55,692 bases of DNA from an uncultured Candidatus Saccharibacteria bacterium (GTDB lineage Bacteria; Patescibacteriota; Saccharimonadia; Saccharimonadales; Saccharimonadaceae), in assembly GCA_947165465.1 (NCBI GenBank), contig CAMVAM010000007.1:1-55692 (forward strand), in the 5' to 3' direction. The notes beneath the pieces are model-generated. The model was given only the letters and a program-made list of their open reading frames with translations. It ran no database searches and was not told where the DNA came from. This document shows, one piece after another, positions 1 to 55,692 of this stretch; the stretch's first letter is position 1, and each line of letters begins with the position of its first letter. Made by a program: the position numbers and the translations under genes.

Positions 1-55
1 AACCAGTGACACAAGGCTCTTCAGGCCTCTGCTCTACCAACTGAGCTACAGCGCC
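1..55 (-). tRNA. tRNA-Phe (GAA), 5' part only
   Basis: The 5' two thirds of a tRNA read on the minus strand. Acceptor strand GGCGCTG, D-arm GCTC/GAGC with canonical loop AGTTGGTA, anticodon stem GAGGC/GCCTT around loop CTGAAGA give anticodon GAA (Phe). The T-arm begins (ACTGG TT) and the rest, including the 3' end, lies before position 1. Whether this tRNA has the 3'-end copies seen at Glu, Gly and Cys cannot be seen here. Confidence 0.93.
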
Positions 56-95
56 GACGCTACAAGCTATTATACCACATTTTCCTATTTTTTGT

Positions 96-848
96 CTATT
101 TTTTTCTTAGATAGGCCAAATAGTAGCCCCCGCCAACCAGCACTGCACCGCCAATAATATTACCAATCGTCACCGGCAGCAAATTATTAAGAAGGAATGT
201 CTGTACAGATAACCCGGCCGTTGCCGCACCATTAAACCAATTCATAAATAGCCCGGCCGGCACATAATACATGTTTGCCACTGAGTGCTCAAAGCCACTG
301 AGCACGAACAACATAATCGGGAAAAATACCGCCGCGATTTTACCACCCACCGTCTTCGCGCCAAACGACATCCAGACCGCAATGCAAACCAAGAAATTAC
401 AGAGCACGCCACGAATGAGAGCCGTAGGAAAGCCCATACTTACCTTCGCACTAGCCGTAGCAACTACGGAATCAGCAATCGGATCGAGCACGCCACTCGC
501 TACTACAATGAGAGCTACAAGTACTGCGCCAATGAAATTGCCAAGAAAAACAAATAGCCAATTTTTAAGAAGTCTTACTGGCCCAATTTCACGAGAAAGA
601 AGCGCCGTAACCATTAAACAGTTTCCTGTAAATAGTTCGCTTCCTGCTACTACTACCATTGCAAGCCCAGCCGGGAAAATTAGGGCGCCGGCGATTTTTC
701 CGACATACACGTTCCCAAATGTCGCACCCACTCCGGCGAGCGCGATAAATGCACCCGCAAACATCCCTAGTAATATCATTTTAGGAATACTTAAGTTGGC
801 CTTTTTGATTCCTGCTCCCACCGCTTTTGTTGCTATTTCGTCTGGCAT
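96..848 (-). CDS. Formate/nitrite transporter (FNT) family channel
   Basis: A 250-residue integral membrane protein of the FNT family (FocA/NirC type), pentameric channels that move formate, nitrite or related monovalent acids. Seen: the FNT signature as VVAGSELFTGN, and the pore histidine motif GFEHSVANMYYVP with the central His of FocA. About six hydrophobic helices. The open frame runs 29 codons further upstream, but the ATG at 848 has AGGAGGT just before it and leaves 7 nt to the upstream gene, so that start is chosen. It follows the YggU-family gene on the same strand, probably co-transcribed. A fermentative cell would use it for formate or lactate-like acid export (inference). Substrate cannot be decided from sequence. 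Confidence 0.88.
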   Translation of the reverse strand: MPDEIATKAVGAGIKKANLSIPKMILLGMFAGAFIALAGVGATFGNVYVGKIAGALIFPAGLAMVVVAGSELFTGNCLMVTALLSREIGPVRLLKNWLFVFLGNFIGAVLVALIVVASGVLDPIADSVVATASAKVSMGFPTALIRGVLCNFLVCIAVWMSFGAKTVGGKIAAVFFPIMLFVLSGFEHSVANMYYVPAGLFMNWFNGAATAGLSVQTFLLNNLLPVTIGNIIGGAVLVGGGYYLAYLRKK

Positions 849-855
849 AAACCTC

Positions 856-1080
856 CTATTTGCCGATAATTTCAATCGTCTTTTGGTGAGACCTTCCACC
901 CGACCGAATTTCGACACAGCTTTTCGCCACGTCAAAGTAATCCGAAAGTAAACGAACTAGCGCCTCATTTGCTTCCCCGTCATGCGGCTTTTCCCGCAGA
1001 TAAACGGTGACACCTTCCGCAGTTTCCTCCACTAACGGACCCTTTTTCGATCCAGGCTTCACTAAAACTTTAATTAACAT
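856..1080 (-). CDS. DUF167/YggU family protein
   Basis: A 74-residue protein of the small alpha/beta DUF167 (YggU) family, whose biochemical role is not established. The family pattern is visible: an N-terminal strand VLVKPGSKK, then VYLREKPHDGEANEALVRLL (the conserved PxDGxAN..L segment) and the C-terminal SGGRSHQKTIEI strand. The start ATG lies 7 nt after a TATAAT box, so the mRNA is probably leaderless. It is the first gene of a two-gene unit with the FNT channel. Its promoter shares a palindromic -10 with murI on the other strand. Confidence 0.85.
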   Translation of the reverse strand: MLIKVLVKPGSKKGPLVEETAEGVTVYLREKPHDGEANEALVRLLSDYFDVAKSCVEIRSGGRSHQKTIEIIGK

Positions 1081-1087
1081 TACACCT

Positions 1088-1097
1088 ATTATATAAT
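1088..1097. promoter_or_regulatory. Divergent promoter with shared palindromic -10 box
   Basis: The 10-bp perfect palindrome ATTATATAAT contains one TATAAT per strand, overlapping by 2 bp. On the plus strand the -10 (1092-1097) ends 6 nt before the murI ATG; on the minus strand the -10 (1093-1088) ends 7 nt before the ATG of the YggU gene. Both transcripts would start at or next to the start codon. The two promoters cannot be occupied at once. Confidence 0.75.
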
Positions 1098-1103
1098 ATA
1101 TGG

Positions 1104-1757
1104 ATGATTATTGGCGTATTTGATTCCGGAATGGGCGGGAAAACCGTACTAGAAGAAATAAAAAAGGAAGTTCCTAGTGCTAGGTATTATTATGTCGCCG
1201 ATAAAAAGAACTGTCCATATGGTGAAAAAGACGACGAAACTCTTTATAAAATTGTCAAAAATATTGTGACTAATTTAATAGATACTTGCAAAGCCGAAAT
1301 TATCGTCATCGCATGTAATACCGCCACTACGCGTTGTATCAAAAAGCTTCGCGAAGACTTCCCGGATACTCCGTTCGTTGGCACTGAACCAGCCGTAAAA
1401 CTCGCTGCAAATTCCGATGCCAAAAAAATTCTCGTCCTCGCCACTCCCGGCACTATCCATTCCGAACGCCTTGAAGCTCTCGTCAAAGAAAACCAAAAGG
1501 ACGGCCAAACCATCAATCTTCTCGCCTGCCCGGGCTTAGCCGACACTATTGAATTTAATCTCGACGAAGACAACGCTAAAATCGACCAAAAACTCGATGA
1601 ATTGTTAAAAGAAGTAGATAGAGATTACGATGCCGTCGTCCTTGGCTGTACTCATTATTCTCTTATTAAACCAATGATTCAAAAATACTTCGTAGCCGCA
1701 AGGCTCATCGACGGGAACGAAGGCATCGCCCGTCGCGTCAAATCGCTTATCAAATAA
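1104..1757 (+). CDS. murI: Glutamate racemase
   Basis: Converts L-glutamate to D-glutamate for the peptidoglycan stem peptide, in the cytoplasm. Seen in its 217 residues: N-terminal GVFDSGMGG with the conserved Asp-Ser, first catalytic Cys in ACNTATT (about residue 71) and second in LGCTHYSLI (about residue 182). It is shorter than the usual 260-odd residues of the family but keeps both half-domains. The start at 1104 is 6 nt after a TATAAT box and fits the conserved N-terminus exactly; an out-of-frame ATG at 1100 is ignored. A strong bidirectional terminator follows. With murA in this window it shows that the cell makes at least part of its own wall precursor. Confidence 0.95.
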   Translation: MIIGVFDSGMGGKTVLEEIKKEVPSARYYYVADKKNCPYGEKDDETLYKIVKNIVTNLIDTCKAEIIVIACNTATTRCIKKLREDFPDTPFVGTEPAVKLAANSDAKKILVLATPGTIHSERLEALVKENQKDGQTINLLACPGLADTIEFNLDEDNAKIDQKLDELLKEVDRDYDAVVLGCTHYSLIKPMIQKYFVAARLIDGNEGIARRVKSLIK

Positions 1758-1758
1758 A

Positions 1759-1785
1759 AAATCCCCCTGGCTCACAGGGGGATTT
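1759..1785. terminator. Bidirectional intrinsic terminator
   Basis: An 11-bp perfect stem (AAATCCCCCTG / CAGGGGGATTT) with loop GCTCA, flanked by A-rich and T-rich tracts, between convergent murI and the membrane gene at 1800. Confidence 0.88.
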
Positions 1786-1799
1786 AATTTCCTGGTTAT

Positions 1800-2234
1800 T
1801 TATTTCTTCTCAACCATTTTTTCAGTGTTGCGCCAAATCTTCACAATCACCATGACAAATTCGTATGCGAAACGAATTACGAGTGGGTAAAGGAGAAGTT
1901 GTTCAAAGAATGGAAGCACACCATTGCCACCGAGAAGGATAAGGCTGTTGATAGATGTAAGAACTACATAGATAGTAGTTGCATAGTAGAACATCTTTGC
2001 AAGACCTTCAATGTGCATGGTCTTGAATGAAAGATAATCGCGGAAAGCTTTTGCACCGCCCTTGAAATCAGCTTTAGATTTGACAAATAGGAAATAAATC
2101 AAAATTGCACCGACGATTGCAAGAATCACAGCAACGATAGTCCAGATAAAGATACCTAGAGTGCTGCCAGTGCCATAGCTATAAGTATAGCCGAGGCCAG
2201 TACTAGAACCGCCGAATAAAGTTGATAAATCCAT
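1800..2234 (-). CDS. Small membrane protein of unknown function
   Basis: A 144-residue protein I do not recognise. It begins with a Gly/Ser/Tyr-rich stretch (residues 1-25), followed by a long hydrophobic helix (about 27-52), a basic stretch KSKADFKGGAKAFRDYLSF, then two further hydrophobic segments (about 80-105 and 108-130) and a Lys-rich tail. No signal peptide cleavage site is obvious. The ATG is preceded by AAGGAG at good distance, so unlike most neighbours it has a leader. It stands alone between a terminator and the divergent rarA promoter. Confidence 0.7.
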   Translation of the reverse strand: MDLSTLFGGSSTGLGYTYSYGTGSTLGIFIWTIVAVILAIVGAILIYFLFVKSKADFKGGAKAFRDYLSFKTMHIEGLAKMFYYATTIYVVLTSINSLILLGGNGVLPFFEQLLLYPLVIRFAYEFVMVIVKIWRNTEKMVEKK

Positions 2235-2305
2235 TTTTAATAACTCCTTTTATTATTATTAACTTAATCATAGCATAAAAAATTTTATTTTGATAAAAAA
2301 TCTTA

Positions 2306-2311
2306 TATAAT
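2306..2311 (+). promoter_or_regulatory. -10 box of rarA, leaderless
   Basis: TATAAT ends 7 nt before the rarA ATG at 2319, so transcription should start at or beside the start codon. No ribosome-binding site is present. Confidence 0.65.
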
Positions 2312-2318
2312 CAGTTTC

Positions 2319-3509
2319 ATGAATAGAGTCCCCCTGGCCGAGAGAATGAGGCCTACTAAACTATCTGAAGTTTTAGGACAAAACGACATTATTGGCGATG
2401 GCAAAATCCTAACCGAAATCGTCAAAAAAGGTGAACCTGTCAACCTGATTTTTTGGGGACCTCCGGGCACTGGCAAAACCACTCTTGCCCGTATTTTAGC
2501 TAAAGAATTCAAAGCCGATTTCGTAGAAATATCCGCCGTCACGGCTGGCAAAAAAGATGTTGAGGAAGTTGTTGAACGAGCCAAAATCAACTGGAATCTA
2601 AAAACTCGTACCGTTCTATTTGTAGATGAAATTCATCGTTTTAATAAAGCTCAACAAGACGCATTTTTGCCGCACGTTGAGTCGGGACTCATCACTTTGA
2701 TCGGTGCCACTACCGAAAATCCAAGTTTCGAAGTGATTTCCCCGCTTCTTTCCCGCTCCCGCGTCGTCATCGTTTCACCACTCGACAAAGATTCAATCAT
2801 TGAAGTCATCAAACGCGCCATTAAATCCGAAGGCGCCACGAAACGCGTCACCAAAAAAGCCATCGATCTGCTTGCCGAACTCTCCGGCGGCGATGCCCGC
2901 TCCGCTCTTGGCGATTTAGAACTTGCGCTTTCCCTTGCCGAAAAGGTTGATGAAAAAGTCGTTGAAGAAGCCGCCGGCCGCAAAATGCCTGGTTACGACA
3001 AAAAAGGCGACAAACATTATGACACAATTTCAGCATTTATTAAGTCAATGCGCGGCTCCGACACTGACGCGGCGCTTTATTACTTAGCTCGCATGGTTCA
3101 GGCCGGCGAAGACCCAAAATTCATCGCTCGTCGCATGGTAATTTTCGCTTCCGAAGACATTGGTCTTGCCGGCAATGGCGCTCTTTCTCTTGCCACCGCC
3201 TGTTTCCAAGCCGTCGAACGCGTTGGCATGCCAGAATCCGGTTTAATTCTTGCTCACACCTGTATTGCGCTAAGCAAATCTAAAAAGAATCGCGACTCCG
3301 CCGATGCTTGGTATAAGGCCCTGGATCTCGCCCATAAAACGCCAAACGAACCGGTACCAATCTGGCTCCGTAACGCTCCGACAAAACTCATGAAAGACCT
3401 CGGCTTTGGCAAAGGCCAAAAATGGGAATCAGGTTTTCATCTTGATAAAAATTATTTACCAGATTCAATCAAAAACGAAAAAATCTATCACAATACAAAG
3501 ACTGATTAA
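2319..3509 (+). CDS. rarA: Replication-associated recombination AAA+ ATPase (RarA/MgsA family)
   Basis: A 396-residue member of the RarA/MgsA/WRNIP1 family, clamp-loader-like ATPases acting at stalled replication forks. Seen: N-terminal PLAERMRPTKLSEVLGQ, Walker A GPPGTGKTT (about residue 50), Walker B FVDEIHRF, sensor-1 IGATTENPSF and the family-specific C-terminal part (SDTDAALYYLARM, EDPKFIARRM, SEDIGLA, WYKALDLA). The length is normal for bacterial RarA. The gene has its own leaderless promoter and overlaps the convergent ABC gene by 4 bp at its end, with no terminator between them. Confidence 0.93.
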   Translation: MNRVPLAERMRPTKLSEVLGQNDIIGDGKILTEIVKKGEPVNLIFWGPPGTGKTTLARILAKEFKADFVEISAVTAGKKDVEEVVERAKINWNLKTRTVLFVDEIHRFNKAQQDAFLPHVESGLITLIGATTENPSFEVISPLLSRSRVVIVSPLDKDSIIEVIKRAIKSEGATKRVTKKAIDLLAELSGGDARSALGDLELALSLAEKVDEKVVEEAAGRKMPGYDKKGDKHYDTISAFIKSMRGSDTDAALYYLARMVQAGEDPKFIARRMVIFASEDIGLAGNGALSLATACFQAVERVGMPESGLILAHTCIALSKSKKNRDSADAWYKALDLAHKTPNEPVPIWLRNAPTKLMKDLGFGKGQKWESGFHLDKNYLPDSIKNEKIYHNTKTD

Positions 3510-5281
3510 TCTTTATCGTCAAGAAAAGCACCACTCTGTCTAGACCATAATTTGGCATATTCGCCTTTTTTGGCAAGTAATTTTTTATGCGTACCCTGTT
3601 CTACAACTTTTCCTTCATTTAAAACTACAATTTCATCTAGGCCAGCAATTGTCGAAAGACGGTGCGCTACTACAATCGAAGTACGATTTTTCATTAGGTT
3701 TTTTAATGCATCCTGAATTAGTGCTTCGGATTCTGAATCCAAAGCCGACGTTGCCTCATCAAGCACTAAAATTGGAGCATTTTTAAGAATTGCTCTTGCT
3801 ATGGCAATTCTCTGTCTTTGACCGCCCGAAAGCTTTATTCCGCGCTCGCCCACCAGTGTTTCGTAACCATTTGGTAAGTCACGAATGAAACCGTCCGCAT
3901 TTGCAAGCTTAGCTGCTTCTACAACTTCCTCTTTACTTGCCCCAGGCTTACCATAAGAAATATTTTCAAACACCGAACGATGAAACAAAGATGATTCTTG
4001 CGGCACATAGGCAATTGCTTCACGTAATGATTTCTGTGTTACATTACGAATATCTTGACCGTCAATGGTGATTCCTCCACCAGTCACATCCGCAAAACGA
4101 AGTAACAACTTTGTTAATGTAGTTTTTCCGGAACCAGATATTCCTACCAGTCCTACACTTTTTCCGGCCGGAATTATTAAATTGAAATTATCGAATAAGG
4201 CCGTCTTCTGCTCGGCGTGCTTAAAATTAATCTTATTAAATATAATCTCTGCTTTTTCAACTTTCAAAGGTTTATCGGTTTTATCGTCAATAATATATGG
4301 CATGTCTAAAATCTCCACCATTTCCTTAGCATCACCAAATGCTCGATTCATTGTCCTAAGAATATGACCAAGCATCCACAAATGATCCATTAGTGACATG
4401 GATATTGTATACAAGAACACAGTATTCGCCACACTAAGACCAAACCATTGCTGACTACAAATAATTAATATTACTATTACTACGAACGTAATTGTTTCAA
4501 CCGCATTGAGGGCCGAATTTCTTACGAGCGACGCTTTTGCCATTCCAAATGTCGCATCGTGAGTTCGTTTAGTCGCTTTAGCAAAGCGTTTTCTCTCAAA
4601 ATTCTCACGCGCGTACGACTTCACGCTTAAAACATTCGTCACTGAATCGGCTAGCTGTCCAGTTTGCTTGTTTTCCGCCTCCGCTAACTCTTCTTCACGA
4701 TAAGCATCACGGCGAAACATATAAAACGCGATAAACACGAAGAAAATCGAGAACAATACTAACACCAATGCAAACGGCGGACAAATCAAGAACGCTGTAA
4801 TAATCGAATAAAACGCAATTAAAATTAACGGAAAAACATCCCAAACGAAATTCGATTTAAAGTTGATAAATGCACCTGACAACTTATTTGCCTGAGATGT
4901 AAGCGAACCGGAAAAATGATTACTATGAAAAGTCATCGACTGATTAATCACCGCATTAAAAGCCAGTTGTGCTAAAAATTCTCCACCTTTAGCATCAAGC
5001 GACCAATCTAGCCAATCAAGGATTCTAATTAAAACAAGATTATTAAATGCCGCCGGGAGTAGCGTCAATAGAAGAATTCCGATATAATTATTTATTTCAA
5101 AATCACCGGCACTAATTTGCCCGATAATTTCACTAGTTCCACGAGGCACTATTACATGTGCAATAAAAATCCAAATCGGAATTAAAAGAAGAATTAAAAA
5201 TGTCCGAACTTTATTTTGCATCAATGCCATCCAAAAATAATGGAGCGTTCGTTTCAGGTTAAACTTTTTCTTCTTCGTCAT
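3506..5281 (-). CDS. ABC transporter, fused permease-ATPase (exporter type)
   Basis: A 591-residue half-transporter: six predicted transmembrane helices (about residues 15-310) followed by one nucleotide-binding domain. The latter shows Walker A GISGSGKTT, Q-loop YVPQESSLF, signature LSGGQRQR, Walker B ILVLDEATSALD and the H-loop VVAHRLSTI. It would act as a homodimer in the membrane, exporting a lipid, peptide or drug; the substrate is unknown. No peptidase or substrate-binding domain is present. The ATG follows a TATAAT box by 6 nt (leaderless). Single gene; no partner half-transporter lies next to it. Confidence 0.9.
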   Translation of the reverse strand: MTKKKKFNLKRTLHYFWMALMQNKVRTFLILLLIPIWIFIAHVIVPRGTSEIIGQISAGDFEINNYIGILLLTLLPAAFNNLVLIRILDWLDWSLDAKGGEFLAQLAFNAVINQSMTFHSNHFSGSLTSQANKLSGAFINFKSNFVWDVFPLILIAFYSIITAFLICPPFALVLVLFSIFFVFIAFYMFRRDAYREEELAEAENKQTGQLADSVTNVLSVKSYARENFERKRFAKATKRTHDATFGMAKASLVRNSALNAVETITFVVIVILIICSQQWFGLSVANTVFLYTISMSLMDHLWMLGHILRTMNRAFGDAKEMVEILDMPYIIDDKTDKPLKVEKAEIIFNKINFKHAEQKTALFDNFNLIIPAGKSVGLVGISGSGKTTLTKLLLRFADVTGGGITIDGQDIRNVTQKSLREAIAYVPQESSLFHRSVFENISYGKPGASKEEVVEAAKLANADGFIRDLPNGYETLVGERGIKLSGGQRQRIAIARAILKNAPILVLDEATSALDSESEALIQDALKNLMKNRTSIVVAHRLSTIAGLDEIVVLNEGKVVEQGTHKKLLAKKGEYAKLWSRQSGAFLDDKD

Positions 5282-5287
5282 ATCAAA

Positions 5288-5293
5288 ATTATA
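5288..5293 (-). promoter_or_regulatory. -10 box of ABC transporter gene, leaderless
   Basis: On the minus strand TATAAT is followed by 6 nt and the ATG. The preceding bases ATGT fit an extended -10 (TGn). Confidence 0.65.
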
Positions 5294-5329
5294 ACATATC
5301 CACCTATCTCTATTAGGATGAGAGTATGA

Positions 5330-5335
5330 TATAAT
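5330..5335 (+). promoter_or_regulatory. -10 box of glycyl-tRNA synthetase gene, leaderless
   Basis: TATAAT ends 6 nt before the ATG at 5342; no T-box leader or ribosome-binding site fits in the space. Confidence 0.65.
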
Positions 5336-5341
5336 ACTTTT

Positions 5342-6694
5342 ATGAGCAAATTAGAGGATATAGTAAGTTTATGCAAGCGCCGTGGATTTATTTTTCCAGG
5401 GAGCGATGTTTATGGCGGTATGGCCGGTACGTGGGACTTTGGTCCACTCGGTGTTACGCTAAAAAAGAAAATAATGGATGCCTGGTGGAAGTTCTTCGTC
5501 GAAGACCGCGATGATATGTATGGCGTTGATGCTGCTATCATCATGAACCCAAGGACTTGGGTTGCTTCTGGCCACGTGGCCACTTTTGCCGATCCACTAG
5601 TCGAGTGTAAAGAATGTAAATCCCGTTTCCGCGCCGACAAAATCGCCGACGGTATTTCTGAATCCGTTACTACTGAAGAATTTCAAGCTACCCATACCAA
5701 ATGCCCAGTCTGCGGCAAAGAAAACTGGGGCCCAATTCGCAAATTCAATATGATGTTCTCTACTCACGTTGGTGCCGTGCTTCCGGAAGACACTTCCGAA
5801 AACAAAGAACTCGCCGAGAAATCTATTGCTTACCTTCGTCCGGAAACTGCCCAAGGTATCTTCACGAATTACAAAAATGTCGTTGATACGATTTATCCGA
5901 GCCTTCCGTTTGGTATCGCACAGCAAGGCAAAGCCTTTAGGAATGAGATTTCCCCACGCGACTTCATCCTTCGTGACCGCGAATGTAGCCAAATGGAAAT
6001 CGAATATTTCGTTGCTCCAAACACTTGGGAAGAAAACTTCGAAAAGATGCGCCAGCTCCAGCACGAATTCCTCGAAAAAGTTATCGGGCTTCCAGCCGAA
6101 AACATTCATGAATACGATGTCCCGGCCGAAGATCGTGCTCACTACAGCAAGCGCACTACCGACTTCATGTTCGACTATCCAAATGGCGAAGAAGAGCTCA
6201 TGGGCCTTGCTTATCGCACCGATTTCGACCTTTCAAATATCGCTCGCGAATCCGGCAAATCCATGGATTACCGCGACAAAGTTACTGGCGAAGTCTTTAT
6301 CCCACACGTCATCGAGCCATCGATTGGCGTCGAACGCCTCTTCCTTGCCGTGCTTTCTACCGCATATTTTGAAGATGAAGTTAATGGCGAAAAGCGCGTT
6401 GTATTGAAGCTCGCCGAGAATCTCGCTCCATATCGTTTCTGCGTTTCCCCACTTCTTAAGAACAAACCGGAGCTCGTCGAGAAAGCCAAGGCCGTCTATG
6501 ACCAACTTCACAAGAAATACGGCAATGTGACCTGGGACGATTCTGGCAACATCGGTAAACGCTACCGCAAGCAAGATGAAATCGGTACACCAAAGTGCGT
6601 TGTTATTGATTTCGATACATTGGAAGATGATACTGTCACGGTCCGCGACCGCGACACCACTGCGCAAACCCGTGTCAAAATCGCCGATTTATAA
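5342..6694 (+). CDS. glyQS: Glycyl-tRNA synthetase, homodimeric type
   Basis: Charges tRNA-Gly with glycine. A 450-residue class II enzyme of the alpha2 (eukaryote/archaea/Gram-positive) type, not the alpha2beta2 type. Seen: N-terminal IVSLCKRRGFIFPGSDVYGG, WDFGPLGVTLKK, a zinc-binding region with two CxxC pairs (CKECKSRF near residue 86 and CPVCGKENWG near 120), class II motif 2 region FRNEISPRDFILRDREC, motif 3 EPSIGVERLFL, and a C-terminal anticodon-binding domain ending in DRDT. Leaderless start. The window also holds a tRNA-Gly (34693-34769) with very unusual elbow contacts, which is its likely substrate. Confidence 0.96.
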   Translation: MSKLEDIVSLCKRRGFIFPGSDVYGGMAGTWDFGPLGVTLKKKIMDAWWKFFVEDRDDMYGVDAAIIMNPRTWVASGHVATFADPLVECKECKSRFRADKIADGISESVTTEEFQATHTKCPVCGKENWGPIRKFNMMFSTHVGAVLPEDTSENKELAEKSIAYLRPETAQGIFTNYKNVVDTIYPSLPFGIAQQGKAFRNEISPRDFILRDRECSQMEIEYFVAPNTWEENFEKMRQLQHEFLEKVIGLPAENIHEYDVPAEDRAHYSKRTTDFMFDYPNGEEELMGLAYRTDFDLSNIARESGKSMDYRDKVTGEVFIPHVIEPSIGVERLFLAVLSTAYFEDEVNGEKRVVLKLAENLAPYRFCVSPLLKNKPELVEKAKAVYDQLHKKYGNVTWDDSGNIGKRYRKQDEIGTPKCVVIDFDTLEDDTVTVRDRDTTAQTRVKIADL

Positions 6695-6730
6695 CGTATT
6701 TATGGTAAAATTAAAATAATAGGAGGTAAA

Positions 6731-7264
6731 ATGACTGAAGAAGTAAAGTCAAAAAAGTTTAATAAGAATCTGCTCATAGCAATTCTCGGTATTGTGGTTG
6801 CAATAATCGTTGTGGTAGTACTGGTATTAATCCGCAATAATAACGCTGAATTATCCGAATCTTGGTTTAAATCTGATGGCTCAAAGTTAGTCCTCACCAT
6901 TGAATCAGACCCAGACATGGTGTCCGAAAACGAACAAACTCCAATCAATTCACACCTTGTCTACTTCTATTCTGGCGAAACTATCACCAGCCTCAAGGTT
7001 TACTACCAATATGAGAACCCAGTCAAAGCAAAAACCGCTTACGAAGTCTTACACGAATCCAACAACGGCCAATACAAGGATGTCTTGCTTGATGGTCGCT
7101 ATGTCATTCTCGTAGCAGTCGAATCCGAATACGAGCACCTCAAATCATCGGATGTTAAGCAACAAATCGACTTCATGGAAATGATGAATGCAAACTCTTC
7201 TAGCACCGATGACGGTAGCGGAGAAGCCCCAATCGAAGCAGCTCCAATCGACGAATCGCACTAA
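6731..7264 (+). CDS. Membrane-anchored protein, paralog of the 7899-8390 gene
   Basis: A 177-residue protein I cannot assign to a named family. It has a short basic cytoplasmic N-terminus, one transmembrane helix (about residues 14-34) and an extracytoplasmic domain. That domain aligns with the neighbour at 7899-8390: SWFKSDGSKLVL versus SYFKSEGNKLVL, HLVYFYSGETI versus HIVYYYSGNTI, and KAKTAYE versus EAKTAYK, followed by a shared GRYV/GKYV strand and an acidic helix. The C-terminus is acidic and Ser-rich. An AGGAGG site sits 5 nt before the ATG. It ends at a terminator shared with convergent ppa. Confidence 0.75.
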   Translation: MTEEVKSKKFNKNLLIAILGIVVAIIVVVVLVLIRNNNAELSESWFKSDGSKLVLTIESDPDMVSENEQTPINSHLVYFYSGETITSLKVYYQYENPVKAKTAYEVLHESNNGQYKDVLLDGRYVILVAVESEYEHLKSSDVKQQIDFMEMMNANSSSTDDGSGEAPIEAAPIDESH

Positions 7265-7270
7265 GACATA

Positions 7271-7298
7271 AAAAATACTCCCGAGAGGGAGTATTTTT
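7271..7298. terminator. Bidirectional intrinsic terminator
   Basis: A 12-bp perfect stem, AAAAATACTCCC / GGGAGTATTTTT, with loop GAGA, lies between the convergent gene ending at 7264 and ppa ending at 7309. Confidence 0.9.
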
Positions 7299-7308
7299 GT
7301 TAGCTAGA

Positions 7309-7839
7309 TTATTTATCCTCGTAGCGCTTAATGGCCGCAGCGATAACTTTCTTTGCAGAGTCGACACCCTCAAAGCCAATCACTTCAGTCGTGCCTGGCT
7401 TCTTCAAATCCTTGTAGTGGTTAAAGTGGAACTCAATTTGGTTTAGAGTTTGCTTTGGAAGATCTGAAAGCTTATTGTAAGCATCGCCATTGTTACGATC
7501 GTCAGCTGGGACGCAGATGATTTTATCATCAACTTCGCCACCATCCACGAACTTCATCACGCCGAGGATTTTTGCTTTCATCCAAATACCGGTCGTGAGT
7601 GGTTGGTCAGTAATCATGAGCACGTCGAGCTCATCACCATCTTCATCAATCGTCTGTGGGATAAAGCCGTAGTTACATGGCTTTGCAAATGCCATTGGCT
7701 CAACGCGATCAAGCATAAAACATGCATGCTCACGGTCCCATTCAATCTTGTGGTTAGAGCCGGTTGGAATCTCAATCACAACATTAAGCTCACCTTTTTC
7801 ATAGTCACCTGGTTTCAGAACTTTATTGAAGTCTGCCAT
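7309..7839 (-). CDS. ppa: Inorganic pyrophosphatase, family I
   Basis: Hydrolyses pyrophosphate to phosphate in the cytoplasm, driving polymer synthesis. The 176 residues show the family I signature: EIPTGSNHKIEWD (substrate-binding Lys/Glu), YGFIPQTIDEDGDELDVLMIT with the metal-binding DxDxxD, and later DRNNGDAYNK and HFNHYKDLKKPG. The ATG has AAAAGGAG upstream and a TATAAT box further up, so it is a leadered gene. It lies between two paralogous membrane-protein genes, with no visible functional link. Confidence 0.95.
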   Translation of the reverse strand: MADFNKVLKPGDYEKGELNVVIEIPTGSNHKIEWDREHACFMLDRVEPMAFAKPCNYGFIPQTIDEDGDELDVLMITDQPLTTGIWMKAKILGVMKFVDGGEVDDKIICVPADDRNNGDAYNKLSDLPKQTLNQIEFHFNHYKDLKKPGTTEVIGFEGVDSAKKVIAAAIKRYEDK

Positions 7840-7898
7840 AATATCTCCTTTTATATATAGGATATATTATAACATATTGTTTAAACAATTCAGCCTGA

Positions 7899-8390
7899 TT
7901 ATTCGTCAGTGTCAATCGCACCGCCAGCTGCTTTCATGCTGACAATTTCTTCTTTGACTTCTTCAGTTGTGAGCTTGTCGTATTGTGCAGAACCAAGTTC
8001 AAACACTACATATTTACCTTGGAGCTTTTTCTTCAAGGCCCAGTCTTTTCCTTCCATGCTGATGTTTTTGTAAGCGGTTTTCGCTTCGCTCTTTGAATCA
8101 TAAGCAAAGAAAATGCGCACATTATTAATCGTATTACCGGAATAATAGTACACAATATGCGTAACATCCGGCTCGTAAGCACTGTCATCAAACGATGCAA
8201 TATCTTTATTCATCGAAAGCACTAATTTGTTACCTTCGGATTTGAAATAACTATCATCAATCGAATTCATAGATTTTAGGTTCATACCGATTCCTGCCAT
8301 TACAAAAACCAATAGAACCACAATTCCAATAATCATACCAATTGCAAAATCTTCGCGAAACTCTATTTTGCGTTTAGTCAATACGCCCAT
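7899..8390 (-). CDS. Membrane-anchored protein, paralog of the 6731-7264 gene
   Basis: A 163-residue protein with a basic N-terminus, one transmembrane helix (about residues 16-38) and an outer domain homologous to the one at 6731-7264 (SYFKSEGNKLVL, HIVYYYSGNTI, EAKTAYK, GKYVVFELGSAQYDKLTTEE). Function unknown; no catalytic motif is evident. The start is 6 nt after TAAAAT (leaderless). The two paralogs are on opposite strands around ppa, so this is not a simple tandem duplication. Confidence 0.75.
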   Translation of the reverse strand: MGVLTKRKIEFREDFAIGMIIGIVVLLVFVMAGIGMNLKSMNSIDDSYFKSEGNKLVLSMNKDIASFDDSAYEPDVTHIVYYYSGNTINNVRIFFAYDSKSEAKTAYKNISMEGKDWALKKKLQGKYVVFELGSAQYDKLTTEEVKEEIVSMKAAGGAIDTDE

Positions 8391-8396
8391 GCTTAT

Positions 8397-8402
8397 ATTT
8401 TA
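8397..8402 (-). promoter_or_regulatory. -10 box (TAAAAT), leaderless
   Basis: TAAAAT on the minus strand, 6 nt before the ATG of the gene 7899-8390. Confidence 0.55.
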
Positions 8403-8410
8403 GCACACTT

Positions 8411-9085
8411 TTATTGTTTCGCGATAATTCTCGCAAATTTTAATAATTTTGGCGCCAAAATCTCATAGTCCTTCACCCGCGCCGCGATTTCTAGTTTATT
8501 TGTGAGCATCAGTCTCAGCATTTTTATTTCATCCGCCGAGAATTCACCATTCTCTTTTTTATAAAATGCCGACTCCGACACGTCCCAAACATAGTTTTCA
8601 TCCGGCGATAACCTCTCGCCATTCACGTCACGGTACAGATTTACATCTTCACCACTCGCCACGGCAAGATTTAAAAGAAACCACGTTTCAACTAATGCCG
8701 GATTCACTCCGGCGTTTAATACTCTCAAACTTTCATCCGTGATTTCAAAGAATCTCGGCGAGTCCGAACCCTCTGCTGCATTATTAATCTTCTTTAAAAT
8801 CATCGAAGCAAGCTCCATTCGTCCGTAATCTTTTAACAAATTATCATAAAAAGCTATCATTTTGGCACTCGTAATTGTACCGAACTCGCCTTTACCTTTG
8901 TGAATGTTGAGTTCCGTGAGCGAAAACATTTCCACGCCACCGGCGAGCTTCGATTTTTCTTTTCGAACGCCTTTTGCAATCGCCGAAAGCTTCCCGGACG
9001 GTGTGATTAAATTCAAAATTCGATCCGCTTCACCATAATTGGTTCGTCGAAGCACATAACTTTTAGTCTTAATCTCATTTTGCAT
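8411..9085 (-). CDS. recO: DNA repair protein RecO
   Basis: RecO (224 residues) loads RecA on SSB-coated single-stranded DNA in the RecFOR pathway. Seen: N-terminal OB-fold start KSYVLRRTNYGEADRIL, the LITPSGKLSAIAKGVRK strand pair and a helical C-terminal part. There is no cysteine, so the C4 zinc site found in many RecO proteins is absent. The start overlaps the receiver gene by 11 nt, so it is the third gene of the kinase-receiver-recO unit. The combination with a two-component pair is unusual; whether regulation or mere co-transcription is the reason is unknown. Confidence 0.85.
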   Translation of the reverse strand: MQNEIKTKSYVLRRTNYGEADRILNLITPSGKLSAIAKGVRKEKSKLAGGVEMFSLTELNIHKGKGEFGTITSAKMIAFYDNLLKDYGRMELASMILKKINNAAEGSDSPRFFEITDESLRVLNAGVNPALVETWFLLNLAVASGEDVNLYRDVNGERLSPDENYVWDVSESAFYKKENGEFSADEIKMLRLMLTNKLEIAARVKDYEILAPKLLKFARIIAKQ

Positions 9086-9419
9086 AATATTTCACGCACG
9101 CTTTTATGTCTTTTGGCGTCATCTCATCTTTTGACAGCACCTTCACCACACCATACACTGACAAATCCTTACCAGTTAAATCTAGCGAAGTCACCACAAC
9201 CACCGGAATCTCCGCCGTATCATCATAAGAAATCATTTCGTTTAAAAATGTGAAGCCGTCCGGCCCATCAAGTAAAATATCTAAGAATATGAGTTTCGGA
9301 ATATTCCCTTTGATGATCTCGTTCATCGCTTCAATTGCATTAGAAAAAACTTTCGCTTCCCCACAGGCGTTTGCGATACATTCGGCCATTATTTCGTCAT
9401 CATCAATTACGAAAATCAT
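9075..9419 (-). CDS. Single-domain response regulator (receiver only)
   Basis: A CheY-like receiver of 114 residues with no output domain. Seen: acidic cluster VIDDDE at the N-terminus, phosphoacceptor Asp in FLDILL (about residue 47), Thr in VVVVTS (about 77) and Lys in VLSKDEM (about 97). The start at 9419 is preferred over an in-frame ATG two codons upstream, because TAGGAG lies 6 nt from the former and abuts the latter. It lies 9 nt downstream of the kinase and overlaps recO. Without a DNA-binding domain it must act by protein contact or as a phosphorelay intermediate. Confidence 0.85.
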   Translation of the reverse strand: MIFVIDDDEIMAECIANACGEAKVFSNAIEAMNEIIKGNIPKLIFLDILLDGPDGFTFLNEMISYDDTAEIPVVVVTSLDLTGKDLSVYGVVKVLSKDEMTPKDIKACVKYYAK

Positions 9420-9428
9420 TCCCATCTC

Positions 9429-10109
9429 CTAAAACAAACTTGCCTGCTTTGATTTCATTAGGTCCACATAGAAACTTGTGCCATCACGATGACGAATCGC
9501 TCCTACTTCAGCATTCATATAACGTGAAAATCTCGATGCAATAAATAGTCCTAGTCCAGACGAACCTGGGCGCATTGCAATTGAAGTCGGTTTTTCGATA
9601 AACCCACGATTCATTTCCCTCCAAACGTCCGTCGGGAGTGCCGGGCCAAAATCTCTCACCGTAATTCTTACTCGGTCGTTTCTATCCATCACCGAAAGTT
9701 CCGACCGTGTCTCCACGCCGGAATAGTGCATCGCATTAAGTAAGAAATTATAAACCACACCATGTAAGAGTTCACGATTTGCAATCACCAGCTGCGAACG
9801 ATTTGAATATTTAATAAATAAATCCCTCTTATTAAAACGGAAAAGATGCATCAGTTCCCTCGTTACATCGTCGCAAATCGGCTTCACCGCCACCGGTTCC
9901 ATTACAAAAAGACCATCTTCTAGCCGGCGCACCTTAGTCAGATCATTTACCTGCCGAATCGCGCGTTCAGAAACACTCACCATTTCATCTCTGATTCGTT
10001 CATCTTTTTCACCCACACCATCAAACGAGAGAGCTAATTGGCGAAGCACCGCGAGCGGAGCTTTTAGCTCATGCGCCGCTATCAAAATACCGTCTACCTC
10101 CGCGTCCAT
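9429..10109 (-). CDS. Soluble histidine kinase lacking a sensor domain
   Basis: A 226-residue kinase core only. The HisKA helix carries AAHELKAPLAVL with the phospho-His at about residue 13. The ATPase domain shows N-box NFLLNAMHYS, G1 box DFGPALP and G2 box GSSGLGLFIASRF. There is no transmembrane segment and no PAS, GAF or HAMP domain; the His is so close to the N-terminus that no room for a sensor exists. The ATG lies 7 nt after TATAAT (leaderless). It is the first gene of the unit with the receiver and recO. Signal input would have to come from a partner protein (inference). Confidence 0.87.
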   Translation of the reverse strand: MDAEVDGILIAAHELKAPLAVLRQLALSFDGVGEKDERIRDEMVSVSERAIRQVNDLTKVRRLEDGLFVMEPVAVKPICDDVTRELMHLFRFNKRDLFIKYSNRSQLVIANRELLHGVVYNFLLNAMHYSGVETRSELSVMDRNDRVRITVRDFGPALPTDVWREMNRGFIEKPTSIAMRPGSSGLGLFIASRFSRYMNAEVGAIRHRDGTSFYVDLMKSKQASLF

Positions 10110-10116
10110 ACTCTAG

Positions 10117-10122
10117 ATTATA
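10117..10122 (-). promoter_or_regulatory. -10 box of kinase-receiver-recO unit, leaderless
   Basis: TGTTATAAT (extended -10) on the minus strand, ending 7 nt before the kinase ATG. Confidence 0.62.
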
Positions 10123-10127
10123 ACACA

Positions 10128-10901
10128 CTAGGCGTTGAAGGTGATTGAATCAAGAATCTTATTGTAGTCAGACTCAAAGAGAATCGAATCGGTTTGGATG
10201 ATGGCTGTTTTGTCGCGAATCTTAAAGATTACTACGTAACCACTAAATTCAGTATTCGGAATTGTGCCGGTATATTTATTAGCAGTAGTGCCGTTCTTTA
10301 GTGTAATTGTTTGGACCGACAAATTCGAATCCTTCTTATCAAGCGCCTTCTGGTATTCAGCTACAACTGTTTCAAATGCTTTGTCACGAATCTTTACTCT
10401 AAGCCCATAAAGAGAAGTCTTTACATTAATCGATTCAACTTCACTCGGATTTAAGTAGGCTTCAAAATCACCTGAAGTCTTAAGCCAGTCACTTGCGATA
10501 TAAACACTCCAAGTTTTTGGATACTTGAAAGTCAGTTCACCATAATCCGTTGGACCAGCGAAGGTCTTGTAAGGATATTTCTCACGTTCTGCAAAATCTT
10601 TTTGGTCAGCATTGTACTGCTCTTCTTTTGCTTCTGCAACTGCCACATCAATTTGGCCCTGCACGTCATTATTAGCTTCGTTATACTGATTGAGGTAGTA
10701 AATAAATAAGCAAATAAATGCAACTGTCGTCATACCAAGAATAATAATTGCAATTGTCTTCGCCAGACTATATGGATCACCATATTTTTTCGGACCAACA
10801 TCCGGTGGCAAAACCGGCTGTGGCGGCGTAATTGGTGATAAGACTGGTGATTGCATTACAGGTACATTTTGTTGTACTGGTGGCATCATTTGATTATCCA
10901 T
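10128..10901 (-). CDS. Pro-rich membrane-anchored protein with outer beta domain
   Basis: A 257-residue protein: Met/Pro/Gln-rich cytoplasmic N-terminus (residues 1-45), one transmembrane helix (about 48-70), a short helical linker and a C-terminal domain from about residue 115. That domain (ELTFKYPKTWSVYIAS, YVVIFKIRDKTAIIQTD, ILDSITF) resembles in outline PsbP-like lipoprotein domains, where a Tyr-Pro-x-x-Trp segment and a closing IL.SI.F strand recur; this is inference. The same architecture, Pro-rich tail plus one helix plus outer domain, recurs at 51477-52919 and 52963-54555. Leaderless start with extended -10. Confidence 0.72.
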   Translation of the reverse strand: MDNQMMPPVQQNVPVMQSPVLSPITPPQPVLPPDVGPKKYGDPYSLAKTIAIIILGMTTVAFICLFIYYLNQYNEANNDVQGQIDVAVAEAKEEQYNADQKDFAEREKYPYKTFAGPTDYGELTFKYPKTWSVYIASDWLKTSGDFEAYLNPSEVESINVKTSLYGLRVKIRDKAFETVVAEYQKALDKKDSNLSVQTITLKNGTTANKYTGTIPNTEFSGYVVIFKIRDKTAIIQTDSILFESDYNKILDSITFNA

Positions 10902-10907
10902 AAGTTT

Positions 10908-10913
10908 ATTATA
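10908..10913 (-). promoter_or_regulatory. -10 box (extended), leaderless
   Basis: TGGTATAAT on the minus strand, 6 nt before the ATG at 10901. Confidence 0.62.
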
Positions 10914-10916
10914 CCA

Positions 10917-11114
10917 TTATTTACTAAAATCTTCAGACAAAACTTCGATTTCGTTCTTTAGCTCATTTAAATCCTTTTTAATATCGTTGGCGAGTGCTAT
11001 CGCTTCCTTGTATTTTTCAGCCGACTCTTCCAATTTAAAATCGTTCGAATAGAACCAACCCGTCTTTTTATCGAGTTCTTCCATCTTTTCATTCAGTGAC
11101 TTTTTTTCGCTCAT
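10917..11114 (-). CDS. xseB: Exodeoxyribonuclease VII small subunit
   Basis: A 65-residue XseB, forming with XseA the single-strand-specific exonuclease VII. Seen: KMEELDKKTGWFYSNDFKLEESAEKYKEA, the typical coiled-coil helix pair with the LEESxxxYxxA core, written here only in part: FKLEESAEKYKEAIALANDI. AAAGGAG precedes the ATG. The start overlaps the xseA end by 26 nt, the classical xseAB arrangement. Confidence 0.88.
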   Translation of the reverse strand: MSEKKSLNEKMEELDKKTGWFYSNDFKLEESAEKYKEAIALANDIKKDLNELKNEIEVLSEDFSK

Positions 11115-12240
11115 GTATCTCCTTTACTTCAGCCGTTATCTCTTTGTCAAATGTTGTAATATTTACAACACTCCCCGGAGAAACTTTCCCGGACAAAATC
11201 GCATAGCCCTGCCTTAACACCTTTTCTGGATTCAAAGCTTCAAGAATCTTCACCTTTTGGAATAGCATATTGTGATAGAATTCAATTTTCTGTTTAATCT
11301 GTCTTCTGATTTTATCAAATGGCTCGTCCACGCGGCCCAAAATATCATCAATCTTATATATGATAGTTGATTTTGTTCTTGAAATTGCAATCTCTACACT
11401 ATATTTCACCGATTCCCGGTCCGGCGTTAACATCTCGGCCGCATTCGATGGCGTCGATGCTCTTACGTCCGCTGCGAGATCCGCTAAGCTCTCGTCTACT
11501 TCGTGCCCGATGCCGGTAATCACCGGAATCTTCGACGCTGCAATCGCGCGCACCAGTTGCTCATCATTAAAGCAAGACAAATCGTCCGCCGAGCCACCAC
11601 CGCGAAGAATTGCAATCACCTGCACTTCGGAATGTTCGTTGAAATATTTCAGCGCCCGGATAATCTGGTCTGGCGCATCCATGCCCTGTACCTGCGTATG
11701 CGCCACTTGCACATGAATGCCACCCCACCTAGCATTTAAAATTTTCACAAAATCTGCATATCCGGCTGCGCCAGTCGATGAAATCACACCCAACTTCGTA
11801 ATATCTTTCGGGAGCTCACGTTTTTTCTCCGGCGCAAATAACCCCTCGTCCGATAGCTTTTTCTTTAGTAGCTCAAATGCTTTCTTGATACTGCCGTCAC
11901 CCACCGGTTTAATAGCCGATACCGTAAACGAAAACTTGCCCCATTTGGTTACCTTTGGTACACCCCTTACAACGATTTTCATCCCGTCTTCTAATGGCAC
12001 GCGGAGCTGATAAATCGACATAAAACACGAAACGCTCGACTCCTCGTCTTTTAGATCAAAAAACACCCATTTTCCCTGGTTTACTTTGTAACTCGCAACT
12101 TCGCCGACAAGTAGAGCCCCCTCGTAAGCATATTCGAGAGTTTGATTCATTGCGGCAATGAGCGTCGTTGGCGTGAATCTCGGCGATTCACCCGGGATCG
12201 GAATGTCGGCTTTAGCTGGTGGCTTTATCTCTGTCGTCAT
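11089..12240 (-). CDS. xseA: Exodeoxyribonuclease VII large subunit
   Basis: Catalytic subunit of exonuclease VII, degrading single-stranded DNA into oligonucleotides. The 383 residues contain an N-terminal OB-fold (about 25-115: LVGEVASYKVNQGKWVFFDL), then the conserved catalytic region GVISSTGAAGYADFVKIL, IAILRGGGSADDLSCFND and PVITGIGHEVDESLADLAAD, followed by a short coiled coil and RQGYAILS. It is shorter than the about 450 residues of E. coli XseA because the coiled-coil part is reduced. The start overlaps the upstream flippase-like gene by 29 nt and is preceded by GGAAAAGAAG. Confidence 0.93.
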   Translation of the reverse strand: MTTEIKPPAKADIPIPGESPRFTPTTLIAAMNQTLEYAYEGALLVGEVASYKVNQGKWVFFDLKDEESSVSCFMSIYQLRVPLEDGMKIVVRGVPKVTKWGKFSFTVSAIKPVGDGSIKKAFELLKKKLSDEGLFAPEKKRELPKDITKLGVISSTGAAGYADFVKILNARWGGIHVQVAHTQVQGMDAPDQIIRALKYFNEHSEVQVIAILRGGGSADDLSCFNDEQLVRAIAASKIPVITGIGHEVDESLADLAADVRASTPSNAAEMLTPDRESVKYSVEIAISRTKSTIIYKIDDILGRVDEPFDKIRRQIKQKIEFYHNMLFQKVKILEALNPEKVLRQGYAILSGKVSPGSVVNITTFDKEITAEVKEIHERKKVTE

Positions 12241-13276
12241 CTTCTTTTCCTCTAATCACTTTGTAATATGGGAGCGTTCCGGTCACAATCGTAAGAATCA
12301 GCGTGAGAACCCTTGTCATCACCGTCACAATCGTTGCGGTCGGGAAATCTACTCCAAGTGCAATCATCACCCCGGCCATGCCAAGCTCATACAACCCGTA
12401 AGGCACAATTCCATCAAACACCGAACCAATCGCCTCACCCACCAGAATAAACGGCAAAAGCTCAAATCGCCCAAGCGACGTCGCTACAATCCAGTAGGTT
12501 GCTACCTCAAAGAAGCTATAAACAAACCCCCAATAAAGCGGGAGTTTCAGATACTTTTTGTTGGCTTTTGCAATCATCACGCTTTCGTGGATGTCGTCAA
12601 AGTAGTGGCTAATCTTTTCTTCGCGAATCACACGCTTTTTGTAACCAAGTGAAACGATCTTAACCACAGCATTCACAAACCTAGTTGCTTTCAAAGTAAA
12701 GAATTCAATCCGTTTTTTACTACTTGCGATATAAACAATGAGAGAAAGCCCGATAAACACACCAAAATTCATGATGAGCGACACCGGAATTACCCACATT
12801 GCTTCTGACGGAATCAAATTGAGACAAAGTAGTACCACAATCGCAACGAGCGCCTGGAAATAATTAATCACCGTCGTCACGGCATAGCGAAAGATATAAA
12901 GAAAACCAGATTGCCCAGCTGTTACATTGTATGGTCTTAATCTGTAAGTAAGATAAGCAAGCCCGCCTAAGCCTCCGGCCGGCACAGCATGATTTACAAA
13001 ATTAAGCTCAGTCGAAATTGTAAGAATTTCCTTTTTTGAAAACTCTTTCACTTCCTTGCTGTGGCGAAGATACGAGAAAAAAATCTGTCCGCAAGCAAAG
13101 TACATAAACAGTTGCTCCGGTATGAGAAGCAAAAGAATCGGGATATTCGTCTCACCGAGATGATGGAACGTCTCAACCATGTCCGGCCAATTTTGATAGA
13201 CTACATAGCCAACCAAAATTATCGTCGCAATAGATAAAATGGTTCGAAAAGAAAAACCAAGACGTTTTTTTGCCAT
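12212..13276 (-). CDS. YbhN/AglD-type integral membrane protein (lysylphosphatidylglycerol synthase TM-like)
   Basis: A 354-residue polytopic protein of the UPF0104/LPG-synthase transmembrane-domain family, thought to flip or handle lipid-linked molecules. About eight hydrophobic helices; family landmarks are the early NHAVPAGGLGGLAYLTYRL segment (the PGGxG motif), the SLIVYIASSKKR loop and the C-terminal GIVPYGLYELGMAGVMIALG. The soluble synthetase domain of MprF is absent. It has a leaderless start with extended -10 and is the first gene of a unit with xseA and xseB. Substrate unknown; neighbours give no clue. Confidence 0.8.
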   Translation of the reverse strand: MAKKRLGFSFRTILSIATIILVGYVVYQNWPDMVETFHHLGETNIPILLLLIPEQLFMYFACGQIFFSYLRHSKEVKEFSKKEILTISTELNFVNHAVPAGGLGGLAYLTYRLRPYNVTAGQSGFLYIFRYAVTTVINYFQALVAIVVLLCLNLIPSEAMWVIPVSLIMNFGVFIGLSLIVYIASSKKRIEFFTLKATRFVNAVVKIVSLGYKKRVIREEKISHYFDDIHESVMIAKANKKYLKLPLYWGFVYSFFEVATYWIVATSLGRFELLPFILVGEAIGSVFDGIVPYGLYELGMAGVMIALGVDFPTATIVTVMTRVLTLILTIVTGTLPYYKVIRGKEDDDRDKATS

Positions 13277-13282
13277 AAGGAC

Positions 13283-13288
13283 ATTATA
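13283..13288 (-). promoter_or_regulatory. -10 box (extended), leaderless
   Basis: TGGTATAAT on the minus strand, 6 nt before the ATG at 13276. It lies immediately downstream of the L27-unit terminator. Confidence 0.62.
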
Positions 13289-13295
13289 CCATAAA

Positions 13296-13319
13296 AAATA
13301 GCCCCGGATGGGGCTATTT
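13296..13319 (-). terminator. Intrinsic terminator after rpmA
   Basis: Stem AAATAGCCCC / GGGGCTATTT with loop GGAT, and on the minus strand a following TATTTTTTAT tract. It ends the tyrS-methyltransferase-rpmA unit. Confidence 0.87.
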
Positions 13320-13321
13320 AT

Positions 13322-13594
13322 TTAGCGAACTTCTACGCGAACTCTTGGCAAAGATTTGCCAGAAAAATGAGTCTTTTTAGTCTTAACAAATGTAACTACA
13401 CCGTCTTTTGCAGCATGAATAGTAAAGTTGCGTGACATGTAGGTACCAGGGCCTGCAAGTTTAGTAGCACCAGTTTGGCGAACAATAACTTCGCCGTTTT
13501 TAACTTTTTGGCCACCAAAGCGCTTGACGCCGAGGCGCTGGCCAGCATTGTTATGGACGTTCTTGGCGGTACCGCCAGCTTTTACGTGTGACAT
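13322..13594 (-). CDS. rpmA: Ribosomal protein bL27
   Basis: A large-subunit protein near the peptidyl transferase centre. The 90 residues read SHVKAGGTAKNVHNNAGQRLG at the start (a variant of the usual AxKK.GGS..NGRDS..), then GVKRFGGQ, VIVRQTG and GPGTYMSRNFTIHAAKDGVV. No extra N-terminal extension of the kind cleaved in Firmicutes is present. L27 usually sits with L21 (rplU); here it is last in a unit behind tyrS and a tRNA methyltransferase, 0 nt from the latter. AAGGAAAGA serves as ribosome-binding site. Confidence 0.93.
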   Translation of the reverse strand: MSHVKAGGTAKNVHNNAGQRLGVKRFGGQKVKNGEVIVRQTGATKLAGPGTYMSRNFTIHAAKDGVVTFVKTKKTHFSGKSLPRVRVEVR

Positions 13595-14683
13595 TTAATC
13601 TTTCCTTAATATTATTATATCTCTCGCGACAATTTGCCCTTCTCGATGATAAAGAAGCCCCTCGCGCGATTTATTGTAAACATTATACCCCATATCACCG
13701 ATTTCGTCAAGAATTTCTAACCTTGAATACTTTCCGTCTTCTCTAAGCCACGCCGGCACTGCGATGACCACCGGCGTACCGGAGCTAATCTGAGCGCCTA
13801 AATTCTTGAGGAACCCGAGGATTATGGCCTTACATTCCTGTTTCTCGGTCTTAAGCTTAATCTCTACCGGAACCGTAGACATCGGCTTCCCAAGATACCC
13901 TTCGCAAGCCACCGCATCGATTTTGCCTTGCCAGTCATGATTCGTCGCATCTCCGACTTCGACTTCGTAATCTGTAAAACCAAAATGCTTCATGTTTTTA
14001 TCTGAATACTCAACCATGCGCTCGTTAATATCCGTGCCATAGGCCTTATAACCCATAAGAAGCGCTTCTTGTAGAACCACGCCGGTTCCGCAAAACGGAT
14101 CTAAGATTCTCGACCCCTTCGGTAAATCCCCACAAAGATTAATAAGAACCTGCGCTAGCTTCGGTGGGAGCATCCCCACTTTCGCATCCCTTGCTGGGCG
14201 CGCTTGGTCACGCTTCGCATAGGCCTCGATATCTTGCACGCCAACTACCCTGTACCACTCATCATTCACCTTGACGAGCTCAACTTTTCGTTCATTCTTA
14301 CCGGATAAACCATTATGAAGAGACGTTGCGGTCGAAATCGCCGCATCCTTGTTCTCTACCACGCGCACCGAACGGCCGTGTCTCACCAAAATCTTCTTGA
14401 GTTTAAGAGATTCAATCGTAGCAGTTTTCTTTGACGCACCATGCGAATAATCCGAAACTCCAAGCGTAATCTTACCCTCCGGAAGCTTACGAAGGTATTC
14501 GAGCGGTTTTTCATCCACGAGCTCAGCTAGTTTCATGCTACCACCGAGACGATCAATCAAAGGTTTCGTCTCGCTCTTAAACACGGCGAGTTTATTTGAA
14601 ATCTTCTTAATTTCACCAAAAAGCGCTTCGAGTTCTGCGACAGATATTTCCGGTTGACGACCTAAAACCGCTAGATATTTCAT
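13595..14683 (-). CDS. THUMP-containing RNA methyltransferase, Trm11/TrmG10-like
   Basis: A 362-residue protein: an N-terminal part (1-150) resembling a THUMP/N-terminal ferredoxin-like domain (YLAVLGRQPEISVAELEALF), then a Rossmann methyltransferase with SAM motif ILDPFCGTGVVLQEALLMG (about residues 193-211) and motif GTDINERMVEYS. This layout is that of the archaeal/eukaryotic Trm11/TrmG10 family, which methylates G10 of tRNA; that function is inference. At the catalytic position, where the family has [N/D]PPYG, this protein has ACEGYLGKPM, an unusual replacement. Its ATG overlaps the tyrS stop as ATGA. Co-transcription with tyrS and rpmA supports a translation role. Confidence 0.8.
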   Translation of the reverse strand: MKYLAVLGRQPEISVAELEALFGEIKKISNKLAVFKSETKPLIDRLGGSMKLAELVDEKPLEYLRKLPEGKITLGVSDYSHGASKKTATIESLKLKKILVRHGRSVRVVENKDAAISTATSLHNGLSGKNERKVELVKVNDEWYRVVGVQDIEAYAKRDQARPARDAKVGMLPPKLAQVLINLCGDLPKGSRILDPFCGTGVVLQEALLMGYKAYGTDINERMVEYSDKNMKHFGFTDYEVEVGDATNHDWQGKIDAVACEGYLGKPMSTVPVEIKLKTEKQECKAIILGFLKNLGAQISSGTPVVIAVPAWLREDGKYSRLEILDEIGDMGYNVYNKSREGLLYHREGQIVARDIIILRKD

Positions 14684-15945
14684 TTTACAATCAAAAACTT
14701 ATTTTTACCCTTTTTCACGATTGCAGTCTGATTGAGGTCAACATCGTCATTAACTTTCACACCATTTACAGTAATTGCACCACTCGTGATATACTCGCGT
14801 GCCTTCTTCTTTGATTCGGCAAGCTTATTATTTACGAGTGCATCAATTAGTGAAGTTCCCTTTGAAACTACCGGTAAGTATGCAGCAAATTCTGTAAGTT
14901 CATCAGCGGAGAATTCACTAAAATCAGTGTTCTTGTCAAAAAGCACGTTCGTGAGATTTTCAACTGCAGACATATTATCCTTGCCATGAACCACTTCAGT
15001 CACACCACGAGCAAGTGCTTTTTGCGCGATGCGCTTTTCCGGAGCTTCCTTGTGGCGCTTCAAAATATCTTCTATTTCGTCTTTCGTGTAAAGAGTGTAA
15101 ATCTTCATCAAATACTCGACCGCTTCGTCAGACTGGTTTAGCCAGAATTGATAGAAATCGAAAATAGAAGTGTAATTACCGGAGCCATTATCCGTAGCGG
15201 CCAGCCAAATCGCATTACCTTCGGATTTACCGAATTTGCGACCGGTTACCGGATCAATCACGAGCGGAGTCGACCACACGTCGGCCGAACCATTCTCGAG
15301 TCTCTTAATCAAATGAATACCGGACGAGCAGTTACCGAATTGATCAACACCACAAAGCTGCATCGCTACACCATAAGTACGATATAGGTACAAGAAATCA
15401 TAGCCCTGAATCAACGAGTATGAAAACTCTGCATACGAAATGCCCGAGCCACCTTCACCGATACGGTTCTGGACGAATTCACGGTCAAGTAGCTGTGTCA
15501 TCGAGAATGCCTTGCCAACTTCACGAAGGAAATCTAGGTAATGCATGTCTTTAAACCAGTCGTAGTTGTCGACCATCTTAAGGCCTGGCGTTTTGCCATC
15601 CTTAGGATTACCATCACCAGCATTAAATACGCGTTCGATTTGTGCGCGAATGCATTTCTTGTTGTGCTCAATTTCTTCAAGCGACTTTAATTCACGTTCA
15701 CCGTTTTCCTTCGGGTCGCCAATCTGTCCAGTCGCACCACCTACCAAAAGATACGGTTCGTAGCCATGACGCACAAAACAGGCACACATCATAATTGCTG
15801 CCAAGTTACCAATTGTTAGTGAGTCGGCCGATGGATCTGCGCCCCAATAAAACCTACGAGATTTTCTGGTATCAAGATCCGCTGGGTTTTCTATTGTAGT
15901 TTCGGCCTTAAAGCCACGATAGATTAGTTCCTCTGATAGTTTCAT
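14680..15945 (-). CDS. tyrS: Tyrosyl-tRNA synthetase with altered HIGH motif
   Basis: Class I enzyme charging tRNA-Tyr; 421 residues. Seen: FYWGADPSADSLTIGNLAAI near the N-terminus, GGATGQIGDP, the Tyr-binding SYSLIQGYDF and QLCGVDQFGN, the KMSKS loop as KFGKSEGN, and a C-terminal S4 domain (VNNKLAESKKKAREYITSGAITVNG). The HIGH motif, normally SLHIGH or SLHIGN, reads SLTIGN: the first catalytic His is Thr (codon ACA, about residue 44). All other motifs are intact, so the gene is not a pseudogene. First gene of a unit with the methyltransferase and rpmA. The ATG follows TATATT by 6 nt. Confidence 0.94.
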   Translation of the reverse strand: MKLSEELIYRGFKAETTIENPADLDTRKSRRFYWGADPSADSLTIGNLAAIMMCACFVRHGYEPYLLVGGATGQIGDPKENGERELKSLEEIEHNKKCIRAQIERVFNAGDGNPKDGKTPGLKMVDNYDWFKDMHYLDFLREVGKAFSMTQLLDREFVQNRIGEGGSGISYAEFSYSLIQGYDFLYLYRTYGVAMQLCGVDQFGNCSSGIHLIKRLENGSADVWSTPLVIDPVTGRKFGKSEGNAIWLAATDNGSGNYTSIFDFYQFWLNQSDEAVEYLMKIYTLYTKDEIEDILKRHKEAPEKRIAQKALARGVTEVVHGKDNMSAVENLTNVLFDKNTDFSEFSADELTEFAAYLPVVSKGTSLIDALVNNKLAESKKKAREYITSGAITVNGVKVNDDVDLNQTAIVKKGKNKFLIVK

Positions 15946-15951
15946 ATATAT

Positions 15952-15957
15952 AATATA
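15952..15957 (-). promoter_or_regulatory. -10 box (TATATT) of tyrS, leaderless
   Basis: TATATT on the minus strand, 6 nt before the ATG at 15945, within an AT-alternating stretch that makes the assignment less certain. Confidence 0.45.
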
Positions 15958-15984
15958 TCATATTATCAGAGAATTGCTAGTAAA

Positions 15985-16413
15985 TCAGATTTCGGCGCCC
16001 TCGCGAGCCTTGTTTGCCCACACATCAGCCATTTCGTTCAATTCTGTACCTACATGCCCCTTTACCCACATCAATTTTACATTGTGTGTAGTATAAAGTT
16101 CATATAGTTCCTGCACTAGTTCCAAATTCTTAATCGGACCACTTTTCTTCACCCAACCATTCGCTTTCCAAGTCGGTGCCCACTCCGTTAAAACTTTCAT
16201 CCAGAATTCCGAATCGGAATGAATTTCGCATCCTTCATCGCCGGCATATTTAATGGCTGCAACCATCGCCTGGCCTTCCATCTTAATATTGCTCGTATCT
16301 TTATCGCGGCCAAGTACCACTGGCTTTGCTTCATCGCCAATTTGTTCAATCACCGCAAAACCGCCTGGGCCCGGGTTTGGTGATGCGCTACCGTCTGTCC
16401 ATAAAATTTTCAT
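15985..16413 (-). CDS. rnhA: Ribonuclease HI
   Basis: Degrades the RNA strand of RNA-DNA hybrids. The 142 residues show the catalytic set: Asp in WTDGSASPNPGPGG, Glu in MEGQAMVAAI, Asp in IHSDSEFWMKVL, and Asp in NEMADVWANKA, plus VKGHVGTELN of the flexible loop. Normal length. It has a leaderless promoter and lies upstream of nothing on its strand except tyrS after 39 nt. Confidence 0.94.
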   Translation of the reverse strand: MKILWTDGSASPNPGPGGFAVIEQIGDEAKPVVLGRDKDTSNIKMEGQAMVAAIKYAGDEGCEIHSDSEFWMKVLTEWAPTWKANGWVKKSGPIKNLELVQELYELYTTHNVKLMWVKGHVGTELNEMADVWANKAREGAEI

Positions 16414-16419
16414 AGTTTC

Positions 16420-16425
16420 ATTATA
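16420..16425 (-). promoter_or_regulatory. -10 box of rnhA, leaderless
   Basis: TATAAT on the minus strand, 6 nt before the rnhA ATG, inside the 17-nt gap after the helicase stop. Confidence 0.65.
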
Positions 16426-16430
16426 ACGAT

Positions 16431-18431
16431 TTACTCAAAAATCGGCAAATCCTCTGGGAACGGGTCGAAACCTTCCGAATCAAAATCATCCGTAAAGCCA
16501 TCGCCATCTGTATCACGATATCCCGAAGAACCGTACGGGTCGTAACCGATTTCAGTTAAAAACCTAGATGGCATATTGTAATTACGGCTACCAAACGAAT
16601 ATCTCGACGCCGCATAAGTCAAGAATAGCCTCTTCATCGCGCGCGTCATTCCCACATATGCAAGGCGCCTCTCTTCTTCTAGTCCTGCTTCGTCTTCCGA
16701 ACTTCTAGCACTCGGAAACAAACCTTCTTCCATCCCTACGATAAATACCACCGGAAATTCCAAACCTTTCGCCGCGTGAAGCGTCATGAGTGTTACCGAA
16801 TTCTTCGCTGAACTTTCATCCGCCGCAGACATGAGTGACGCATCCGCCAAAAATTCCTCAAGTGTCCCATAGGTCGCAGCATTGTTGATCAAAACTTCCA
16901 AGTTATACATCCGTTCTTCCGAGCTCGGCGTCCCATCATCAGTGAGTGATTTAAAATCAAAATATGAGATAACCTTCTTTACAATTTCGCCCGGATTATC
17001 ACCCACCGCTACAGAACGTAAGAAATTCACCAACCTAAGTAAAGCATTCTTAGCTTTCGCCGCCGTGAGACATTCCGGTAAATCAAGATTTAGAAGCGGA
17101 TGTGGATCTTCCATCGCATCCATCGCGAGTAGGATTTTGTTTAGCGACGCTTCGCCAATTCCACTTAATACATTATCAACCACACGCTCGAGGCTCACTT
17201 TGTCGCGCCCGGTCAGAATCAGCTTCATAATTGCAAGTACGTCTTTCACTTCCTTACGATCATAGAATCTCACACCGCCAATGATTTTATACGGGATACG
17301 CAGATTCATAAATGCTTTTTCAAAAGCATACGACTGTGCATTTGTTCGATAAAGCACGGCAAAATCCGAAAAGTCCGGATACTCTTTTTGCATTTTAAGA
17401 ATCGAAAGCGCCACAAAACTGGCTTCTTCATCTTCATTTCTAAGCGACTCAATGTCTACCGGCTCGCCTTTCCCGGCCTCTGTAAATAAGACTTTTTCGG
17501 TTCGGGTTTTATTCTTATTAATCACCTTTTGCGAAGCTTCAAGAATATTTCCGGTCGAGCGATAATTCTGTTCGAGTTTAATTACCTTGGCGCCCGGAAA
17601 ATCACGCTCGAAATGCAGAATATTCGTGAAATCTGCCCCGCGCCACGAATAAATCGACTGCCAGTCATCCCCCACTACTGCAATATTTCTTTCCGGCCCA
17701 ACCAGTAGCTTCACTAGTTGGTATTGAATTACGTTCGTGTCCTGATACTCGTCAATCAAAATGTGCTTGAATCGGCTCTGCCATTTTTCGCGGACTTCTT
17801 TATTATTCGCAAACAGCTCCAGAGCTTTTAACAAAATATCATCAAAATCTAGCGCGCCGGCTTTGGCCTTTTCCGCTTCATAGCCCTTAAATATCTTCGC
17901 AATGTCGCGCTGATTCATATACATTGCGTTTGCAGCGTAATCTTCCGGCCCATTACCATGATTCTTTTCACTCGAAATAATTCCCTGGATTGATTTCGGT
18001 TTTAATGATTTATTATCAATATTCAGATTTTTCGTCACACGCTTAATCAGTGACACCTGATCATCCATATCATAAATCACAAAATTCTTATCGAGCCCAG
18101 CCGCGTCCGCTTCCATCCGAAGAATCTTCACGCAAATACTATGGAATGTCCCCATGTACGGCATAAATGAGCGTGGCGCTTCCGCATCCTTTGGCACGTC
18201 CGGCGTCAAGATTCGGAAAAGTCGGTCGCGCATTTCTTTGGCCGCTTTATTTGTAAAAGTCACGGCAAGAATGTTAGACGGTTTTACACCATGTTGAATC
18301 AAATTCGCAATACGATGTGTCAGAGTTTTCGTCTTACCAGAGCCCGCACCAGCAAGAATCAAAAGAGGACCAGAAAGCGTTTCTACCGCCTCTTTTTGTG
18401 CGTCATTTAATCCCTTTAGAATCGAATCCAT
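16431..18431 (-). CDS. pcrA: UvrD/PcrA-type DNA helicase
   Basis: A superfamily 1A 3'-5' helicase for excision repair and replication-fork clearance; 666 residues. Seen: LNDAQKEAVET (Q-motif), Walker A AGAGSGKTKTL, motif Ia AVTFTNKAAKEM, motif II ILIDEYQDTN, motif III GDDWQSIYSWRGAD, motif IV LEQNYRST, motif V MTLHAAKGLEFPVVF, motif VI AYVGMTRAMKRLFL. It is shorter than the about 720 residues of UvrD; the C-terminal Tudor-like domain is replaced by an acidic Gly/Asp-rich tail. Its -10 box overlaps the end of murA. Confidence 0.94.
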   Translation of the reverse strand: MDSILKGLNDAQKEAVETLSGPLLILAGAGSGKTKTLTHRIANLIQHGVKPSNILAVTFTNKAAKEMRDRLFRILTPDVPKDAEAPRSFMPYMGTFHSICVKILRMEADAAGLDKNFVIYDMDDQVSLIKRVTKNLNIDNKSLKPKSIQGIISSEKNHGNGPEDYAANAMYMNQRDIAKIFKGYEAEKAKAGALDFDDILLKALELFANNKEVREKWQSRFKHILIDEYQDTNVIQYQLVKLLVGPERNIAVVGDDWQSIYSWRGADFTNILHFERDFPGAKVIKLEQNYRSTGNILEASQKVINKNKTRTEKVLFTEAGKGEPVDIESLRNEDEEASFVALSILKMQKEYPDFSDFAVLYRTNAQSYAFEKAFMNLRIPYKIIGGVRFYDRKEVKDVLAIMKLILTGRDKVSLERVVDNVLSGIGEASLNKILLAMDAMEDPHPLLNLDLPECLTAAKAKNALLRLVNFLRSVAVGDNPGEIVKKVISYFDFKSLTDDGTPSSEERMYNLEVLINNAATYGTLEEFLADASLMSAADESSAKNSVTLMTLHAAKGLEFPVVFIVGMEEGLFPSARSSEDEAGLEEERRLAYVGMTRAMKRLFLTYAASRYSFGSRNYNMPSRFLTEIGYDPYGSSGYRDTDGDGFTDDFDSEGFDPFPEDLPIFE

Positions 18432-18437
18432 CGTTTA

Positions 18438-18443
18438 ATTATA
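18438..18443 (-). promoter_or_regulatory. -10 box of pcrA, leaderless
   Basis: TATAAT on the minus strand, 6 nt before the ATG at 18431; it overlaps the stop codon of murA. Confidence 0.65.
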
Positions 18444-19989
18444 TACCAGTTAATGGTACAATGTCAGCCCCTAAATGGCGAAGTCTCACTGCGAAATCTT
18501 GATAACCACGGTTAATCGGATAAACATTGCGAAGAATCGACGTACCAGGCGCTGCAAGCATGCCAATTAAAACCACCACGGCCGGACGAAGCGCCTGCGG
18601 TGCCACGAGCTCAGCCGGACGCCAGTTGGTCGGACCTTCAATGTAAACACGGTGTGCATCGAGGAGTTCCACTTTCACATTTAAGTTCGAAAGTTCCGTA
18701 ATATAAACGGCGCGATTTTCAAACACCCAGTCATGAATCAGGGTTCTACCCTTTGCCATCGCGGCAATCACCGAGAAGAATGGCAGATTATCGATGTTAA
18801 GTCCCGGGAACGGCATCGGGTGAATCTTATCTACCGGCGCCACCAGCTCGGATTTCTTAATCGTGAGGTCCACTAGTCTCGTCCTACCGTTTGCCGACAA
18901 ATACTCCTCGGATTTTTCAAACTTCGCATTCATATTCTTTAGAACTTCCAGCTCGATTTCCAGGAATTCAATCGGTGCGCGAAGCAGTTTGATTTCAGAG
19001 TGTGTTGCAAGTGCTACCGCAATAAAGCTCATCGCCTCAATCGGATCTTCAGACACATTATATTCTACATCATCATTAATACGAGAACGACCACGAACCA
19101 CCAAAGTCGTCGTACCGATACCGGAAATCTTCACGCCGAGTTTTTCGAGGAAGAAACAGACATCCTGCACCATATAGTTTGGCGATGCACCTACAATCGT
19201 TGTCTTACCAGGCGAAAGTGCTGCCGCCATCAACACATTTTCGGTCACCGTATCGCCACGCTCAGTTAGCACAATATAGCGATCCGTGTATTTATTAAGT
19301 GTTTCCTGGTTCACTTCCACGTCATAAAAACCAGAATTCTTCATCGCGTCAACCTTAAGACCAAACGAACGAAGCGCAAGGAGATGTGGTTCAATCGTGC
19401 GCGTACCGAGTGAACAGCCGCCGGCATAAGGTAGCTGGAATTTCTGGTAACGATGAAGAAGAGGCCCAAGGAACATAATAATCGAACGCGTTTTTCTAGC
19501 CGCTTCAATGTTCATTTCGTCCAGTTTCAATTCGCGTGGTGATATAATCTCAAGGTCTCTATGACGGTTTTGCCAATGGCATTTTACGCCAATTGATTCG
19601 AGAACTTCAATAATTCTAAATACTTCCTCAATTCTGGCCACACGGTGAAGTACGGTCTTGCCGGAGTTTAAAAGTGCGGCACAAAGTAAACCCACCGCCG
19701 CATTTTTTGACGTGTTAATCGTAATTTCACCACTCAGTTCTTTACCACCACGAATACGAAAGCTCTGCGAAACCGAATCATTAATAGAGAGGATTTGGTT
19801 CCCAAGTGCCTCCGAAAGTTTTTTCACCATTTCTAGTGAAACGTTTTGGCCCCCTTTTTCAATACGATGAATCGCGGACTGGCTCGAGCCTACGGCTTCA
19901 GCCAAATCACCCTGCGTCCAGCCTTTTTCTAGACGCATCTGCTCAATCGTTTCCCCGATCACCTGCTGATAAGTCTTTGCCTTTTTCAT
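18439..19989 (-). CDS. murA: UDP-N-acetylglucosamine 1-carboxyvinyltransferase with N-terminal XRE helix-turn-helix
   Basis: First committed enzyme of peptidoglycan synthesis (enolpyruvyl transfer from PEP to UDP-GlcNAc), fused to a DNA-binding domain. Residues about 8-65 form an XRE/Cro HTH (IEQMRLEKGWTQGDLAEAVG, then SQSAIHRIEKGGQNVS). MurA proper starts near residue 77 (FRIRGGKELSGEI), with the substrate residues in NTSKNAAV, the catalytic Cys in YAGGCSLGTRTIE (about 192) and the usual C-terminal LIGMLAAPGTSILRNVYPINRGYQ. The total, 516 residues, equals a normal MurA of about 430 plus the extra domain. The reading frame is continuous and the leaderless start (6 nt after TATAAT) sits before the HTH, so the fusion is real. 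Possible autoregulation is inference. Confidence 0.94.
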   Translation of the reverse strand: MKKAKTYQQVIGETIEQMRLEKGWTQGDLAEAVGSSQSAIHRIEKGGQNVSLEMVKKLSEALGNQILSINDSVSQSFRIRGGKELSGEITINTSKNAAVGLLCAALLNSGKTVLHRVARIEEVFRIIEVLESIGVKCHWQNRHRDLEIISPRELKLDEMNIEAARKTRSIIMFLGPLLHRYQKFQLPYAGGCSLGTRTIEPHLLALRSFGLKVDAMKNSGFYDVEVNQETLNKYTDRYIVLTERGDTVTENVLMAAALSPGKTTIVGASPNYMVQDVCFFLEKLGVKISGIGTTTLVVRGRSRINDDVEYNVSEDPIEAMSFIAVALATHSEIKLLRAPIEFLEIELEVLKNMNAKFEKSEEYLSANGRTRLVDLTIKKSELVAPVDKIHPMPFPGLNIDNLPFFSVIAAMAKGRTLIHDWVFENRAVYITELSNLNVKVELLDAHRVYIEGPTNWRPAELVAPQALRPAVVVLIGMLAAPGTSILRNVYPINRGYQDFAVRLRHLGADIVPLTGI

Positions 19990-19995
19990 AGCAAA

Positions 19996-20001
19996 ATTAT
20001 A
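19996..20001 (-). promoter_or_regulatory. -10 box of murA, leaderless
   Basis: TATAAT on the minus strand, 6 nt before the ATG at 19989. Confidence 0.65.
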
Positions 20002-20023
20002 TCACAAAATGAATATTTGTTAA

Positions 20024-21082
20024 CTATTTCGTTTCTAGTACGGCAATGCCCGGAAGTTCTTTGCCGAGCAAGAATTCAAGCGCCGCGCCACCACCGGTCG
20101 AAATCAAGGAATACTCTAGATTTGGATGCTCTTCCACAAGATTTTCAACGAATCCAGTCGTATCACCACCACAAACCACCGTTTCGGCACCGAGCTTTTC
20201 ACCCATCATTTCGGCCACAATCGTGGAAGCCGTCGCATAAGCCGGATCTTCGGCCTTACCCATCAAACCATTCCAAATAATCGTCTTCGCATCGGCAATA
20301 AACCCAGCGATTTTACCGGTTGACACCGGACCAACGTCGAGCTTATTTCCCTCGCTATCTTCATCATAATCTTCTGCAACATAAATCTTACCGGAGCCTT
20401 TATAACCATCCGCTGCAATCTTACCACCGACCACAATCTGATCTGCAAATTTCGAAAATTTTTCAATTAATGGTTGTTTATCATCAACCTTCGCACCACC
20501 GATGATTAGAAGTAGTGGCCTATCCGGCTTTTCAGTCACTTTGCTCAGATTAATGATTTCCTTTTCAAGCAAAAGTCCAGCATAAACCGGCAGATGATTT
20601 GCTACAGCATTTGTCGAAGCGTGTGCACGGTGCACCACGGCAAAGCCGTCCTGCACGAACACTTCTGCGCCGGTCGCATCAATTATCTCACGAATAAAAT
20701 CGTCCGAATCCTTCTCTTCGCCGGCATAAAAGCGTAGATTTTCAAGAAGTAAAATCTCACCCTTTCCAAGCTTATTCACTGCCGTTTCTACATCCGGTCC
20801 GGACACATCATCCACAAACGAAACATTAGGAATCAGTTTTGCGAGACGCTCCGCCACTGGTTTCAAAGACAAACTCTTGTCTCTTCCTTCCGGACGGCCA
20901 AGATGCGAAATAAGAACAATCTTCTTCGCGCCACCTTCACGTAAACACTGAAGTGTTGGGAGACTTGCACGAATCCTTAAATCATCCGTAATCTTACCAT
21001 CCTTCATCGGCACATTGTAGTCCACGCGAACTAGCACAATCTGACCTTTAAAGCTAATATCCTTAATGGTTTTATAATCCAT
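20024..21082 (-). CDS. pgk: Phosphoglycerate kinase
   Basis: Glycolytic ATP-forming step, 1,3-bisphosphoglycerate to 3-phosphoglycerate. Seen: VLVRVDYNVPMKDGKITDD, LISHLGRPEG, ENLRFYAGEE, DGFAVVHRAHAS, GGAKVDDK, the nucleotide loop VCGGDTTGFV and the C-terminal STGGGAALEFLLGKELPGI. At 352 residues it is shorter than the usual 390-420 but all motifs are present. The open frame extends 36 codons further upstream into the pyk end; the ATG at 21082 with AGAGGAAT before it and the family N-terminus fix the start. It follows pyk by 19 nt, so the two glycolytic genes form one unit. Confidence 0.95.
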   Translation of the reverse strand: MDYKTIKDISFKGQIVLVRVDYNVPMKDGKITDDLRIRASLPTLQCLREGGAKKIVLISHLGRPEGRDKSLSLKPVAERLAKLIPNVSFVDDVSGPDVETAVNKLGKGEILLLENLRFYAGEEKDSDDFIREIIDATGAEVFVQDGFAVVHRAHASTNAVANHLPVYAGLLLEKEIINLSKVTEKPDRPLLLIIGGAKVDDKQPLIEKFSKFADQIVVGGKIAADGYKGSGKIYVAEDYDEDSEGNKLDVGPVSTGKIAGFIADAKTIIWNGLMGKAEDPAYATASTIVAEMMGEKLGAETVVCGGDTTGFVENLVEEHPNLEYSLISTGGGAALEFLLGKELPGIAVLETK

Positions 21083-21101
21083 ATTCCTCTTTCTGCCTAC
21101 T

Positions 21102-22535
21102 TTAAACGTTACGTACTCTAATAGTATCTGAACCAAATTTGTTCTTGTCACCCGACACGATGACCGCAAGAAGATCCTTTTCACCTTCATCCGTCTTGAG
21201 ATAACCGGTACCCTTTAGCTCTTCTGCTAGCTTAAATCCAAATTCATCCGAATATGGACGCACAAATGCGGAATTTGCGTAAATCAGTGCGAGTTGGTTT
21301 GCCACTCTTTGGTTCGAAGTCACTGAAACAATCGGCAGATTCGGGCGCTGTGCTGCCATTGCAAAAGCCGTTGCACCGGTCGCCGTCTGACAAACAATCA
21401 CGTCCGCATCAATCTTCTCTGCAAGTCTTGCCGCTGCATCTGAAATCGCATCATAAACTGCCTTTTCGCCTTCCGGCTCTCTGGCGATTGAGGCAATTCT
21501 GGAATGATTTTGGGTATATAGAATCACCTTCTTCATCTCGGCCACAGTTTCTACCGGGTAGTTCCCGTTTGCAGTTTCATCCGAAAGCATCACCACATCA
21601 GCACCCTGCACTACTGCAGTCGCCACGTCAGAAACTTCAGCCCTGGTTGGTTCAGGTGAATCTACCATCGAAGAAAGCATTTGAGTTGCCACAATACAAA
21701 GTTTTGCATGTGCACGACACATCGCGATGAGTTTACGTTGCACAATCGGCACTACTTCGGCGCCAGCTTCTACTGCCATGTCGCCACGAGCCACCATAAT
21801 ACCATCTGAAGCTTTTACGATTTCTTCGAGGTGCTCATCAGATTGAATCGCCTTCTTAGTTTCAATCTTTGCAATTACTTTGGCAGTTGAACCAAGCGAA
21901 AGAAGCATTTGCTTCAACCTCTCGATATCACTTGCACTTTGCACAAATGAAAGCGACACATAGTCATAATCACAATTTGCACCATATTCAATATCGGCAA
22001 TATCTTTCGGCGTCAAAATGTCACCACCAAAATCCGTATCCGGGAGATTCAAACCCTTTTTAGACATAATGAAACCATCATTCAAGATTTCTACGCGGAT
22101 TGCCGTATCGGAAACAATTTCCGTAATTTCAGCCTTCACTTTACCATCAAACATCGAAAGCGGTTCACCAACTTTTACCTTCTCAGCCAAGTTGTATTGT
22201 ACCGGCACAGTCATGCCACCATCATGGATAAAATCTTCCCTTGCTTCAAGCACTAGTTCATCACCTTTTTTAAGGTCTAGGTGATTGTCCTTAATCTCGC
22301 CTAAACGAATCTTTGGGCCTTGTAAATCTTGCAAAATTGCAACAGAACGTCCTTTTTTCTCAGCCGCCATGCGAATCCATTTAATCTGTTGGTCGCGTTC
22401 TTCATTTGAGCCATGTGAGCAGTTTAGCCTACAGCCGTTTACGCCGGCCATAATCACTTCTTCAATCTTTTCCGCAGAATTTGTCGATGGCCCAATTGTC
22501 GCCAAAATCTTGGTTCGTTTAAAAAGCTTACTCAT
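21102..22535 (-). CDS. pyk: Pyruvate kinase
   Basis: Converts PEP and ADP to pyruvate and ATP. The 477 residues begin KLFKRTKILATIGPS and show NGCRLNCSHGS, the catalytic-lysine/metal region VIAKIETKKAI, MVARGDMAVEAGAE, and MLSDETANGNYPVE, then a C-terminal allosteric-type domain. The open frame runs 58 codons further upstream across the divergent gene; the ATG at 22535 matches the family N-terminus. It heads the pyk-pgk unit. An inverted repeat carrying TGGTAATAT on both strands lies just upstream and probably holds both divergent promoters. Confidence 0.95.
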   Translation of the reverse strand: MSKLFKRTKILATIGPSTNSAEKIEEVIMAGVNGCRLNCSHGSNEERDQQIKWIRMAAEKKGRSVAILQDLQGPKIRLGEIKDNHLDLKKGDELVLEAREDFIHDGGMTVPVQYNLAEKVKVGEPLSMFDGKVKAEITEIVSDTAIRVEILNDGFIMSKKGLNLPDTDFGGDILTPKDIADIEYGANCDYDYVSLSFVQSASDIERLKQMLLSLGSTAKVIAKIETKKAIQSDEHLEEIVKASDGIMVARGDMAVEAGAEVVPIVQRKLIAMCRAHAKLCIVATQMLSSMVDSPEPTRAEVSDVATAVVQGADVVMLSDETANGNYPVETVAEMKKVILYTQNHSRIASIAREPEGEKAVYDAISDAAARLAEKIDADVIVCQTATGATAFAMAAQRPNLPIVSVTSNQRVANQLALIYANSAFVRPYSDEFGFKLAEELKGTGYLKTDEGEKDLLAVIVSGDKNKFGSDTIRVRNV

Positions 22536-22543
22536 ATATTTAT

Positions 22544-22575
22544 ATATTACCATATTAAAGTTTTTATGGTAATAT
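22544..22575. promoter_or_regulatory. Inverted repeat with divergent promoters (pyk and 22582 gene)
   Basis: Perfect 11-bp inverted repeat ATATTACCATA (22544-22554) and TATGGTAATAT (22565-22575), 10 bp apart. Each arm contains an extended -10 (TGGTAATAT). The plus-strand one ends 6 nt before the ATG at 22582; the minus-strand one ends 8 nt before the pyk ATG. The symmetry could equally be an operator for a dimeric regulator. Confidence 0.6.
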
Positions 22576-22581
22576 GAAACT

Positions 22582-23079
22582 ATGAAGACTGCAAAAAAGA
22601 AATCAAGTTCTACTTTGCATACATCCCGCACCCGCGTTGAATCTTCCAAAATCGCCCACGACAAAAAAGTCGAACGTATCAAAGCCGACACTGCCCAAAC
22701 CGCCATCATTGGTGTGATTCTGGGTTCAATGTTAGTTGTAATTATTGGTGTACTCGCTATTCAATTTACCAAACCAGAGCGCCAGGTCGTCAGTAAGATC
22801 GAATCCCTTGCAGCAAACTATTATGAAAATTCGCTTTATAAAACCATCTCGAACTCACCAAATTACAAAGAAACTTTGAAGAATTATTCCGAAAATGGTT
22901 TCGCCCCGGTCGCGCTTCGCCAACTACTTCTCTTTAAGAGCGGCCAAGATACCAAAGAATCCAAATACCTCACGAAATATTGCAACGACGATGGCACCAC
23001 CGTCACCTTCTATCCAAAAGAACCATACGACATCAAAGATTACACTGTCGAATATAATTATTACTGTTCGTTTGACTAG
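22582..23079 (+). CDS. Single-pass membrane protein of unknown function
   Basis: A 165-residue protein that I do not recognise. A long basic, Ser/Lys-rich cytoplasmic N-terminus (about 1-45), one transmembrane helix (about 46-68: IGVILGSMLVVIIGVLAI), and an outer domain of about 95 residues with a Cys pair (KYCNDDGTT and YYCSFD at the very end) that could form a disulfide. TrxB elsewhere in the window shows thiol chemistry but no link is implied. Leaderless start in a symmetric divergent promoter with pyk. It is followed directly by the tRNA-Glu region. Confidence 0.72.
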   Translation: MKTAKKKSSSTLHTSRTRVESSKIAHDKKVERIKADTAQTAIIGVILGSMLVVIIGVLAIQFTKPERQVVSKIESLAANYYENSLYKTISNSPNYKETLKNYSENGFAPVALRQLLLFKSGQDTKESKYLTKYCNDDGTTVTFYPKEPYDIKDYTVEYNYYCSFD

Positions 23080-23082
23080 CCC

Positions 23083-23111
23083 TTGCTAAGAATTCAAAAT
23101 TTTGATATAAT
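23083..23111 (+). promoter_or_regulatory. Promoter of the tRNA-Glu locus
   Basis: -35 TTGCTA (23083-23088), 17-bp spacer, -10 TATAAT (23106-23111). It drives the broken copy at 23120 and, through it, the intact tRNA-Glu at 23234, since no other promoter is apparent in between. Confidence 0.7.
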
Positions 23112-23119
23112 AATTCTGC

Positions 23120-23220
23120 GGTCTCGTAGTATAGCGGGCAGACACATCGGGTTTTCATCCCGACAATGCGGGTTCGCTCGCCGAAGGCGAATAGCCGAAG
23201 CGAAGCGGAGGCTAACTCCC
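23120..23220 (+). pseudogene. Broken tRNA-Glu copy with a 38-nt insertion in the T-loop
   Basis: Bases 23120-23176 match the intact tRNA-Glu at 23234 (same acceptor 5' strand GGTCTCG, same anticodon arm with loop TTTTCAT), with a few changes and a 1-nt indel in the D-loop. After GGGTTCG the T-loop is interrupted by 38 nt (23177-23214) containing short inverted repeats such as CGCC GAA GGCG; the T-arm then resumes with ACTCCC (23215-23220). The expected acceptor 3' strand and CCA are replaced by unrelated sequence, so it cannot be a functional tRNA. Confidence 0.8.
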
Positions 23221-23233
23221 TTATTAACAATCT

Positions 23234-23308
23234 GGTCTCGTAGTATAGCGGTTAGTACATCGGGTTTTCATCCCGACAATGCGGGTTCGACTCCCGCCGA
23301 GATCACCA
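23234..23308 (+). tRNA. tRNA-Glu (TTC)
   Basis: Complete tRNA: acceptor GGTCTCG/CGAGATC, anticodon stem TCGGG/CCCGA around TTTTCAT giving anticodon TTC, T-arm GCGGG TTCGACT CCCGC, discriminator A and encoded CCA. Followed 4 nt later by an intrinsic terminator. Confidence 0.96.
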
Positions 23309-23312
23309 AGAA

Positions 23313-23346
23313 TAAAAAAGATAGCCTGAAAGGCTATATTTTTTAT
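23313..23346 (+). terminator. Intrinsic terminator after tRNA-Glu
   Basis: Stem ATAGCC / GGCTAT with loop TGAAA, flanked by an A-run and followed by ATTTTTTATT. Confidence 0.8.
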
Positions 23347-23353
23347 TCTTTAT

Positions 23354-23440
23354 GGTTGTCGGAGAGAGGCGAACCCGCAGGGTTCGCTCGCCGAAGGCGA
23401 ATAGCGAGCGCAAGCGAGCTAACTCCCGCCGGAATCACCA
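23354..23440 (+). repeat. Second 3'-end copy of tRNA-Glu with a related 35-nt T-loop insertion
   Basis: After a 3' flank similar to a tRNA 5' end (GGTTGTCGG), the sequence GGGTTCG (23380-23386) is followed by a 35-nt insert (23387-23421) that shares its first 19 nt with the insert at 23177, then ACTCCCGCCGGAATCACCA (23422-23440), which differs from the tRNA-Glu 3' end at two positions. A preceding GCGAACCC forms an 8-bp hairpin with GGGTTCGC over loop GCA. There is no anticodon arm. The insert itself folds: GCTCGC can pair with either of two GCGAGC copies. Confidence 0.75.
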
Positions 23441-23451
23441 GAAAAGAGTGG

Positions 23452-23589
23452 ATGAGAAAAACTATTCTGAAAGCCATCGCCCAGAAGTGCCCATATCTTT
23501 ATGCCGTCGTGACGATGGATGAATTCCCGCAAATTTTTACTGAGAATGACTTCTACAAGGAGGTGATGGTCCGGCCAGAGGAACAATAA
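23452..23589 (+). CDS. Possible small protein, 45 residues
   Basis: A short frame with acceptable composition: MRKTILKAIAQKCPYLYAVV, then a DEFPQIFTENDFYKEVMV segment and acidic end. It begins 12 nt after the CCA of the tRNA-Glu 3'-end copy, in a frame that is open further upstream through the tRNA sequences. No clear ribosome-binding site (GAGTGG only). An intrinsic terminator follows 44 nt later, which supports a transcribed unit. It may be a small gene or the remnant of a larger one. Confidence 0.35.
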   Translation: MRKTILKAIAQKCPYLYAVVTMDEFPQIFTENDFYKEVMVRPEEQ

Positions 23590-23632
23590 ATATTGGCCGA
23601 AAGGTTAATAAGTCGTTTCCAGAATGCTCCGA

Positions 23633-23659
23633 AGAGCCGCGACAGATGCGGCTCTTTTT
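23633..23659 (+). terminator. Intrinsic terminator
   Basis: Perfect 8-bp GC-rich stem AGAGCCGC / GCGGCTCT with a 7-nt loop, followed by TTTT. Confidence 0.8.
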
Positions 23660-23764
23660 GGTGCTCTGTTTGAACTGCAATGTCGGGCGGTGGTCCGGGC
23701 GGTGGGTCACCTCAACAAACAAGCAAGTCGAGAATAATGCTACAACATCTTTTGCAAAAGATGG

Positions 23765-23770
23765 TATAAT
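23765..23770 (+). promoter_or_regulatory. Extended -10 box of the coiled-coil surface protein gene
   Basis: TGGTATAAT, ending 25 nt before the ATG at 23796; unlike the leaderless genes it leaves room for a leader with GGAG. Confidence 0.6.
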
Positions 23771-23795
23771 CACTATAAATAACGGAGTTTTTGTA

Positions 23796-25289
23796 ATGCC
23801 CGAAGAGATGAAGATAAAACAAAAAAATACGGGATCAACGTCTGGAAAGAGAAAAAAGATTACGAAAAAACAGTCTAATGAAAAATTATCTACGACGAAT
23901 AAAAAAATATCTGCCGATACCAAGCAAAATGATCAGAGCCCAGAATTAAAAAGTCAAGAGAAGAAGAGTCCAGAGAATAAAAAAACCATTAATACATCCG
24001 AATCCAAAAATAGCAAAAAGAGTAAAGTTCTCAGGATCGTTATCGCAATCGGAGGTTTGATAATTATTGCTATCGCATGCGGTTTTCTTATTCCGTTTCT
24101 CGTCGATCGTCTGAATATTTCCTCAGATAAGATCTTAGAGAGATTTGCCGAAAAGCATTCGTATGTAGTTGATATTGAAAACTATACTACGGAAACTGAC
24201 CCTAATGGCATCATGGGCAATGAAAACGCCTACATTTCGAAAAGCAGTTGGGGAGACAATAGGCTTGAGAGCATCCCAGAAGGAGTCGCTGGCACTATGG
24301 AAGTATTTCGAAACACAAAAGATGCTGAAATTAGGGAGTGGAAACTTAATTACACAAAAGAAAACTGTAGAAACTATATTACTCCGGAAAAATACGGTGA
24401 AGAACTGTCAGATTATGTTTGTAATGGTCTTAGCTATGGGACGATCTATAGAAACAGCGTTGTCGTCATAAGATTGACGAGGGCGCTGTCTGATGAGCAA
24501 GTTGAAGAGTATAAACACGGTTTTGACGATCTGATTTCTGGTTTCATAATCAATGAGAGTAATACTCCTACCGATGAAAAAGTTGAAGAATTAAAGAAGG
24601 ATATTGAAAAAGATACTGCCGCCTCGTTTGAAGGACAAGTAAAATCATTTGAAGACGATCTGAATAATCTTGCCGACGACTTTGAAAAGCAAATTAAAGC
24701 AGCCACTGAGAGTCTTTCTGATGATGATTATGCCGAACTGAAAGATAGTCTGAATTATGTTAAAACTATCCCTTTTTTCTCTGACAAACTTGATAAATGG
24801 ACAACAAGCGTAAAGAATGTAAAGAATAAAATTACCGAAAAAAAGAATGCCGTAATTGCCAATATTAATAATCGCCTTTCCGCTATTGCTTCTTCGCTTA
24901 GTGAATCTGAATTATCCAAAGTTAAGGAAGATATTAAGAATATCACTGATCCATACTACGATTCATATAAAGAAAAATGGGAATCAAAGATTTCAAGCAT
25001 AGAGACGAGTATTGAACGTAAAAAGCTTGCAGCCAAGAACCGTACTTTTTCGGCGGGAAAATACACTGTTGGCTCGGATATTGAGTCTGGCACCTATGAC
25101 ATAATTGCCGTTCGTGGTAGTGGCAATCTATTTATCTATAATAGTTCTCAGCGTCTTGACGTAAATGAAGTGATGGACGTATATGGACGTTATGGCTTTA
25201 GCACAAAGTACAATAATGAATACCTCGGATATGGATATACAATCGAGATTAGGAGTGATTTAGTTCTCAAATTTGAAGCAAAGAAATAA
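23796..25289 (+). CDS. Membrane-anchored coiled-coil protein, probably horizontally acquired
   Basis: A 497-residue protein not assigned to a named family. Layout: Lys/Ser/Asn-rich cytoplasmic N-terminus (about 1-78), one transmembrane helix (about 79-102: VLRIVIAIGGLIIIAIACGF), an outer domain with a Cys pair, a long coiled-coil stretch (about 240-410) and a C-terminal beta domain (AGKYTVGSDIESGTYDIIAV, GSGNLFIY) of a type that I recall from Firmicutes surface proteins. The open frame extends 50 codons upstream through the promoter; the ATG at 23796 with GGAG 7 nt before is chosen. Codons are clearly more AT-rich (AAA, AAT, ATT, GAA) than in neighbours. It sits just behind the disordered tRNA-Glu locus, a typical landing site for transferred DNA. 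Probably a surface-exposed filament or adhesin-like protein (inference). Confidence 0.75.
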   Translation: MPEEMKIKQKNTGSTSGKRKKITKKQSNEKLSTTNKKISADTKQNDQSPELKSQEKKSPENKKTINTSESKNSKKSKVLRIVIAIGGLIIIAIACGFLIPFLVDRLNISSDKILERFAEKHSYVVDIENYTTETDPNGIMGNENAYISKSSWGDNRLESIPEGVAGTMEVFRNTKDAEIREWKLNYTKENCRNYITPEKYGEELSDYVCNGLSYGTIYRNSVVVIRLTRALSDEQVEEYKHGFDDLISGFIINESNTPTDEKVEELKKDIEKDTAASFEGQVKSFEDDLNNLADDFEKQIKAATESLSDDDYAELKDSLNYVKTIPFFSDKLDKWTTSVKNVKNKITEKKNAVIANINNRLSAIASSLSESELSKVKEDIKNITDPYYDSYKEKWESKISSIETSIERKKLAAKNRTFSAGKYTVGSDIESGTYDIIAVRGSGNLFIYNSSQRLDVNEVMDVYGRYGFSTKYNNEYLGYGYTIEIRSDLVLKFEAKK

Positions 25290-25436
25290 ATTGGATTTTG
25301 ATCTGCTCAGTCGCATAATCAAATAGATTGACAAAATAGTCGGCGATAGTTTTGCCGAGTAAAATATAGCCGAGTGTGCCATTTTCGCATTCTGCTATTT
25401 TTTGCCGAGTAAATGGATAATCGGCAAACTTAAGCT
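25266..25436 (-). pseudogene. Possible remnant of a minus-strand gene
   Basis: Between the coiled-coil gene and its terminator the minus strand holds an open frame of about 57 codons that reads like protein: FADYPFTRQKIAECENGTLG, then YILLGKTIADYFVNLFDYAT and EQIKIQFISLLQI, ending in TGA inside the 3' end of the plus-strand gene. There is no ATG, and a TGA stop lies immediately upstream, so it looks like a decayed or truncated gene rather than an intact one. The repeated motif TTTGCCGAGTAAA in this stretch (twice on the plus strand) comes from this reading frame. Confidence 0.35.
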
Positions 25437-25472
25437 TTTTCTTTCATATCACCATTGACGCCCTATCACAAG

Positions 25473-25509
25473 AAATAAAAAAAGACCCAAAGGGTCTTAT
25501 TTTTATTTC
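25473..25509. terminator. Bidirectional intrinsic terminator
   Basis: Stem AAGACCC / GGGTCTT with loop AAA, with A-run before and ATTTTTATTT after, between the convergent coiled-coil gene and iscU. Confidence 0.85.
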
Positions 25510-25901
25510 TTTTGTTCCCGATAATTCTTAATCGCATCCGCAAGTGCCTCATGCCCAAGCACGGAACAATGGAATTTGTGTTTCGGTAAATTCCCGAGAT
25601 AATTATCAATGTCTTTCGCCGAAATATTCAACGCCTCATCTAGAGTCTTTCCCTTAGCTAGCTCAGACAACGCCGAAGTCGAAGCAATCGCCGAAGCGCA
25701 GCCATAAGTCTTCCAGCGAAGATCTACAATCCGGTCATCTTTCACCTTGATATACATTTTCATTTGGTCACCACAAATCGGGTTCCCCACAATCCCGGTT
25801 GCATCAAAATCAAATTTCGATTCGTCGCCAAACAAGAAATTCCTAGGATTTAAGAAATGCTCTTTGACTTTTTCCGGATAGACCCAGTCTTCACCTTCCA
25901 T
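25503..25901 (-). CDS. iscU: Iron-sulfur cluster scaffold, IscU/NifU-N type
   Basis: Scaffold on which Fe-S clusters are assembled with sulfur from the adjacent cysteine desulfurase. The 132 residues have the three ligand cysteines: NPICGDQ (Cys about 43, with Asp 45), YGCASAIASTSAL (about 68) and HKFHCSVLG (about 112). The C-terminal NifU extension is absent. The start codon overlaps the desulfurase stop as TAATG, so translation is coupled. This pair is the only visible Fe-S system here; no isc regulator or chaperones adjoin. Confidence 0.92.
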   Translation of the reverse strand: MEGEDWVYPEKVKEHFLNPRNFLFGDESKFDFDATGIVGNPICGDQMKMYIKVKDDRIVDLRWKTYGCASAIASTSALSELAKGKTLDEALNISAKDIDNYLGNLPKHKFHCSVLGHEALADAIKNYREQKK

Positions 25902-26980
25902 TATTTTATTTTCCTTTCTATAGTGCTAATTTTTTGTAGACGCTCGATAATGCCCGGCAGCACCGCCATCACTTTCTCGACGTCCTCCTTTGTATTATCA
26001 AGTCCAAACGAAAAACGAATTGAAGAATGCGCCACTTCGGCATCACCGGTTTTTGCCATCAAGACGTGACTCGGCTTAATATCGCCAGAAGCGCAAGCAG
26101 AACCGGTAGAAACAATTATTCCTTCAGCATCTAAATAAAGCTGGATAGATTCGCCCTCAGCAGCTTCAAATGAAACATTCAAAATATTTGGAAGCGATTT
26201 CTCACCATCAAGTTCGGTATTTAAACTACTCCCCGGAACTTCTTTTAGAATCCGGCTAGCAAGTTCATCGCGAAGAGCGCGAACCTTGGTGTCGTAAATC
26301 TCCCAAGTCTTATGGTCTAAAACATATTTCAGCGCAGCGCCAAACCCGGCAATCCCCACTGTATTATAAGTACTGCCACGGCGATGTTTTTCCTGGCTAC
26401 CGCCAATAATGAGCGGTTCAAACGGTACACCTTTCCTAATATACAGTGCGCCCACGCCAATCGGCCCACCAATTTTGTGTGCACTAAAAGTTGCATAATC
26501 TAAATCTAGCGCCTTCACGTCTAGAGGAAGTTTACCCAGAGTCTGAGTGAGGTCGGAATGCACAAACCCACCTTCTTTGTGGGCTTTCTTTGCGATATCT
26601 TTTATAGGCAAAATCTCGCCAATCTCATTATTTGCGAGCATATAAGAATAAAGCACCGGCTTTTCGTCCCCACCTAATACCTTCGCAGTTTCAATCACGG
26701 AATGATGCTCAAGTGGTGAAGTAATAATCTTGTGCCCTTCAAAAGTTCGGATTACGGTATTATTAGATTCCGAAGCACCGGAAGTAAAGATAATCTCATC
26801 AGGCTCAGCATTAATCAGTTTAGCTAAAAGCTTCCTAGCCTCCTCGATTTTATTCATCGAAAGATGGCCAGGGGTATGAAGAGCAGACGCATTGGCGAAG
26901 TATTTTTCTTCGGCCTCGTGCATCGCCTTAATCACCTCCGGAAGAAGTGGGCTAGTGGCAGCATAATCTAGATAGACCAT
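25901..26980 (-). CDS. iscS: Cysteine desulfurase (NifS/IscS family)
   Basis: PLP enzyme taking sulfur from cysteine for Fe-S clusters and possibly tRNA thiolation. The 359 residues show the N-terminal YLDYAATSPLLP, GASESNN, the PLP-binding histidine EHHSV, the Lys of SAHKIGGPIG (about 169), the RRGSTYN loop and the active-site Cys in STGSACASGD (about 296). Group I (IscS/NifS) loop rather than SufS. The ATG lies 9 nt after TATAAT with AAGAGGA between, so the leader is minimal. First gene of the two-gene unit with iscU. Symbol could equally be nifS. Confidence 0.93.
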   Translation of the reverse strand: MVYLDYAATSPLLPEVIKAMHEAEEKYFANASALHTPGHLSMNKIEEARKLLAKLINAEPDEIIFTSGASESNNTVIRTFEGHKIITSPLEHHSVIETAKVLGGDEKPVLYSYMLANNEIGEILPIKDIAKKAHKEGGFVHSDLTQTLGKLPLDVKALDLDYATFSAHKIGGPIGVGALYIRKGVPFEPLIIGGSQEKHRRGSTYNTVGIAGFGAALKYVLDHKTWEIYDTKVRALRDELASRILKEVPGSSLNTELDGEKSLPNILNVSFEAAEGESIQLYLDAEGIIVSTGSACASGDIKPSHVLMAKTGDAEVAHSSIRFSFGLDNTKEDVEKVMAVLPGIIERLQKISTIERKIK

Positions 26981-27097
26981 TATCCTCTTATTATATCACA
27001 GTGTCACCCTATCCCCCATCTTTCCCAGACGCAAATTTATGTTATAATATATAATATATGCCCTAAAAAGCAAATAATGTACATTAGGAGGTTTATC

Positions 27098-27742
27098 ATG
27101 AACAAAACTATCTGTCCGAAAGTACGCGCATATATCGAGAAAGAAATCTTTCCCCGCTACGAGAAGCTTCCTGGCCACTCGCTCGACCACATCAAGAACG
27201 TCATCGAGCGCAGCCTCCGGATAGCTGAAGGTCTCGACGATATCGACATCACGATGGTCTACGTCATCGCGGCTTATCACGACCTCGGTCGTGAAATCGC
27301 CAATAAGACCCACCACGAGTGGTCCGCTTATCTACTCAACCGCGACGAGACGCTGAAGAAACTCTTTCTCCCAGAAGAAATCAAAATCATGGCTGAAGCC
27401 GTGGAAGATCATCGCGCTTCTTCGGAGCGCCCGGAACCACGCAACATCTACGGCAAGATTGTTTCTTCCGCTGATCGCTCATACTGTGTCGACGAAATCC
27501 TGGCCCGCGCCTACGATTACAACAAGACGCTTCACCCGGATTACACGGAAGACCAGCTCATAGAAGCCGTACGTCGGATTCTCCGCCGGAAATATTCCCC
27601 GGACGGCTACGCCGCCACCAAGATTTATTTCTTGAAGGACGAATACACCAAGTTTCTGGAAGAAGTCGAGCGCCTCACCCGCGACCCCGAAGAGTTCAAG
27701 AAAACCCAGCAAGAGTTCAACCGCAAACGCGGTATCTACTAA
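27098..27742 (+). CDS. HD-domain phosphohydrolase
   Basis: A 214-residue metal-dependent hydrolase of the HD superfamily. Seen: His in GHSLDHIKNVI (about residue 28), the HD pair in AAYHDLGREIA, His in VEDHRAS and Asp in VSSADRSYC. The substrate (nucleotide or cyclic nucleotide) cannot be told. The start at 27098 has AGGAGG at 7 nt; an in-frame ATG 7 codons upstream has none. Codon choice is richer in C and G at third positions than in its neighbours and it has a strong Shine-Dalgarno, hints of separate origin. A single-gene unit between two minus-strand operons. Confidence 0.82.
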   Translation: MNKTICPKVRAYIEKEIFPRYEKLPGHSLDHIKNVIERSLRIAEGLDDIDITMVYVIAAYHDLGREIANKTHHEWSAYLLNRDETLKKLFLPEEIKIMAEAVEDHRASSERPEPRNIYGKIVSSADRSYCVDEILARAYDYNKTLHPDYTEDQLIEAVRRILRRKYSPDGYAATKIYFLKDEYTKFLEEVERLTRDPEEFKKTQQEFNRKRGIY

Positions 27743-27744
27743 AC

Positions 27745-27772
27745 AAAAACTCCCGCCGAGGCGGGAGCTTTT
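27745..27772. terminator. Bidirectional intrinsic terminator
   Basis: Stem CTCCCGCC / GGCGGGAG with a 2-nt apex, A-run before and CTTTT after; between convergent HD gene and ligA. Confidence 0.85.
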
Positions 27773-30849
<3,077 letters not shown>

Positions 30850-30869
<20 letters not shown>

Positions 30870-31728
30870 GTTCCAACCTCTCAATTCTCTTCTCAATCGG
30901 CGGGTGCGTACTGAATAGATTACTTAGGAACCCTTTGCGAAGCGGATTATTAATATACATCGCTTCGGTTGCCGTATTCTGCTGCTTCATTGGTTGAGAA
31001 TGAGATTGGAGTTTCTTTAGCGCATTAATCATCCCTTCTGGATAACGTGTGATATTTACAGCCGATGCATCAGCAAGATATTCCCGTTCACGCGATACCG
31101 CCATCTGCGCAATCGCAGCAAGGATTGGCGACAGAATCGCAACGGCAAGAAGAAGTACATATCCCACCGGACTACCTTCATTGTCGCGCCTGCGGTTTCC
31201 ATAGAACATCATCCTCATGGCAATATCGGAAACTAGGCCCACTACGCAGGTTAGACCAAACACAATCATCGACACGCGAATATCATAATTCTTTACGTGT
31301 GACATTTCGTGCGCCATCACTGCGGTGAGTTCTTTATCATCCATAATATCGATGAGGCCAGTCGTCGCTGCTACCATCGCGTGTTGAGGATCCCGACCGG
31401 TCGCAAATGCATTTGGTGCCGGGTCATCAATCAAATAGACCTTCGGCATTGGCAAGCCCGTCGTGATACTCAAATTTTCTACTGCATTATAAAGTCTCGG
31501 ATTATCTTTCTTCTCGATTTCTTTTGCTCCGCTCATCACCATTGCAGCTTTTCCGGCGATGAAATATTGAATGAGAGCATAAATGATTGCCACAATCAGA
31601 ACACCCACCATAATCCAAACGTCACCATAAAAATATGCAAAAATTCCGGCAATCGCCGCAATCATCACCACGAAACTAAACATTATAATAATAGTTCGTC
31701 TTTTGTTCTGTGCAATCTGTTTATACAT
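30850..31728 (-). CDS. htpX: HtpX-type membrane zinc metalloprotease
   Basis: Membrane-protein quality-control protease, M48 family, 292 residues. Two N-terminal transmembrane helices (about 13-33 and 36-57), zinc site HEMSH (about 140-144) with the third ligand in EREYLADASA, two more helices, and the C-terminal STHPPIEKRIERL. The frame is open 14 codons further upstream, but that part is the lemA-htpX hairpin; MYKQIAQNKRR is the family N-terminus with AAAGAAA before it. Directly downstream of lemA, a frequent pairing. Confidence 0.93.
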
Positions 31729-31740
31729 TTTCTTTAAAGG

Positions 31741-31768
31741 GCTACACCCCGCGATTGCGGAGTGTAGC
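31741..31768 (-). terminator. Intergenic hairpin between lemA and htpX
   Basis: 12-bp stem (GCTACACTCCGC / GCGGGGTGTAGC on the minus strand, one G-T wobble) with loop AATC. No proper T-run follows, so it is more likely a partial attenuator or a processing/stability element setting the lemA to htpX ratio than a full terminator. Confidence 0.5.
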
Positions 31769-31777
31769 AAAGCTTAA

Positions 31778-32356
31778 TTAGAATTTTACATCTGGAGCTT
31801 TTTCAATTTTAGCTTGCTCAGCTTCAGTGACTTCAAAGTAATCACGCTTCTTGAAGTGACCAAACATGCTGTTTACAACATTTGCTGGGAAAGTCTTAAT
31901 CTTGGTGTTAAGTTCCTTAGCACCGGCATTGTAAAAACGACGAGCAGCTTGAATTTTGTCCTCGCAGTCTTGAAGTTGACCTTGGAGAGTTTGGAAATTC
32001 GTATTAGCTTTGAGTTCTGGGTAAGCTTCGGCGATTGCGAAGAGACGACCAAGAGCACCTTGCATAGCATTTTCTGCTTCAGCAGCTTGCTTCACGGTCT
32101 TTGCGCCCATTGCAGCAGTACGAGCTTCAGTCACCATCTTGAAGGTTTCGTTCTCGTGCTTGGCATAGCCTTTTACGGTCTCAACCACATTCGGGATGAG
32201 ATCTGCACGATACTTGAGCTGCACAGTGATGTCAGACCAAGCTTCGTTTACGCGCTCGTTGAGCCCAACTAAGCTGTTGTAAATCGCTACAATCGTACCA
32301 ACGACGATTAGTAGAATTGCGACTACAACAATTACTACTATTAATACTGGATTCAT
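31778..32356 (-). CDS. lemA: LemA family protein
   Basis: A 192-residue membrane-anchored helical protein: an N-terminal transmembrane helix (about 3-25) and the LemA pattern YNSLVGLNERVNEAWSDI, QLKYRADLIPNVVETVKGYA, HENETF, AYPELKANTNFQTLQ, ARRFYNAGAKELNTKI. Function is not settled; it commonly lies next to HtpX-like proteases, as here. A GTG two codons upstream abuts AAGGAG, whereas the ATG at 32356 is 7 nt from it, so the ATG is taken. Confidence 0.92.
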   Translation of the reverse strand: MNPVLIVVIVVVAILLIVVGTIVAIYNSLVGLNERVNEAWSDITVQLKYRADLIPNVVETVKGYAKHENETFKMVTEARTAAMGAKTVKQAAEAENAMQGALGRLFAIAEAYPELKANTNFQTLQGQLQDCEDKIQAARRFYNAGAKELNTKIKTFPANVVNSMFGHFKKRDYFEVTEAEQAKIEKAPDVKF

Positions 32357-32422
32357 TTCCACTCCTTATATTATATATATAATCATTATAGCACAAAAAG
32401 CCGACGTTTTTTAGCTAAAAAA

Positions 32423-33076
32423 CTAGTCGTTTGACACCTCTGGCGCAACCTCATTCGCCGGGTGCACCATCGTAAATTTCACCTTACCGGAATAACTTCC
32501 GGAAGCTTGCCCTTTACCAATATTTACCGCAAAACTCGAAAAGAATCCGGCCATAGAATCCGGAGTTGTACTAGCATTATAAGAAACCACTTTTGTATAT
32601 TGCCCAGGAACCACTTTGTAATTATTGTAGCCGTTTTCAATTCCCATATTTGACGGATTATAAGAATCCAAGTCTTTTTCAAGCTTCAAAGACCAGTTCG
32701 AAACATATTCATCCACGCCAGTCCCGGTCGCAATCGATTGCCCACCGGAATGCACCATACTTGTATTCCCATGGGTATCACCAGAATAGCCAATTGCATA
32801 GATCGAGAACCCAGCCGCGTCATTACAAACCGCCGAAACCTTTGTTTTTCCAATCCCATCATGATATGAGCCGGTCTCAAAAGCATAAAGATGCGTCGTC
32901 ACAGGCGTTGTCGACATTGTACAGGCCGCCGTCACATAGACAGACGCCTCTTTTGATTCAGCACTCGCAAAACTCGTATTAATTAGCGCCACAAACGCAA
33001 AAATCGTAATAAAAAGCAGCAGTAGTACAAATCCAAAACAAGAACCAATTGTTTTTGTTTTTGTATGACCTTTCAT
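32423..33076 (-). CDS. Secreted or membrane-anchored surface protein
   Basis: A 217-residue protein with an N-terminal hydrophobic segment (about 12-35, ending NTSFASAES, a possible signal-peptidase site) and one beta-rich domain. The pattern CNDAAGFSIYAIG, W.LKLEK and ASGSYSGKVKFTMVHP matches in outline the secreted proteins at 41068 and 39581 (AGFS/SGYT, W-aromatic, then SG.Y....F.V), so the three share a domain. Two cysteines (about 48 and 81) could pair. Of two possible ATGs the second (33076) lies 7 nt after TATAAT and is taken. Function unknown. Confidence 0.72.
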   Translation of the reverse strand: MKGHTKTKTIGSCFGFVLLLLFITIFAFVALINTSFASAESKEASVYVTAACTMSTTPVTTHLYAFETGSYHDGIGKTKVSAVCNDAAGFSIYAIGYSGDTHGNTSMVHSGGQSIATGTGVDEYVSNWSLKLEKDLDSYNPSNMGIENGYNNYKVVPGQYTKVVSYNASTTPDSMAGFFSSFAVNIGKGQASGSYSGKVKFTMVHPANEVAPEVSND

Positions 33077-33083
33077 ATTCATT

Positions 33084-33089
33084 ATTATA
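33084..33089 (-). promoter_or_regulatory. -10 box of surface protein gene, leaderless
   Basis: TATAAT on the minus strand; an ATG 1 nt after it is too close to be used, the next ATG is at 7 nt. Confidence 0.55.
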
Positions 33090-33126
33090 TCATGCTTTTG
33101 TTATTCTTAAAAAAGCAAGGGGTAAA

Positions 33127-33152
33127 AAGTCCCCACGTTTTTGTGGGGACTT
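33127..33152 (-). terminator. Intrinsic terminator of the orphan gene
   Basis: Stem AAGTCCCCAC / GTGGGGACTT with 6-nt loop; the minus strand continues into TTTTTACC. Confidence 0.87.
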
Positions 33153-33159
33153 CTTGGTT

Positions 33160-34458
33160 TTACAAAGAAACGCGAATATCGCACACCATAACATCACGAT
33201 CGTAAAATGAACCTCGGTCATAGTAGACAATTACAGTTTCGTCATCTCTTTTAACGAGATACTTACCGTATTCATCTTTAACTATCGTAATGTCTTTCGG
33301 AAGCCGAACGTTAAAGAAGTAATAATTTGCTTCACCAAGCACCTTTATGCCAAGCTTCTTATAAATCTCAAACAAGTATTCTTCTTTGTCATACTTCTTC
33401 GAATACTCAGCCGGTACCGGACCTCCGTAAAAAACCGGCAAGCACGTCTTTCGGTCGGTGCTGTCGTGTATTGCCTTTGAACTTCTGTCAATCGCTTCGT
33501 CACTACTCATACCGCCCATAATACCAAGGAGTGTCGCCATACCGGCAAACATGGTATCCCCGTTATCGGGTGCAGGAACACTGTTTTTCTTGCGAAGATA
33601 TTCTTTGTAATGACGCTTAAAACCATATTCGTATTCACAGGAATCCTTACTGTATAAAGAGAAAAAGTATTCGATTCTCTCTTCATTCAGCGGTATAAGG
33701 TGTGCTCTGTTACCGGCAACAACCATAACAGCTTGCCAAACCTTCAGGATTCCGCGATCTTGGACAGGCACTTCCGTTTCAAGCGCCGCCTCAGTAAAAC
33801 ATTGAACGCTTTCGATGTCATCATTCAAAACATCAACGAGAAAATCGCTCGTTAGTATTTCTTCAGGAATGTCCTCCATCACAGGAGTATCATTGCTAGT
33901 GCAAAGTGCATGATAATACTCCTCCGTGCGATACTCGTCCGGGGTAATTTCAAGAAAACGGTTAGCCCCATTTCTTTTGGATGCAAAGCATCTTGCACCT
34001 AGGATATACATTTCCTGAGTCAGGAGCTCCGGCTTTCTTCTTTTTACAGAATAAAACCAGTCGTCACATTCGTCGCGTCGCTCGCAATATCTCATATTGA
34101 CAGCCCTGAGCATTGCGCACATTACCAGCTCTTCATCAATGATTGCTTCATCCATCCATTCAAAAATGTTTTTCTCAAAAAACAATGAATAGTAATTGAT
34201 CGCAATCAAATCCTTGAAGAATTGCTTATTAAACTGCTTTGGGTGAGACACAACATACGCAATGTAGTCGTCATGACAGCCAGTTAAGTGCTGTCTGAGA
34301 TACTCAAACCTTTCACTTTTCGGGATATTCGCTATGGATATATCAGACTTATAATACTTATACTCCGTGTTTCCCTGCGTGTACCCCCTCTCCTGAAACT
34401 GTCTGGCTAATCTTTTGTAAGCCGGCATCTCTGTAATTACGCTTGCTATGAAAGCCAA
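33160..34458 (-). CDS. Orphan protein of unknown function next to tRNA-Gly
   Basis: About 432 residues, no recognised family. The first 10 residues are hydrophobic (LAFIASVIT), the middle is helical and acidic with repeated aromatic/leucine patterns (FFKDLIAINYYSLFFEKNIF, FEWMDEAIIDEELVMCAML), suggesting an alpha-solenoid. A low-complexity Gly/Met stretch GMATLLGIMGGMSSDEA (about 310) precedes a C-terminal beta-rich domain (YFFNVRLPKDITIVKDEYGK, VIVYYDRGSFYDRD). Nine or so cysteines, unusual here. The most likely start is TTG at 34458, 5 nt from AGGAAGGTGA; a GTG three codons earlier overlaps that site. It is the only gene between the tRNA-Gly repeat array and a strong terminator, and looks like accessory cargo. 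Confidence 0.65.
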   Translation of the reverse strand: MAFIASVITEMPAYKRLARQFQERGYTQGNTEYKYYKSDISIANIPKSERFEYLRQHLTGCHDDYIAYVVSHPKQFNKQFFKDLIAINYYSLFFEKNIFEWMDEAIIDEELVMCAMLRAVNMRYCERRDECDDWFYSVKRRKPELLTQEMYILGARCFASKRNGANRFLEITPDEYRTEEYYHALCTSNDTPVMEDIPEEILTSDFLVDVLNDDIESVQCFTEAALETEVPVQDRGILKVWQAVMVVAGNRAHLIPLNEERIEYFFSLYSKDSCEYEYGFKRHYKEYLRKKNSVPAPDNGDTMFAGMATLLGIMGGMSSDEAIDRSSKAIHDSTDRKTCLPVFYGGPVPAEYSKKYDKEEYLFEIYKKLGIKVLGEANYYFFNVRLPKDITIVKDEYGKYLVKRDDETVIVYYDRGSFYDRDVMVCDIRVSL

Positions 34459-34560
34459 TACAATCACCTTCCTTTGTAAATAAAGAATTAATCTACCAGA
34501 TATACAATCTCCTTATAATAATAACATAAAAAGTTTAAAAAGTCAATATTATAGATACAC

Positions 34561-34657
34561 AAAAATGGTGCGAATGAAGAGACTCTAACTCTCATTGGCG
34601 CAGCCCGAGAGTTAGCGGACAATAAAAAATGGTGCGAATGAAGAGACTCTAACTCTC
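34561..34657 (-). repeat. Two extra copies of the tRNA-Gly 3' end, CRISPR-like spacing
   Basis: The 33 bp from tRNA-Gly position 49 (T-stem) through CCA plus five T's (34688-34720 in and behind the tRNA) recur exactly at 34625-34657 and 34561-34593. The stretches between are 31 bp (34594-34624) and 30 bp (34658-34687) and differ, but both contain CCGAGAGTT on the plus strand. Read on the tRNA strand, each extra copy is preceded by the inverted complement of the T-arm (AACTCTC before GAGAGTT), forming an 8-9 bp hairpin. In the copy next to the tRNA an outer stem GTGCGA/TCGCAC also closes, making a minihelix ending in CCA. Confidence 0.85.
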
Positions 34658-34692
34658 GCACCGGAGGTCCGAGAGTTCCTGTCGCACAAAAA

Positions 34693-34769
34693 TGGTGCGA
34701 ATGAAGAGACTCTAACTCTCGACCTCTTCCTTGGCAAGGAAGCGCTCTAAACAACTGAGCTACATTCGC
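34693..34769 (-). tRNA. tRNA-Gly (GCC) with non-canonical elbow
   Basis: Acceptor GCGAATG/CATTCGC, D-arm GCTC/GAGC, anticodon stem CTTCC/GGAAG around TTGCCAA (GCC), T-stem GAGAG/CTCTT, discriminator A, encoded CCA. The T-loop is TTAGAGT: position 56, almost always C, is A. The D-loop AGTTGTTTA has T at position 19 instead of G. The tertiary pair G19:C56 is thus replaced by U19:A56. The first T-stem pair is G-U. A TATAAT box lies 12 nt before the 5' end. Confidence 0.93.
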
Positions 34770-34820
34770 ACGTTTAGATAATTATAACACATAGATTTGA
34801 ATTTTTGAAGCATTTTTTCT

Positions 34821-34849
34821 TTGACAAATCGAAACTAATCTGCTAAAAT
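34821..34849 (+). promoter_or_regulatory. Canonical promoter of the cation antiporter unit
   Basis: -35 TTGACA (34821-34826), 17-bp spacer, -10 TAAAAT (34844-34849); about 43 nt before the ATG at 34893. It is divergent from the tRNA-Gly promoter. The leader holds no clear Shine-Dalgarno. Confidence 0.72.
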
Positions 34850-34892
34850 CATAAGCATAATAAAGCAAAAATAAACAGGCAAACAATAATAA

Positions 34893-35879
34893 ATGGACAT
34901 GTTTCTTCAAATCGTGATGTTGGTTGCTGGCTTCGTACTTTTGATTAAAGGTGCGGACTGGCTCATCTCCGGCGCATCTTCCGTTGCGCAAAATTTCAAA
35001 GTATCAAAAATGTTAATCGGTCTTACCATTATCGCGTTCGGTACCGGTGCTCCAGAACTTGCAGTGTCCATTTCTTCCATGATTAGCGGCAATACCGATG
35101 TCCTCCTCGGTAACGTGGTTGGTAGCAACATCGTAAACGTCTTACTTCTTCTTGGTGTCGGTGCAGCCATTACGCCAATCATCGTAAAAAGAAATACTGT
35201 GAAAAAAGAACTGCCAATTTTGCTTTTAATCTCTACTATACTCGTCGTCTTATTCCTTGATACTTCTTTGAACGATGCCACTGTTAGCAAAATCTCTCGT
35301 GCTGACGCTCTTGTCTGTATCCTATTATTTGGTGTCTTTATTTACTACCTCGTCGCCATGGCCAAAAAGAAGAAAAACGCCAAAAACGAAGTCGAGAAAC
35401 CAAAGTGGAAACTCGGCATGTCGTTCCTTGTTACTATCCTTGGTCTCGCCGGCGTAGTTGGCGGTAGCCAGCTCGTCGTAAACGGTGCTACATCAATCGC
35501 CCAGGCTTTCGGCGTATCCGAAAAAATGATTTCCCTCACTATCGTCGCCTTTGGTACTTCGCTCCCAGAGCTCGTCACAACTATTACTGCATCTAGACGA
35601 AAAGAGCACGATCTCTTAATTGGTAACATCATCGGCAGTAACATCTTTAATATTTGTGGTGTCATGGCCATCCCAGTACTATTCGGTGGTTCCATCACTG
35701 CTACGAACTTCGACCCAATCGACCTTATCATGCTCATCTTCTCTGCTCTTCTCGTTTGGCTCTTTACTATTAAAGACCACAAGATTAACCGCACGGAAGG
35801 CTTCGCGATGCTCCTCATCTTTGCCTTGTACTATACCTATGTCATTTACGCTGGAATAACGGGCTTCTCTCTCCTATGA
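34893..35879 (+). CDS. Calcium/sodium antiporter, CaCA superfamily (YrbG-like)
   Basis: A 328-residue cation antiporter of about ten helices with internal twofold repeat. The two alpha-repeats are plain: GTGAPELAVSISS with GNVVGSNIVN in the first half and GTSLPELVTTITASRR with GNIIGSNIFN in the second; the two Glu are the ion ligands. A basic cytoplasmic loop (MAKKKKNAKNEVEKPKWK) joins the halves. It exports Ca2+ in exchange for Na+ (or K+/H+). Its TGA stop overlaps the next ATG as ATGA, so the two transporter genes are co-translated. Confidence 0.93.
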   Translation: MDMFLQIVMLVAGFVLLIKGADWLISGASSVAQNFKVSKMLIGLTIIAFGTGAPELAVSISSMISGNTDVLLGNVVGSNIVNVLLLLGVGAAITPIIVKRNTVKKELPILLLISTILVVLFLDTSLNDATVSKISRADALVCILLFGVFIYYLVAMAKKKKNAKNEVEKPKWKLGMSFLVTILGLAGVVGGSQLVVNGATSIAQAFGVSEKMISLTIVAFGTSLPELVTTITASRRKEHDLLIGNIIGSNIFNICGVMAIPVLFGGSITATNFDPIDLIMLIFSALLVWLFTIKDHKINRTEGFAMLLIFALYYTYVIYAGITGFSLL

Positions 35880-36802
35880 ATTGGTTAGTCCTGGTTGCAA
35901 TTGCGGTCGTCGCTGATGCAATCAGAGTGTTTGCTGATAACTACATTACAGACGTCTATTTCAAAGGCAAAGAATCTGTCTCACAAAAGCATTTTTATGG
36001 TTGGTTTTTCGTCATACTATCAATCGTCATGCTTTTCATCTTCCCGGTCGATATCCAAGCAGCTCCACTTTATTTAATCGGCTTTCTAATTCTGTCCGGC
36101 TGTCTTAATTCACTTGCTGGGATTCCATATTATCGCGCCATGGAAATGGACGACACTACAAATATTTCCATTTTCGTTCAATTAGCGCCAATCGTTTATC
36201 TAGTCTTTGGCTGGATCGCTTTACATGAAAGCTTCTCTCCGCACCAACTGCTTGGCTTCGTAATTATTCTTTGTGGTCCGTTTCTCGTTATCGCTACCAC
36301 CAGGAAACGTAGCCGCAAAGTCAAAATCAAAGCTGCCATCCAAGCAGCCCTCTATGTCGTAATTTCCGTCGTCGCAAATCTCATTTTTGTAAAAACCAGC
36401 GACATTACCGAAATGTCATTCGTACAGGACATGATCTTTATCTTCCTTGGTAAAGGTATCGGCAACATTATCATCTGCGGTTTCAAGCCAACCTGGATCC
36501 AACGCTTTAACACTGTTGTCAAGAAGACGAAAGGCAAAATGCTTCGCCCGCTTATTATTAATGCTATCATCGGTATTACAAAGGATTTCACCTACCGTGC
36601 CGCCCTTACCCTCGCTCCGGCTGTCGCTATCGCATCAGTTGCTACCGATTCCGCCTCGCCAATCGTTGTTTTCTTCCTCGGTATTTTATTTACTCTCATC
36701 TGGCCAGCTTTCGGTCGCGAAAAACTCGAGAAAAAGACTGTACTTGTTCACATGATTGCTACTATTCTAGTTGTAGCCGGCATTATCATACTGCAAAAAT
36801 AA
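35876..36802 (+). CDS. EamA/DMT-superfamily transporter
   Basis: A 308-residue protein with ten hydrophobic helices arranged as two EamA-type halves (about 1-140 and 150-308); the GFVIILCGPFLVIA and HMIATILVVAGIIIL segments are the typical last helix of each half. DMT-family exporters carry small metabolites; the substrate here is unknown. ATGA overlap with the antiporter gene. It ends 25 nt before the tRNA-Cys. Confidence 0.82.
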   Translation: MNWLVLVAIAVVADAIRVFADNYITDVYFKGKESVSQKHFYGWFFVILSIVMLFIFPVDIQAAPLYLIGFLILSGCLNSLAGIPYYRAMEMDDTTNISIFVQLAPIVYLVFGWIALHESFSPHQLLGFVIILCGPFLVIATTRKRSRKVKIKAAIQAALYVVISVVANLIFVKTSDITEMSFVQDMIFIFLGKGIGNIIICGFKPTWIQRFNTVVKKTKGKMLRPLIINAIIGITKDFTYRAALTLAPAVAIASVATDSASPIVVFFLGILFTLIWPAFGREKLEKKTVLVHMIATILVVAGIIILQK

Positions 36803-36827
36803 ATTCCATGATATAATAAATCAAGGT

Positions 36828-36901
36828 GGTGCTTTGGCGGAGTGGTTACGCAGCGGTCTGCAAAACCGCGTACACCGGTTCAATTCCGGTAGGCACCTCC
36901 A
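36828..36901 (+). tRNA. tRNA-Cys (GCA)
   Basis: Acceptor GGTGCTT/AGGCACC (one G-U), D-arm GCG/CGC, anticodon stem GCGGT/ACCGC around CTGCAAA (GCA), T-arm CCGG TTCAATT CCGG, discriminator T, encoded CCA. A TATAAT box is at 36812-36817. Confidence 0.95.
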
Positions 36902-36914
36902 TTTTTCTTACGAA

Positions 36915-36962
36915 AATTCCGGGCCTTCCGCGTCCCAAGGGGCGGTAGGCACCTCCATTTTT
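36915..36962 (+). repeat. Extra copy of the tRNA-Cys 3' end with a structured insertion
   Basis: The 20 bp CGGTAGGCACCTCCATTTTT at the tRNA-Cys end (36887-36906) recurs exactly at 36943-36962, 56 bp downstream. Just before it, AATTCCGG (36915-36922), the T-arm 3' side, is also repeated, but about 21 nt of GC-rich, self-complementary sequence separates the two parts. It is thus a tRNA 3' end interrupted in the T-arm, as at tRNA-Glu. Confidence 0.8.
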
Positions 36963-36967
36963 AATGC

Positions 36968-37951
36968 CTACTTTTCCTTATCGACAAATTTGATAATTGG
37001 TTTCTTTACCGTTGCTAGTTCACCAGCCTTTTCAATCAAAGCAGCAACCTTCGCATGATCTTTCTCGCGCATCTCATCCGTAAACCCTTGGCGCGTGCGC
37101 CATAAATCACCATAAAAACCGGTTCCCTTAGCTGCATTCCAGAAATATTCTTCGCAATCTACATCCATATAATGCCACGGCTTATTAAACAAATTGAAGT
37201 GTAATAGTTTCGCGTCCTTCGGCAGCTCTGGGCTCGGCTCCAGATTCCAAGCATCATCCAGTGGTAAAACTTTCCCACGAAGAATTAGGTTTAGATAATC
37301 TTGGTCCGGCGCTACGAGACTTACATCAAAATCCTTCATGAGGTCCGTCATGCGGGTAATATAATGAAGCTTTCTAAGTTTCTTTAGGTCCATCAAAAGC
37401 ACACCGGAATTCACATATTCACTGGCTGGAATTCCTAAAGCATTCTCCACATAGCCCTTAAATTCTGGCACATAAGTCACCTTCGGGTCAATTCTCGCCG
37501 CAATTACTTTTTCGCCGAGATCAATATCGTATAGTTTACCAATATCATCTAATAAAATCGTATCGCTATCGATATAAACTGCCTTATCATATTGTGGGAA
37601 AAGTCTTGCAATAAAGGCGCGGTAATAATACACTGTCTTCGAAAAGAAATCACCCGTACCAGTCTTAGTTGCACAATAAGTACGAATGATTTGTAGATGA
37701 ATATTAAACTTCATCTTACGAAACTCAATTGCTACATTCTTCGTCACCATGTTACGGAGACGCCAACGGTTCGGCAAACTGAGCCTGTCATACATAATAA
37801 TCACACGGTAGTTGCGATTCGGATTGGTATGGCGCATAAGCGAACTAATCGCTGCCGCCGCGTACTGTGCATAGTCATTCGAGATTGTCAAAAATACAGG
37901 AACAACTTTATTTCCGTTTAGTAGATTTATGCCTGTATTGAAAATACTCAT
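36968..37951 (-). CDS. GT8-family glycosyltransferase
   Basis: A 327-residue GT-A fold transferase of family GT8 (retaining; LgtC/galacturonosyl type). Seen: N-terminal VPVFLTISNDYAQYAAAAIS, the metal-binding DxD in AVYIDSDTILLDDI, YVNSGVLLMDL, APDQDYLNLIL, and the C-terminal HFNLFNKPW with the conserved His. It transfers a hexose to a lipid, protein or wall polymer at the inner membrane face; acceptor unknown. The start overlaps the acyltransferase end by 44 nt. Third gene of a unit GT8-acyltransferase-GT8. Confidence 0.88.
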   Translation of the reverse strand: MSIFNTGINLLNGNKVVPVFLTISNDYAQYAAAAISSLMRHTNPNRNYRVIIMYDRLSLPNRWRLRNMVTKNVAIEFRKMKFNIHLQIIRTYCATKTGTGDFFSKTVYYYRAFIARLFPQYDKAVYIDSDTILLDDIGKLYDIDLGEKVIAARIDPKVTYVPEFKGYVENALGIPASEYVNSGVLLMDLKKLRKLHYITRMTDLMKDFDVSLVAPDQDYLNLILRGKVLPLDDAWNLEPSPELPKDAKLLHFNLFNKPWHYMDVDCEEYFWNAAKGTGFYGDLWRTRQGFTDEMREKDHAKVAALIEKAGELATVKKPIIKFVDKEK

Positions 37952-38741
37952 ATGAACTCTTCTTACTCCATTTTACCATACTATCATAAGCTTCTTTCGC
38001 TAATTTTGCACGATTTTGGTCGTCCGTCAGCTTCTCATCCGGGTAGAATGGTCCATCCACATAAACTGTCATATCTGGCCTTGCCTGGCCCTTAACTTTA
38101 GACTTATGATAAGTGGTAGTCATCGTAAAAATCGGTACATTATTGCGAACTGGATACTTAAATGATTTATCACCGGCCGGGAACTTACGAATCTTTGTAT
38201 AATACGGCCACACGTGTGCTTCCGGATAAATCACTAAACATTTCTTTTGCTTAATTCTCTTGTCTACAGCTTCATTCATTGCCTTCTTTTCTTCATCATT
38301 CGTACCTAGCGGAATCCCACCAATCATCGGGAGATACTTACCGATGCCAGGTAACTTCAAGTTTACTGGTGAGATAATCGTAAAGATTCTTTTGTTTGCC
38401 ACGAGCGCCGGCGAAAAAGCATCGTGGAATGGATTTGTGTGGTTCGCATACATCACATAACCGGTTCCCTTAACTTTTTTAAACTTCTCGCGCCCCACAA
38501 TATCCATGTGAAGATAGAATCTCGCATAAAACCTCGCAAACACCTTAAAACATCTAAATAGTATCGCCGAATACATTCTTACGAACGGATTCTTCGGAAT
38601 AAACTCATAACCATTCGGCAGAAGAACTTTTTCTTTTTTCTCCTGCTCCTTGGTTTTTATCGGATCATCTTCTTCATTTTCGTAATAAAAAACTCTTTCT
38701 TCTTCTGGTAAATCTTTTTGAAATAATTCTGCCTTCGCCAT
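37908..38741 (-). CDS. PlsC-like acyltransferase
   Basis: A 277-residue protein of the lysophosphatidic acid acyltransferase superfamily. An acidic, soluble N-terminus (about 1-45) precedes a hydrophobic segment and the acyltransferase fold. Motif I, usually N-H-x4-D, reads YANHTNPFHDAF, with five residues between His and Asp; motif III is VIYPEAHVWP; an arginine-rich motif II region is weak (KRIFTIISP). The substrate could be a lysophospholipid or a glycolipid. The start overlaps the second GT8 stop as TAATG, so the three genes are co-translated and probably decorate one glycolipid (inference). Confidence 0.82.
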   Translation of the reverse strand: MAKAELFQKDLPEEERVFYYENEEDDPIKTKEQEKKEKVLLPNGYEFIPKNPFVRMYSAILFRCFKVFARFYARFYLHMDIVGREKFKKVKGTGYVMYANHTNPFHDAFSPALVANKRIFTIISPVNLKLPGIGKYLPMIGGIPLGTNDEEKKAMNEAVDKRIKQKKCLVIYPEAHVWPYYTKIRKFPAGDKSFKYPVRNNVPIFTMTTTYHKSKVKGQARPDMTVYVDGPFYPDEKLTDDQNRAKLAKEAYDSMVKWSKKSSYEYFQYRHKSTKRK

Positions 38742-39559
38742 TACAAATTACCTTTCAATTCTTCGTACTTCATTAATATATCATCATACTCTGTGATTTT
38801 CAAAATCTTATGAATCTTTTCGATTTCAAATGGTTTCACTTTTTGCACTCTAAAATATGGCCAAAATTTAAAATTATTCGAAAAATGATGGAGTACAGTA
38901 TCATCACGCGGCCTCTCGCCCTGCTCGTTATACTTTCTTGGCATTAGCTTTCGCTTTTTTATACATTTGTTTAATGCCGCCTGGTCCGCCAGCATCATCC
39001 ATCTCTTCATGCATTTTGCGACCGCCCTTTCAAACATCCCACTTTTTAGACATTCTTCCATATTAAAGAGCATCACGCCGGAATTCATGTAATCGGTTTT
39101 TGGGAAGTTGTAATGATAGAAATTCTTTCCGTAGATATCGAGCACACCCGCCGCTTCAACGTCCGTTAAATCCGTATTATAGAATTCCGACAAATCTTCG
39201 CGGCACACCACATCATAATCTAGATATAAAACTCTGTCTAGCTCTGCAATTTCCGGAATTTTATCAATGTAAAGTCTTAGCATCGAGCACGGCGTAAAAT
39301 AAGACTTCATATTTTTCTTCGGTAAATTGTCGACGAAAACTTTGGTCGCATCAATTCTTTTCACAAAATTTCTCGAGTTCGTCTTTTTTACTAAATCATC
39401 TAGAAACGCGGTAGCTTTTTCGGTAAACGGTTTCGTGTTTTCATAGTTAATTGTAAGGATATAAATATGGAGCTCTTTTTTATTATTTTTTAAGAGCGAC
39501 AGAATCGAAACTAATACTCCGCGACTGATTCCTTGGTCGCCGCAGTAGAGAATATTCAT
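38741..39559 (-). CDS. GT8-family glycosyltransferase
   Basis: A 272-residue GT8 protein: N-terminal NILYCGDQGISRGVLVSILS, the DxD as VLYLDYDVVCREDL, YMNSGVMLFNM, LADQAALNKCI and HHFSNNFKFWPY. Similar in plan to the GT8 at 36968 but only distantly alike. First gene of the three-gene unit. The ATG is 6 nt after TATAAT (leaderless). Confidence 0.88.
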   Translation of the reverse strand: MNILYCGDQGISRGVLVSILSLLKNNKKELHIYILTINYENTKPFTEKATAFLDDLVKKTNSRNFVKRIDATKVFVDNLPKKNMKSYFTPCSMLRLYIDKIPEIAELDRVLYLDYDVVCREDLSEFYNTDLTDVEAAGVLDIYGKNFYHYNFPKTDYMNSGVMLFNMEECLKSGMFERAVAKCMKRWMMLADQAALNKCIKKRKLMPRKYNEQGERPRDDTVLHHFSNNFKFWPYFRVQKVKPFEIEKIHKILKITEYDDILMKYEELKGNL

Positions 39560-39565
39560 ACCTTT

Positions 39566-39571
39566 ATTATA
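39566..39571 (-). promoter_or_regulatory. -10 box of GT8-acyltransferase-GT8 unit, leaderless
   Basis: GGTATAAT on the minus strand, 6 nt before the ATG at 39559. Confidence 0.65.
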
Positions 39572-39580
39572 CCTTTTTAA

Positions 39581-41029
39581 TTAGTCGAATGAAAGTGTTG
39601 TTGTGGCCGGCCTCGTGAAACACCTCAGCGTTTGCCCACCGCCAATCGCTTTTACGCTATCAATCATATTCGTCTGGCCGTTATAGAATAATGTGTAATC
39701 TGCGGCCGAATCCGTAACGTCGCCAACTACGCCCGAACTAAAGATGCCACGGTTACCGACGAATCTAAGTTCCCCAGTCCAGACGCCAGTTAAGCCAAAG
39801 TAAAATGGACTAGACCAAGCATTACTCGTACCAATAGCGCTCGAAGCATAGCCAAACGGTTCTAGAAGAGCATAGAACGTGTCGTCACCGGTACCGGTTC
39901 TCGGCAAAGTCCAACCGGCCGGACAAATCGAACGATCGATTACAGAATTATACACTATGTAGCTAGTCACATCATTCACCGCAAGTGCAGCCGCGAAATT
40001 GTAATAATTCCCTAGTTTATAATGCGAGTCGCCGGTTTCCGAAATATAATTGTTCACATTCTGAGAACTATCCTGCGTTGCGCCGGTCCAGTACAAATCA
40101 CCCGGATTGTAAGACTCGATAATTTTTGAGTTATTCCAAGTCGTATCATTGGTCGAGCGAGTCGAAGCACTCGGGCTCCAGCTCGACGGAATATCAGTAT
40201 TAGTCGGACCATATGAATAAGACATGTCGATATCGTGGTCTAGATTCTGTGTCATCCAGATGTGTCCGTCCGGCATCTTTCTTACCGTGTATTCTTTTTC
40301 ATCACGCGCGTCTCTCACCACAATTTCTTGAAGTGTTTCAAGCGAATCACCCCATTCTGCCACATCTTGCATATAAAGGATCTCATCGTCGGTCGCCACA
40401 GCCGTTACCACATTAATCACCACCGTCGCAACATAAGTACCGGAAGTAATCGAGTCATCCGCCATTGCTCCAAAGTAGAGATTAAATGTTGAAATTGCCG
40501 CTGAATCAGACGAAAAGATTTCGGTTGGTGTTTGCCCGCTCTTCGCAAAAGCCCGATATGTGCCATTTTCTTCATCGTCATTCATCGAATAACCCCAGAA
40601 TTTAGTCCTAAGAGTATCCTCGCGTGTCCAGTTCGATTCGAGCATCGGAATCGAATCGGTCGAAAGTGATTGATGCGTGTTTTCAAGCGCGCCGGATTCC
40701 GAAGCCGTGTTCATCAGCACCGAAAAACCCGCCACGTTATTCGAATTAATCGTCACACCGTAGCGGTTTCTCAGTAAATCCGAATAACGTCTGTTCCCGG
40801 TCTGGTTTGTCAGCCCACCCATCGCCATTGACTCCGGCTCCGTAATTGATACCGTGAGTACTTCATTTACAAGCGCCCTAAACGTCACACCGGTTTCGCA
40901 TTCCGGACCTGTACAATCGAGTTTTGTCAAAGCATTCGCGTCACAAAAAACGCCCAACATCATTGGGAGTATCAAAACAGCACTTAAATACAAAAATATT
41001 TTTTGTTTTTGTGTATGATGCCTAAGCAT
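39581..41029 (-). CDS. Secreted surface protein with FISUMP-type domain
   Basis: A 482-residue exported protein. Signal peptide about 1-34 (KIFLYLSAVLILPMMLG, ending ANA). The first domain (about 45-215: VTINSNNVAGFSVLM, KFWGYSMND, SGTYVATVVINVV) resembles the secreted proteins at 41068 and 32423. The second (about 230-480) has the hallmarks of the Fibrobacter succinogenes major paralogous domain: VRDARDEKEYTVRKMPDGHI, then WMTQNLDHDI, SICPAGWTLPRTG, and a final GGGQTLRCFTRP. Probably a surface adhesin or host-contact protein (inference). Leaderless start. Confidence 0.82.
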   Translation of the reverse strand: MLRHHTQKQKIFLYLSAVLILPMMLGVFCDANALTKLDCTGPECETGVTFRALVNEVLTVSITEPESMAMGGLTNQTGNRRYSDLLRNRYGVTINSNNVAGFSVLMNTASESGALENTHQSLSTDSIPMLESNWTREDTLRTKFWGYSMNDDEENGTYRAFAKSGQTPTEIFSSDSAAISTFNLYFGAMADDSITSGTYVATVVINVVTAVATDDEILYMQDVAEWGDSLETLQEIVVRDARDEKEYTVRKMPDGHIWMTQNLDHDIDMSYSYGPTNTDIPSSWSPSASTRSTNDTTWNNSKIIESYNPGDLYWTGATQDSSQNVNNYISETGDSHYKLGNYYNFAAALAVNDVTSYIVYNSVIDRSICPAGWTLPRTGTGDDTFYALLEPFGYASSAIGTSNAWSSPFYFGLTGVWTGELRFVGNRGIFSSGVVGDVTDSAADYTLFYNGQTNMIDSVKAIGGGQTLRCFTRPATTTLSFD

Positions 41030-41035
41030 AACCTT

Positions 41036-41041
41036 ATTATA
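41036..41041 (-). promoter_or_regulatory. -10 box of FISUMP protein gene, leaderless
   Basis: TGTTATAAT (extended) on the minus strand, 6 nt before the ATG at 41029. Confidence 0.65.
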
Positions 41042-41067
41042 ACATAAAAATTAAAATGTCAAATTAA

Positions 41068-41646
41068 CTAATCGCCCGGCTCTTGCTCTTCTGGAATCGG
41101 GTTTGCGATCACTCTAAACTGGATAATATTCTTATATTCACCAGAAGCCAGCGAATCAGATGCTTTGGCGGCAATTCCAAAATATAGTACCTTTTCGCCA
41201 CTATTATCCGCAGTCTGGCTTAAAACTTTCCAATTCGTCTCGCCATAATACGGTAAACCAGAATACGTCGTACCGGAATTTAAAGTATATCCCCAAGTAT
41301 TATCCGTTTCGAATGTTTCAACATTTGCATTTGTCGCGAGGCTAGTAAATGGTGTTGCGCTGGTAACATTTTCTAGATTCGTAGTGTAGTAAGTTTCTCC
41401 GTCACCCACCGCCGCTGATAATGTATAGCCGGAAATACTGTTTGTATTTACCGTAACCCTCATATCATTACTTCGCCCAAATGTACCTGGGTATAGTTCG
41501 CTAATCGAAAGACTCGTCTCCGCAAGTGATAGCGAAAGCATCGGCTCAAAAGTAAATGAAAGATCCGAGCTCGTCTCGCTAGAAAGTGCCACTACCGGCG
41601 TCGCCGAAAGCGTTCCTATAATCAGTAGAGGTATGACTTTCTTCAT
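41068..41646 (-). CDS. Secreted single-domain protein
   Basis: A 192-residue exported protein: signal peptide about 1-20 (KKVIPLLIIGTLSATPVVA) and one beta-rich domain (MRVTVNTNSISGYTLSAAVG, NTWGYTLNSG, KVLYFGIAAKASDSLASGEY, then IIQFRVIANP) followed by an acidic Pro-rich end. It corresponds to the first domain of the protein at 39581. The ATG at 41646 is 6 nt after TATAAT; an in-frame ATG 14 codons upstream lies beyond the -10 box and would not be transcribed from it. Function unknown. Confidence 0.78.
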   Translation of the reverse strand: MKKVIPLLIIGTLSATPVVALSSETSSDLSFTFEPMLSLSLAETSLSISELYPGTFGRSNDMRVTVNTNSISGYTLSAAVGDGETYYTTNLENVTSATPFTSLATNANVETFETDNTWGYTLNSGTTYSGLPYYGETNWKVLSQTADNSGEKVLYFGIAAKASDSLASGEYKNIIQFRVIANPIPEEQEPGD

Positions 41647-41652
41647 AGCTTC

Positions 41653-41658
41653 ATTATA
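41653..41658 (-). promoter_or_regulatory. -10 box of secreted protein gene, leaderless
   Basis: TATAAT on the minus strand, 6 nt before the ATG at 41646. Confidence 0.65.
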
Positions 41659-41670
41659 GCATAAACAAAA

Positions 41671-41690
41671 AAATGGCCCAAAGACCATTT
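41671..41690 (-). terminator. Terminator after tRNA-Leu
   Basis: On the minus strand, AAATGG / CCATTT stem with 8-nt loop followed by TTTTTTTG, 3 nt past the tRNA CCA. Confidence 0.75.
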
Positions 41691-41693
41691 AAG

Positions 41694-41778
41694 TGGTGCC
41701 CGGAGCGGGAATCGAACCCGCACGGATTTCTCCATTCGATTTTAAGTCGAACGCGTATACCAGTTCCGCCATCCGGGC
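41694..41778 (-). tRNA. tRNA-Leu (TAA)
   Basis: Class II tRNA of 85 nt: acceptor GCCCGGA/TCCGGGC, anticodon loop CTTAAAA (TAA) on stem TTCGA/TCGAA, a long variable arm, T-arm GCGGG TTCGATT CCCGC, discriminator A and encoded CCA. TATAAT lies 9 nt before its 5' end. No extra 3'-end copies, unlike tRNA-Glu, -Gly and -Cys. Confidence 0.96.
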
Positions 41779-41798
41779 AACACTCATATTATATCATA

Positions 41799-42710
41799 TT
41801 ATTTAAGATAATGCACAGCTTCGGTCGCTGCCATCGCGCCGTCAGAAGAAGCTGTCACAAGTTGGCGCAGAGTCTTTGTGCGACAATCTCCTGCCACGAA
41901 AATCCCTTCCGCCGAAGTATGACAATCTTCACCAGCCACGATATAACCATCTTTATCGAGTTTCACGATGTCTTTAAATTGCTCCGTTGCCGGCACGCGC
42001 CCAATTGCTACAAACACACCATCCACATCTAGCGTCCTTTTCTTACCGGCCGTGTTAATCACTTCAATTCCACTAATTTTCTTGTCACCAAGAAACTTAT
42101 TCGGGTGGCTTTCCATTACAAATTCCACATTCTTCTTTTCACGCAATTTTTCCACTAGATGCGCATCACCTCTAAATTCATCACGACGATGAATCAAATA
42201 AACCTTCGAGGCAATATCGGAAAGATATAAAGCATCATAAAGCGCCGTATTACCACCACCAACTACCGCTACCGGCTTGTCCATATGAAATGCTCCATCA
42301 CAAGTTGCACAGTACGAAAGGCCGTGGCCTAAGAATTCTTTCTCGCCTGGGATATCAAGCTCACGATCCTTAGTGCCGGTCGCAATAATTATGGTTCTCG
42401 CATAGAATGTTTCATCCTCTGTCTCTAGCTCTTTAACAGCAACATCCTTAATACTAATTACATTTTCATCAACGAACACGACATCATATTTTTTTGCCTG
42501 TTCATATACACTTTTCATCAATTCATATCCAGAAATACCCGGTTCGCCTGGATAATTTGAAACCTTCATGCTTGTAAGGATCTGACCACCATAAACTTTT
42601 CTTTCAAATAGTATTACGCTTTTATTTGCACGTGCCGCATAAATCGCAGCCGTAAGTCCGGCCATCCCTCCGCCGATTATCGCAATGTCATATATCCTTG
42701 GATCCGTCAT
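41799..42710 (-). CDS. trxB: Thioredoxin reductase
   Basis: FAD/NADPH enzyme that reduces thioredoxin; 303 residues. Seen: N-terminal FAD motif IIGGGMAGLTAAIYAAR, GGQILTS, the redox pair in YCATCDGAF (Cys 134 and 137), the NADPH motif VVGGGNTALYDALYLS, VFVAIGRVPAT and the FAD motif GIFVAGDCRTK. The NADPH-phosphate region HRRDEFRG is canonical. AAAGGAGG precedes the ATG. Last in its row behind the coiled-coil/OatA-like pair, 10 nt apart. Confidence 0.95.
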   Translation of the reverse strand: MTDPRIYDIAIIGGGMAGLTAAIYAARANKSVILFERKVYGGQILTSMKVSNYPGEPGISGYELMKSVYEQAKKYDVVFVDENVISIKDVAVKELETEDETFYARTIIIATGTKDRELDIPGEKEFLGHGLSYCATCDGAFHMDKPVAVVGGGNTALYDALYLSDIASKVYLIHRRDEFRGDAHLVEKLREKKNVEFVMESHPNKFLGDKKISGIEVINTAGKKRTLDVDGVFVAIGRVPATEQFKDIVKLDKDGYIVAGEDCHTSAEGIFVAGDCRTKTLRQLVTASSDGAMAATEAVHYLK

Positions 42711-42720
42711 TTTTCCTCCT

Positions 42721-43431
42721 TTAATTTATTAGGGCATCCATCGTGCCAAATTGAAATTCCTCTTCATATGTTTTATTTAGTGTAGTTGCTCTTTCCGAAA
42801 ACTTCTTAATGTATTCTGCGAGATCATTATTGATTTTCTCAATCTTGTCTTTGTAGCAAGTATCAATACAATCGCTAACAGACATCGACGCTTCAATCAA
42901 ACGATTCAAAATATCATTCACATTATTCACGGCTTCTTGTACGCTGTTTCCGTATTTCAAATCAATTTTAATTTCTTCAAATTTCGTTTTTGCTTCGCGT
43001 ACTTTCTCTCTCGTCGCAGTCTGGCTTTTACTGTAATTTGTCGAGAGATATTCTTTTACTTCATTCACTTTTTCACTTAGTGTCTTGGTCGCACTGACAA
43101 TTTCTCTTTTCGCCTCCAAAGTTTCGATATAACCATTTAATCTTGCAAGATATCCGCTCTGGCGTAGCTTTAGATATGACAAATCTTCCAAAATTCTCGC
43201 CTGTTCTTTCATGTTTTCCACGTTCTCGCCATACATCCTGTCGTCTTCAGTCTGCACTGCAATTTTTATCATGTTGAGATTTAGCACCACTTGTTCCCTC
43301 GCTGCATTAGCGATTTGAATCTGGCGTTCGTATTCTTTTTTCGTAATCGACGCTGCTTCGTATGATGCAATAAACATCACCACCATCCACGTCGTCACCA
43401 TAAGCAGTACTTTTTTAAATGCCTTTTTCAT
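42721..43431 (-). CDS. Coiled-coil protein coupled to the O-acyltransferase
   Basis: A 236-residue protein I cannot name. N-terminal hydrophobic segment (about 7-28, VLLMVTTWMVVMFIASYEAA: signal peptide or anchor), then almost continuous helix with heptad patterns (REQVVLNLNMIKIAVQTEDD, YIETLEAKREIVSATKTLSE), two Cys close together (SDCIDTCYKD, about 192-196). Its ATG overlaps the acyltransferase stop as TAATG, so the two are produced together; it may be a structural partner in the wall (inference). Confidence 0.7.
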   Translation of the reverse strand: MKKAFKKVLLMVTTWMVVMFIASYEAASITKKEYERQIQIANAAREQVVLNLNMIKIAVQTEDDRMYGENVENMKEQARILEDLSYLKLRQSGYLARLNGYIETLEAKREIVSATKTLSEKVNEVKEYLSTNYSKSQTATREKVREAKTKFEEIKIDLKYGNSVQEAVNNVNDILNRLIEASMSVSDCIDTCYKDKIEKINNDLAEYIKKFSERATTLNKTYEEEFQFGTMDALIN

Positions 43432-45347
43432 TACAACCCCGCTGTCGCATTAGCTACTAATCTTCCGTACGCCGCTCGGCCTGCCGGCGTTAAATGTGTA
43501 TGATCCGCATAAGTGTAGGCATTCACATTTGGAACCACCACAGACACCCAGTCCGCCACTCTCACATTCCCATACATCGATGCAAATGCGTAAAGTGTTG
43601 AGTTCTGCGCTGAGCGATCATAATCGCCACAATAACCCGTAATAAAGACAAATTGATGCCCTGGCCCAGCTGCGTCCATAATCATCTGAAGCGTGCCTGT
43701 GGTAAAGCGATAATAGTTCGTGACCAAACCAATCACAATGACACGTGGCAGATTCCCGCCATTCGCCGCTCTATATCCGGCCAAAAGATTAATCGCATCC
43801 GTCATGTTGCGTGACTGCTTAGCATCCACAAATGCACCCGGTACCATGTTATAAATTGAATTCGTCGCACCAACTACCACTGAGTCACCCAGCACCATAA
43901 CACGTGCTCTACTGAGGGCTGAAACTCTTGAAGTATCTGCCGTATTATACCAAGCTCGGCCACCCGGCACATAACCTGCACCATACACAGCTCCACCCGC
44001 TCTCACCGGATACGGCTTTGCAAAGTTCGTCGTACCGTCAAACCATTTCATCACATCAGTCTTTAAGACGCTCGCCATCGCTACTGCACCATTATAGTCT
44101 AATGCTACATTTGTAGTGTTTATATCTAATTTTTCTTCCACTTCCTCAGCCGCTTCCGAAAGCTGGAGCTCAATCGAAGATTTTTCCGGAGCTTTGATGA
44201 GCGCCAGAATTGGCAAGATGAAGCTAAGTAGCAGTAGTAATGCAAAAACCTTTTTGTGTTTCTTACTAAACGGCACAATCACTTTAATGAGAATTATCGC
44301 AATAATTACGCTAGCGAGAATCGCGAGATACGGCGTCACTTCAAGTGGGATAAACGACAGTAAACTCGGGAATAGGACGTACAAACCATAATGAAGCAAA
44401 TACACCGGGAACGAAATTGAGCCAAGGAATTCAAACGGTTTCAAAATCTTTGGCACTGCCTTACCTTGTAACTTCAAAATCTCATAAATAACAATCGTCG
44501 TTAGAATCGCCGTGCCAGGAAGTGCAAAGTAAAACGTCGCGGACGAATTATACACCACGAACGGAGTCATCGCGATTACACCAGCCGTAGCACCAAGCAG
44601 GATAAGCCAGGAAAGCCATTTCCTTTTCGCCGGTTTAATTCTCGGCTGAATCGCAAGAAACGACGCAAACGCCGCACCAAGCATAAATGCCCCAATATGC
44701 GAATCCGTACCAAAGTAAGCACGGTCATGTAGCCCTAGGTACCCACCATACACCGCCATCAGAGCAAACGAAAGCACACTCACAAGCAAACAAATCCTGC
44801 CAAACACTTTATATTGTCTGCGAATGCGCCACTTCTGGTTATTCGTTATCCGGTAGAACAATGCAAAAATCGCATAGAAGATAAGACACACTTGCATCTC
44901 AAGCGCGAGATACCAAGTCGGATTAAAGAGATTCGGAATCAAAGAATTTTCATACGACACGCCGGTTCGAAGTGCCACGATGTTCGTTGTAAACGTCACT
45001 GCCGAAAGCGAATTCTGTCTCGAAGCCGTTAAGAGATCCGGCTCCGCAAAGTATGCTAGCGTAAGTATTAGAATAATCGAGAAAAGTAATGTCGGCAAAA
45101 ACCTCGCCAACCGATTCCAAAAGTAATTAATAAAGCTCTTGGCTGTACCGAAATTCTTCCCTTCTTTCTTCTTCGACCGCATCAGCTTCTGGCAAATCAG
45201 AAAACCGGACAAAACGAAGAATGATTCTACCGCGACAAATCCGCCCGGAAGTGCCCCCGGGAACACGTGGTAAACCACAATCAAAGTAATTGCAATAAAA
45301 CGTAGTGTATCAAAACCAAAAATGCGCTTCGTCACACTCTTTTTCAT
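43431..45347 (-). CDS. OatA/OafA-type membrane O-acyltransferase with SGNH domain
   Basis: A 638-residue two-domain enzyme. Residues about 1-390 form the ten-plus-helix acyltransferase-3 domain (FDTLRFIAITLIVVYHVFPG with the essential His, FVLSGFLICQ, FWNRLARFLPTLLF, PTWYLALEMQ). After an acidic linker comes an extracytoplasmic SGNH hydrolase-like domain with VMVLGDSVVVGA (Ser about 489) and the catalytic pair in ADHTHLTPAG (Asp 615, His 618). This is the plan of peptidoglycan O-acetyltransferase OatA, giving lysozyme resistance; target here is inference. The intermediate GLVTNYY takes the block III position. Leaderless start, first gene of a unit with the coiled-coil protein. Confidence 0.9.
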   Translation of the reverse strand: MKKSVTKRIFGFDTLRFIAITLIVVYHVFPGALPGGFVAVESFFVLSGFLICQKLMRSKKKEGKNFGTAKSFINYFWNRLARFLPTLLFSIILILTLAYFAEPDLLTASRQNSLSAVTFTTNIVALRTGVSYENSLIPNLFNPTWYLALEMQVCLIFYAIFALFYRITNNQKWRIRRQYKVFGRICLLVSVLSFALMAVYGGYLGLHDRAYFGTDSHIGAFMLGAAFASFLAIQPRIKPAKRKWLSWLILLGATAGVIAMTPFVVYNSSATFYFALPGTAILTTIVIYEILKLQGKAVPKILKPFEFLGSISFPVYLLHYGLYVLFPSLLSFIPLEVTPYLAILASVIIAIILIKVIVPFSKKHKKVFALLLLLSFILPILALIKAPEKSSIELQLSEAAEEVEEKLDINTTNVALDYNGAVAMASVLKTDVMKWFDGTTNFAKPYPVRAGGAVYGAGYVPGGRAWYNTADTSRVSALSRARVMVLGDSVVVGATNSIYNMVPGAFVDAKQSRNMTDAINLLAGYRAANGGNLPRVIVIGLVTNYYRFTTGTLQMIMDAAGPGHQFVFITGYCGDYDRSAQNSTLYAFASMYGNVRVADWVSVVVPNVNAYTYADHTHLTPAGRAAYGRLVANATAGL

Positions 45348-45354
45348 TACTTTA

Positions 45355-45360
45355 ATTATA
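45355..45360 (-). promoter_or_regulatory. -10 box of OatA-like gene, leaderless
   Basis: TGTTATAAT (extended) on the minus strand, 7 nt before the ATG at 45347. Confidence 0.62.
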
Positions 45361-45365
45361 ACACA

Positions 45366-47498
45366 TTAGACTTTGTTAATCACCGGAATCACAATCGGTG
45401 TGTGGCCAGTTGCGTCAAACAAAATATGCGTAATATCTTCTTTGATTTCCTCTTTTAAGACCTTCATTTCTGGATCGGTCGAAATCGATTTGTCGGTCTT
45501 TTGGCGAAGATAATGACGAATCTTGCCAATCAGCTCTTCGGAATTATCAAGATAGATAAATGCTCTCGACACGATGTCCGGCGTCTTCATCAGGTGTCCG
45601 GTCTTTTTGTTGAGTGTCAACACAATTACAAAGATGCCTTCGCGTGAGATATGGATTCTATCCTTCACCACAGCTTCGTGCACCGGCTGATCAGCATCAT
45701 CATAAAGCTTGTTGCCAACATGAATTCTACCGGCCTTTCGAATCTTCTTCTCCGGAGTAAGCTCAACAATATCGCCATCATCCGCGAGCAAAATTCTATC
45801 GTGCGGAATACCAATCACATTCTCGGCCATCTCGGCATTATGCTGAAGCATGTAAAATTCACCGTGATATGGCAAATAATTAGTCGGGTGAAGTCTCGTT
45901 ACAAATTCCACGTGGTCCTCGTAATATGCGTGGCCAGAAAGGTGAAGCGGCCCGATATTCGTCAGATGCGTCTTACCGTTCTGAATCACCTGTGCACCCT
46001 CACGAAGAAGCCCATCCACCGTCGAAACTACGTGTGGTTCATTGCCCGGAATCGGGTTCGATGAAAACACAATTGTATCAGTCGCTTTAATCTTGATGTA
46101 CTTATGCGCGCCCGTCACCATGCGGTTTAGCACGGCATTCAATTCACCTTGTGAACCGGTACAAACAATACAAACTTTCTCATCCGGAAGCTTGATAATA
46201 TCTTCCATCTTTACAATCGTATCTTTTGGTACCTTAATGGACTTTGCCCTAAGCGCCACCTCGACGTTATTAATCATCGAGAAACCGGAAAAAGCGACTT
46301 TGCGGCCTCTGGCGGCGGCTTCTTTCAAAATAAGTTCAATTCTCTGAATCTGTGACGAGAAGCACGAAATAATCACGCGCCCGTTCACATAGTGATCCAT
46401 CACGAGACCAAGGTTGTCACCCACGTCGTATTCGGAATGTGGGTGCTTGCCTGGTGAATCGATGTTAGTCGACTCGTTCAACATCAAATCAATGCTCTCT
46501 TTCTTTACGATTTCGTCAATTCTCTCATAATCGGTCTGGACACCCATCGGACGAGTCTCAGCTCTCCAGTCGCCAGACATGTAAATCAGGCCGTTTGGCG
46601 TACGAATCACAATCGCAGCATTACCCGGAATTGAGTGAAGTGTATGGATAAATTCCACCGAAAAATGCTCCGACACTTTGATATTCTCGTGTTTAAACGG
46701 ATCTACAACCTGGTAGTTGAAATCCGGCACATCTTCAAGCTCAGACATTTGCTTCTTAATCATTCCTACTGTGAAATCCGTCCCGTAAATCGGAGTTAAC
46801 GGGTTGAAATGTGGGAGGAGATGTCTACAAGCCCCAATGTGGTCAAGGTGCGCGTGCGTAAATAGAATTGCCTTCACCTTGTCACGGTTGTCTTCAAGAT
46901 ATTTAATATCCGGAATTAGATAGTTCACGCCAGGATAGTCATCACCGGCAAACAACACGCCCATATCTACTACAATCATCTCGGATTTATATTCGATGAT
47001 GGTCATATTTTTACCGATGCCAAACTCGCCCACGCCACCAATCGGGATAATTCTCACCGATTCTGGATCCGGACGCATATTTTTAAGCTTGGCATTCGTA
47101 ATCTGCTCACCATTGTAGCCGTTATAGCGCGATTTATTTACCGGCACACCAATAATATGCTGCGTCGCCTGCGCGTTCACGTCTTGGGATAGCATCCTCT
47201 GGTGATGCACCATTTCGCCTTTTTTCACTGAAACGGACAAATTCACCTTGCGCTTCTCGGCTTCCTCTTTGGCTTTTTCCTTCGCAGTTGGCTCTTTCGG
47301 AGCTTTTACGGCTTTAGTAGCCTTCTTTGTCGCAGTTTTCTTGGCCGGTTTCACCAGCGCTTCATCTTTGCCACCCGGTTTAAAATTCGAATTGAAGTTG
47401 CGGTTTTGGGCCTCTTCAAATTGTCTTTTGATATCCGGCAACCTTTCTGCCCTCAGTTTTAAGAGCCGGGCACGACGCTCTTCTTCTTTTTTATTCAT
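45366..47498 (-). CDS. rnj: Ribonuclease J with long basic N-terminal extension
   Basis: Metallo-beta-lactamase/beta-CASP 5'-exonuclease and endonuclease of RNA decay and maturation. The 710 residues begin with about 145 extra residues, Lys/Ala/Pro-rich (KKTATKKATKAVKAPKEP), absent from B. subtilis RNase J. The catalytic core follows: VRIIPIGGVGEFGIGKNMTI, zinc motif FTHAHLDHIGAC (215-220 HAHLDH), PGNAAIVIRT, SGDWR, FSSQIQRIELILKEA, CTGSQGE, SSNPIPGNE, SGHAYYEDH and HGEFYML, then the C-terminal domain. The extension may bind RNA or ribosomes (inference). AAAGGAAT precedes the ATG. Confidence 0.95.
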   Translation of the reverse strand: MNKKEEERRARLLKLRAERLPDIKRQFEEAQNRNFNSNFKPGGKDEALVKPAKKTATKKATKAVKAPKEPTAKEKAKEEAEKRKVNLSVSVKKGEMVHHQRMLSQDVNAQATQHIIGVPVNKSRYNGYNGEQITNAKLKNMRPDPESVRIIPIGGVGEFGIGKNMTIIEYKSEMIVVDMGVLFAGDDYPGVNYLIPDIKYLEDNRDKVKAILFTHAHLDHIGACRHLLPHFNPLTPIYGTDFTVGMIKKQMSELEDVPDFNYQVVDPFKHENIKVSEHFSVEFIHTLHSIPGNAAIVIRTPNGLIYMSGDWRAETRPMGVQTDYERIDEIVKKESIDLMLNESTNIDSPGKHPHSEYDVGDNLGLVMDHYVNGRVIISCFSSQIQRIELILKEAAARGRKVAFSGFSMINNVEVALRAKSIKVPKDTIVKMEDIIKLPDEKVCIVCTGSQGELNAVLNRMVTGAHKYIKIKATDTIVFSSNPIPGNEPHVVSTVDGLLREGAQVIQNGKTHLTNIGPLHLSGHAYYEDHVEFVTRLHPTNYLPYHGEFYMLQHNAEMAENVIGIPHDRILLADDGDIVELTPEKKIRKAGRIHVGNKLYDDADQPVHEAVVKDRIHISREGIFVIVLTLNKKTGHLMKTPDIVSRAFIYLDNSEELIGKIRHYLRQKTDKSISTDPEMKVLKEEIKEDITHILFDATGHTPIVIPVINKV

Positions 47499-47551
47499 AT
47501 ATTCCTTTTATATTACAAGTAAAATCAGCTATCTCTATTATACTAAATCAG

Positions 47552-47579
47552 TTGCTTTTTTTCAAGACTTTGCTATAAT
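47552..47579 (+). promoter_or_regulatory. Promoter of nusA
   Basis: -35 TTGCTT (47552-47557), 16-bp spacer, -10 TATAAT (47574-47579); leader of about 60 nt before the ATG at 47647, with AGAAAGGAAAT as ribosome-binding site. Confidence 0.62.
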
Positions 47580-47646
47580 TAGAGTATACAGAATTGACCG
47601 GCTCGAAAAGAGACGGTATTTTTAGGCCCAGAGGCAGAAAGGAAAT

Positions 47647-48753
47647 ATGGAAAATCTCGATTTGAAGCAAATGTCCAGCATGGTTGACATTATTGCTGAA
47701 GAAAAAGGTCTCCCAAAAGAGACAGTCTTAGATGTTATCGAACAAGCTATTGCCGCTGCATGGCGTAAGGATAATGGCGATCGCGACATGAACGTCCGTG
47801 CCACCCTTAACACCAAGACCGGCGAAGCTGATGTTTTTGTCACTCGCGAAGTCATCGAAGATGAAATCGCTTACAACCCAGCCACCGAAATCCCATTAAA
47901 GGAAGCCGGTAAAGGCGCTAAACTCGGCGACACCGTCGAAGAAAAGCACAAAGTCACCACTTTTGGCCGCGTTGCTGCTATGACCGCAAAACAGGTCGTG
48001 ATTCAGCGTCTCCGTGAAGCCGAAAACGATGCCGTATTAACCGCATTTGAGGATAAAATCGGCTCTATCGTCACCGGTACTGTTTCACGTGTCGAGCCAC
48101 GTCTCGTTCGTGTCGACCTCGGTCGTGCCAGCGGTATCATCCCTCGCTCCGAGCAAATCGACGGCGAATACTACTCCGTCGGCAGCCGTATCAAGGTTTA
48201 TATCAAGAATATCGAGCGTGGCGACAAAGGCGCCCAACTCATTCTTTCTCGTGGCTCCGCTGAATTTGTCGAGTGCCTCTTCCGTCAGGAAGTCCCAGAA
48301 ATCGAAAACGGCACCGTCAAAATCTGTGGCATCGCCCGTGAAGCTGGCCGTCGCACCAAGATTGCCGTTACCGCAACCGTCCCTGGTATCGACCCGGTTG
48401 GTACCTTTGTTGGTGGTCGTGGCGTCCGCGTCCAAGCCGTGATGAACGAAATTGGCGACAAAGAAAAAATCGATATCGTGACCTGGAGCGACAACCCTTC
48501 CGAATATATTCGTGAGGCATTAAGCCCAGCTGAAATCAACAAAGTCGATATCGAGGGCAAGAAGGCCAAGGTTTACGTCAACGACGACCAACAATCTATC
48601 GCTATCGGTAGTAAAGGCCAGAACGTTCGCCTTGCTTCTAAGCTTACCGGCTACGAAATCGACATCGAGCTCATGAAATCAGCTCCAAAGAAGAAAAAGC
48701 AAAACGTTGAGGATTCCCTCCTCTCCGCGCTTGAAGAAGCCGAAGACGAATAA
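47647..48753 (+). CDS. nusA: Transcription termination/antitermination factor NusA
   Basis: RNA polymerase-binding factor; 368 residues. Domains in order: N-terminal polymerase-binding domain (about 1-130: VDIIAEEKGLPKETVLDVIE), S1 domain (about 132-200: GSIVTGTVSRVEPRLVRVDL), KH1 and KH2 (LSRGSAEFVECLFRQEVPEI, GIAREAGRRTKIAVTA, GTFVGGRGVRVQAVMNEIG, then AIGSKGQNVRLASKLTGYEI). The C-terminal acidic repeats of E. coli NusA are absent. No rimP, rbfA or infB adjoin, which is unlike the usual nusA operon. Ends at a strong terminator. Confidence 0.94.
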   Translation: MENLDLKQMSSMVDIIAEEKGLPKETVLDVIEQAIAAAWRKDNGDRDMNVRATLNTKTGEADVFVTREVIEDEIAYNPATEIPLKEAGKGAKLGDTVEEKHKVTTFGRVAAMTAKQVVIQRLREAENDAVLTAFEDKIGSIVTGTVSRVEPRLVRVDLGRASGIIPRSEQIDGEYYSVGSRIKVYIKNIERGDKGAQLILSRGSAEFVECLFRQEVPEIENGTVKICGIAREAGRRTKIAVTATVPGIDPVGTFVGGRGVRVQAVMNEIGDKEKIDIVTWSDNPSEYIREALSPAEINKVDIEGKKAKVYVNDDQQSIAIGSKGQNVRLASKLTGYEIDIELMKSAPKKKKQNVEDSLLSALEEAEDE

Positions 48754-48757
48754 AAAT

Positions 48758-48793
48758 GAAAAGTCCCCGTGGCGAACCCACGGGGATTTTTTT
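48758..48793. terminator. Bidirectional intrinsic terminator
   Basis: Stem TCCCCGTGG / CCACGGGGA with loop CGAAC, A-run before and TTTTTTTATTT after; between convergent nusA and the gene ending at 48792. Confidence 0.88.
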
Positions 48794-49163
48794 ATTTGTG
48801 CTCGAGATCTTTCTCGGCAATATTTACAGCAACATTCGATGCGAACATCGAGATACCAATATTACCAAGCGTAATCACGAACACCAGTCCGATCATCAAT
48901 GCAAACATCACGAGCTTTAAGAAGAAGCTCGAAGGAATTGCGATTGCCTTTTTCACGAAGGAGACAACGAAGAGAAGCGCTCCGCCGAACGCGAACATCA
49001 GTATCATATCGAAACCGAAGCGCGGCGTATGCTCAAATCTCTTGCCGGAGCGAATGCTCCGAGTTGTCTTAATGTATGAAATCCCGAGGATAATCATATT
49101 GATAATCGTAAAGAAAGCAACCCATGCACAGAACGGAAGATTTAAAAGTGCGTTATTAGTCAT
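48792..49163 (-). CDS. Small membrane protein of the G-rich-RBS cassette
   Basis: A 123-residue protein with three hydrophobic segments (about 9-30, 52-70 and 80-108) and a basic loop TTRSIRSGKRFEHTPRFGFD between the first two. No recognised family. Its ribosome-binding site is AAGGGGGGT, 10 nt before the ATG, matching four further genes up to 51412. It follows the gene at 49201 by 37 nt, probably in one transcript. Third-position C and G are frequent compared with typical neighbours. Confidence 0.68.
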   Translation of the reverse strand: MTNNALLNLPFCAWVAFFTIINMIILGISYIKTTRSIRSGKRFEHTPRFGFDMILMFAFGGALLFVVSFVKKAIAIPSSFFLKLVMFALMIGLVFVITLGNIGISMFASNVAVNIAEKDLEHK

Positions 49164-49200
49164 CTTGAATGACCCCCCTTAACTAATTTTTTTGATGTTT

Positions 49201-49692
49201 CTAAGATAATTCCGCGATAATCTTCTTGAGTTTCCAGATAGTACGGTCACTGACCTCTTTCTGGTACTCATTCTCATCGAGTAGCTTCTTGGTATAAGCT
49301 ACCCAGAACAAAACCAACTTGTTGTCGTTCTCGATATCGACGATGTAGAACGTGAGCGTCACAAGGAACACGACACCAAAGAAGATCAGAATTGGTACAC
49401 CCTGTCCAACGGGTGCATTGTCGGTAAATGCGAAGATGATAAGCCCGAGAGAGACAAGCCCCATGAGAATTGCGAGAATTGTGGTTTTGACATCATTTTT
49501 CCTCACCTGCTTCTGGTAGTGACTCATCTCGAGGTCGAGCAACTCCGTTGCGTTTTTCAGCTTCTCTTCCGGAGTCATCTCATAGTCACCGACAATGCAG
49601 AACGAAGCGAACTCGTAGATTTTGAACAGATCACCGAGCACGCCACCCTGATTCACGGCTTTTTCAGCCTCGTCACGAAATACGTTTTTCAT
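49201..49692 (-). CDS. Small membrane protein of the G-rich-RBS cassette
   Basis: A 163-residue protein: a soluble, mostly helical N-terminal half (about 1-70: EKAVNQGGVLGDLFKIYEFA, TPEEKLKNATELLDLEMSHY), two close hydrophobic segments (about 71-92 and 98-118) and a charged helical end. No family recognised. Ribosome-binding site TAGGGGGTT. On the minus strand -35 TTGACT and -10 TATAAT with 17-bp spacing lie about 60-90 nt upstream of the ATG, so there is a real leader. First gene of a pair with the one at 48792. Confidence 0.68.
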   Translation of the reverse strand: MKNVFRDEAEKAVNQGGVLGDLFKIYEFASFCIVGDYEMTPEEKLKNATELLDLEMSHYQKQVRKNDVKTTILAILMGLVSLGLIIFAFTDNAPVGQGVPILIFFGVVFLVTLTFYIVDIENDNKLVLFWVAYTKKLLDENEYQKEVSDRTIWKLKKIIAELS

Positions 49693-49810
49693 CTTAACCC
49701 CCTATAAACATCTTTTAAATTTCTAAAATGTCTCAAAGAACATTTTATACCTTATATTATAGCACAAACCACCAAAAAAGTCAATACTGCTAATGCCTAA
49801 AACAGAGGTA

Positions 49811-49838
49811 ATAAAAAATCCCCTGTAAAACAGGGGAC
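49811..49838 (-). terminator. Intrinsic terminator
   Basis: Stem TCCCCTG / CAGGGGA with loop TAAAA; on the minus strand followed by TTTTTTATT. Ends the gene 49844-50305. Confidence 0.82.
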
Positions 49839-49843
49839 GCAGG

Positions 49844-50305
49844 TTAATGGTTTACCTCCGGTTCATCGAGCACCAGCTCAGCATCGACATTGTAGCGATC
49901 TTTGTAACGCCTCTCTAACATTCCGGACGACACTGTCGCCCCAAAGAGATACATAAACAGCATCGCAAAGAAGGTCAGCGAGAAGCCGATTAAGAAGATG
50001 ATGATTGCGAAGATTGCAGCAATTGTGCCGCCACCGAGCTTCATGATGAGGTTAGAAAAACCGTCGCAAAAGAAGAAAATCATCCAAACAATCGCCAGTC
50101 CCACCGACATACTAATAACAGTTTCTGAATCTGTACGATTCTTGATAATGACCTTTGGCCGGATGGCGTTTCCCCCTTTAACGTATTTCTTCACCTCTTC
50201 CCTAGACTCCTTCGTGGCATACGGACTAGCGTACCCCACAAAATATGCGAAAGCTGCGCCGAGTAACAGGACAATAACCCAAAACGGAAATGTGCTTTCG
50301 TGCAT
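49844..50305 (-). CDS. Membrane protein, first of three tandem paralogs
   Basis: A 153-residue protein with one N-terminal helix (about 6-27), a soluble stretch (about 28-57), then two or three hydrophobic helices (about 60-120) and a charged C-terminus. It shares landmarks with the next two genes: an aromatic FPFW near the start, GYASPYATKE, the VIIKNRTDSE turn before the second helix, and LERRYKDRYNVDAEL near the end. Own promoter (TGGACA, 17 bp, TATAAT), own terminator, ribosome-binding site AAGGGGGTG. Function unknown; no catalytic motif seen. Confidence 0.72.
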   Translation of the reverse strand: MHESTFPFWVIVLLLGAAFAYFVGYASPYATKESREEVKKYVKGGNAIRPKVIIKNRTDSETVISMSVGLAIVWMIFFFCDGFSNLIMKLGGGTIAAIFAIIIFLIGFSLTFFAMLFMYLFGATVSSGMLERRYKDRYNVDAELVLDEPEVNH

Positions 50306-50364
50306 TCCAGCACCCCCTTAATGCAGAATAGATATATTATACAACATTTATCCTAAATTGTCCA

Positions 50365-50393
50365 TAGAAAAATCCCCATCCGAAGATGGGGAT
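50365..50393 (-). terminator. Intrinsic terminator
   Basis: Stem ATCCCCATC / GATGGGGAT with loop CGAA; on the minus strand followed by TTTTTC. Confidence 0.82.
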
Positions 50394-50399
50394 AGTGGT

Positions 50400-50849
50400 C
50401 TATTTGATTTCTGATTCGTATTTCACTTCGAGACCGTAGCGATCCCTGTAAACCCGTTCAAACGAGACTGAAGTGATAGTTTCACCGATTAAGTGAAGAA
50501 AGAGCAGTGCAATAAACGAAAAACTGTAGAGCAAGAACATGAGACCGATTGTAATCAGTACACCGAAGAAACCACCGCCAAAATGCTGCACCATGTTGCC
50601 GAAAGTTTCGACAATAAACAGTATCAGAGAGGCGAGTGCAATCCCTATTATCAGTGCCAGGCTCATCGCCGGTGTCATGTGATCACGGATGATCACTACT
50701 GGCGGTTTACCGATGTTCTCATTCTTTGCATACGCGATAATTTCCGCTTTGTTCTCCTTTGAAATATATGGTTTCACATATCCCAAGGAGAATAACACTC
50801 CTGCTCCCAAAACCAGAACGATAGACCAGATTGGTAATGTACCTTCCAT
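50400..50849 (-). CDS. Membrane protein, second of three tandem paralogs
   Basis: A 149-residue paralog: TLPIWSIVLVLGAGVLFSLG (first helix), YVKPYISKENK, PVVIIRDHMTPAMSLALIIG (turn and second helix), third helix, and FERVYRDRYGLEVKY at the end. The ATG at 50849 with TAGGGGGGT 8 nt before is taken; an ATG 15 codons upstream has no such site. Promoter TTGACT, 17 bp, TATAAT on the minus strand around 50880-50910, similar to the one before 49692. Confidence 0.75.
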   Translation of the reverse strand: MEGTLPIWSIVLVLGAGVLFSLGYVKPYISKENKAEIIAYAKNENIGKPPVVIIRDHMTPAMSLALIIGIALASLILFIVETFGNMVQHFGGGFFGVLITIGLMFLLYSFSFIALLFLHLIGETITSVSFERVYRDRYGLEVKYESEIK

Positions 50850-50935
50850 TGTTTTTACCCCCCTAGATAGAATATATCTATTATTATAGCACACTTTGAT
50901 AAAAAAGTCAATATAGCTTACGTTTTGATAGAGAA

Positions 50936-50957
50936 AAACCCCGATTTTTCGGGGTTT
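50936..50957 (-). terminator. Intrinsic terminator
   Basis: Stem AAACCCCGA / TCGGGGTTT with loop TTTT (plus-strand reading); the minus strand continues with TTCTC, a weak tail. Confidence 0.7.
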
Positions 50958-50965
50958 ATACTAGG

Positions 50966-51412
50966 CTATGGTTCTCTTTCGATTTTAGCTCCGTAGAACC
51001 GTTCGTAATGTCGTTTGAGTTTGTGTGAGGTGATTTCCAGCCCTGTGACGTACACAATCATATCTAGGAGGAACATGATGTCAGTTCCGATAAGAGAAAG
51101 GCCAACCACGATAATCCCGCCTATCATGCCCATGTCAATCTCTCTAGATAGAGGCATCAGACATTGAGCCAAAAAGGTTAAAAAGGCCGCGAGCAAGGCC
51201 AAAAGAATCAGTATCACCACCAGTGATGGCGACATTCGTTCTTTGATCATCACTGTCGGCCGTGGTTTTGACCAATCTTCTTTATCTACCTGCTCTAACT
51301 TAAGAAGCGTTGCCTTTGACACATACGGATTCAAAAGCCCCAAACCAAACGCTAACACTACACTCCCAATCAGAAACATAGCCCAAATCGGTAAAGTACC
51401 TACATGCGCCAT
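50966..51412 (-). CDS. Membrane protein, third of three tandem paralogs
   Basis: A 148-residue paralog: TLPIWAMFLIGSVVLAFGLG, LNPYVSKATL, PTVMIKERMSPSLVVILILL, then further hydrophobic helices and LKRHYERFYGAKIER. Closest in order and motifs to the gene at 50400. Ribosome-binding site AAGGGGGTG, about 10 nt before the ATG, behind a TATAAT box. Each of the three copies has diverged strongly in its helices while keeping the N-terminal LPIW/PY.SK and the C-terminal R.Y..[RF]Y motif. Confidence 0.75.
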   Translation of the reverse strand: MAHVGTLPIWAMFLIGSVVLAFGLGLLNPYVSKATLLKLEQVDKEDWSKPRPTVMIKERMSPSLVVILILLALLAAFLTFLAQCLMPLSREIDMGMIGGIIVVGLSLIGTDIMFLLDMIVYVTGLEITSHKLKRHYERFYGAKIEREP

Positions 51413-51476
51413 TAAAAACGCACCCCCTTCCTAGTACTCCTTATATTATATCAAAAACAGAGATAAAACGCCACCC

Positions 51477-52919
51477 CTAACTGCTTACACAGTAGGTTTG
51501 GCCTTCTTCGAGCTTATAGAGAACAGCAAAATTACGTCTTTCGGCGGCTTTAGCACTAGTGCCATCGCATTTCGCCCCTGGAATAATATAAACTACGTGT
51601 TCATAAAATGGACTTTTACCGCCAATTGAATATTTCTTGTTTGAAACCGTGAGCTTGCTATTTGCATTGTAGGTAACTGATTTTACGTCGTTATCGACTA
51701 CATTTTCGGTAATCACCACATTATAAACGTCGCCGCTCGGATCTTCAAAATCGTTTTTATCATCGGTAGTATTAAGATATGACATCACGAAATTACAGGC
51801 GGTATTGTCGGCCTTGCAAGCATTGTCGCCCATGTAATCAGCCGTAGCCGTCCACATGCTAGCGCCCGGAAGCTCACCTTTATTATTGGTCTGGTACTGT
51901 GTAAGAGATGTACTAACTCTCGCCATGTCGTTACGGCGAAGCACGTCACGCTTAGCCGGAGTCGCCTTCCCCTGTTCGCGCTCTTTTTCTTTCCTTTCTG
52001 CCTCAGATTCCTTGGTCGGCACTTCGTGCTCGGATTTCGGGAAACCAATCGTCGTGAGCGCCGTCTCAATTTCCTCGGCGTTCTTGGCAGACATTAGGAA
52101 CAAAGAATTCTTATAAAGCACTGTATAGGTCACTACTGTATAGCTGTAATTCTCGCTAAACTGATAGAAAATCTTGTAATCATCAGTATTTTCAAGCTCT
52201 CGGCCATACGAAGTGAAATCGCCCTGGAGCGTCTTTATGGACTCTAGTTCCTTATGGTCTTTGGTTAGCACATAGTAGTCTAACGCAATGACATCGTTGG
52301 CCGGTTCTTCGGTAATCTTAGACAGATCCAATTCTTCCTCGTCTTCTTCCTCATCAGTTTGCTGTGAATTGTAGCGACAATTCACTACTCCATAAACTGC
52401 TTCGCGCTTCGTCTTTTCATCTGGTAAATCCCAAACATAAAGCCCACTCGTAGCACAAAAACGGGTTGCATTCACGAGCTTTGGCACATTTTCTTCGTAA
52501 TCAATTTCCGGTTCCGGCTCCGGGACTGGCTCCGGGGCTGGCGGCTGGCCAAACATAATAATCGCGACCACCACAATCGCGAGAACGGCAAAAACAGCAA
52601 CCGCAATCCCAATAATTAATCCTACCGGGGTTTTCTTCGGAGTTTGTTGATAATTCCCCTCCGGTGCCGTCTGTGGCATTTGCCCCGGCATCGGCTGCAT
52701 CGGTCGTGGCTGAATTTCCGGCGCCGGCATTTGCCCCGGCATCGGCTGTGGCACCGGTTGCGGTACAGGTTGTACTGGCTGTGGCATCGGCTGTGGCATC
52801 AGTTCCGGTTCCGGAACTTTTATATTATTCTCATCAAAAGTAAACGAGCCAAAACTCGGACCGCTATTCATTCCGAATGATCCAAATCCTTGATTTCTGT
52901 CTCTGTTTTGCCCATCCAT
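51477..52919 (-). CDS. Pro-rich membrane-anchored pilin-like protein
   Basis: A 480-residue protein: Gly/Asn-rich start, a proline-rich region with repeats of the type PMPQPVQPVPQPVPQPMPG (about 35-90), one transmembrane helix (about 97-122: VGLIIGIAVAVFAVLAIVVV), an acidic Pro linker and a large outer part. Its last third contains RRNDMARVSTSLTQYQTNNK, followed by LPG, which recalls the alpha-helix of type II/IV pseudopilins (R..D...I...L..Y...N..YP), then EHVVYIIPGAKCDG and a terminal YCVSS. Paralog of the next gene. Leaderless start. Function (adhesion, surface filament) is inference. Confidence 0.75.
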   Translation of the reverse strand: MDGQNRDRNQGFGSFGMNSGPSFGSFTFDENNIKVPEPELMPQPMPQPVQPVPQPVPQPMPGQMPAPEIQPRPMQPMPGQMPQTAPEGNYQQTPKKTPVGLIIGIAVAVFAVLAIVVVAIIMFGQPPAPEPVPEPEPEIDYEENVPKLVNATRFCATSGLYVWDLPDEKTKREAVYGVVNCRYNSQQTDEEEDEEELDLSKITEEPANDVIALDYYVLTKDHKELESIKTLQGDFTSYGRELENTDDYKIFYQFSENYSYTVVTYTVLYKNSLFLMSAKNAEEIETALTTIGFPKSEHEVPTKESEAERKEKEREQGKATPAKRDVLRRNDMARVSTSLTQYQTNNKGELPGASMWTATADYMGDNACKADNTACNFVMSYLNTTDDKNDFEDPSGDVYNVVITENVVDNDVKSVTYNANSKLTVSNKKYSIGGKSPFYEHVVYIIPGAKCDGTSAKAAERRNFAVLYKLEEGQTYCVSS

Positions 52920-52925
52920 ACTTTT

Positions 52926-52931
52926 ACTATA
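52926..52931 (-). promoter_or_regulatory. -10 box (TATAGT, extended), leaderless
   Basis: TGGTATAGT on the minus strand, 6 nt before the ATG at 52919. Confidence 0.55.
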
Positions 52932-52962
52932 CCATAAACATTATGAAAAATCTAATTCTAAT

Positions 52963-54555
52963 CTATTGGTCGTCAGAACAATAGACACCAGCACCCTCAA
53001 GCTGATAAAGAATCGCAAAGTGCCTCTTTGTGGTCTGTTTTACCACCTCACCATCGCACTTGCCACCTGGCACAATATAAACCACGTGTTCAGAGAATGG
53101 ATTGTTACCGCCGATGGTCCAACCGCCATCCTTCTCGACAAGCTTTGAGTTCTCATTAAATTGGATGTTGCCGAGCGTTCCAGAGGCGTCCTTCGCCCAG
53201 TTATCGGTAATTAACACGCTATACGGTGTCCCATCCGGATCTATGAACTCATTCTTCGATTCGACAGTCGCCATAGTACTGTTCATGTAGTCATGGACAA
53301 AGTTACAGGCAGTATCAGTAGTGCTACACGCATTTCCGTCTTTAAAGTCCTCTTTACCGATCCAGACACCTGGTCCTGGCAAGTTATTGCTTTTATTATT
53401 ATTGTTTGTCTGGTGTTGAACGAGCGAAGTGTTTACTCTGGAGATATCATTTTTTCGTACCGTATTTCGCTGTGCTTGTTTTAAGCTATTTGTATTTTCA
53501 TCTAAAGTATGCCTCTCAATGATGTCCTTATACTTCTTGTTGAGGTCATTTTCGCCACGCACGCTCGTAAGTATCGTTTCAAAGGTGTTCGTATCCGGAG
53601 CCATCGCGACAAAAATCACATCATCATGGAAAACCATGTAGGTGTTAGTCTGTGCAGAAACGTATTCCTGATGATCGGTTTCTGAAACTACGGTTTTCAT
53701 CCCGTCATCATCTTCCAGCATTTCCTTCTTAAAAGTACTTGCATATAAATCTTCAAGAATCTTGCCGTCAACCTTCACATACGTAATCATATCGTATGCA
53801 GAGGAAGATTTATTGCAAAGAACAAACTCGGTCGCATTAGTATAGATACCATCTGCGTGATCAATATCGCTAGTCGTACCTTGCTCCACCGAAAAACCAT
53901 TAGTCGAGCAGTAACTAGCAACTTTCTCTCTGGTAATCGCATAAAGCGTACTTGTTTCGGCGCCTCCGTTGCCATTCTCGTTACCATTTTCGTTGCCATT
54001 TTCACCACCGTTTTCAGACGAACCGCCGCCTTCACCGGAACCGCCACCACTTGGAAGTACCTTTGGCAAAATCAGAAGCACAACAAACAATACCAACGCC
54101 ACACCAATCATGATAATTGGGAAGAGTTTCGAATTCTTCTTGGTGCCACCCATGGAGTAACCACCGCCCATCGAACCATCCATCATCGCCGGGCCATAAG
54201 AATCAACCGGTTGATTATACATCATTGGATTCTGCTGCATCATCGGCTGGCCCATCGGACGCCCCATCGGTCGCCCATAACCTTGGTTCATTGGCTGGCC
54301 ATACCCCTGTTGCATCCCACTATTCATCGGCATTTCACCGGGTTCTGGCGCCAAAGGATTTCTTGGTGGCATTCCACCATTTGTCTGCATCCCACTATTC
54401 ATCGGCATTTCACCAGGTTCCGGTGCCAAAGGATTTCTTGGTATATTCGCCATATTATTATCAGGCGCCAAAGGATTCACTGGATGCGAGCCAAGCGGCG
54501 AAATTGGCTCACCCATCGAATCTAACGGCTGGTTATCATTATTAAAATCATCCAT
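52963..54555 (-). CDS. Repeat-rich membrane-anchored pilin-like protein
   Basis: A 530-residue paralog of the gene at 51477. N-terminus (about 1-135) is built of repeated NPLAPEPGEMPMNSGMQ units, followed by Met/Gln/Gly-rich stretches; one transmembrane helix (about 146-167), a low-complexity Gly/Asn/Glu linker (GGENGNENGNENGNGG), then the outer part. Shared landmarks are RKNDISRVNTSLVQHQTNNN, the LPGPGVW turn, ACNFVHDYMNST, the NPFSEHVVYIVPGGKCDGE end and HFAILYQLEGAGVYC. The C-terminal cysteines are conserved between the two. The ATG follows a weak -10 (TATTTT) by 6 nt. Last gene before the rRNA operon end. Confidence 0.75.
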   Translation of the reverse strand: MDDFNNDNQPLDSMGEPISPLGSHPVNPLAPDNNMANIPRNPLAPEPGEMPMNSGMQTNGGMPPRNPLAPEPGEMPMNSGMQQGYGQPMNQGYGRPMGRPMGQPMMQQNPMMYNQPVDSYGPAMMDGSMGGGYSMGGTKKNSKLFPIIMIGVALVLFVVLLILPKVLPSGGGSGEGGGSSENGGENGNENGNENGNGGAETSTLYAITREKVASYCSTNGFSVEQGTTSDIDHADGIYTNATEFVLCNKSSSAYDMITYVKVDGKILEDLYASTFKKEMLEDDDGMKTVVSETDHQEYVSAQTNTYMVFHDDVIFVAMAPDTNTFETILTSVRGENDLNKKYKDIIERHTLDENTNSLKQAQRNTVRKNDISRVNTSLVQHQTNNNNKSNNLPGPGVWIGKEDFKDGNACSTTDTACNFVHDYMNSTMATVESKNEFIDPDGTPYSVLITDNWAKDASGTLGNIQFNENSKLVEKDGGWTIGGNNPFSEHVVYIVPGGKCDGEVVKQTTKRHFAILYQLEGAGVYCSDDQ

Positions 54556-54561
54556 ATCTTT

Positions 54562-54567
54562 AAAATA
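54562..54567 (-). promoter_or_regulatory. Possible -10 box (TATTTT), leaderless
   Basis: TATTTT on the minus strand, 6 nt before the ATG at 54555; weak match, but the spacing equals that of the other leaderless genes. Confidence 0.4.
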
Positions 54568-54585
54568 ACATAATCACAATCAAAA

Positions 54586-54691
54586 ATCCACCCTTAAATG
54601 GACCTTCGGTCCGGGTGGATCCAACGAAAAACCACCCTTTCGGGTGGTTTATCGCGTGTAAACTCGAAAACCCATCCGTTAGGATGGGTTT
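54586..54691 (-). terminator. Triple terminator array after the rRNA operon
   Basis: Three successive hairpins: 54682-54691 with 54668-54677 (AAACCCATCC stem, loop GTTA), 54629-54650 (AAACCACCC stem, loop TTTC) and 54586-54620 (ATCCACCC stem enclosing GGACC/GGTCC). On the minus strand each is followed by a short T-stretch. Such stacking suits the end of a strongly transcribed rRNA unit. Confidence 0.78.
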
Positions 54692-54698
54692 GCGATAA

Positions 54699-54806
54699 TT
54701 TGGCACCTTCCTAGTTTCCCGCAGAGCAGTATAATCGGCGCGACTGGGCTTGACTTCTGTGTTCGGAATGGGAACAGGTATTACCCCAGCGCTATGGGCA
54801 CCAATT
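54699..54806 (-). rRNA. rrf: 5S ribosomal RNA
   Basis: Minus strand, about 106 nt between the paired ends TTGGTGCC and GGTGCCAA. Conserved internal blocks are seen: CCCATTCCGAACACAGAAGT (loop B/C region) and TACTGCTCTGCGGGAAACT. Ends are set by the terminal helix and may be off by 1-3 nt. Confidence 0.93.
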
Positions 54807-54917
54807 TATAACAAAAGAGACGTCTTTTGTTACGATTGATGTCCAAAGGTGTAGATTTTAAATGACGTCTTCGGTGTCTCCTAAACGGAGTTAATCGAGC
54901 ACCGATTGCTAGCTAAG

Positions 54918-55692
<775 letters not shown>

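Follow-up and report, generated by a model that had tools for sequence, protein, structure and literature searches.

Why should the 3' end of a tRNA gene be found a second time beside that gene, with a folded sequence set into or in front of the extra copy? The question is raised by three loci, at tRNA-Glu, tRNA-Gly and tRNA-Cys, in a 55,692-nucleotide stretch of DNA (the window; contig CAMVAM010000007.1 of assembly GCA_947165465.1) from an uncultured Candidatus Saccharibacteria bacterium. Saccharibacteria have very small genomes and this organism is a small parasitic bacterium. A preliminary description had ascribed the three loci to one process and offered four explanations: attachment-site duplication by integrases, a mobile hairpin of very small size, a template switch at the tRNA hairpin, and selected tRNA-like RNAs. 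The abstracts covered by our literature search hold no description of such a tRNA-end copy joined to a folded insert.

The tRNA loci of the window

The copies near all three tRNAs are real and follow a pattern that is seen genome-wide. On the forward strand the intact tRNA-Cys(GCA) gene (36828-36901), with TTTTT directly after it, is followed by a unit made up of a T-arm piece (ATTCCGG) with a hairpin insert (36916-36943) and then the displaced tRNA-Cys 3' end with TTTTT (36944-36962). The intact tRNA-Gly(GCC) gene lies on the reverse strand (34693-34769), also with TTTTT directly after it, and has two extra 3'-end copies, each preceded by its own hairpin. The first hairpin (34651-34677, reverse strand) holds a GACC..GGTG loop and its 3' arm forms the start of the first copy, 29 nt of exact match plus TTTTT (34625-34658, reverse strand); in the second unit the 3' arm of the hairpin (34587-34613, reverse strand) is again the start of the copy, which also ends with TTTTT (34561-34593, reverse strand). 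The reported lack of a copy at tRNA-Leu was borne out.

The Glu locus, on the forward strand, is more elaborate. As read from the sequence it opens with an upstream tRNA-Glu-like copy comprising positions 1-57 and ending in GGGTTCG (23120-23176), a 38-nt T-loop insert termed H1 (23177-23214) and the closing ACTCCC (23215-23220); a sub-threshold tRNA match of 27.2 bits lies over this copy (23120-23189). The spacer TTATTAACAATCT (23221-23233) separates it from the intact tRNA-Glu(TTC) gene (23234-23308), behind which a terminator-like hairpin and T run can be read (23309-23350). The downstream unit then consists of an inverted T-arm piece with GGGTTCG (23369-23386), a 35-nt insert, H2 (23387-23421), which shares a 20-nt core with H1, and a displaced 19-nt tRNA 3' end (23422-23440). 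This last copy had been taken for the neighbouring gene's own 3' end, which it is not: it is identical at 19/19 positions to tRNA-Glu(CTC), located on contig C1, and at 17/19 to the adjacent tRNA-Glu(TTC).

The inserts had also been described as self-complementary. When compared with shuffles this is strong for the first Gly unit (z -3.5) and moderate for the second Gly unit and the Cys unit (z -2.2 for both), and the two Glu pieces (z -1.2 and -1.4) do not go beyond shuffles. At the gathering score, Rfam 15 matched only tRNA and rRNA in the window.

Copies and boundaries across the genome

An exact copy of at least 12 nt of the gene's own 3' end lies within 350 nt downstream of 13 of the 41 tRNAs of this genome, three of the 41 having flanks of 0, 72 or 85 nt; among pairs of a tRNA with a foreign flank a match of this kind was present in 8/1640. 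This confirms the copies beside the genes. On the 5' side only the Glu locus (1/41) had a match of at least 10 nt. Units lie on the tRNA strand, are mostly 40-280 nt long and mostly carry no genes, and tandem units are present at four loci (L027, L116, L120 and L128).

Boundaries were compared in a set of 65 units, many of which entered it through the search pattern for the alpha insert family described below and in which the Pro(TGG) unit of this genome is the neighbouring Pro(CGG) unit. The repeat most often starts at T-loop position 59 (25/65) and most often ends at CCA+0/+1 (32/65), ending before the last A of CCA in 11 units and extending past it in 22. In many displaced copies positions 57 and 59 are separated by an insert. 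The folded insert abuts the copy. A terminator-like signal follows 35 of the 46 copies in which the last 12 nt match exactly, the only ones counted here, as against 12/128 control windows. Boundaries common to many tRNAs, and to several families of the class, support the earlier view that one process made these loci.

Could the copies have arisen by assembly error at repeats? Several contigs of this assembly do start or stop at tRNAs, and the Ala(CGC) unit stands at a contig end in both C3 and C6. The window units, however, are internal to their contig, the copies occur beyond this assembly, and other assemblies with public records share the architecture; we consider an artefact extremely unlikely.

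Local duplication by template switching during replication, in which the polymerase would jump back at the tRNA hairpin, make an inverted piece and copy the tRNA end again, is unlikely but has some points of contact with the data. Inverted T-arm pieces do adjoin direct copies, and in two of the 65 units (L114 and L128) the duplication takes in the terminator. The shared start near 59 and the end at CCA would nevertheless need a separate cause.

A related island at tRNA-Glu(CTC)

The tRNA-Glu(CTC) gene of the same genome is followed by a 2.47-kb island, the far end of which is an exact 19-nt displaced copy of that tRNA at +2470. The island encodes a reverse transcriptase of retron type, an anti-phage type, with a best PADLOC match to RT_VI (8.6e-65) and a Pfam RVT_1 match (1.4e-22). 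Such an enzyme is one of the two parts of a retron, the other being the msr-msd non-coding RNA. No recombinase gene was found in the island. Its two ends match the two halves of the window Glu unit. The terminator-like hairpin behind tRNA-Glu(TTC) and the inverted T-arm piece with GGGTTCG align with the left end (score 75) and H2 aligns with the right end (score 79); in a small control, alignment to other tRNA flanks of this genome scored at most 32. That a copy of Glu-CTC type stands behind Glu-TTC suggests exchange between the loci, and on these alignments the island appears to be the best lead on the origin of the units. That an island of 2.47 kb has the same ends as the small units is a further difficulty for template switching. 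Reverse transcriptases were found in only 5/12 genomes and so are not tied to the units in general.

We favour, at about an even chance, the reading that the units are very small, mostly gene-less integrative elements, or the scars of such elements, which enter at the T-loop and regenerate the tRNA. An element would enter the gene within the T-loop, at about 58^59. Because it carries positions 59-CCA itself, the tRNA would remain intact, and the original 3' end would be displaced downstream with the folded right end of the element adjoining it. The insertion step would be a site-specific recombination, the hairpin may be part of the site used, and the recombinase may act in trans, being either the housekeeping XerA or that of a visiting element. 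Arguing for this are the specificity for the own tRNA on the 3' side throughout the genome, the preferred start and end, the terminators behind displaced ends, the match of the island ends to the window Glu unit, the occurrence of tandem units and a tRNA-Cys free of a unit in three relatives (G379, G380 and G381). The variable repeat ends argue against it, as does the type of the displaced Glu copy, since simple integration predicts a TTC-type copy and a CTC-type copy is observed.

Insert families in relatives

An insert family that we call alpha is absent from this genome; 42 of its 44 sites are in other Saccharibacteria. The other two hits (L177 and L200), in Chloroflexi and Clostridia records, were excluded from later alpha analyses, and two loci (L173 and L185) have identical sequence. 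The same family is found at different tRNAs in different families of Saccharibacteria, and it is this recurrence that template switching alone fails to explain. The integrative-element reading accommodates less readily the short distance, at most 250 nt, between 28 of the 42 alpha sites and their matching tRNA, which leaves no space for genes.

Alpha inserts covary strongly, and one G.U pair is kept in 52/52 sequences; the search pattern fixes this pair, which is also present in the 10 of the 52 sequences that do not fit the pattern. Wobble cells, counted as a possible means of telling RNA from single-stranded DNA, comprise 61 G.T and 38 A.C, but 52 of the G.T cells are the one invariant pair and 25 of the A.C cells come from one poorly paired column. 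RNA folding is predicted to be better on the tRNA strand at 39/42 alpha sites. The arms of the units fit the copied end weakly (3/2000 permutations): for the alpha upstream arm the fit was 4.3 vs 3.9 of 5 in 17 units, and 31/52 lay above the cross mean, with 0/300 permutations as high.

Together with the strand of the units and the many copies that retain CCA and a terminator-like signal, the covariation, the conserved G.U pair, the predicted folding and the arm fit would suit structured RNAs with a function linked to the tRNA, or trailers made by read-through, which selection would keep because they act on the neighbouring tRNA or imitate it. In such an RNA the arm would be antisense-like, the folded insert would sit in the T-loop, and the 3' tail would resemble a tRNA and end in CCA. 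We regard this as doubtful, though a serious possibility; the strong covariation, like the interrupted core, is unexpected for a passive scar. If the units are RNAs they make up a structured, tRNA-gene-associated family without a match in Rfam 15, which at gathering also gave only tRNA and rRNA in 12 loci from relatives searched to E 1. The patchy distribution speaks against an RNA function: beyond the 13/41 tRNAs here, units were found at 3/62 tRNAs in a sample of the class and 1/52 in a sample of the rest of the phylum, both samples being best-scoring tRNA loci and hence biased. Among the tRNAs listed for relatives (25 to 34 per genome), tRNA-Cys has no unit in G379, G380 or G381 and equivalent tRNAs are followed by different insert families. 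A narrow pattern matched 2/379 genomes of the phylum, both of the same genus as this genome, a beta-family model (R2) matched none of 19 loci, and no stretch of the viral contigs fitted the alpha pattern.

Four alpha loci (L140, L182, L242 and L244) were considered as whole cargo-bearing elements and dropped, since in each the cargo is found on that side of a complete unit which faces the tRNA, as if it had been inserted separately; this counts against the integrative-element reading. Only the tRNA-Glu(CTC) island of this genome was retained as a cargo-bearing case.

Recombinases

The single match to the tyrosine recombinase family PF00589 in this genome is XerA-like, passing the XerA_Arch cut-off by 0.5 bit, and an XerA-like protein is the sole tyrosine recombinase in 8/12 genomes, this one included. 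It reaches 125 bits on the integron integrase model TIGR02249, which has a cut-off of 265. Y1 transposase (PF01797, Y1_Tnp) had no match in this genome and matched in 2/12 genomes. Serine recombinase (PF00239) had no match here or in G382; it matched in 8/12 genomes, 5 of 10 fetched loci contained a tRNA, and among the loci listed the gene often overlaps the tRNA 3' end. Downstream of 11 tRNAs linked to PF00239, read over 1.7 to 11.6 kb, the tRNA end did not recur in any clear copy, the best match having 11 to 15 of 21 letters, and the best hit of the alpha model in 15 PF00239 loci was no better than E 0.4. Large serine recombinases were therefore rejected as the mobilising enzyme. The XerA-like protein is the only recombinase found here among the families searched, and the mobility of the units is therefore only inferred; the want of any other recombinase here, and of one in the retron-type island, counts against the integrative-element reading.

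Comparison with known systems

In integrons, a gene cassette carries a folded, partly palindromic attC site with boxes of consensus RYYYAAC / GTTRRRY, and the recipient site completes the cassette end. The units resemble this in having a folded, partly palindromic site beside a cassette and an end that the recipient site would complete, and differ in that no integron integrase exceeds the cut-off, the site lies in a tRNA T-arm and most units are gene-free. IS200/IS605-type and REP-like elements are small imperfect bulged palindromes with many intergenic copies; the units too are small imperfect palindromes, but they are bound to tRNA 3' ends and carry a tRNA-end copy, and this genome has no Y1 transposase match, unlike IS200/IS605-type elements. 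Phage Ms6 encodes its own integrase, whereas the units have neither integrase nor phage genes. Ms6 attaches in the T-loop of tRNA-Ala (PMC1762012), and the units likewise have their putative crossover within a tRNA T-loop.

The units are also like the tRNA-integrating genomic islands of the Islander work (PMC4383910), in which a regenerated gene is accompanied by a displaced 3' fragment. Here too there is an intact tRNA, and a displaced direct copy of its 3' end forms the far boundary. One case here has accessory cargo (the retron-type reverse transcriptase), and the repeat begins at a crossover point within the tRNA and reaches the 3' end of the gene, except in the 11 units that stop earlier. 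Unlike those islands, the units are mostly 40-280 nt long and gene-less, no integrase was found, the displaced copy has a folded insert where the crossover falls, and many tRNAs of one genome are affected. No integrase gene that belongs to the element or serves it was found (XerA-like only), and the core that both attachment sites should share is interrupted.

Of the four explanations first offered, attachment-site duplication thus fits best, given the start near 59, the end near CCA, the terminators and the cargo-bearing case, and its classical integrase form is incomplete, with only XerA here and an insert inside the expected attachment core. The very small mobile hairpin becomes nearly equivalent to it if the units are cargo-less elements.

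A long shot is that Saccharibacteria possess a gene-cassette system at T-arms, in which XerA would recombine a folded single strand at ~58^59 and tRNAs would be ports for defence cassettes. A single DNA strand might fold so as to imitate a T-arm, with a hairpin placed extrahelically, nearly any tRNA could then be used as a port, and cargo-less docking units would remain, the retron-type island being an example of a loaded one. More generally, if the units are integration sites, accessory and defence genes would enter through the T-arms of many tRNAs in a genome that yielded no classical integrase, and such islands could be located by the simple sequence signature that the units provide.

Displaced tRNA 3' ends in the window and its genome

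ARAGORN identified four tRNAs in the window: tRNA-Glu, -Gly, -Cys and -Leu. The preliminary description had claimed copies of the tRNA 3' end with structured inserts at the first three, and when the sequence of each locus was re-read all three were present as claimed, each as a second copy of the tRNA 3' end displaced behind an insert, 3' of the intact tRNA (here termed a unit). Beyond this, tRNA-Gly is followed by two downstream copies and tRNA-Glu is flanked by an interrupted copy on either side. A 20-nt core is common to both Glu inserts and recurs a third time, with two mismatches, behind tRNA-Leu(CAA) on a different contig of the same genome (785 kb in 13 contigs, of which the window is C7; 98% complete). 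The Gly and Cys inserts fold better than shuffled sequences; folding of the Glu pieces in the window was not clearly better than that of shuffles. The layout of the upstream Glu copy is also seen, with a similar spacer, in genome G488 (L146:12450-12909), where tRNA-Gly(TCC) is preceded by a tandem array of three 125-nt units, each made up of tRNA positions 2-57, a T-loop insert and positions 58-63 and followed by a spacer with ATTAACAATCT.

As proposed in the preliminary description, all tRNA genes of the genome were scanned for downstream repeats of their ends: the final 32 nt of every tRNA (41 in all) were compared with a 350-nt downstream flank in which other tRNAs were masked. Of the 41, 13 had an exact match of 12 nt or more to their own downstream flank, against 8 of 1640 pairings of a tRNA with a foreign flank. 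At 10 nt the figures were 16/41 and 24/1640, with upstream flanks giving 1/41 and inverted matches 2/41. Chance is thus excluded, and the pattern is spread across the genome. Among the tRNAs listed for three genomes of the same genus, copies at 12 nt were found at 1 of 25 (G380), 6 of 33 (G381) and 5 of 34 (G379), and in G382, of the same order, at 11 of 26 listed, with 0 to 2 cross matches in each of the four. tRNA-Cys lacks a unit in all three same-genus relatives. Samples of tRNAs from the class and from the rest of the phylum yielded copies at 3/62 and 1/52 respectively. Units are therefore frequent in some Saccharibacteria but rare in the remaining samples. One tRNA-Ala(CGC) unit of the window's genome occurs at two contig ends (C3:5-47 and C6:57918-57960), and several other contigs start or stop at tRNAs, so that the assembly breaks there.

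Boundaries, recombinases and cargo

Among 65 units the commonest start of the repeat is tRNA position 59 (25 units), and 55 start within positions 55 to 62. The repeat ends at CCA or one base past it in 32, short of the final A in 11 and further on in 22, two of these extending through the terminator. Of the 46 displaced copies whose last 12 nt match exactly, a terminator-like signal stands behind 35; the figure is 39 of 46 for true tRNA ends and 12 of 128 for control windows. The displaced ends look like former real tRNA ends, since such signals are about as frequent behind them as behind true ends, unlike in controls.

In pattern the units correspond to integration into tRNA genes by a crossover in the T-loop, as is reported for phage Ms6 (PMC1762012). 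By analogy they appear to work like a tRNA-integrating island. They are nevertheless not filed with classical tRNA islands, of the kind catalogued in Islander (PMC4383910), because no integrase was found in the window's genome among the families searched and because the attachment core is interrupted in many displaced copies. That genome encodes a single tyrosine recombinase, XerA-like by NCBIfam, and gave no match to a resolvase-type recombinase or a Y1 transposase; it is one of 8 genomes, out of 12, with exactly one PF00589 match. Large serine recombinases were considered as agents and rejected, no link to units being found at the loci read in relatives. Their genes frequently overlap tRNA 3' ends there, with reading frames reaching into or across the end of an opposite-strand tRNA at ten loci (L227, L228, L229, L230, L231, L236, L237, L238, L241 and L242).

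Cargo was found near units in relatives. In four of them it occupies the side of a complete unit that faces the tRNA, and ahead of this unit stand the last 6 to 9 nt of the tRNA and a terminator; these islands seem to have entered nearer the acceptor end, displacing an existing unit outward. The island behind tRNA-Gln at L242 carries a serine recombinase and an Eco29kI-type restriction-modification pair. At L140 and L244 cargo is bracketed by a unit on each side. Among further accessory genes close to units are RelB/YafQ with an exonuclease (L143). Defence-type genes that lie behind tRNAs close to units comprise, besides the Eco29kI-type pair at L242, type I restriction-modification at L140 and, at L243, an AIPR/AbiU protein accompanied by a cytosine methylase.

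A retron-type island at tRNA-Glu(CTC)

Sequence was read for 2 to 12 kb behind tRNAs of the window's genome that have no near copy. At tRNA-Glu(CTC), on contig C1, this turned up an exact displaced copy of 19 nt, 2470 nt downstream (C1:53681-53699); none was found behind the 17 other tRNAs read over that range. The intervening island (C1:53681-56246; L307) encodes a reverse transcriptase of 321 aa that matches retron models (RT_VI best, at 8.6e-65), together with an ORF of 61 aa and a protein of 129 aa with a match to CdiA_C. Its left end (terminator and inverted T-arm) and right end (insert and displaced copy) align with the Glu unit of the window with scores of 75 and 79, the two alignments overlapping by 3 bases; the best score of other tRNA flanks was 32. 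Furthermore, the displaced copy behind the window's tRNA-Glu(TTC) matches the Glu-CTC type at 19/19 positions and its own tRNA at 17/19. Because of these alignments at both ends and the CTC-type copy, the window's unit looks like the tRNA-Glu(CTC) island minus its cargo, and something looks to have been exchanged between the two Glu loci. It is possible instead that the CTC-type end is native, left by a lost tandem tRNA-Glu gene; both Glu tRNAs do stand in tandem in G380.

Insert families

The inserts fall into several families. In alpha, found in other Saccharibacteria, a hairpin of approximately 50 nt is inserted in the copy between positions 57 and 59 at several of the G382 tRNAs. Of 147 genomes in the class, 8 had a match to its covariance model; the window's genome had none, and no Rfam family matched alpha. 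A pattern scan of a species-genome collection gave 44 sites in 41 stretches; 42 of the sites are in records of Saccharibacteria, Saccharimonadia or Patescibacteria, and the other two, chance-like, are elsewhere. Twenty-eight of these 42 lie less than 250 nt 3' of a same-strand tRNA and have at least 9 nt in common with its end; two are near a tRNA with 5 nt in common, four are 660 to 1400 nt from one and eight had none in the piece read. Longer reads placed three of these eight approximately 5 to 7 kb from tRNA-Met, tRNA-Arg(TCT) and tRNA-Gln, the last match being imperfect. Across 52 model hits covariation scored 0.285; shuffles gave 0.104, none of 500 reaching the observed value, and slid partners no more than 0.066. 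Both sides had changed at 12 of 20 pairs. This conserved folding needs an explanation beyond a passive scar, and the two remaining candidates are a signal for recombination and a function as RNA.

Inserts in the window's genome are shorter than alpha. A recurring short form, GACC..GGTG, whose closing arm is complementary to the copied T-arm, occurs there at Gly and Asn; G379 has it at Glu(CTC), and it is also present in G157. On contig C5 of the window's genome, a series of hairpins that are nearly identical and have AGACCA/TGGTCT arms lies between tRNA-Pro(TGG) and tRNA-Pro(CGG) (L015).

Follow-up and report, generated by a model that had tools for sequence, protein, structure and literature searches.

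The repeat array behind the tRNA-Gly(GCC) gene in the 55,692-nt stretch of DNA analysed here (the window; contig 7 of a 785-kb draft Saccharibacteria genome that is 98% complete) consists, by its sequence, of two compact tandem units, each a partial copy of the adjacent tRNA's 3′ part with its T-arm either replaced by a capped hairpin or opened into one. The anatomy of the units, their occurrence at many tRNA genes, their strictly downstream and sense placement and the preservation of the hairpin architecture while its sequence changes are all observed directly. By analogy with the RtT RNA of E. coli, we favour, at a confidence evenly balanced between right and wrong, the interpretation that the units are RtT-like, tRNA-linked hairpin RNAs cut from read-through tRNA transcripts. 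What had been a puzzling one-off in E. coli, the tyrT repeats and RtT RNA, becomes a recurrent pattern, in which structured hairpins break partial tRNA copies at the T-loop, at many tRNA genes and in very small bacterial genomes. On this view the array would exemplify, in a tiny parasitic bacterium, a type of tRNA-attached RNA element that has received little attention.

Anatomy of the array at tRNA-Gly(GCC)

The tRNA-Gly(GCC) gene, with an encoded CCA, lies on the minus strand at 34693–34769 (ARAGORN; Rfam tRNA, 70.1 bits), downstream of a promoter-like site recognized by consensus match (TTCAAA - 17 - TATAAT; 34781–34809, minus strand). Its CCA is followed immediately by TTTTT (34688–34692), as in many relatives. 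Two units follow on the same strand and share one plan: a hairpin made of antisense T-arm, capped tip and T-arm, then the tRNA tail to CCA, then TTTTT. Unit 1 (63 bp, 34625–34687) begins with GTGCGACAGG, continues with a hairpin at 34651–34677 (AACTCTCG, a bracketed middle GACCTCCGGTG, and CGAGAGTT) and reads AGAGTCTCTTCATTCGCACCA after the hairpin, before its TTTTT; its tail copy (34630–34658), which runs from position 48 to the CCA, comprises 29 nt identical to the tRNA 3′ end. Unit 2 (64 bp, 34561–34624) begins with TATTGTCCG, forms its hairpin at 34585–34615 (CTAACTCTCG, a bracketed middle GGCTGCGCCAA, and TGAGAGTTAG) and reads AGTCTCTTCATTCGCACCA before its TTTTT, with a tail copy of 28 nt identical to the tRNA 3′ end (34566–34593).

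An earlier note on this DNA had described three exact 33-bp repeats with periods of 63–64 bp and spacers of 30–31 bp. On re-checking the sequence, the coordinates, periods and spacers were right: the exact copies lie at 34561–34593, 34625–34657 and 34688–34720, with start-to-start distances of 64 and 63 bp and spacers of 31 and 30 bp, and three exact 33-mers are far beyond chance. However, the extra copies number two, not three, because the copy at 34688–34720 is part of tRNA-Gly(GCC) itself together with its TTTTT. The identity of the repeat with the tRNA-Gly 3′ part plus TTTTT, which the note had also put forward, is confirmed by the sequence and by the ARAGORN and Rfam tRNA calls, and each spacer does contain the inverted complement of the start of the T-arm and makes a hairpin with it (AACTCTCG at 34670–34677 and CTAACTCTCG at 34606–34615). 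Structure prediction bore out the acceptor-like outer GTGCGA/TCGCAC stem that had been proposed for the unit next to the tRNA: unit 1 is predicted to fold at −24.2 kcal/mol (z −3.2) with the outer GUGCGA/UCGCAC stem present, and unit 2 as the hairpin only, at −16.2 kcal/mol (z −1.9), with the outer stem absent.

A consensus scan of the window array found no promoter or terminator hairpin belonging to the units. Comparable structures at further tRNA genes and in different assemblies (loci L109, L034–L059 and L109–L169) speak against an assembly error; the exact copy number of the units rests on the draft assembly and cannot be proven.

The hairpin persists while tail and spacer change

In a set of compact units assembled regardless of tip sequence, most follow the same order of tRNA-specific arm, 3-bp tip stem, triloop, bulge or mismatch, and arm. 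The tip stems vary yet pair (GGC/GCC, ACC/GGT, CTC/GAG, TTC/GAA, TAC/GTA, ATC/GAT and TTT/AAA). With tips transcribed by hand, 29 of 30 positions in 10 distinct 3-bp tip stems were paired, compared with 17.3 in shuffles (0 of 20,000), and a TNC triloop was present in 15 of 18 distinct tips and 26 of 29 three-base loops.

Among 70 homologous tRNA-Gly loci in relatives, 19 carry units and 51 have none, and the unit is therefore dispensable. Where units occur behind tRNA-Gly in relatives, the acceptor part of the tail has been rewritten as GCGTTCTGCACCA, ACGTTCTGCACCA, GTATGTCGCACCA or GCGCTTCTACGCACCA with the hairpin intact, or, in L155 and the second unit of L035, lost with the hairpin again intact. 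Where the tRNA acceptor itself has changed (L141, L163 and L169), intact tail copies match the change. At the same tRNA, the closest relative, L109, in which a neighbour gene is 96% identical to that of the window, carries two units that differ from the window's in tips and spacers. On this evidence the units turn over fast while their structure stays. Within the hairpin arms we counted 10 G.U against 2 A.C mismatches, an excess that is suggestive of a sense RNA and that we do not take as proof because the detector favours G.U; conservation of the compact hairpins could act on the DNA and not on an RNA.

Tail copies behind many tRNA genes

The analysis covers tRNA neighbourhoods, the tRNA genes of the genome having been gathered with their flanks. 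Exact tail copies of at least 12 nt lie within 400 nt of 11 of the 37 tRNAs of the window's genome, about a third; the same 12-nt criterion gave 2 of 34 in G027, from the same genus, 7 of 33 in G094, from another family, and 0 of 4 among a few non-Saccharibacteria tRNAs. Copies ending exactly at CCA stand behind the Gly(gcc), Gly(tcc), Pro(cgg), Tyr, Asn (two genes) and Ala(cgc) tRNAs, and also behind Ser(cga), Ser(gct), Cys, Leu(caa) and Thr(tgt), with a longer form at Glu, Gln and others. A wider survey took in 304 tRNAs from the window's genome, G094, G027 and about 70 related loci. Every one of its 53 exact tail copies lay downstream, in sense orientation and less than 300 nt from the tRNA, with no upstream or antisense tail copy within 1.5 kb, a placement that is equally what tandem duplication gives. 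When the genome was searched with tRNA tails, the copies likewise lay next to tRNAs, the exceptions being one Glu copy 2.5 kb off, copies at contig ends and weak matches.

Within the window, a tail copy of the same kind as the array (CGGTAGGCACCTCCA plus TTTTT; 36943–36962, plus strand) follows tRNA-Cys (36828–36901). Behind tRNA-Glu(TTC), an RtT-like unit on the plus strand (23351–23440) comprises a partial antisense T-arm, GGGTTCG, a hairpin insert and ACTCCCGCCGGAATCACCA. Upstream of the same intact tRNA lies a truncated tRNA-Glu (23118–23220, plus strand; 27.2 bits, below the tRNA cut-off) with a related hairpin insert in its T-loop.

Many tRNA genes of the genus pass from an encoded CCA directly into TTTTT, without a separate terminator hairpin. 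On contig 1 of the genome (G000; L104:1180–3560), a tail-copy unit 3′ of tRNA-Glu(CTC) is split by 2.5 kb of cargo that encodes a retron-type reverse transcriptase (best PADLOC model RT_VI, 8.6e-65), a 129-aa CdiA_C-domain protein and a 61-aa open reading frame. We considered an active reverse-transcriptase-linked element as a general account and rejected it; that reading is not generalized because the unit at tRNA-Glu(CTC) is the sole one that bears cargo.

Resemblance to the E. coli RtT RNA

The tyrT repeats and RtT RNA of E. coli have been known for decades. In E. coli K-12 tyrT and tyrV, each tRNA-Tyr is followed by GGGGAAGGAT (antisense), AAGGTTCGA (the start of the T-arm), hairpins and AATCCTTCCCCCACCACCA; this repeat is RttR (Rfam RtT, RF00391), whose annotation stops at the CCA of the tail copy. 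The release of RtT RNAs from tRNA operons, tyrT among them, and a tie to amino acid limitation have been reported (PMC4986893, citing Bosl and Kersten 1991).

The window array resembles RtT in having tandem units behind a tRNA, an antisense arm and, less clearly, a T-arm opened by a hairpin, and RtT/RttR units end with the last 19 nt of the tRNA at CCA just as the window units end in a tRNA tail and CCA. They differ in that RttR units are 178 bp long with a long multi-hairpin insert, whereas the window units are 63–64 bp with one compact hairpin formed by the antisense T-arm; the RtT order of parts is fuller in the Glu, Leu(CAA) and Gln units of the same genome. The RtT covariance model had no match in the window between 22000 and 42500 at E up to 1. 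Its top match in 60 genomes of the order was the unit behind tRNA-Gln of the window's own genome (E 1.3e-5), which at 35.2 bits is the best in that genome and under the gathering score of 45; the second-best match in the 60 genomes also abuts a tRNA. Because the RtT model finds nothing in the array, we file the array as alike in anatomy and not as an RtT member. Other weak Rfam matches, to Plastid-ycf2, RsmY and further families, were set aside as antisense-tRNA or chance.

By analogy with E. coli RtT, the unit RNAs would be small RNAs linked to tRNA transcription. RNA polymerase would read past the weak T-tract behind the tRNA and transcribe the units, each of which would contribute a structured RNA domain and the same CCA-plus-U end as the tRNA; with such an end, the read-through RNA would be ended or trimmed like the tRNA, and short hairpin RNAs of about 60 nt could be released. 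Processing at the CCA of the tail copy, which the earlier note had suggested, stays plausible by this analogy, given that E. coli RttR is annotated to end precisely at the CCA of its own tail copy.

A covarying element in sister families

Behind many tRNAs of G094 stands a conserved element, R1, bounded by the GGT of a T-stem copy on one side and the C56 of a tail copy on the other. When six R1 copies were combined into a consensus, 22 of its 38 pairs proved to be doubly changed. Across 56 distinct sequences of this element of about 97 nt, 97.4% of cells were paired and 30 of 38 pairs had double changes, in an alignment that was fitted to the R1 model and so leans towards it; double changes totalled 374 compared with 95 in shuffles, and all shuffles and slides were far lower. 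R1 is a strongly covarying RNA family with no Rfam match, and is directly testable.

The R1 model matches 67 of 149 genomes of the order and none of 80 genomes of the window's genus, the window's own included; in a phylum-wide sample of 287 genomes, matches were confined to members of the order. R1 lies within 250 nt of a tRNA in 60 of 67 elements, a count affected by some loci having been fetched because of a tRNA, and on the same strand in 60 of 60. In the downstream type, the tRNA copy restarts at C56 and runs to CCA. The upstream type consists of tRNA positions 1–54, the element, positions 56–62, a promoter-like stretch and the intact tRNA; the truncated tRNA-Glu before tRNA-Glu(TTC) in the window is of this upstream type with another insert. 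Like the window units, R1 places RNA hairpins within the T-loop of an incomplete tRNA copy next to an intact tRNA, but it is a conserved, several-helix RNA of 97 nt where the window units are compact. Because R1 was not found in the window's genus, it supports our reading of the window units as an analogy of anatomy. The same holds for the link among the compact units, RtT and R1, for which common descent is not proven.

On a wider and more tentative proposal, to which we give rather less credence than to the RtT-like reading of the array, Saccharibacteria would harbour a whole class of structured RNAs that live as satellites beside intact tRNA genes, lodged in the T-loop of partial tRNA copies; the class would be compact in this genus and represented by R1 in sister families, with E. 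coli RtT as a distant look-alike. Such satellites may act at the RNA level as parasites or as regulators, with the tRNA gene as their host and the tRNA 3′ end taken over as their own. Literature searches returned no description of such units in Saccharibacteria. A guide-RNA idea, with a scaffold and a 20-nt tRNA tail, was rejected, as upstream-type R1 keeps only 7–9 nt of the tail.

R1 loci comprise L191, L196, L210, L211, L218 and L254–L304. In L259, L261 and L271, pseudo-tRNAs upstream of an intact tRNA are broken at more than one place (the anticodon/D region and the T-loop) by related structured inserts, and in L263 (880–1320), tandem 190-bp repeats of a promoter-like stretch, the tRNA-Arg 5′ part and R1 precede the intact tRNA-Arg.

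Alternative origins and functions

The main rival, which we judge unlikely but still worth weighing, is that the units are left by a DNA or RNA element, mobile or repeatedly re-born, that inserts at the T-loop of tRNA genes and copies the 3′ part of the tRNA, thereby leaving an intact tRNA; any RNA would be a by-product. At many tRNAs, the copies start at the T-loop (T55/C56) or at the next CG upstream. The insert family GCCGAAGGC...ATAGC is common to Glu and Leu, and the tip GACCTNCGGTG recurs at Gly, Leu and Glu, with a longer version at Asn. The different tips and spacers of L109, the tail copies that track acceptor changes, the reverse transcriptase and CdiA_C protein within the split tRNA-Glu(CTC) unit and the presence of R1 at 1 to 27 places per genome all point the same way. 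Against this, a Phage_integrase search of the genome gave a single tyrosine recombinase match, a Xer-like 335-aa protein on another contig, and the strong structural conservation requires a constraint at the level of RNA or hairpin. Furthermore, R1 copies do not cluster by genome (identity 0.705 within and 0.712 between genomes), so that no recent bursts are seen, and we rejected recent within-genome R1 amplification. A mobile or re-born origin would account for the T-loop breakpoints, the shared inserts and the tRNA-Glu(CTC) cargo, and need not exclude an RNA role.

Less probable still is a mutational by-product, in which fold-back replication (template switching) at the palindromes of T-arm and terminator yields sense–antisense–sense copies that decay neutrally. 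Many units do read as tail, partial antisense tail, hairpin and tail; L155 keeps a long antisense arm, GAAGACTCTAACTCTCG, with a short sense arm; and TNC triloops are GNA triloops on the opposite strand, which are very stable in single-stranded DNA. However, the tips are not tRNA-derived, the format is fixed (3 bp, TNC, bulge), pairing survives sequence changes and the hairpins outlast the tails.

Scars of tRNA-specific integrases are a poor candidate. The copied block, about position 56 to 76 plus the terminator, is the part that such enzymes displace, and forms an identity from the T-loop to the 3′ end as in genomic-island att sites. The array shares this duplicated tRNA 3′ block with the tRNA-type attachment sites of integrative elements, but there is no element or island between tRNA and copies and no dedicated integrase in the genome, many tRNA species are hit at once, and the conserved hairpins would go unexplained. 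Integron attC and phage att sites were rejected, with no attC consensus by eye and no dedicated integrase.

We give scant credence to the proposal of the earlier note that the units are CCA-ended decoys competing for glycyl-tRNA synthetase or the CCA enzyme: unit 1 does have an acceptor-like stem with CCA, but the acceptor 5′ strand is absent from unit 2 and from nearly all relatives, the acceptor tail is rewritten or lost in relatives with the hairpin intact, and the same kind of unit stands behind Pro, Tyr, Asn, Ala, Ser, Cys and other tRNAs. The likeness to CRISPR that the note had also drawn is limited to the 33-bp repeats and 30/31-bp spacers and can be dismissed with near certainty, the repeat being part of a tRNA, the spacers not unrelated but sharing an inverted T-arm complementary to the repeat, and a Cas1 search that was positive in 9 of 14 control genomes giving no match in this one.

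Such loci can mimic CRISPR arrays, truncated tRNAs or small open reading frames, which is a warning for annotation. Probably by chance, the arrays at window positions 34488–34754 (minus strand) and in L036 can be translated as open frames in which a RELESLHSHHF motif recurs; the E. coli tyrT repeats encode the Tpr peptide in a comparable place. Directly behind the array, the window encodes a 435-aa protein with no Pfam or PADLOC match (33160–34467, minus strand), and in G047 (L037) a relative of the gene next after it directly follows tRNA-Gly.
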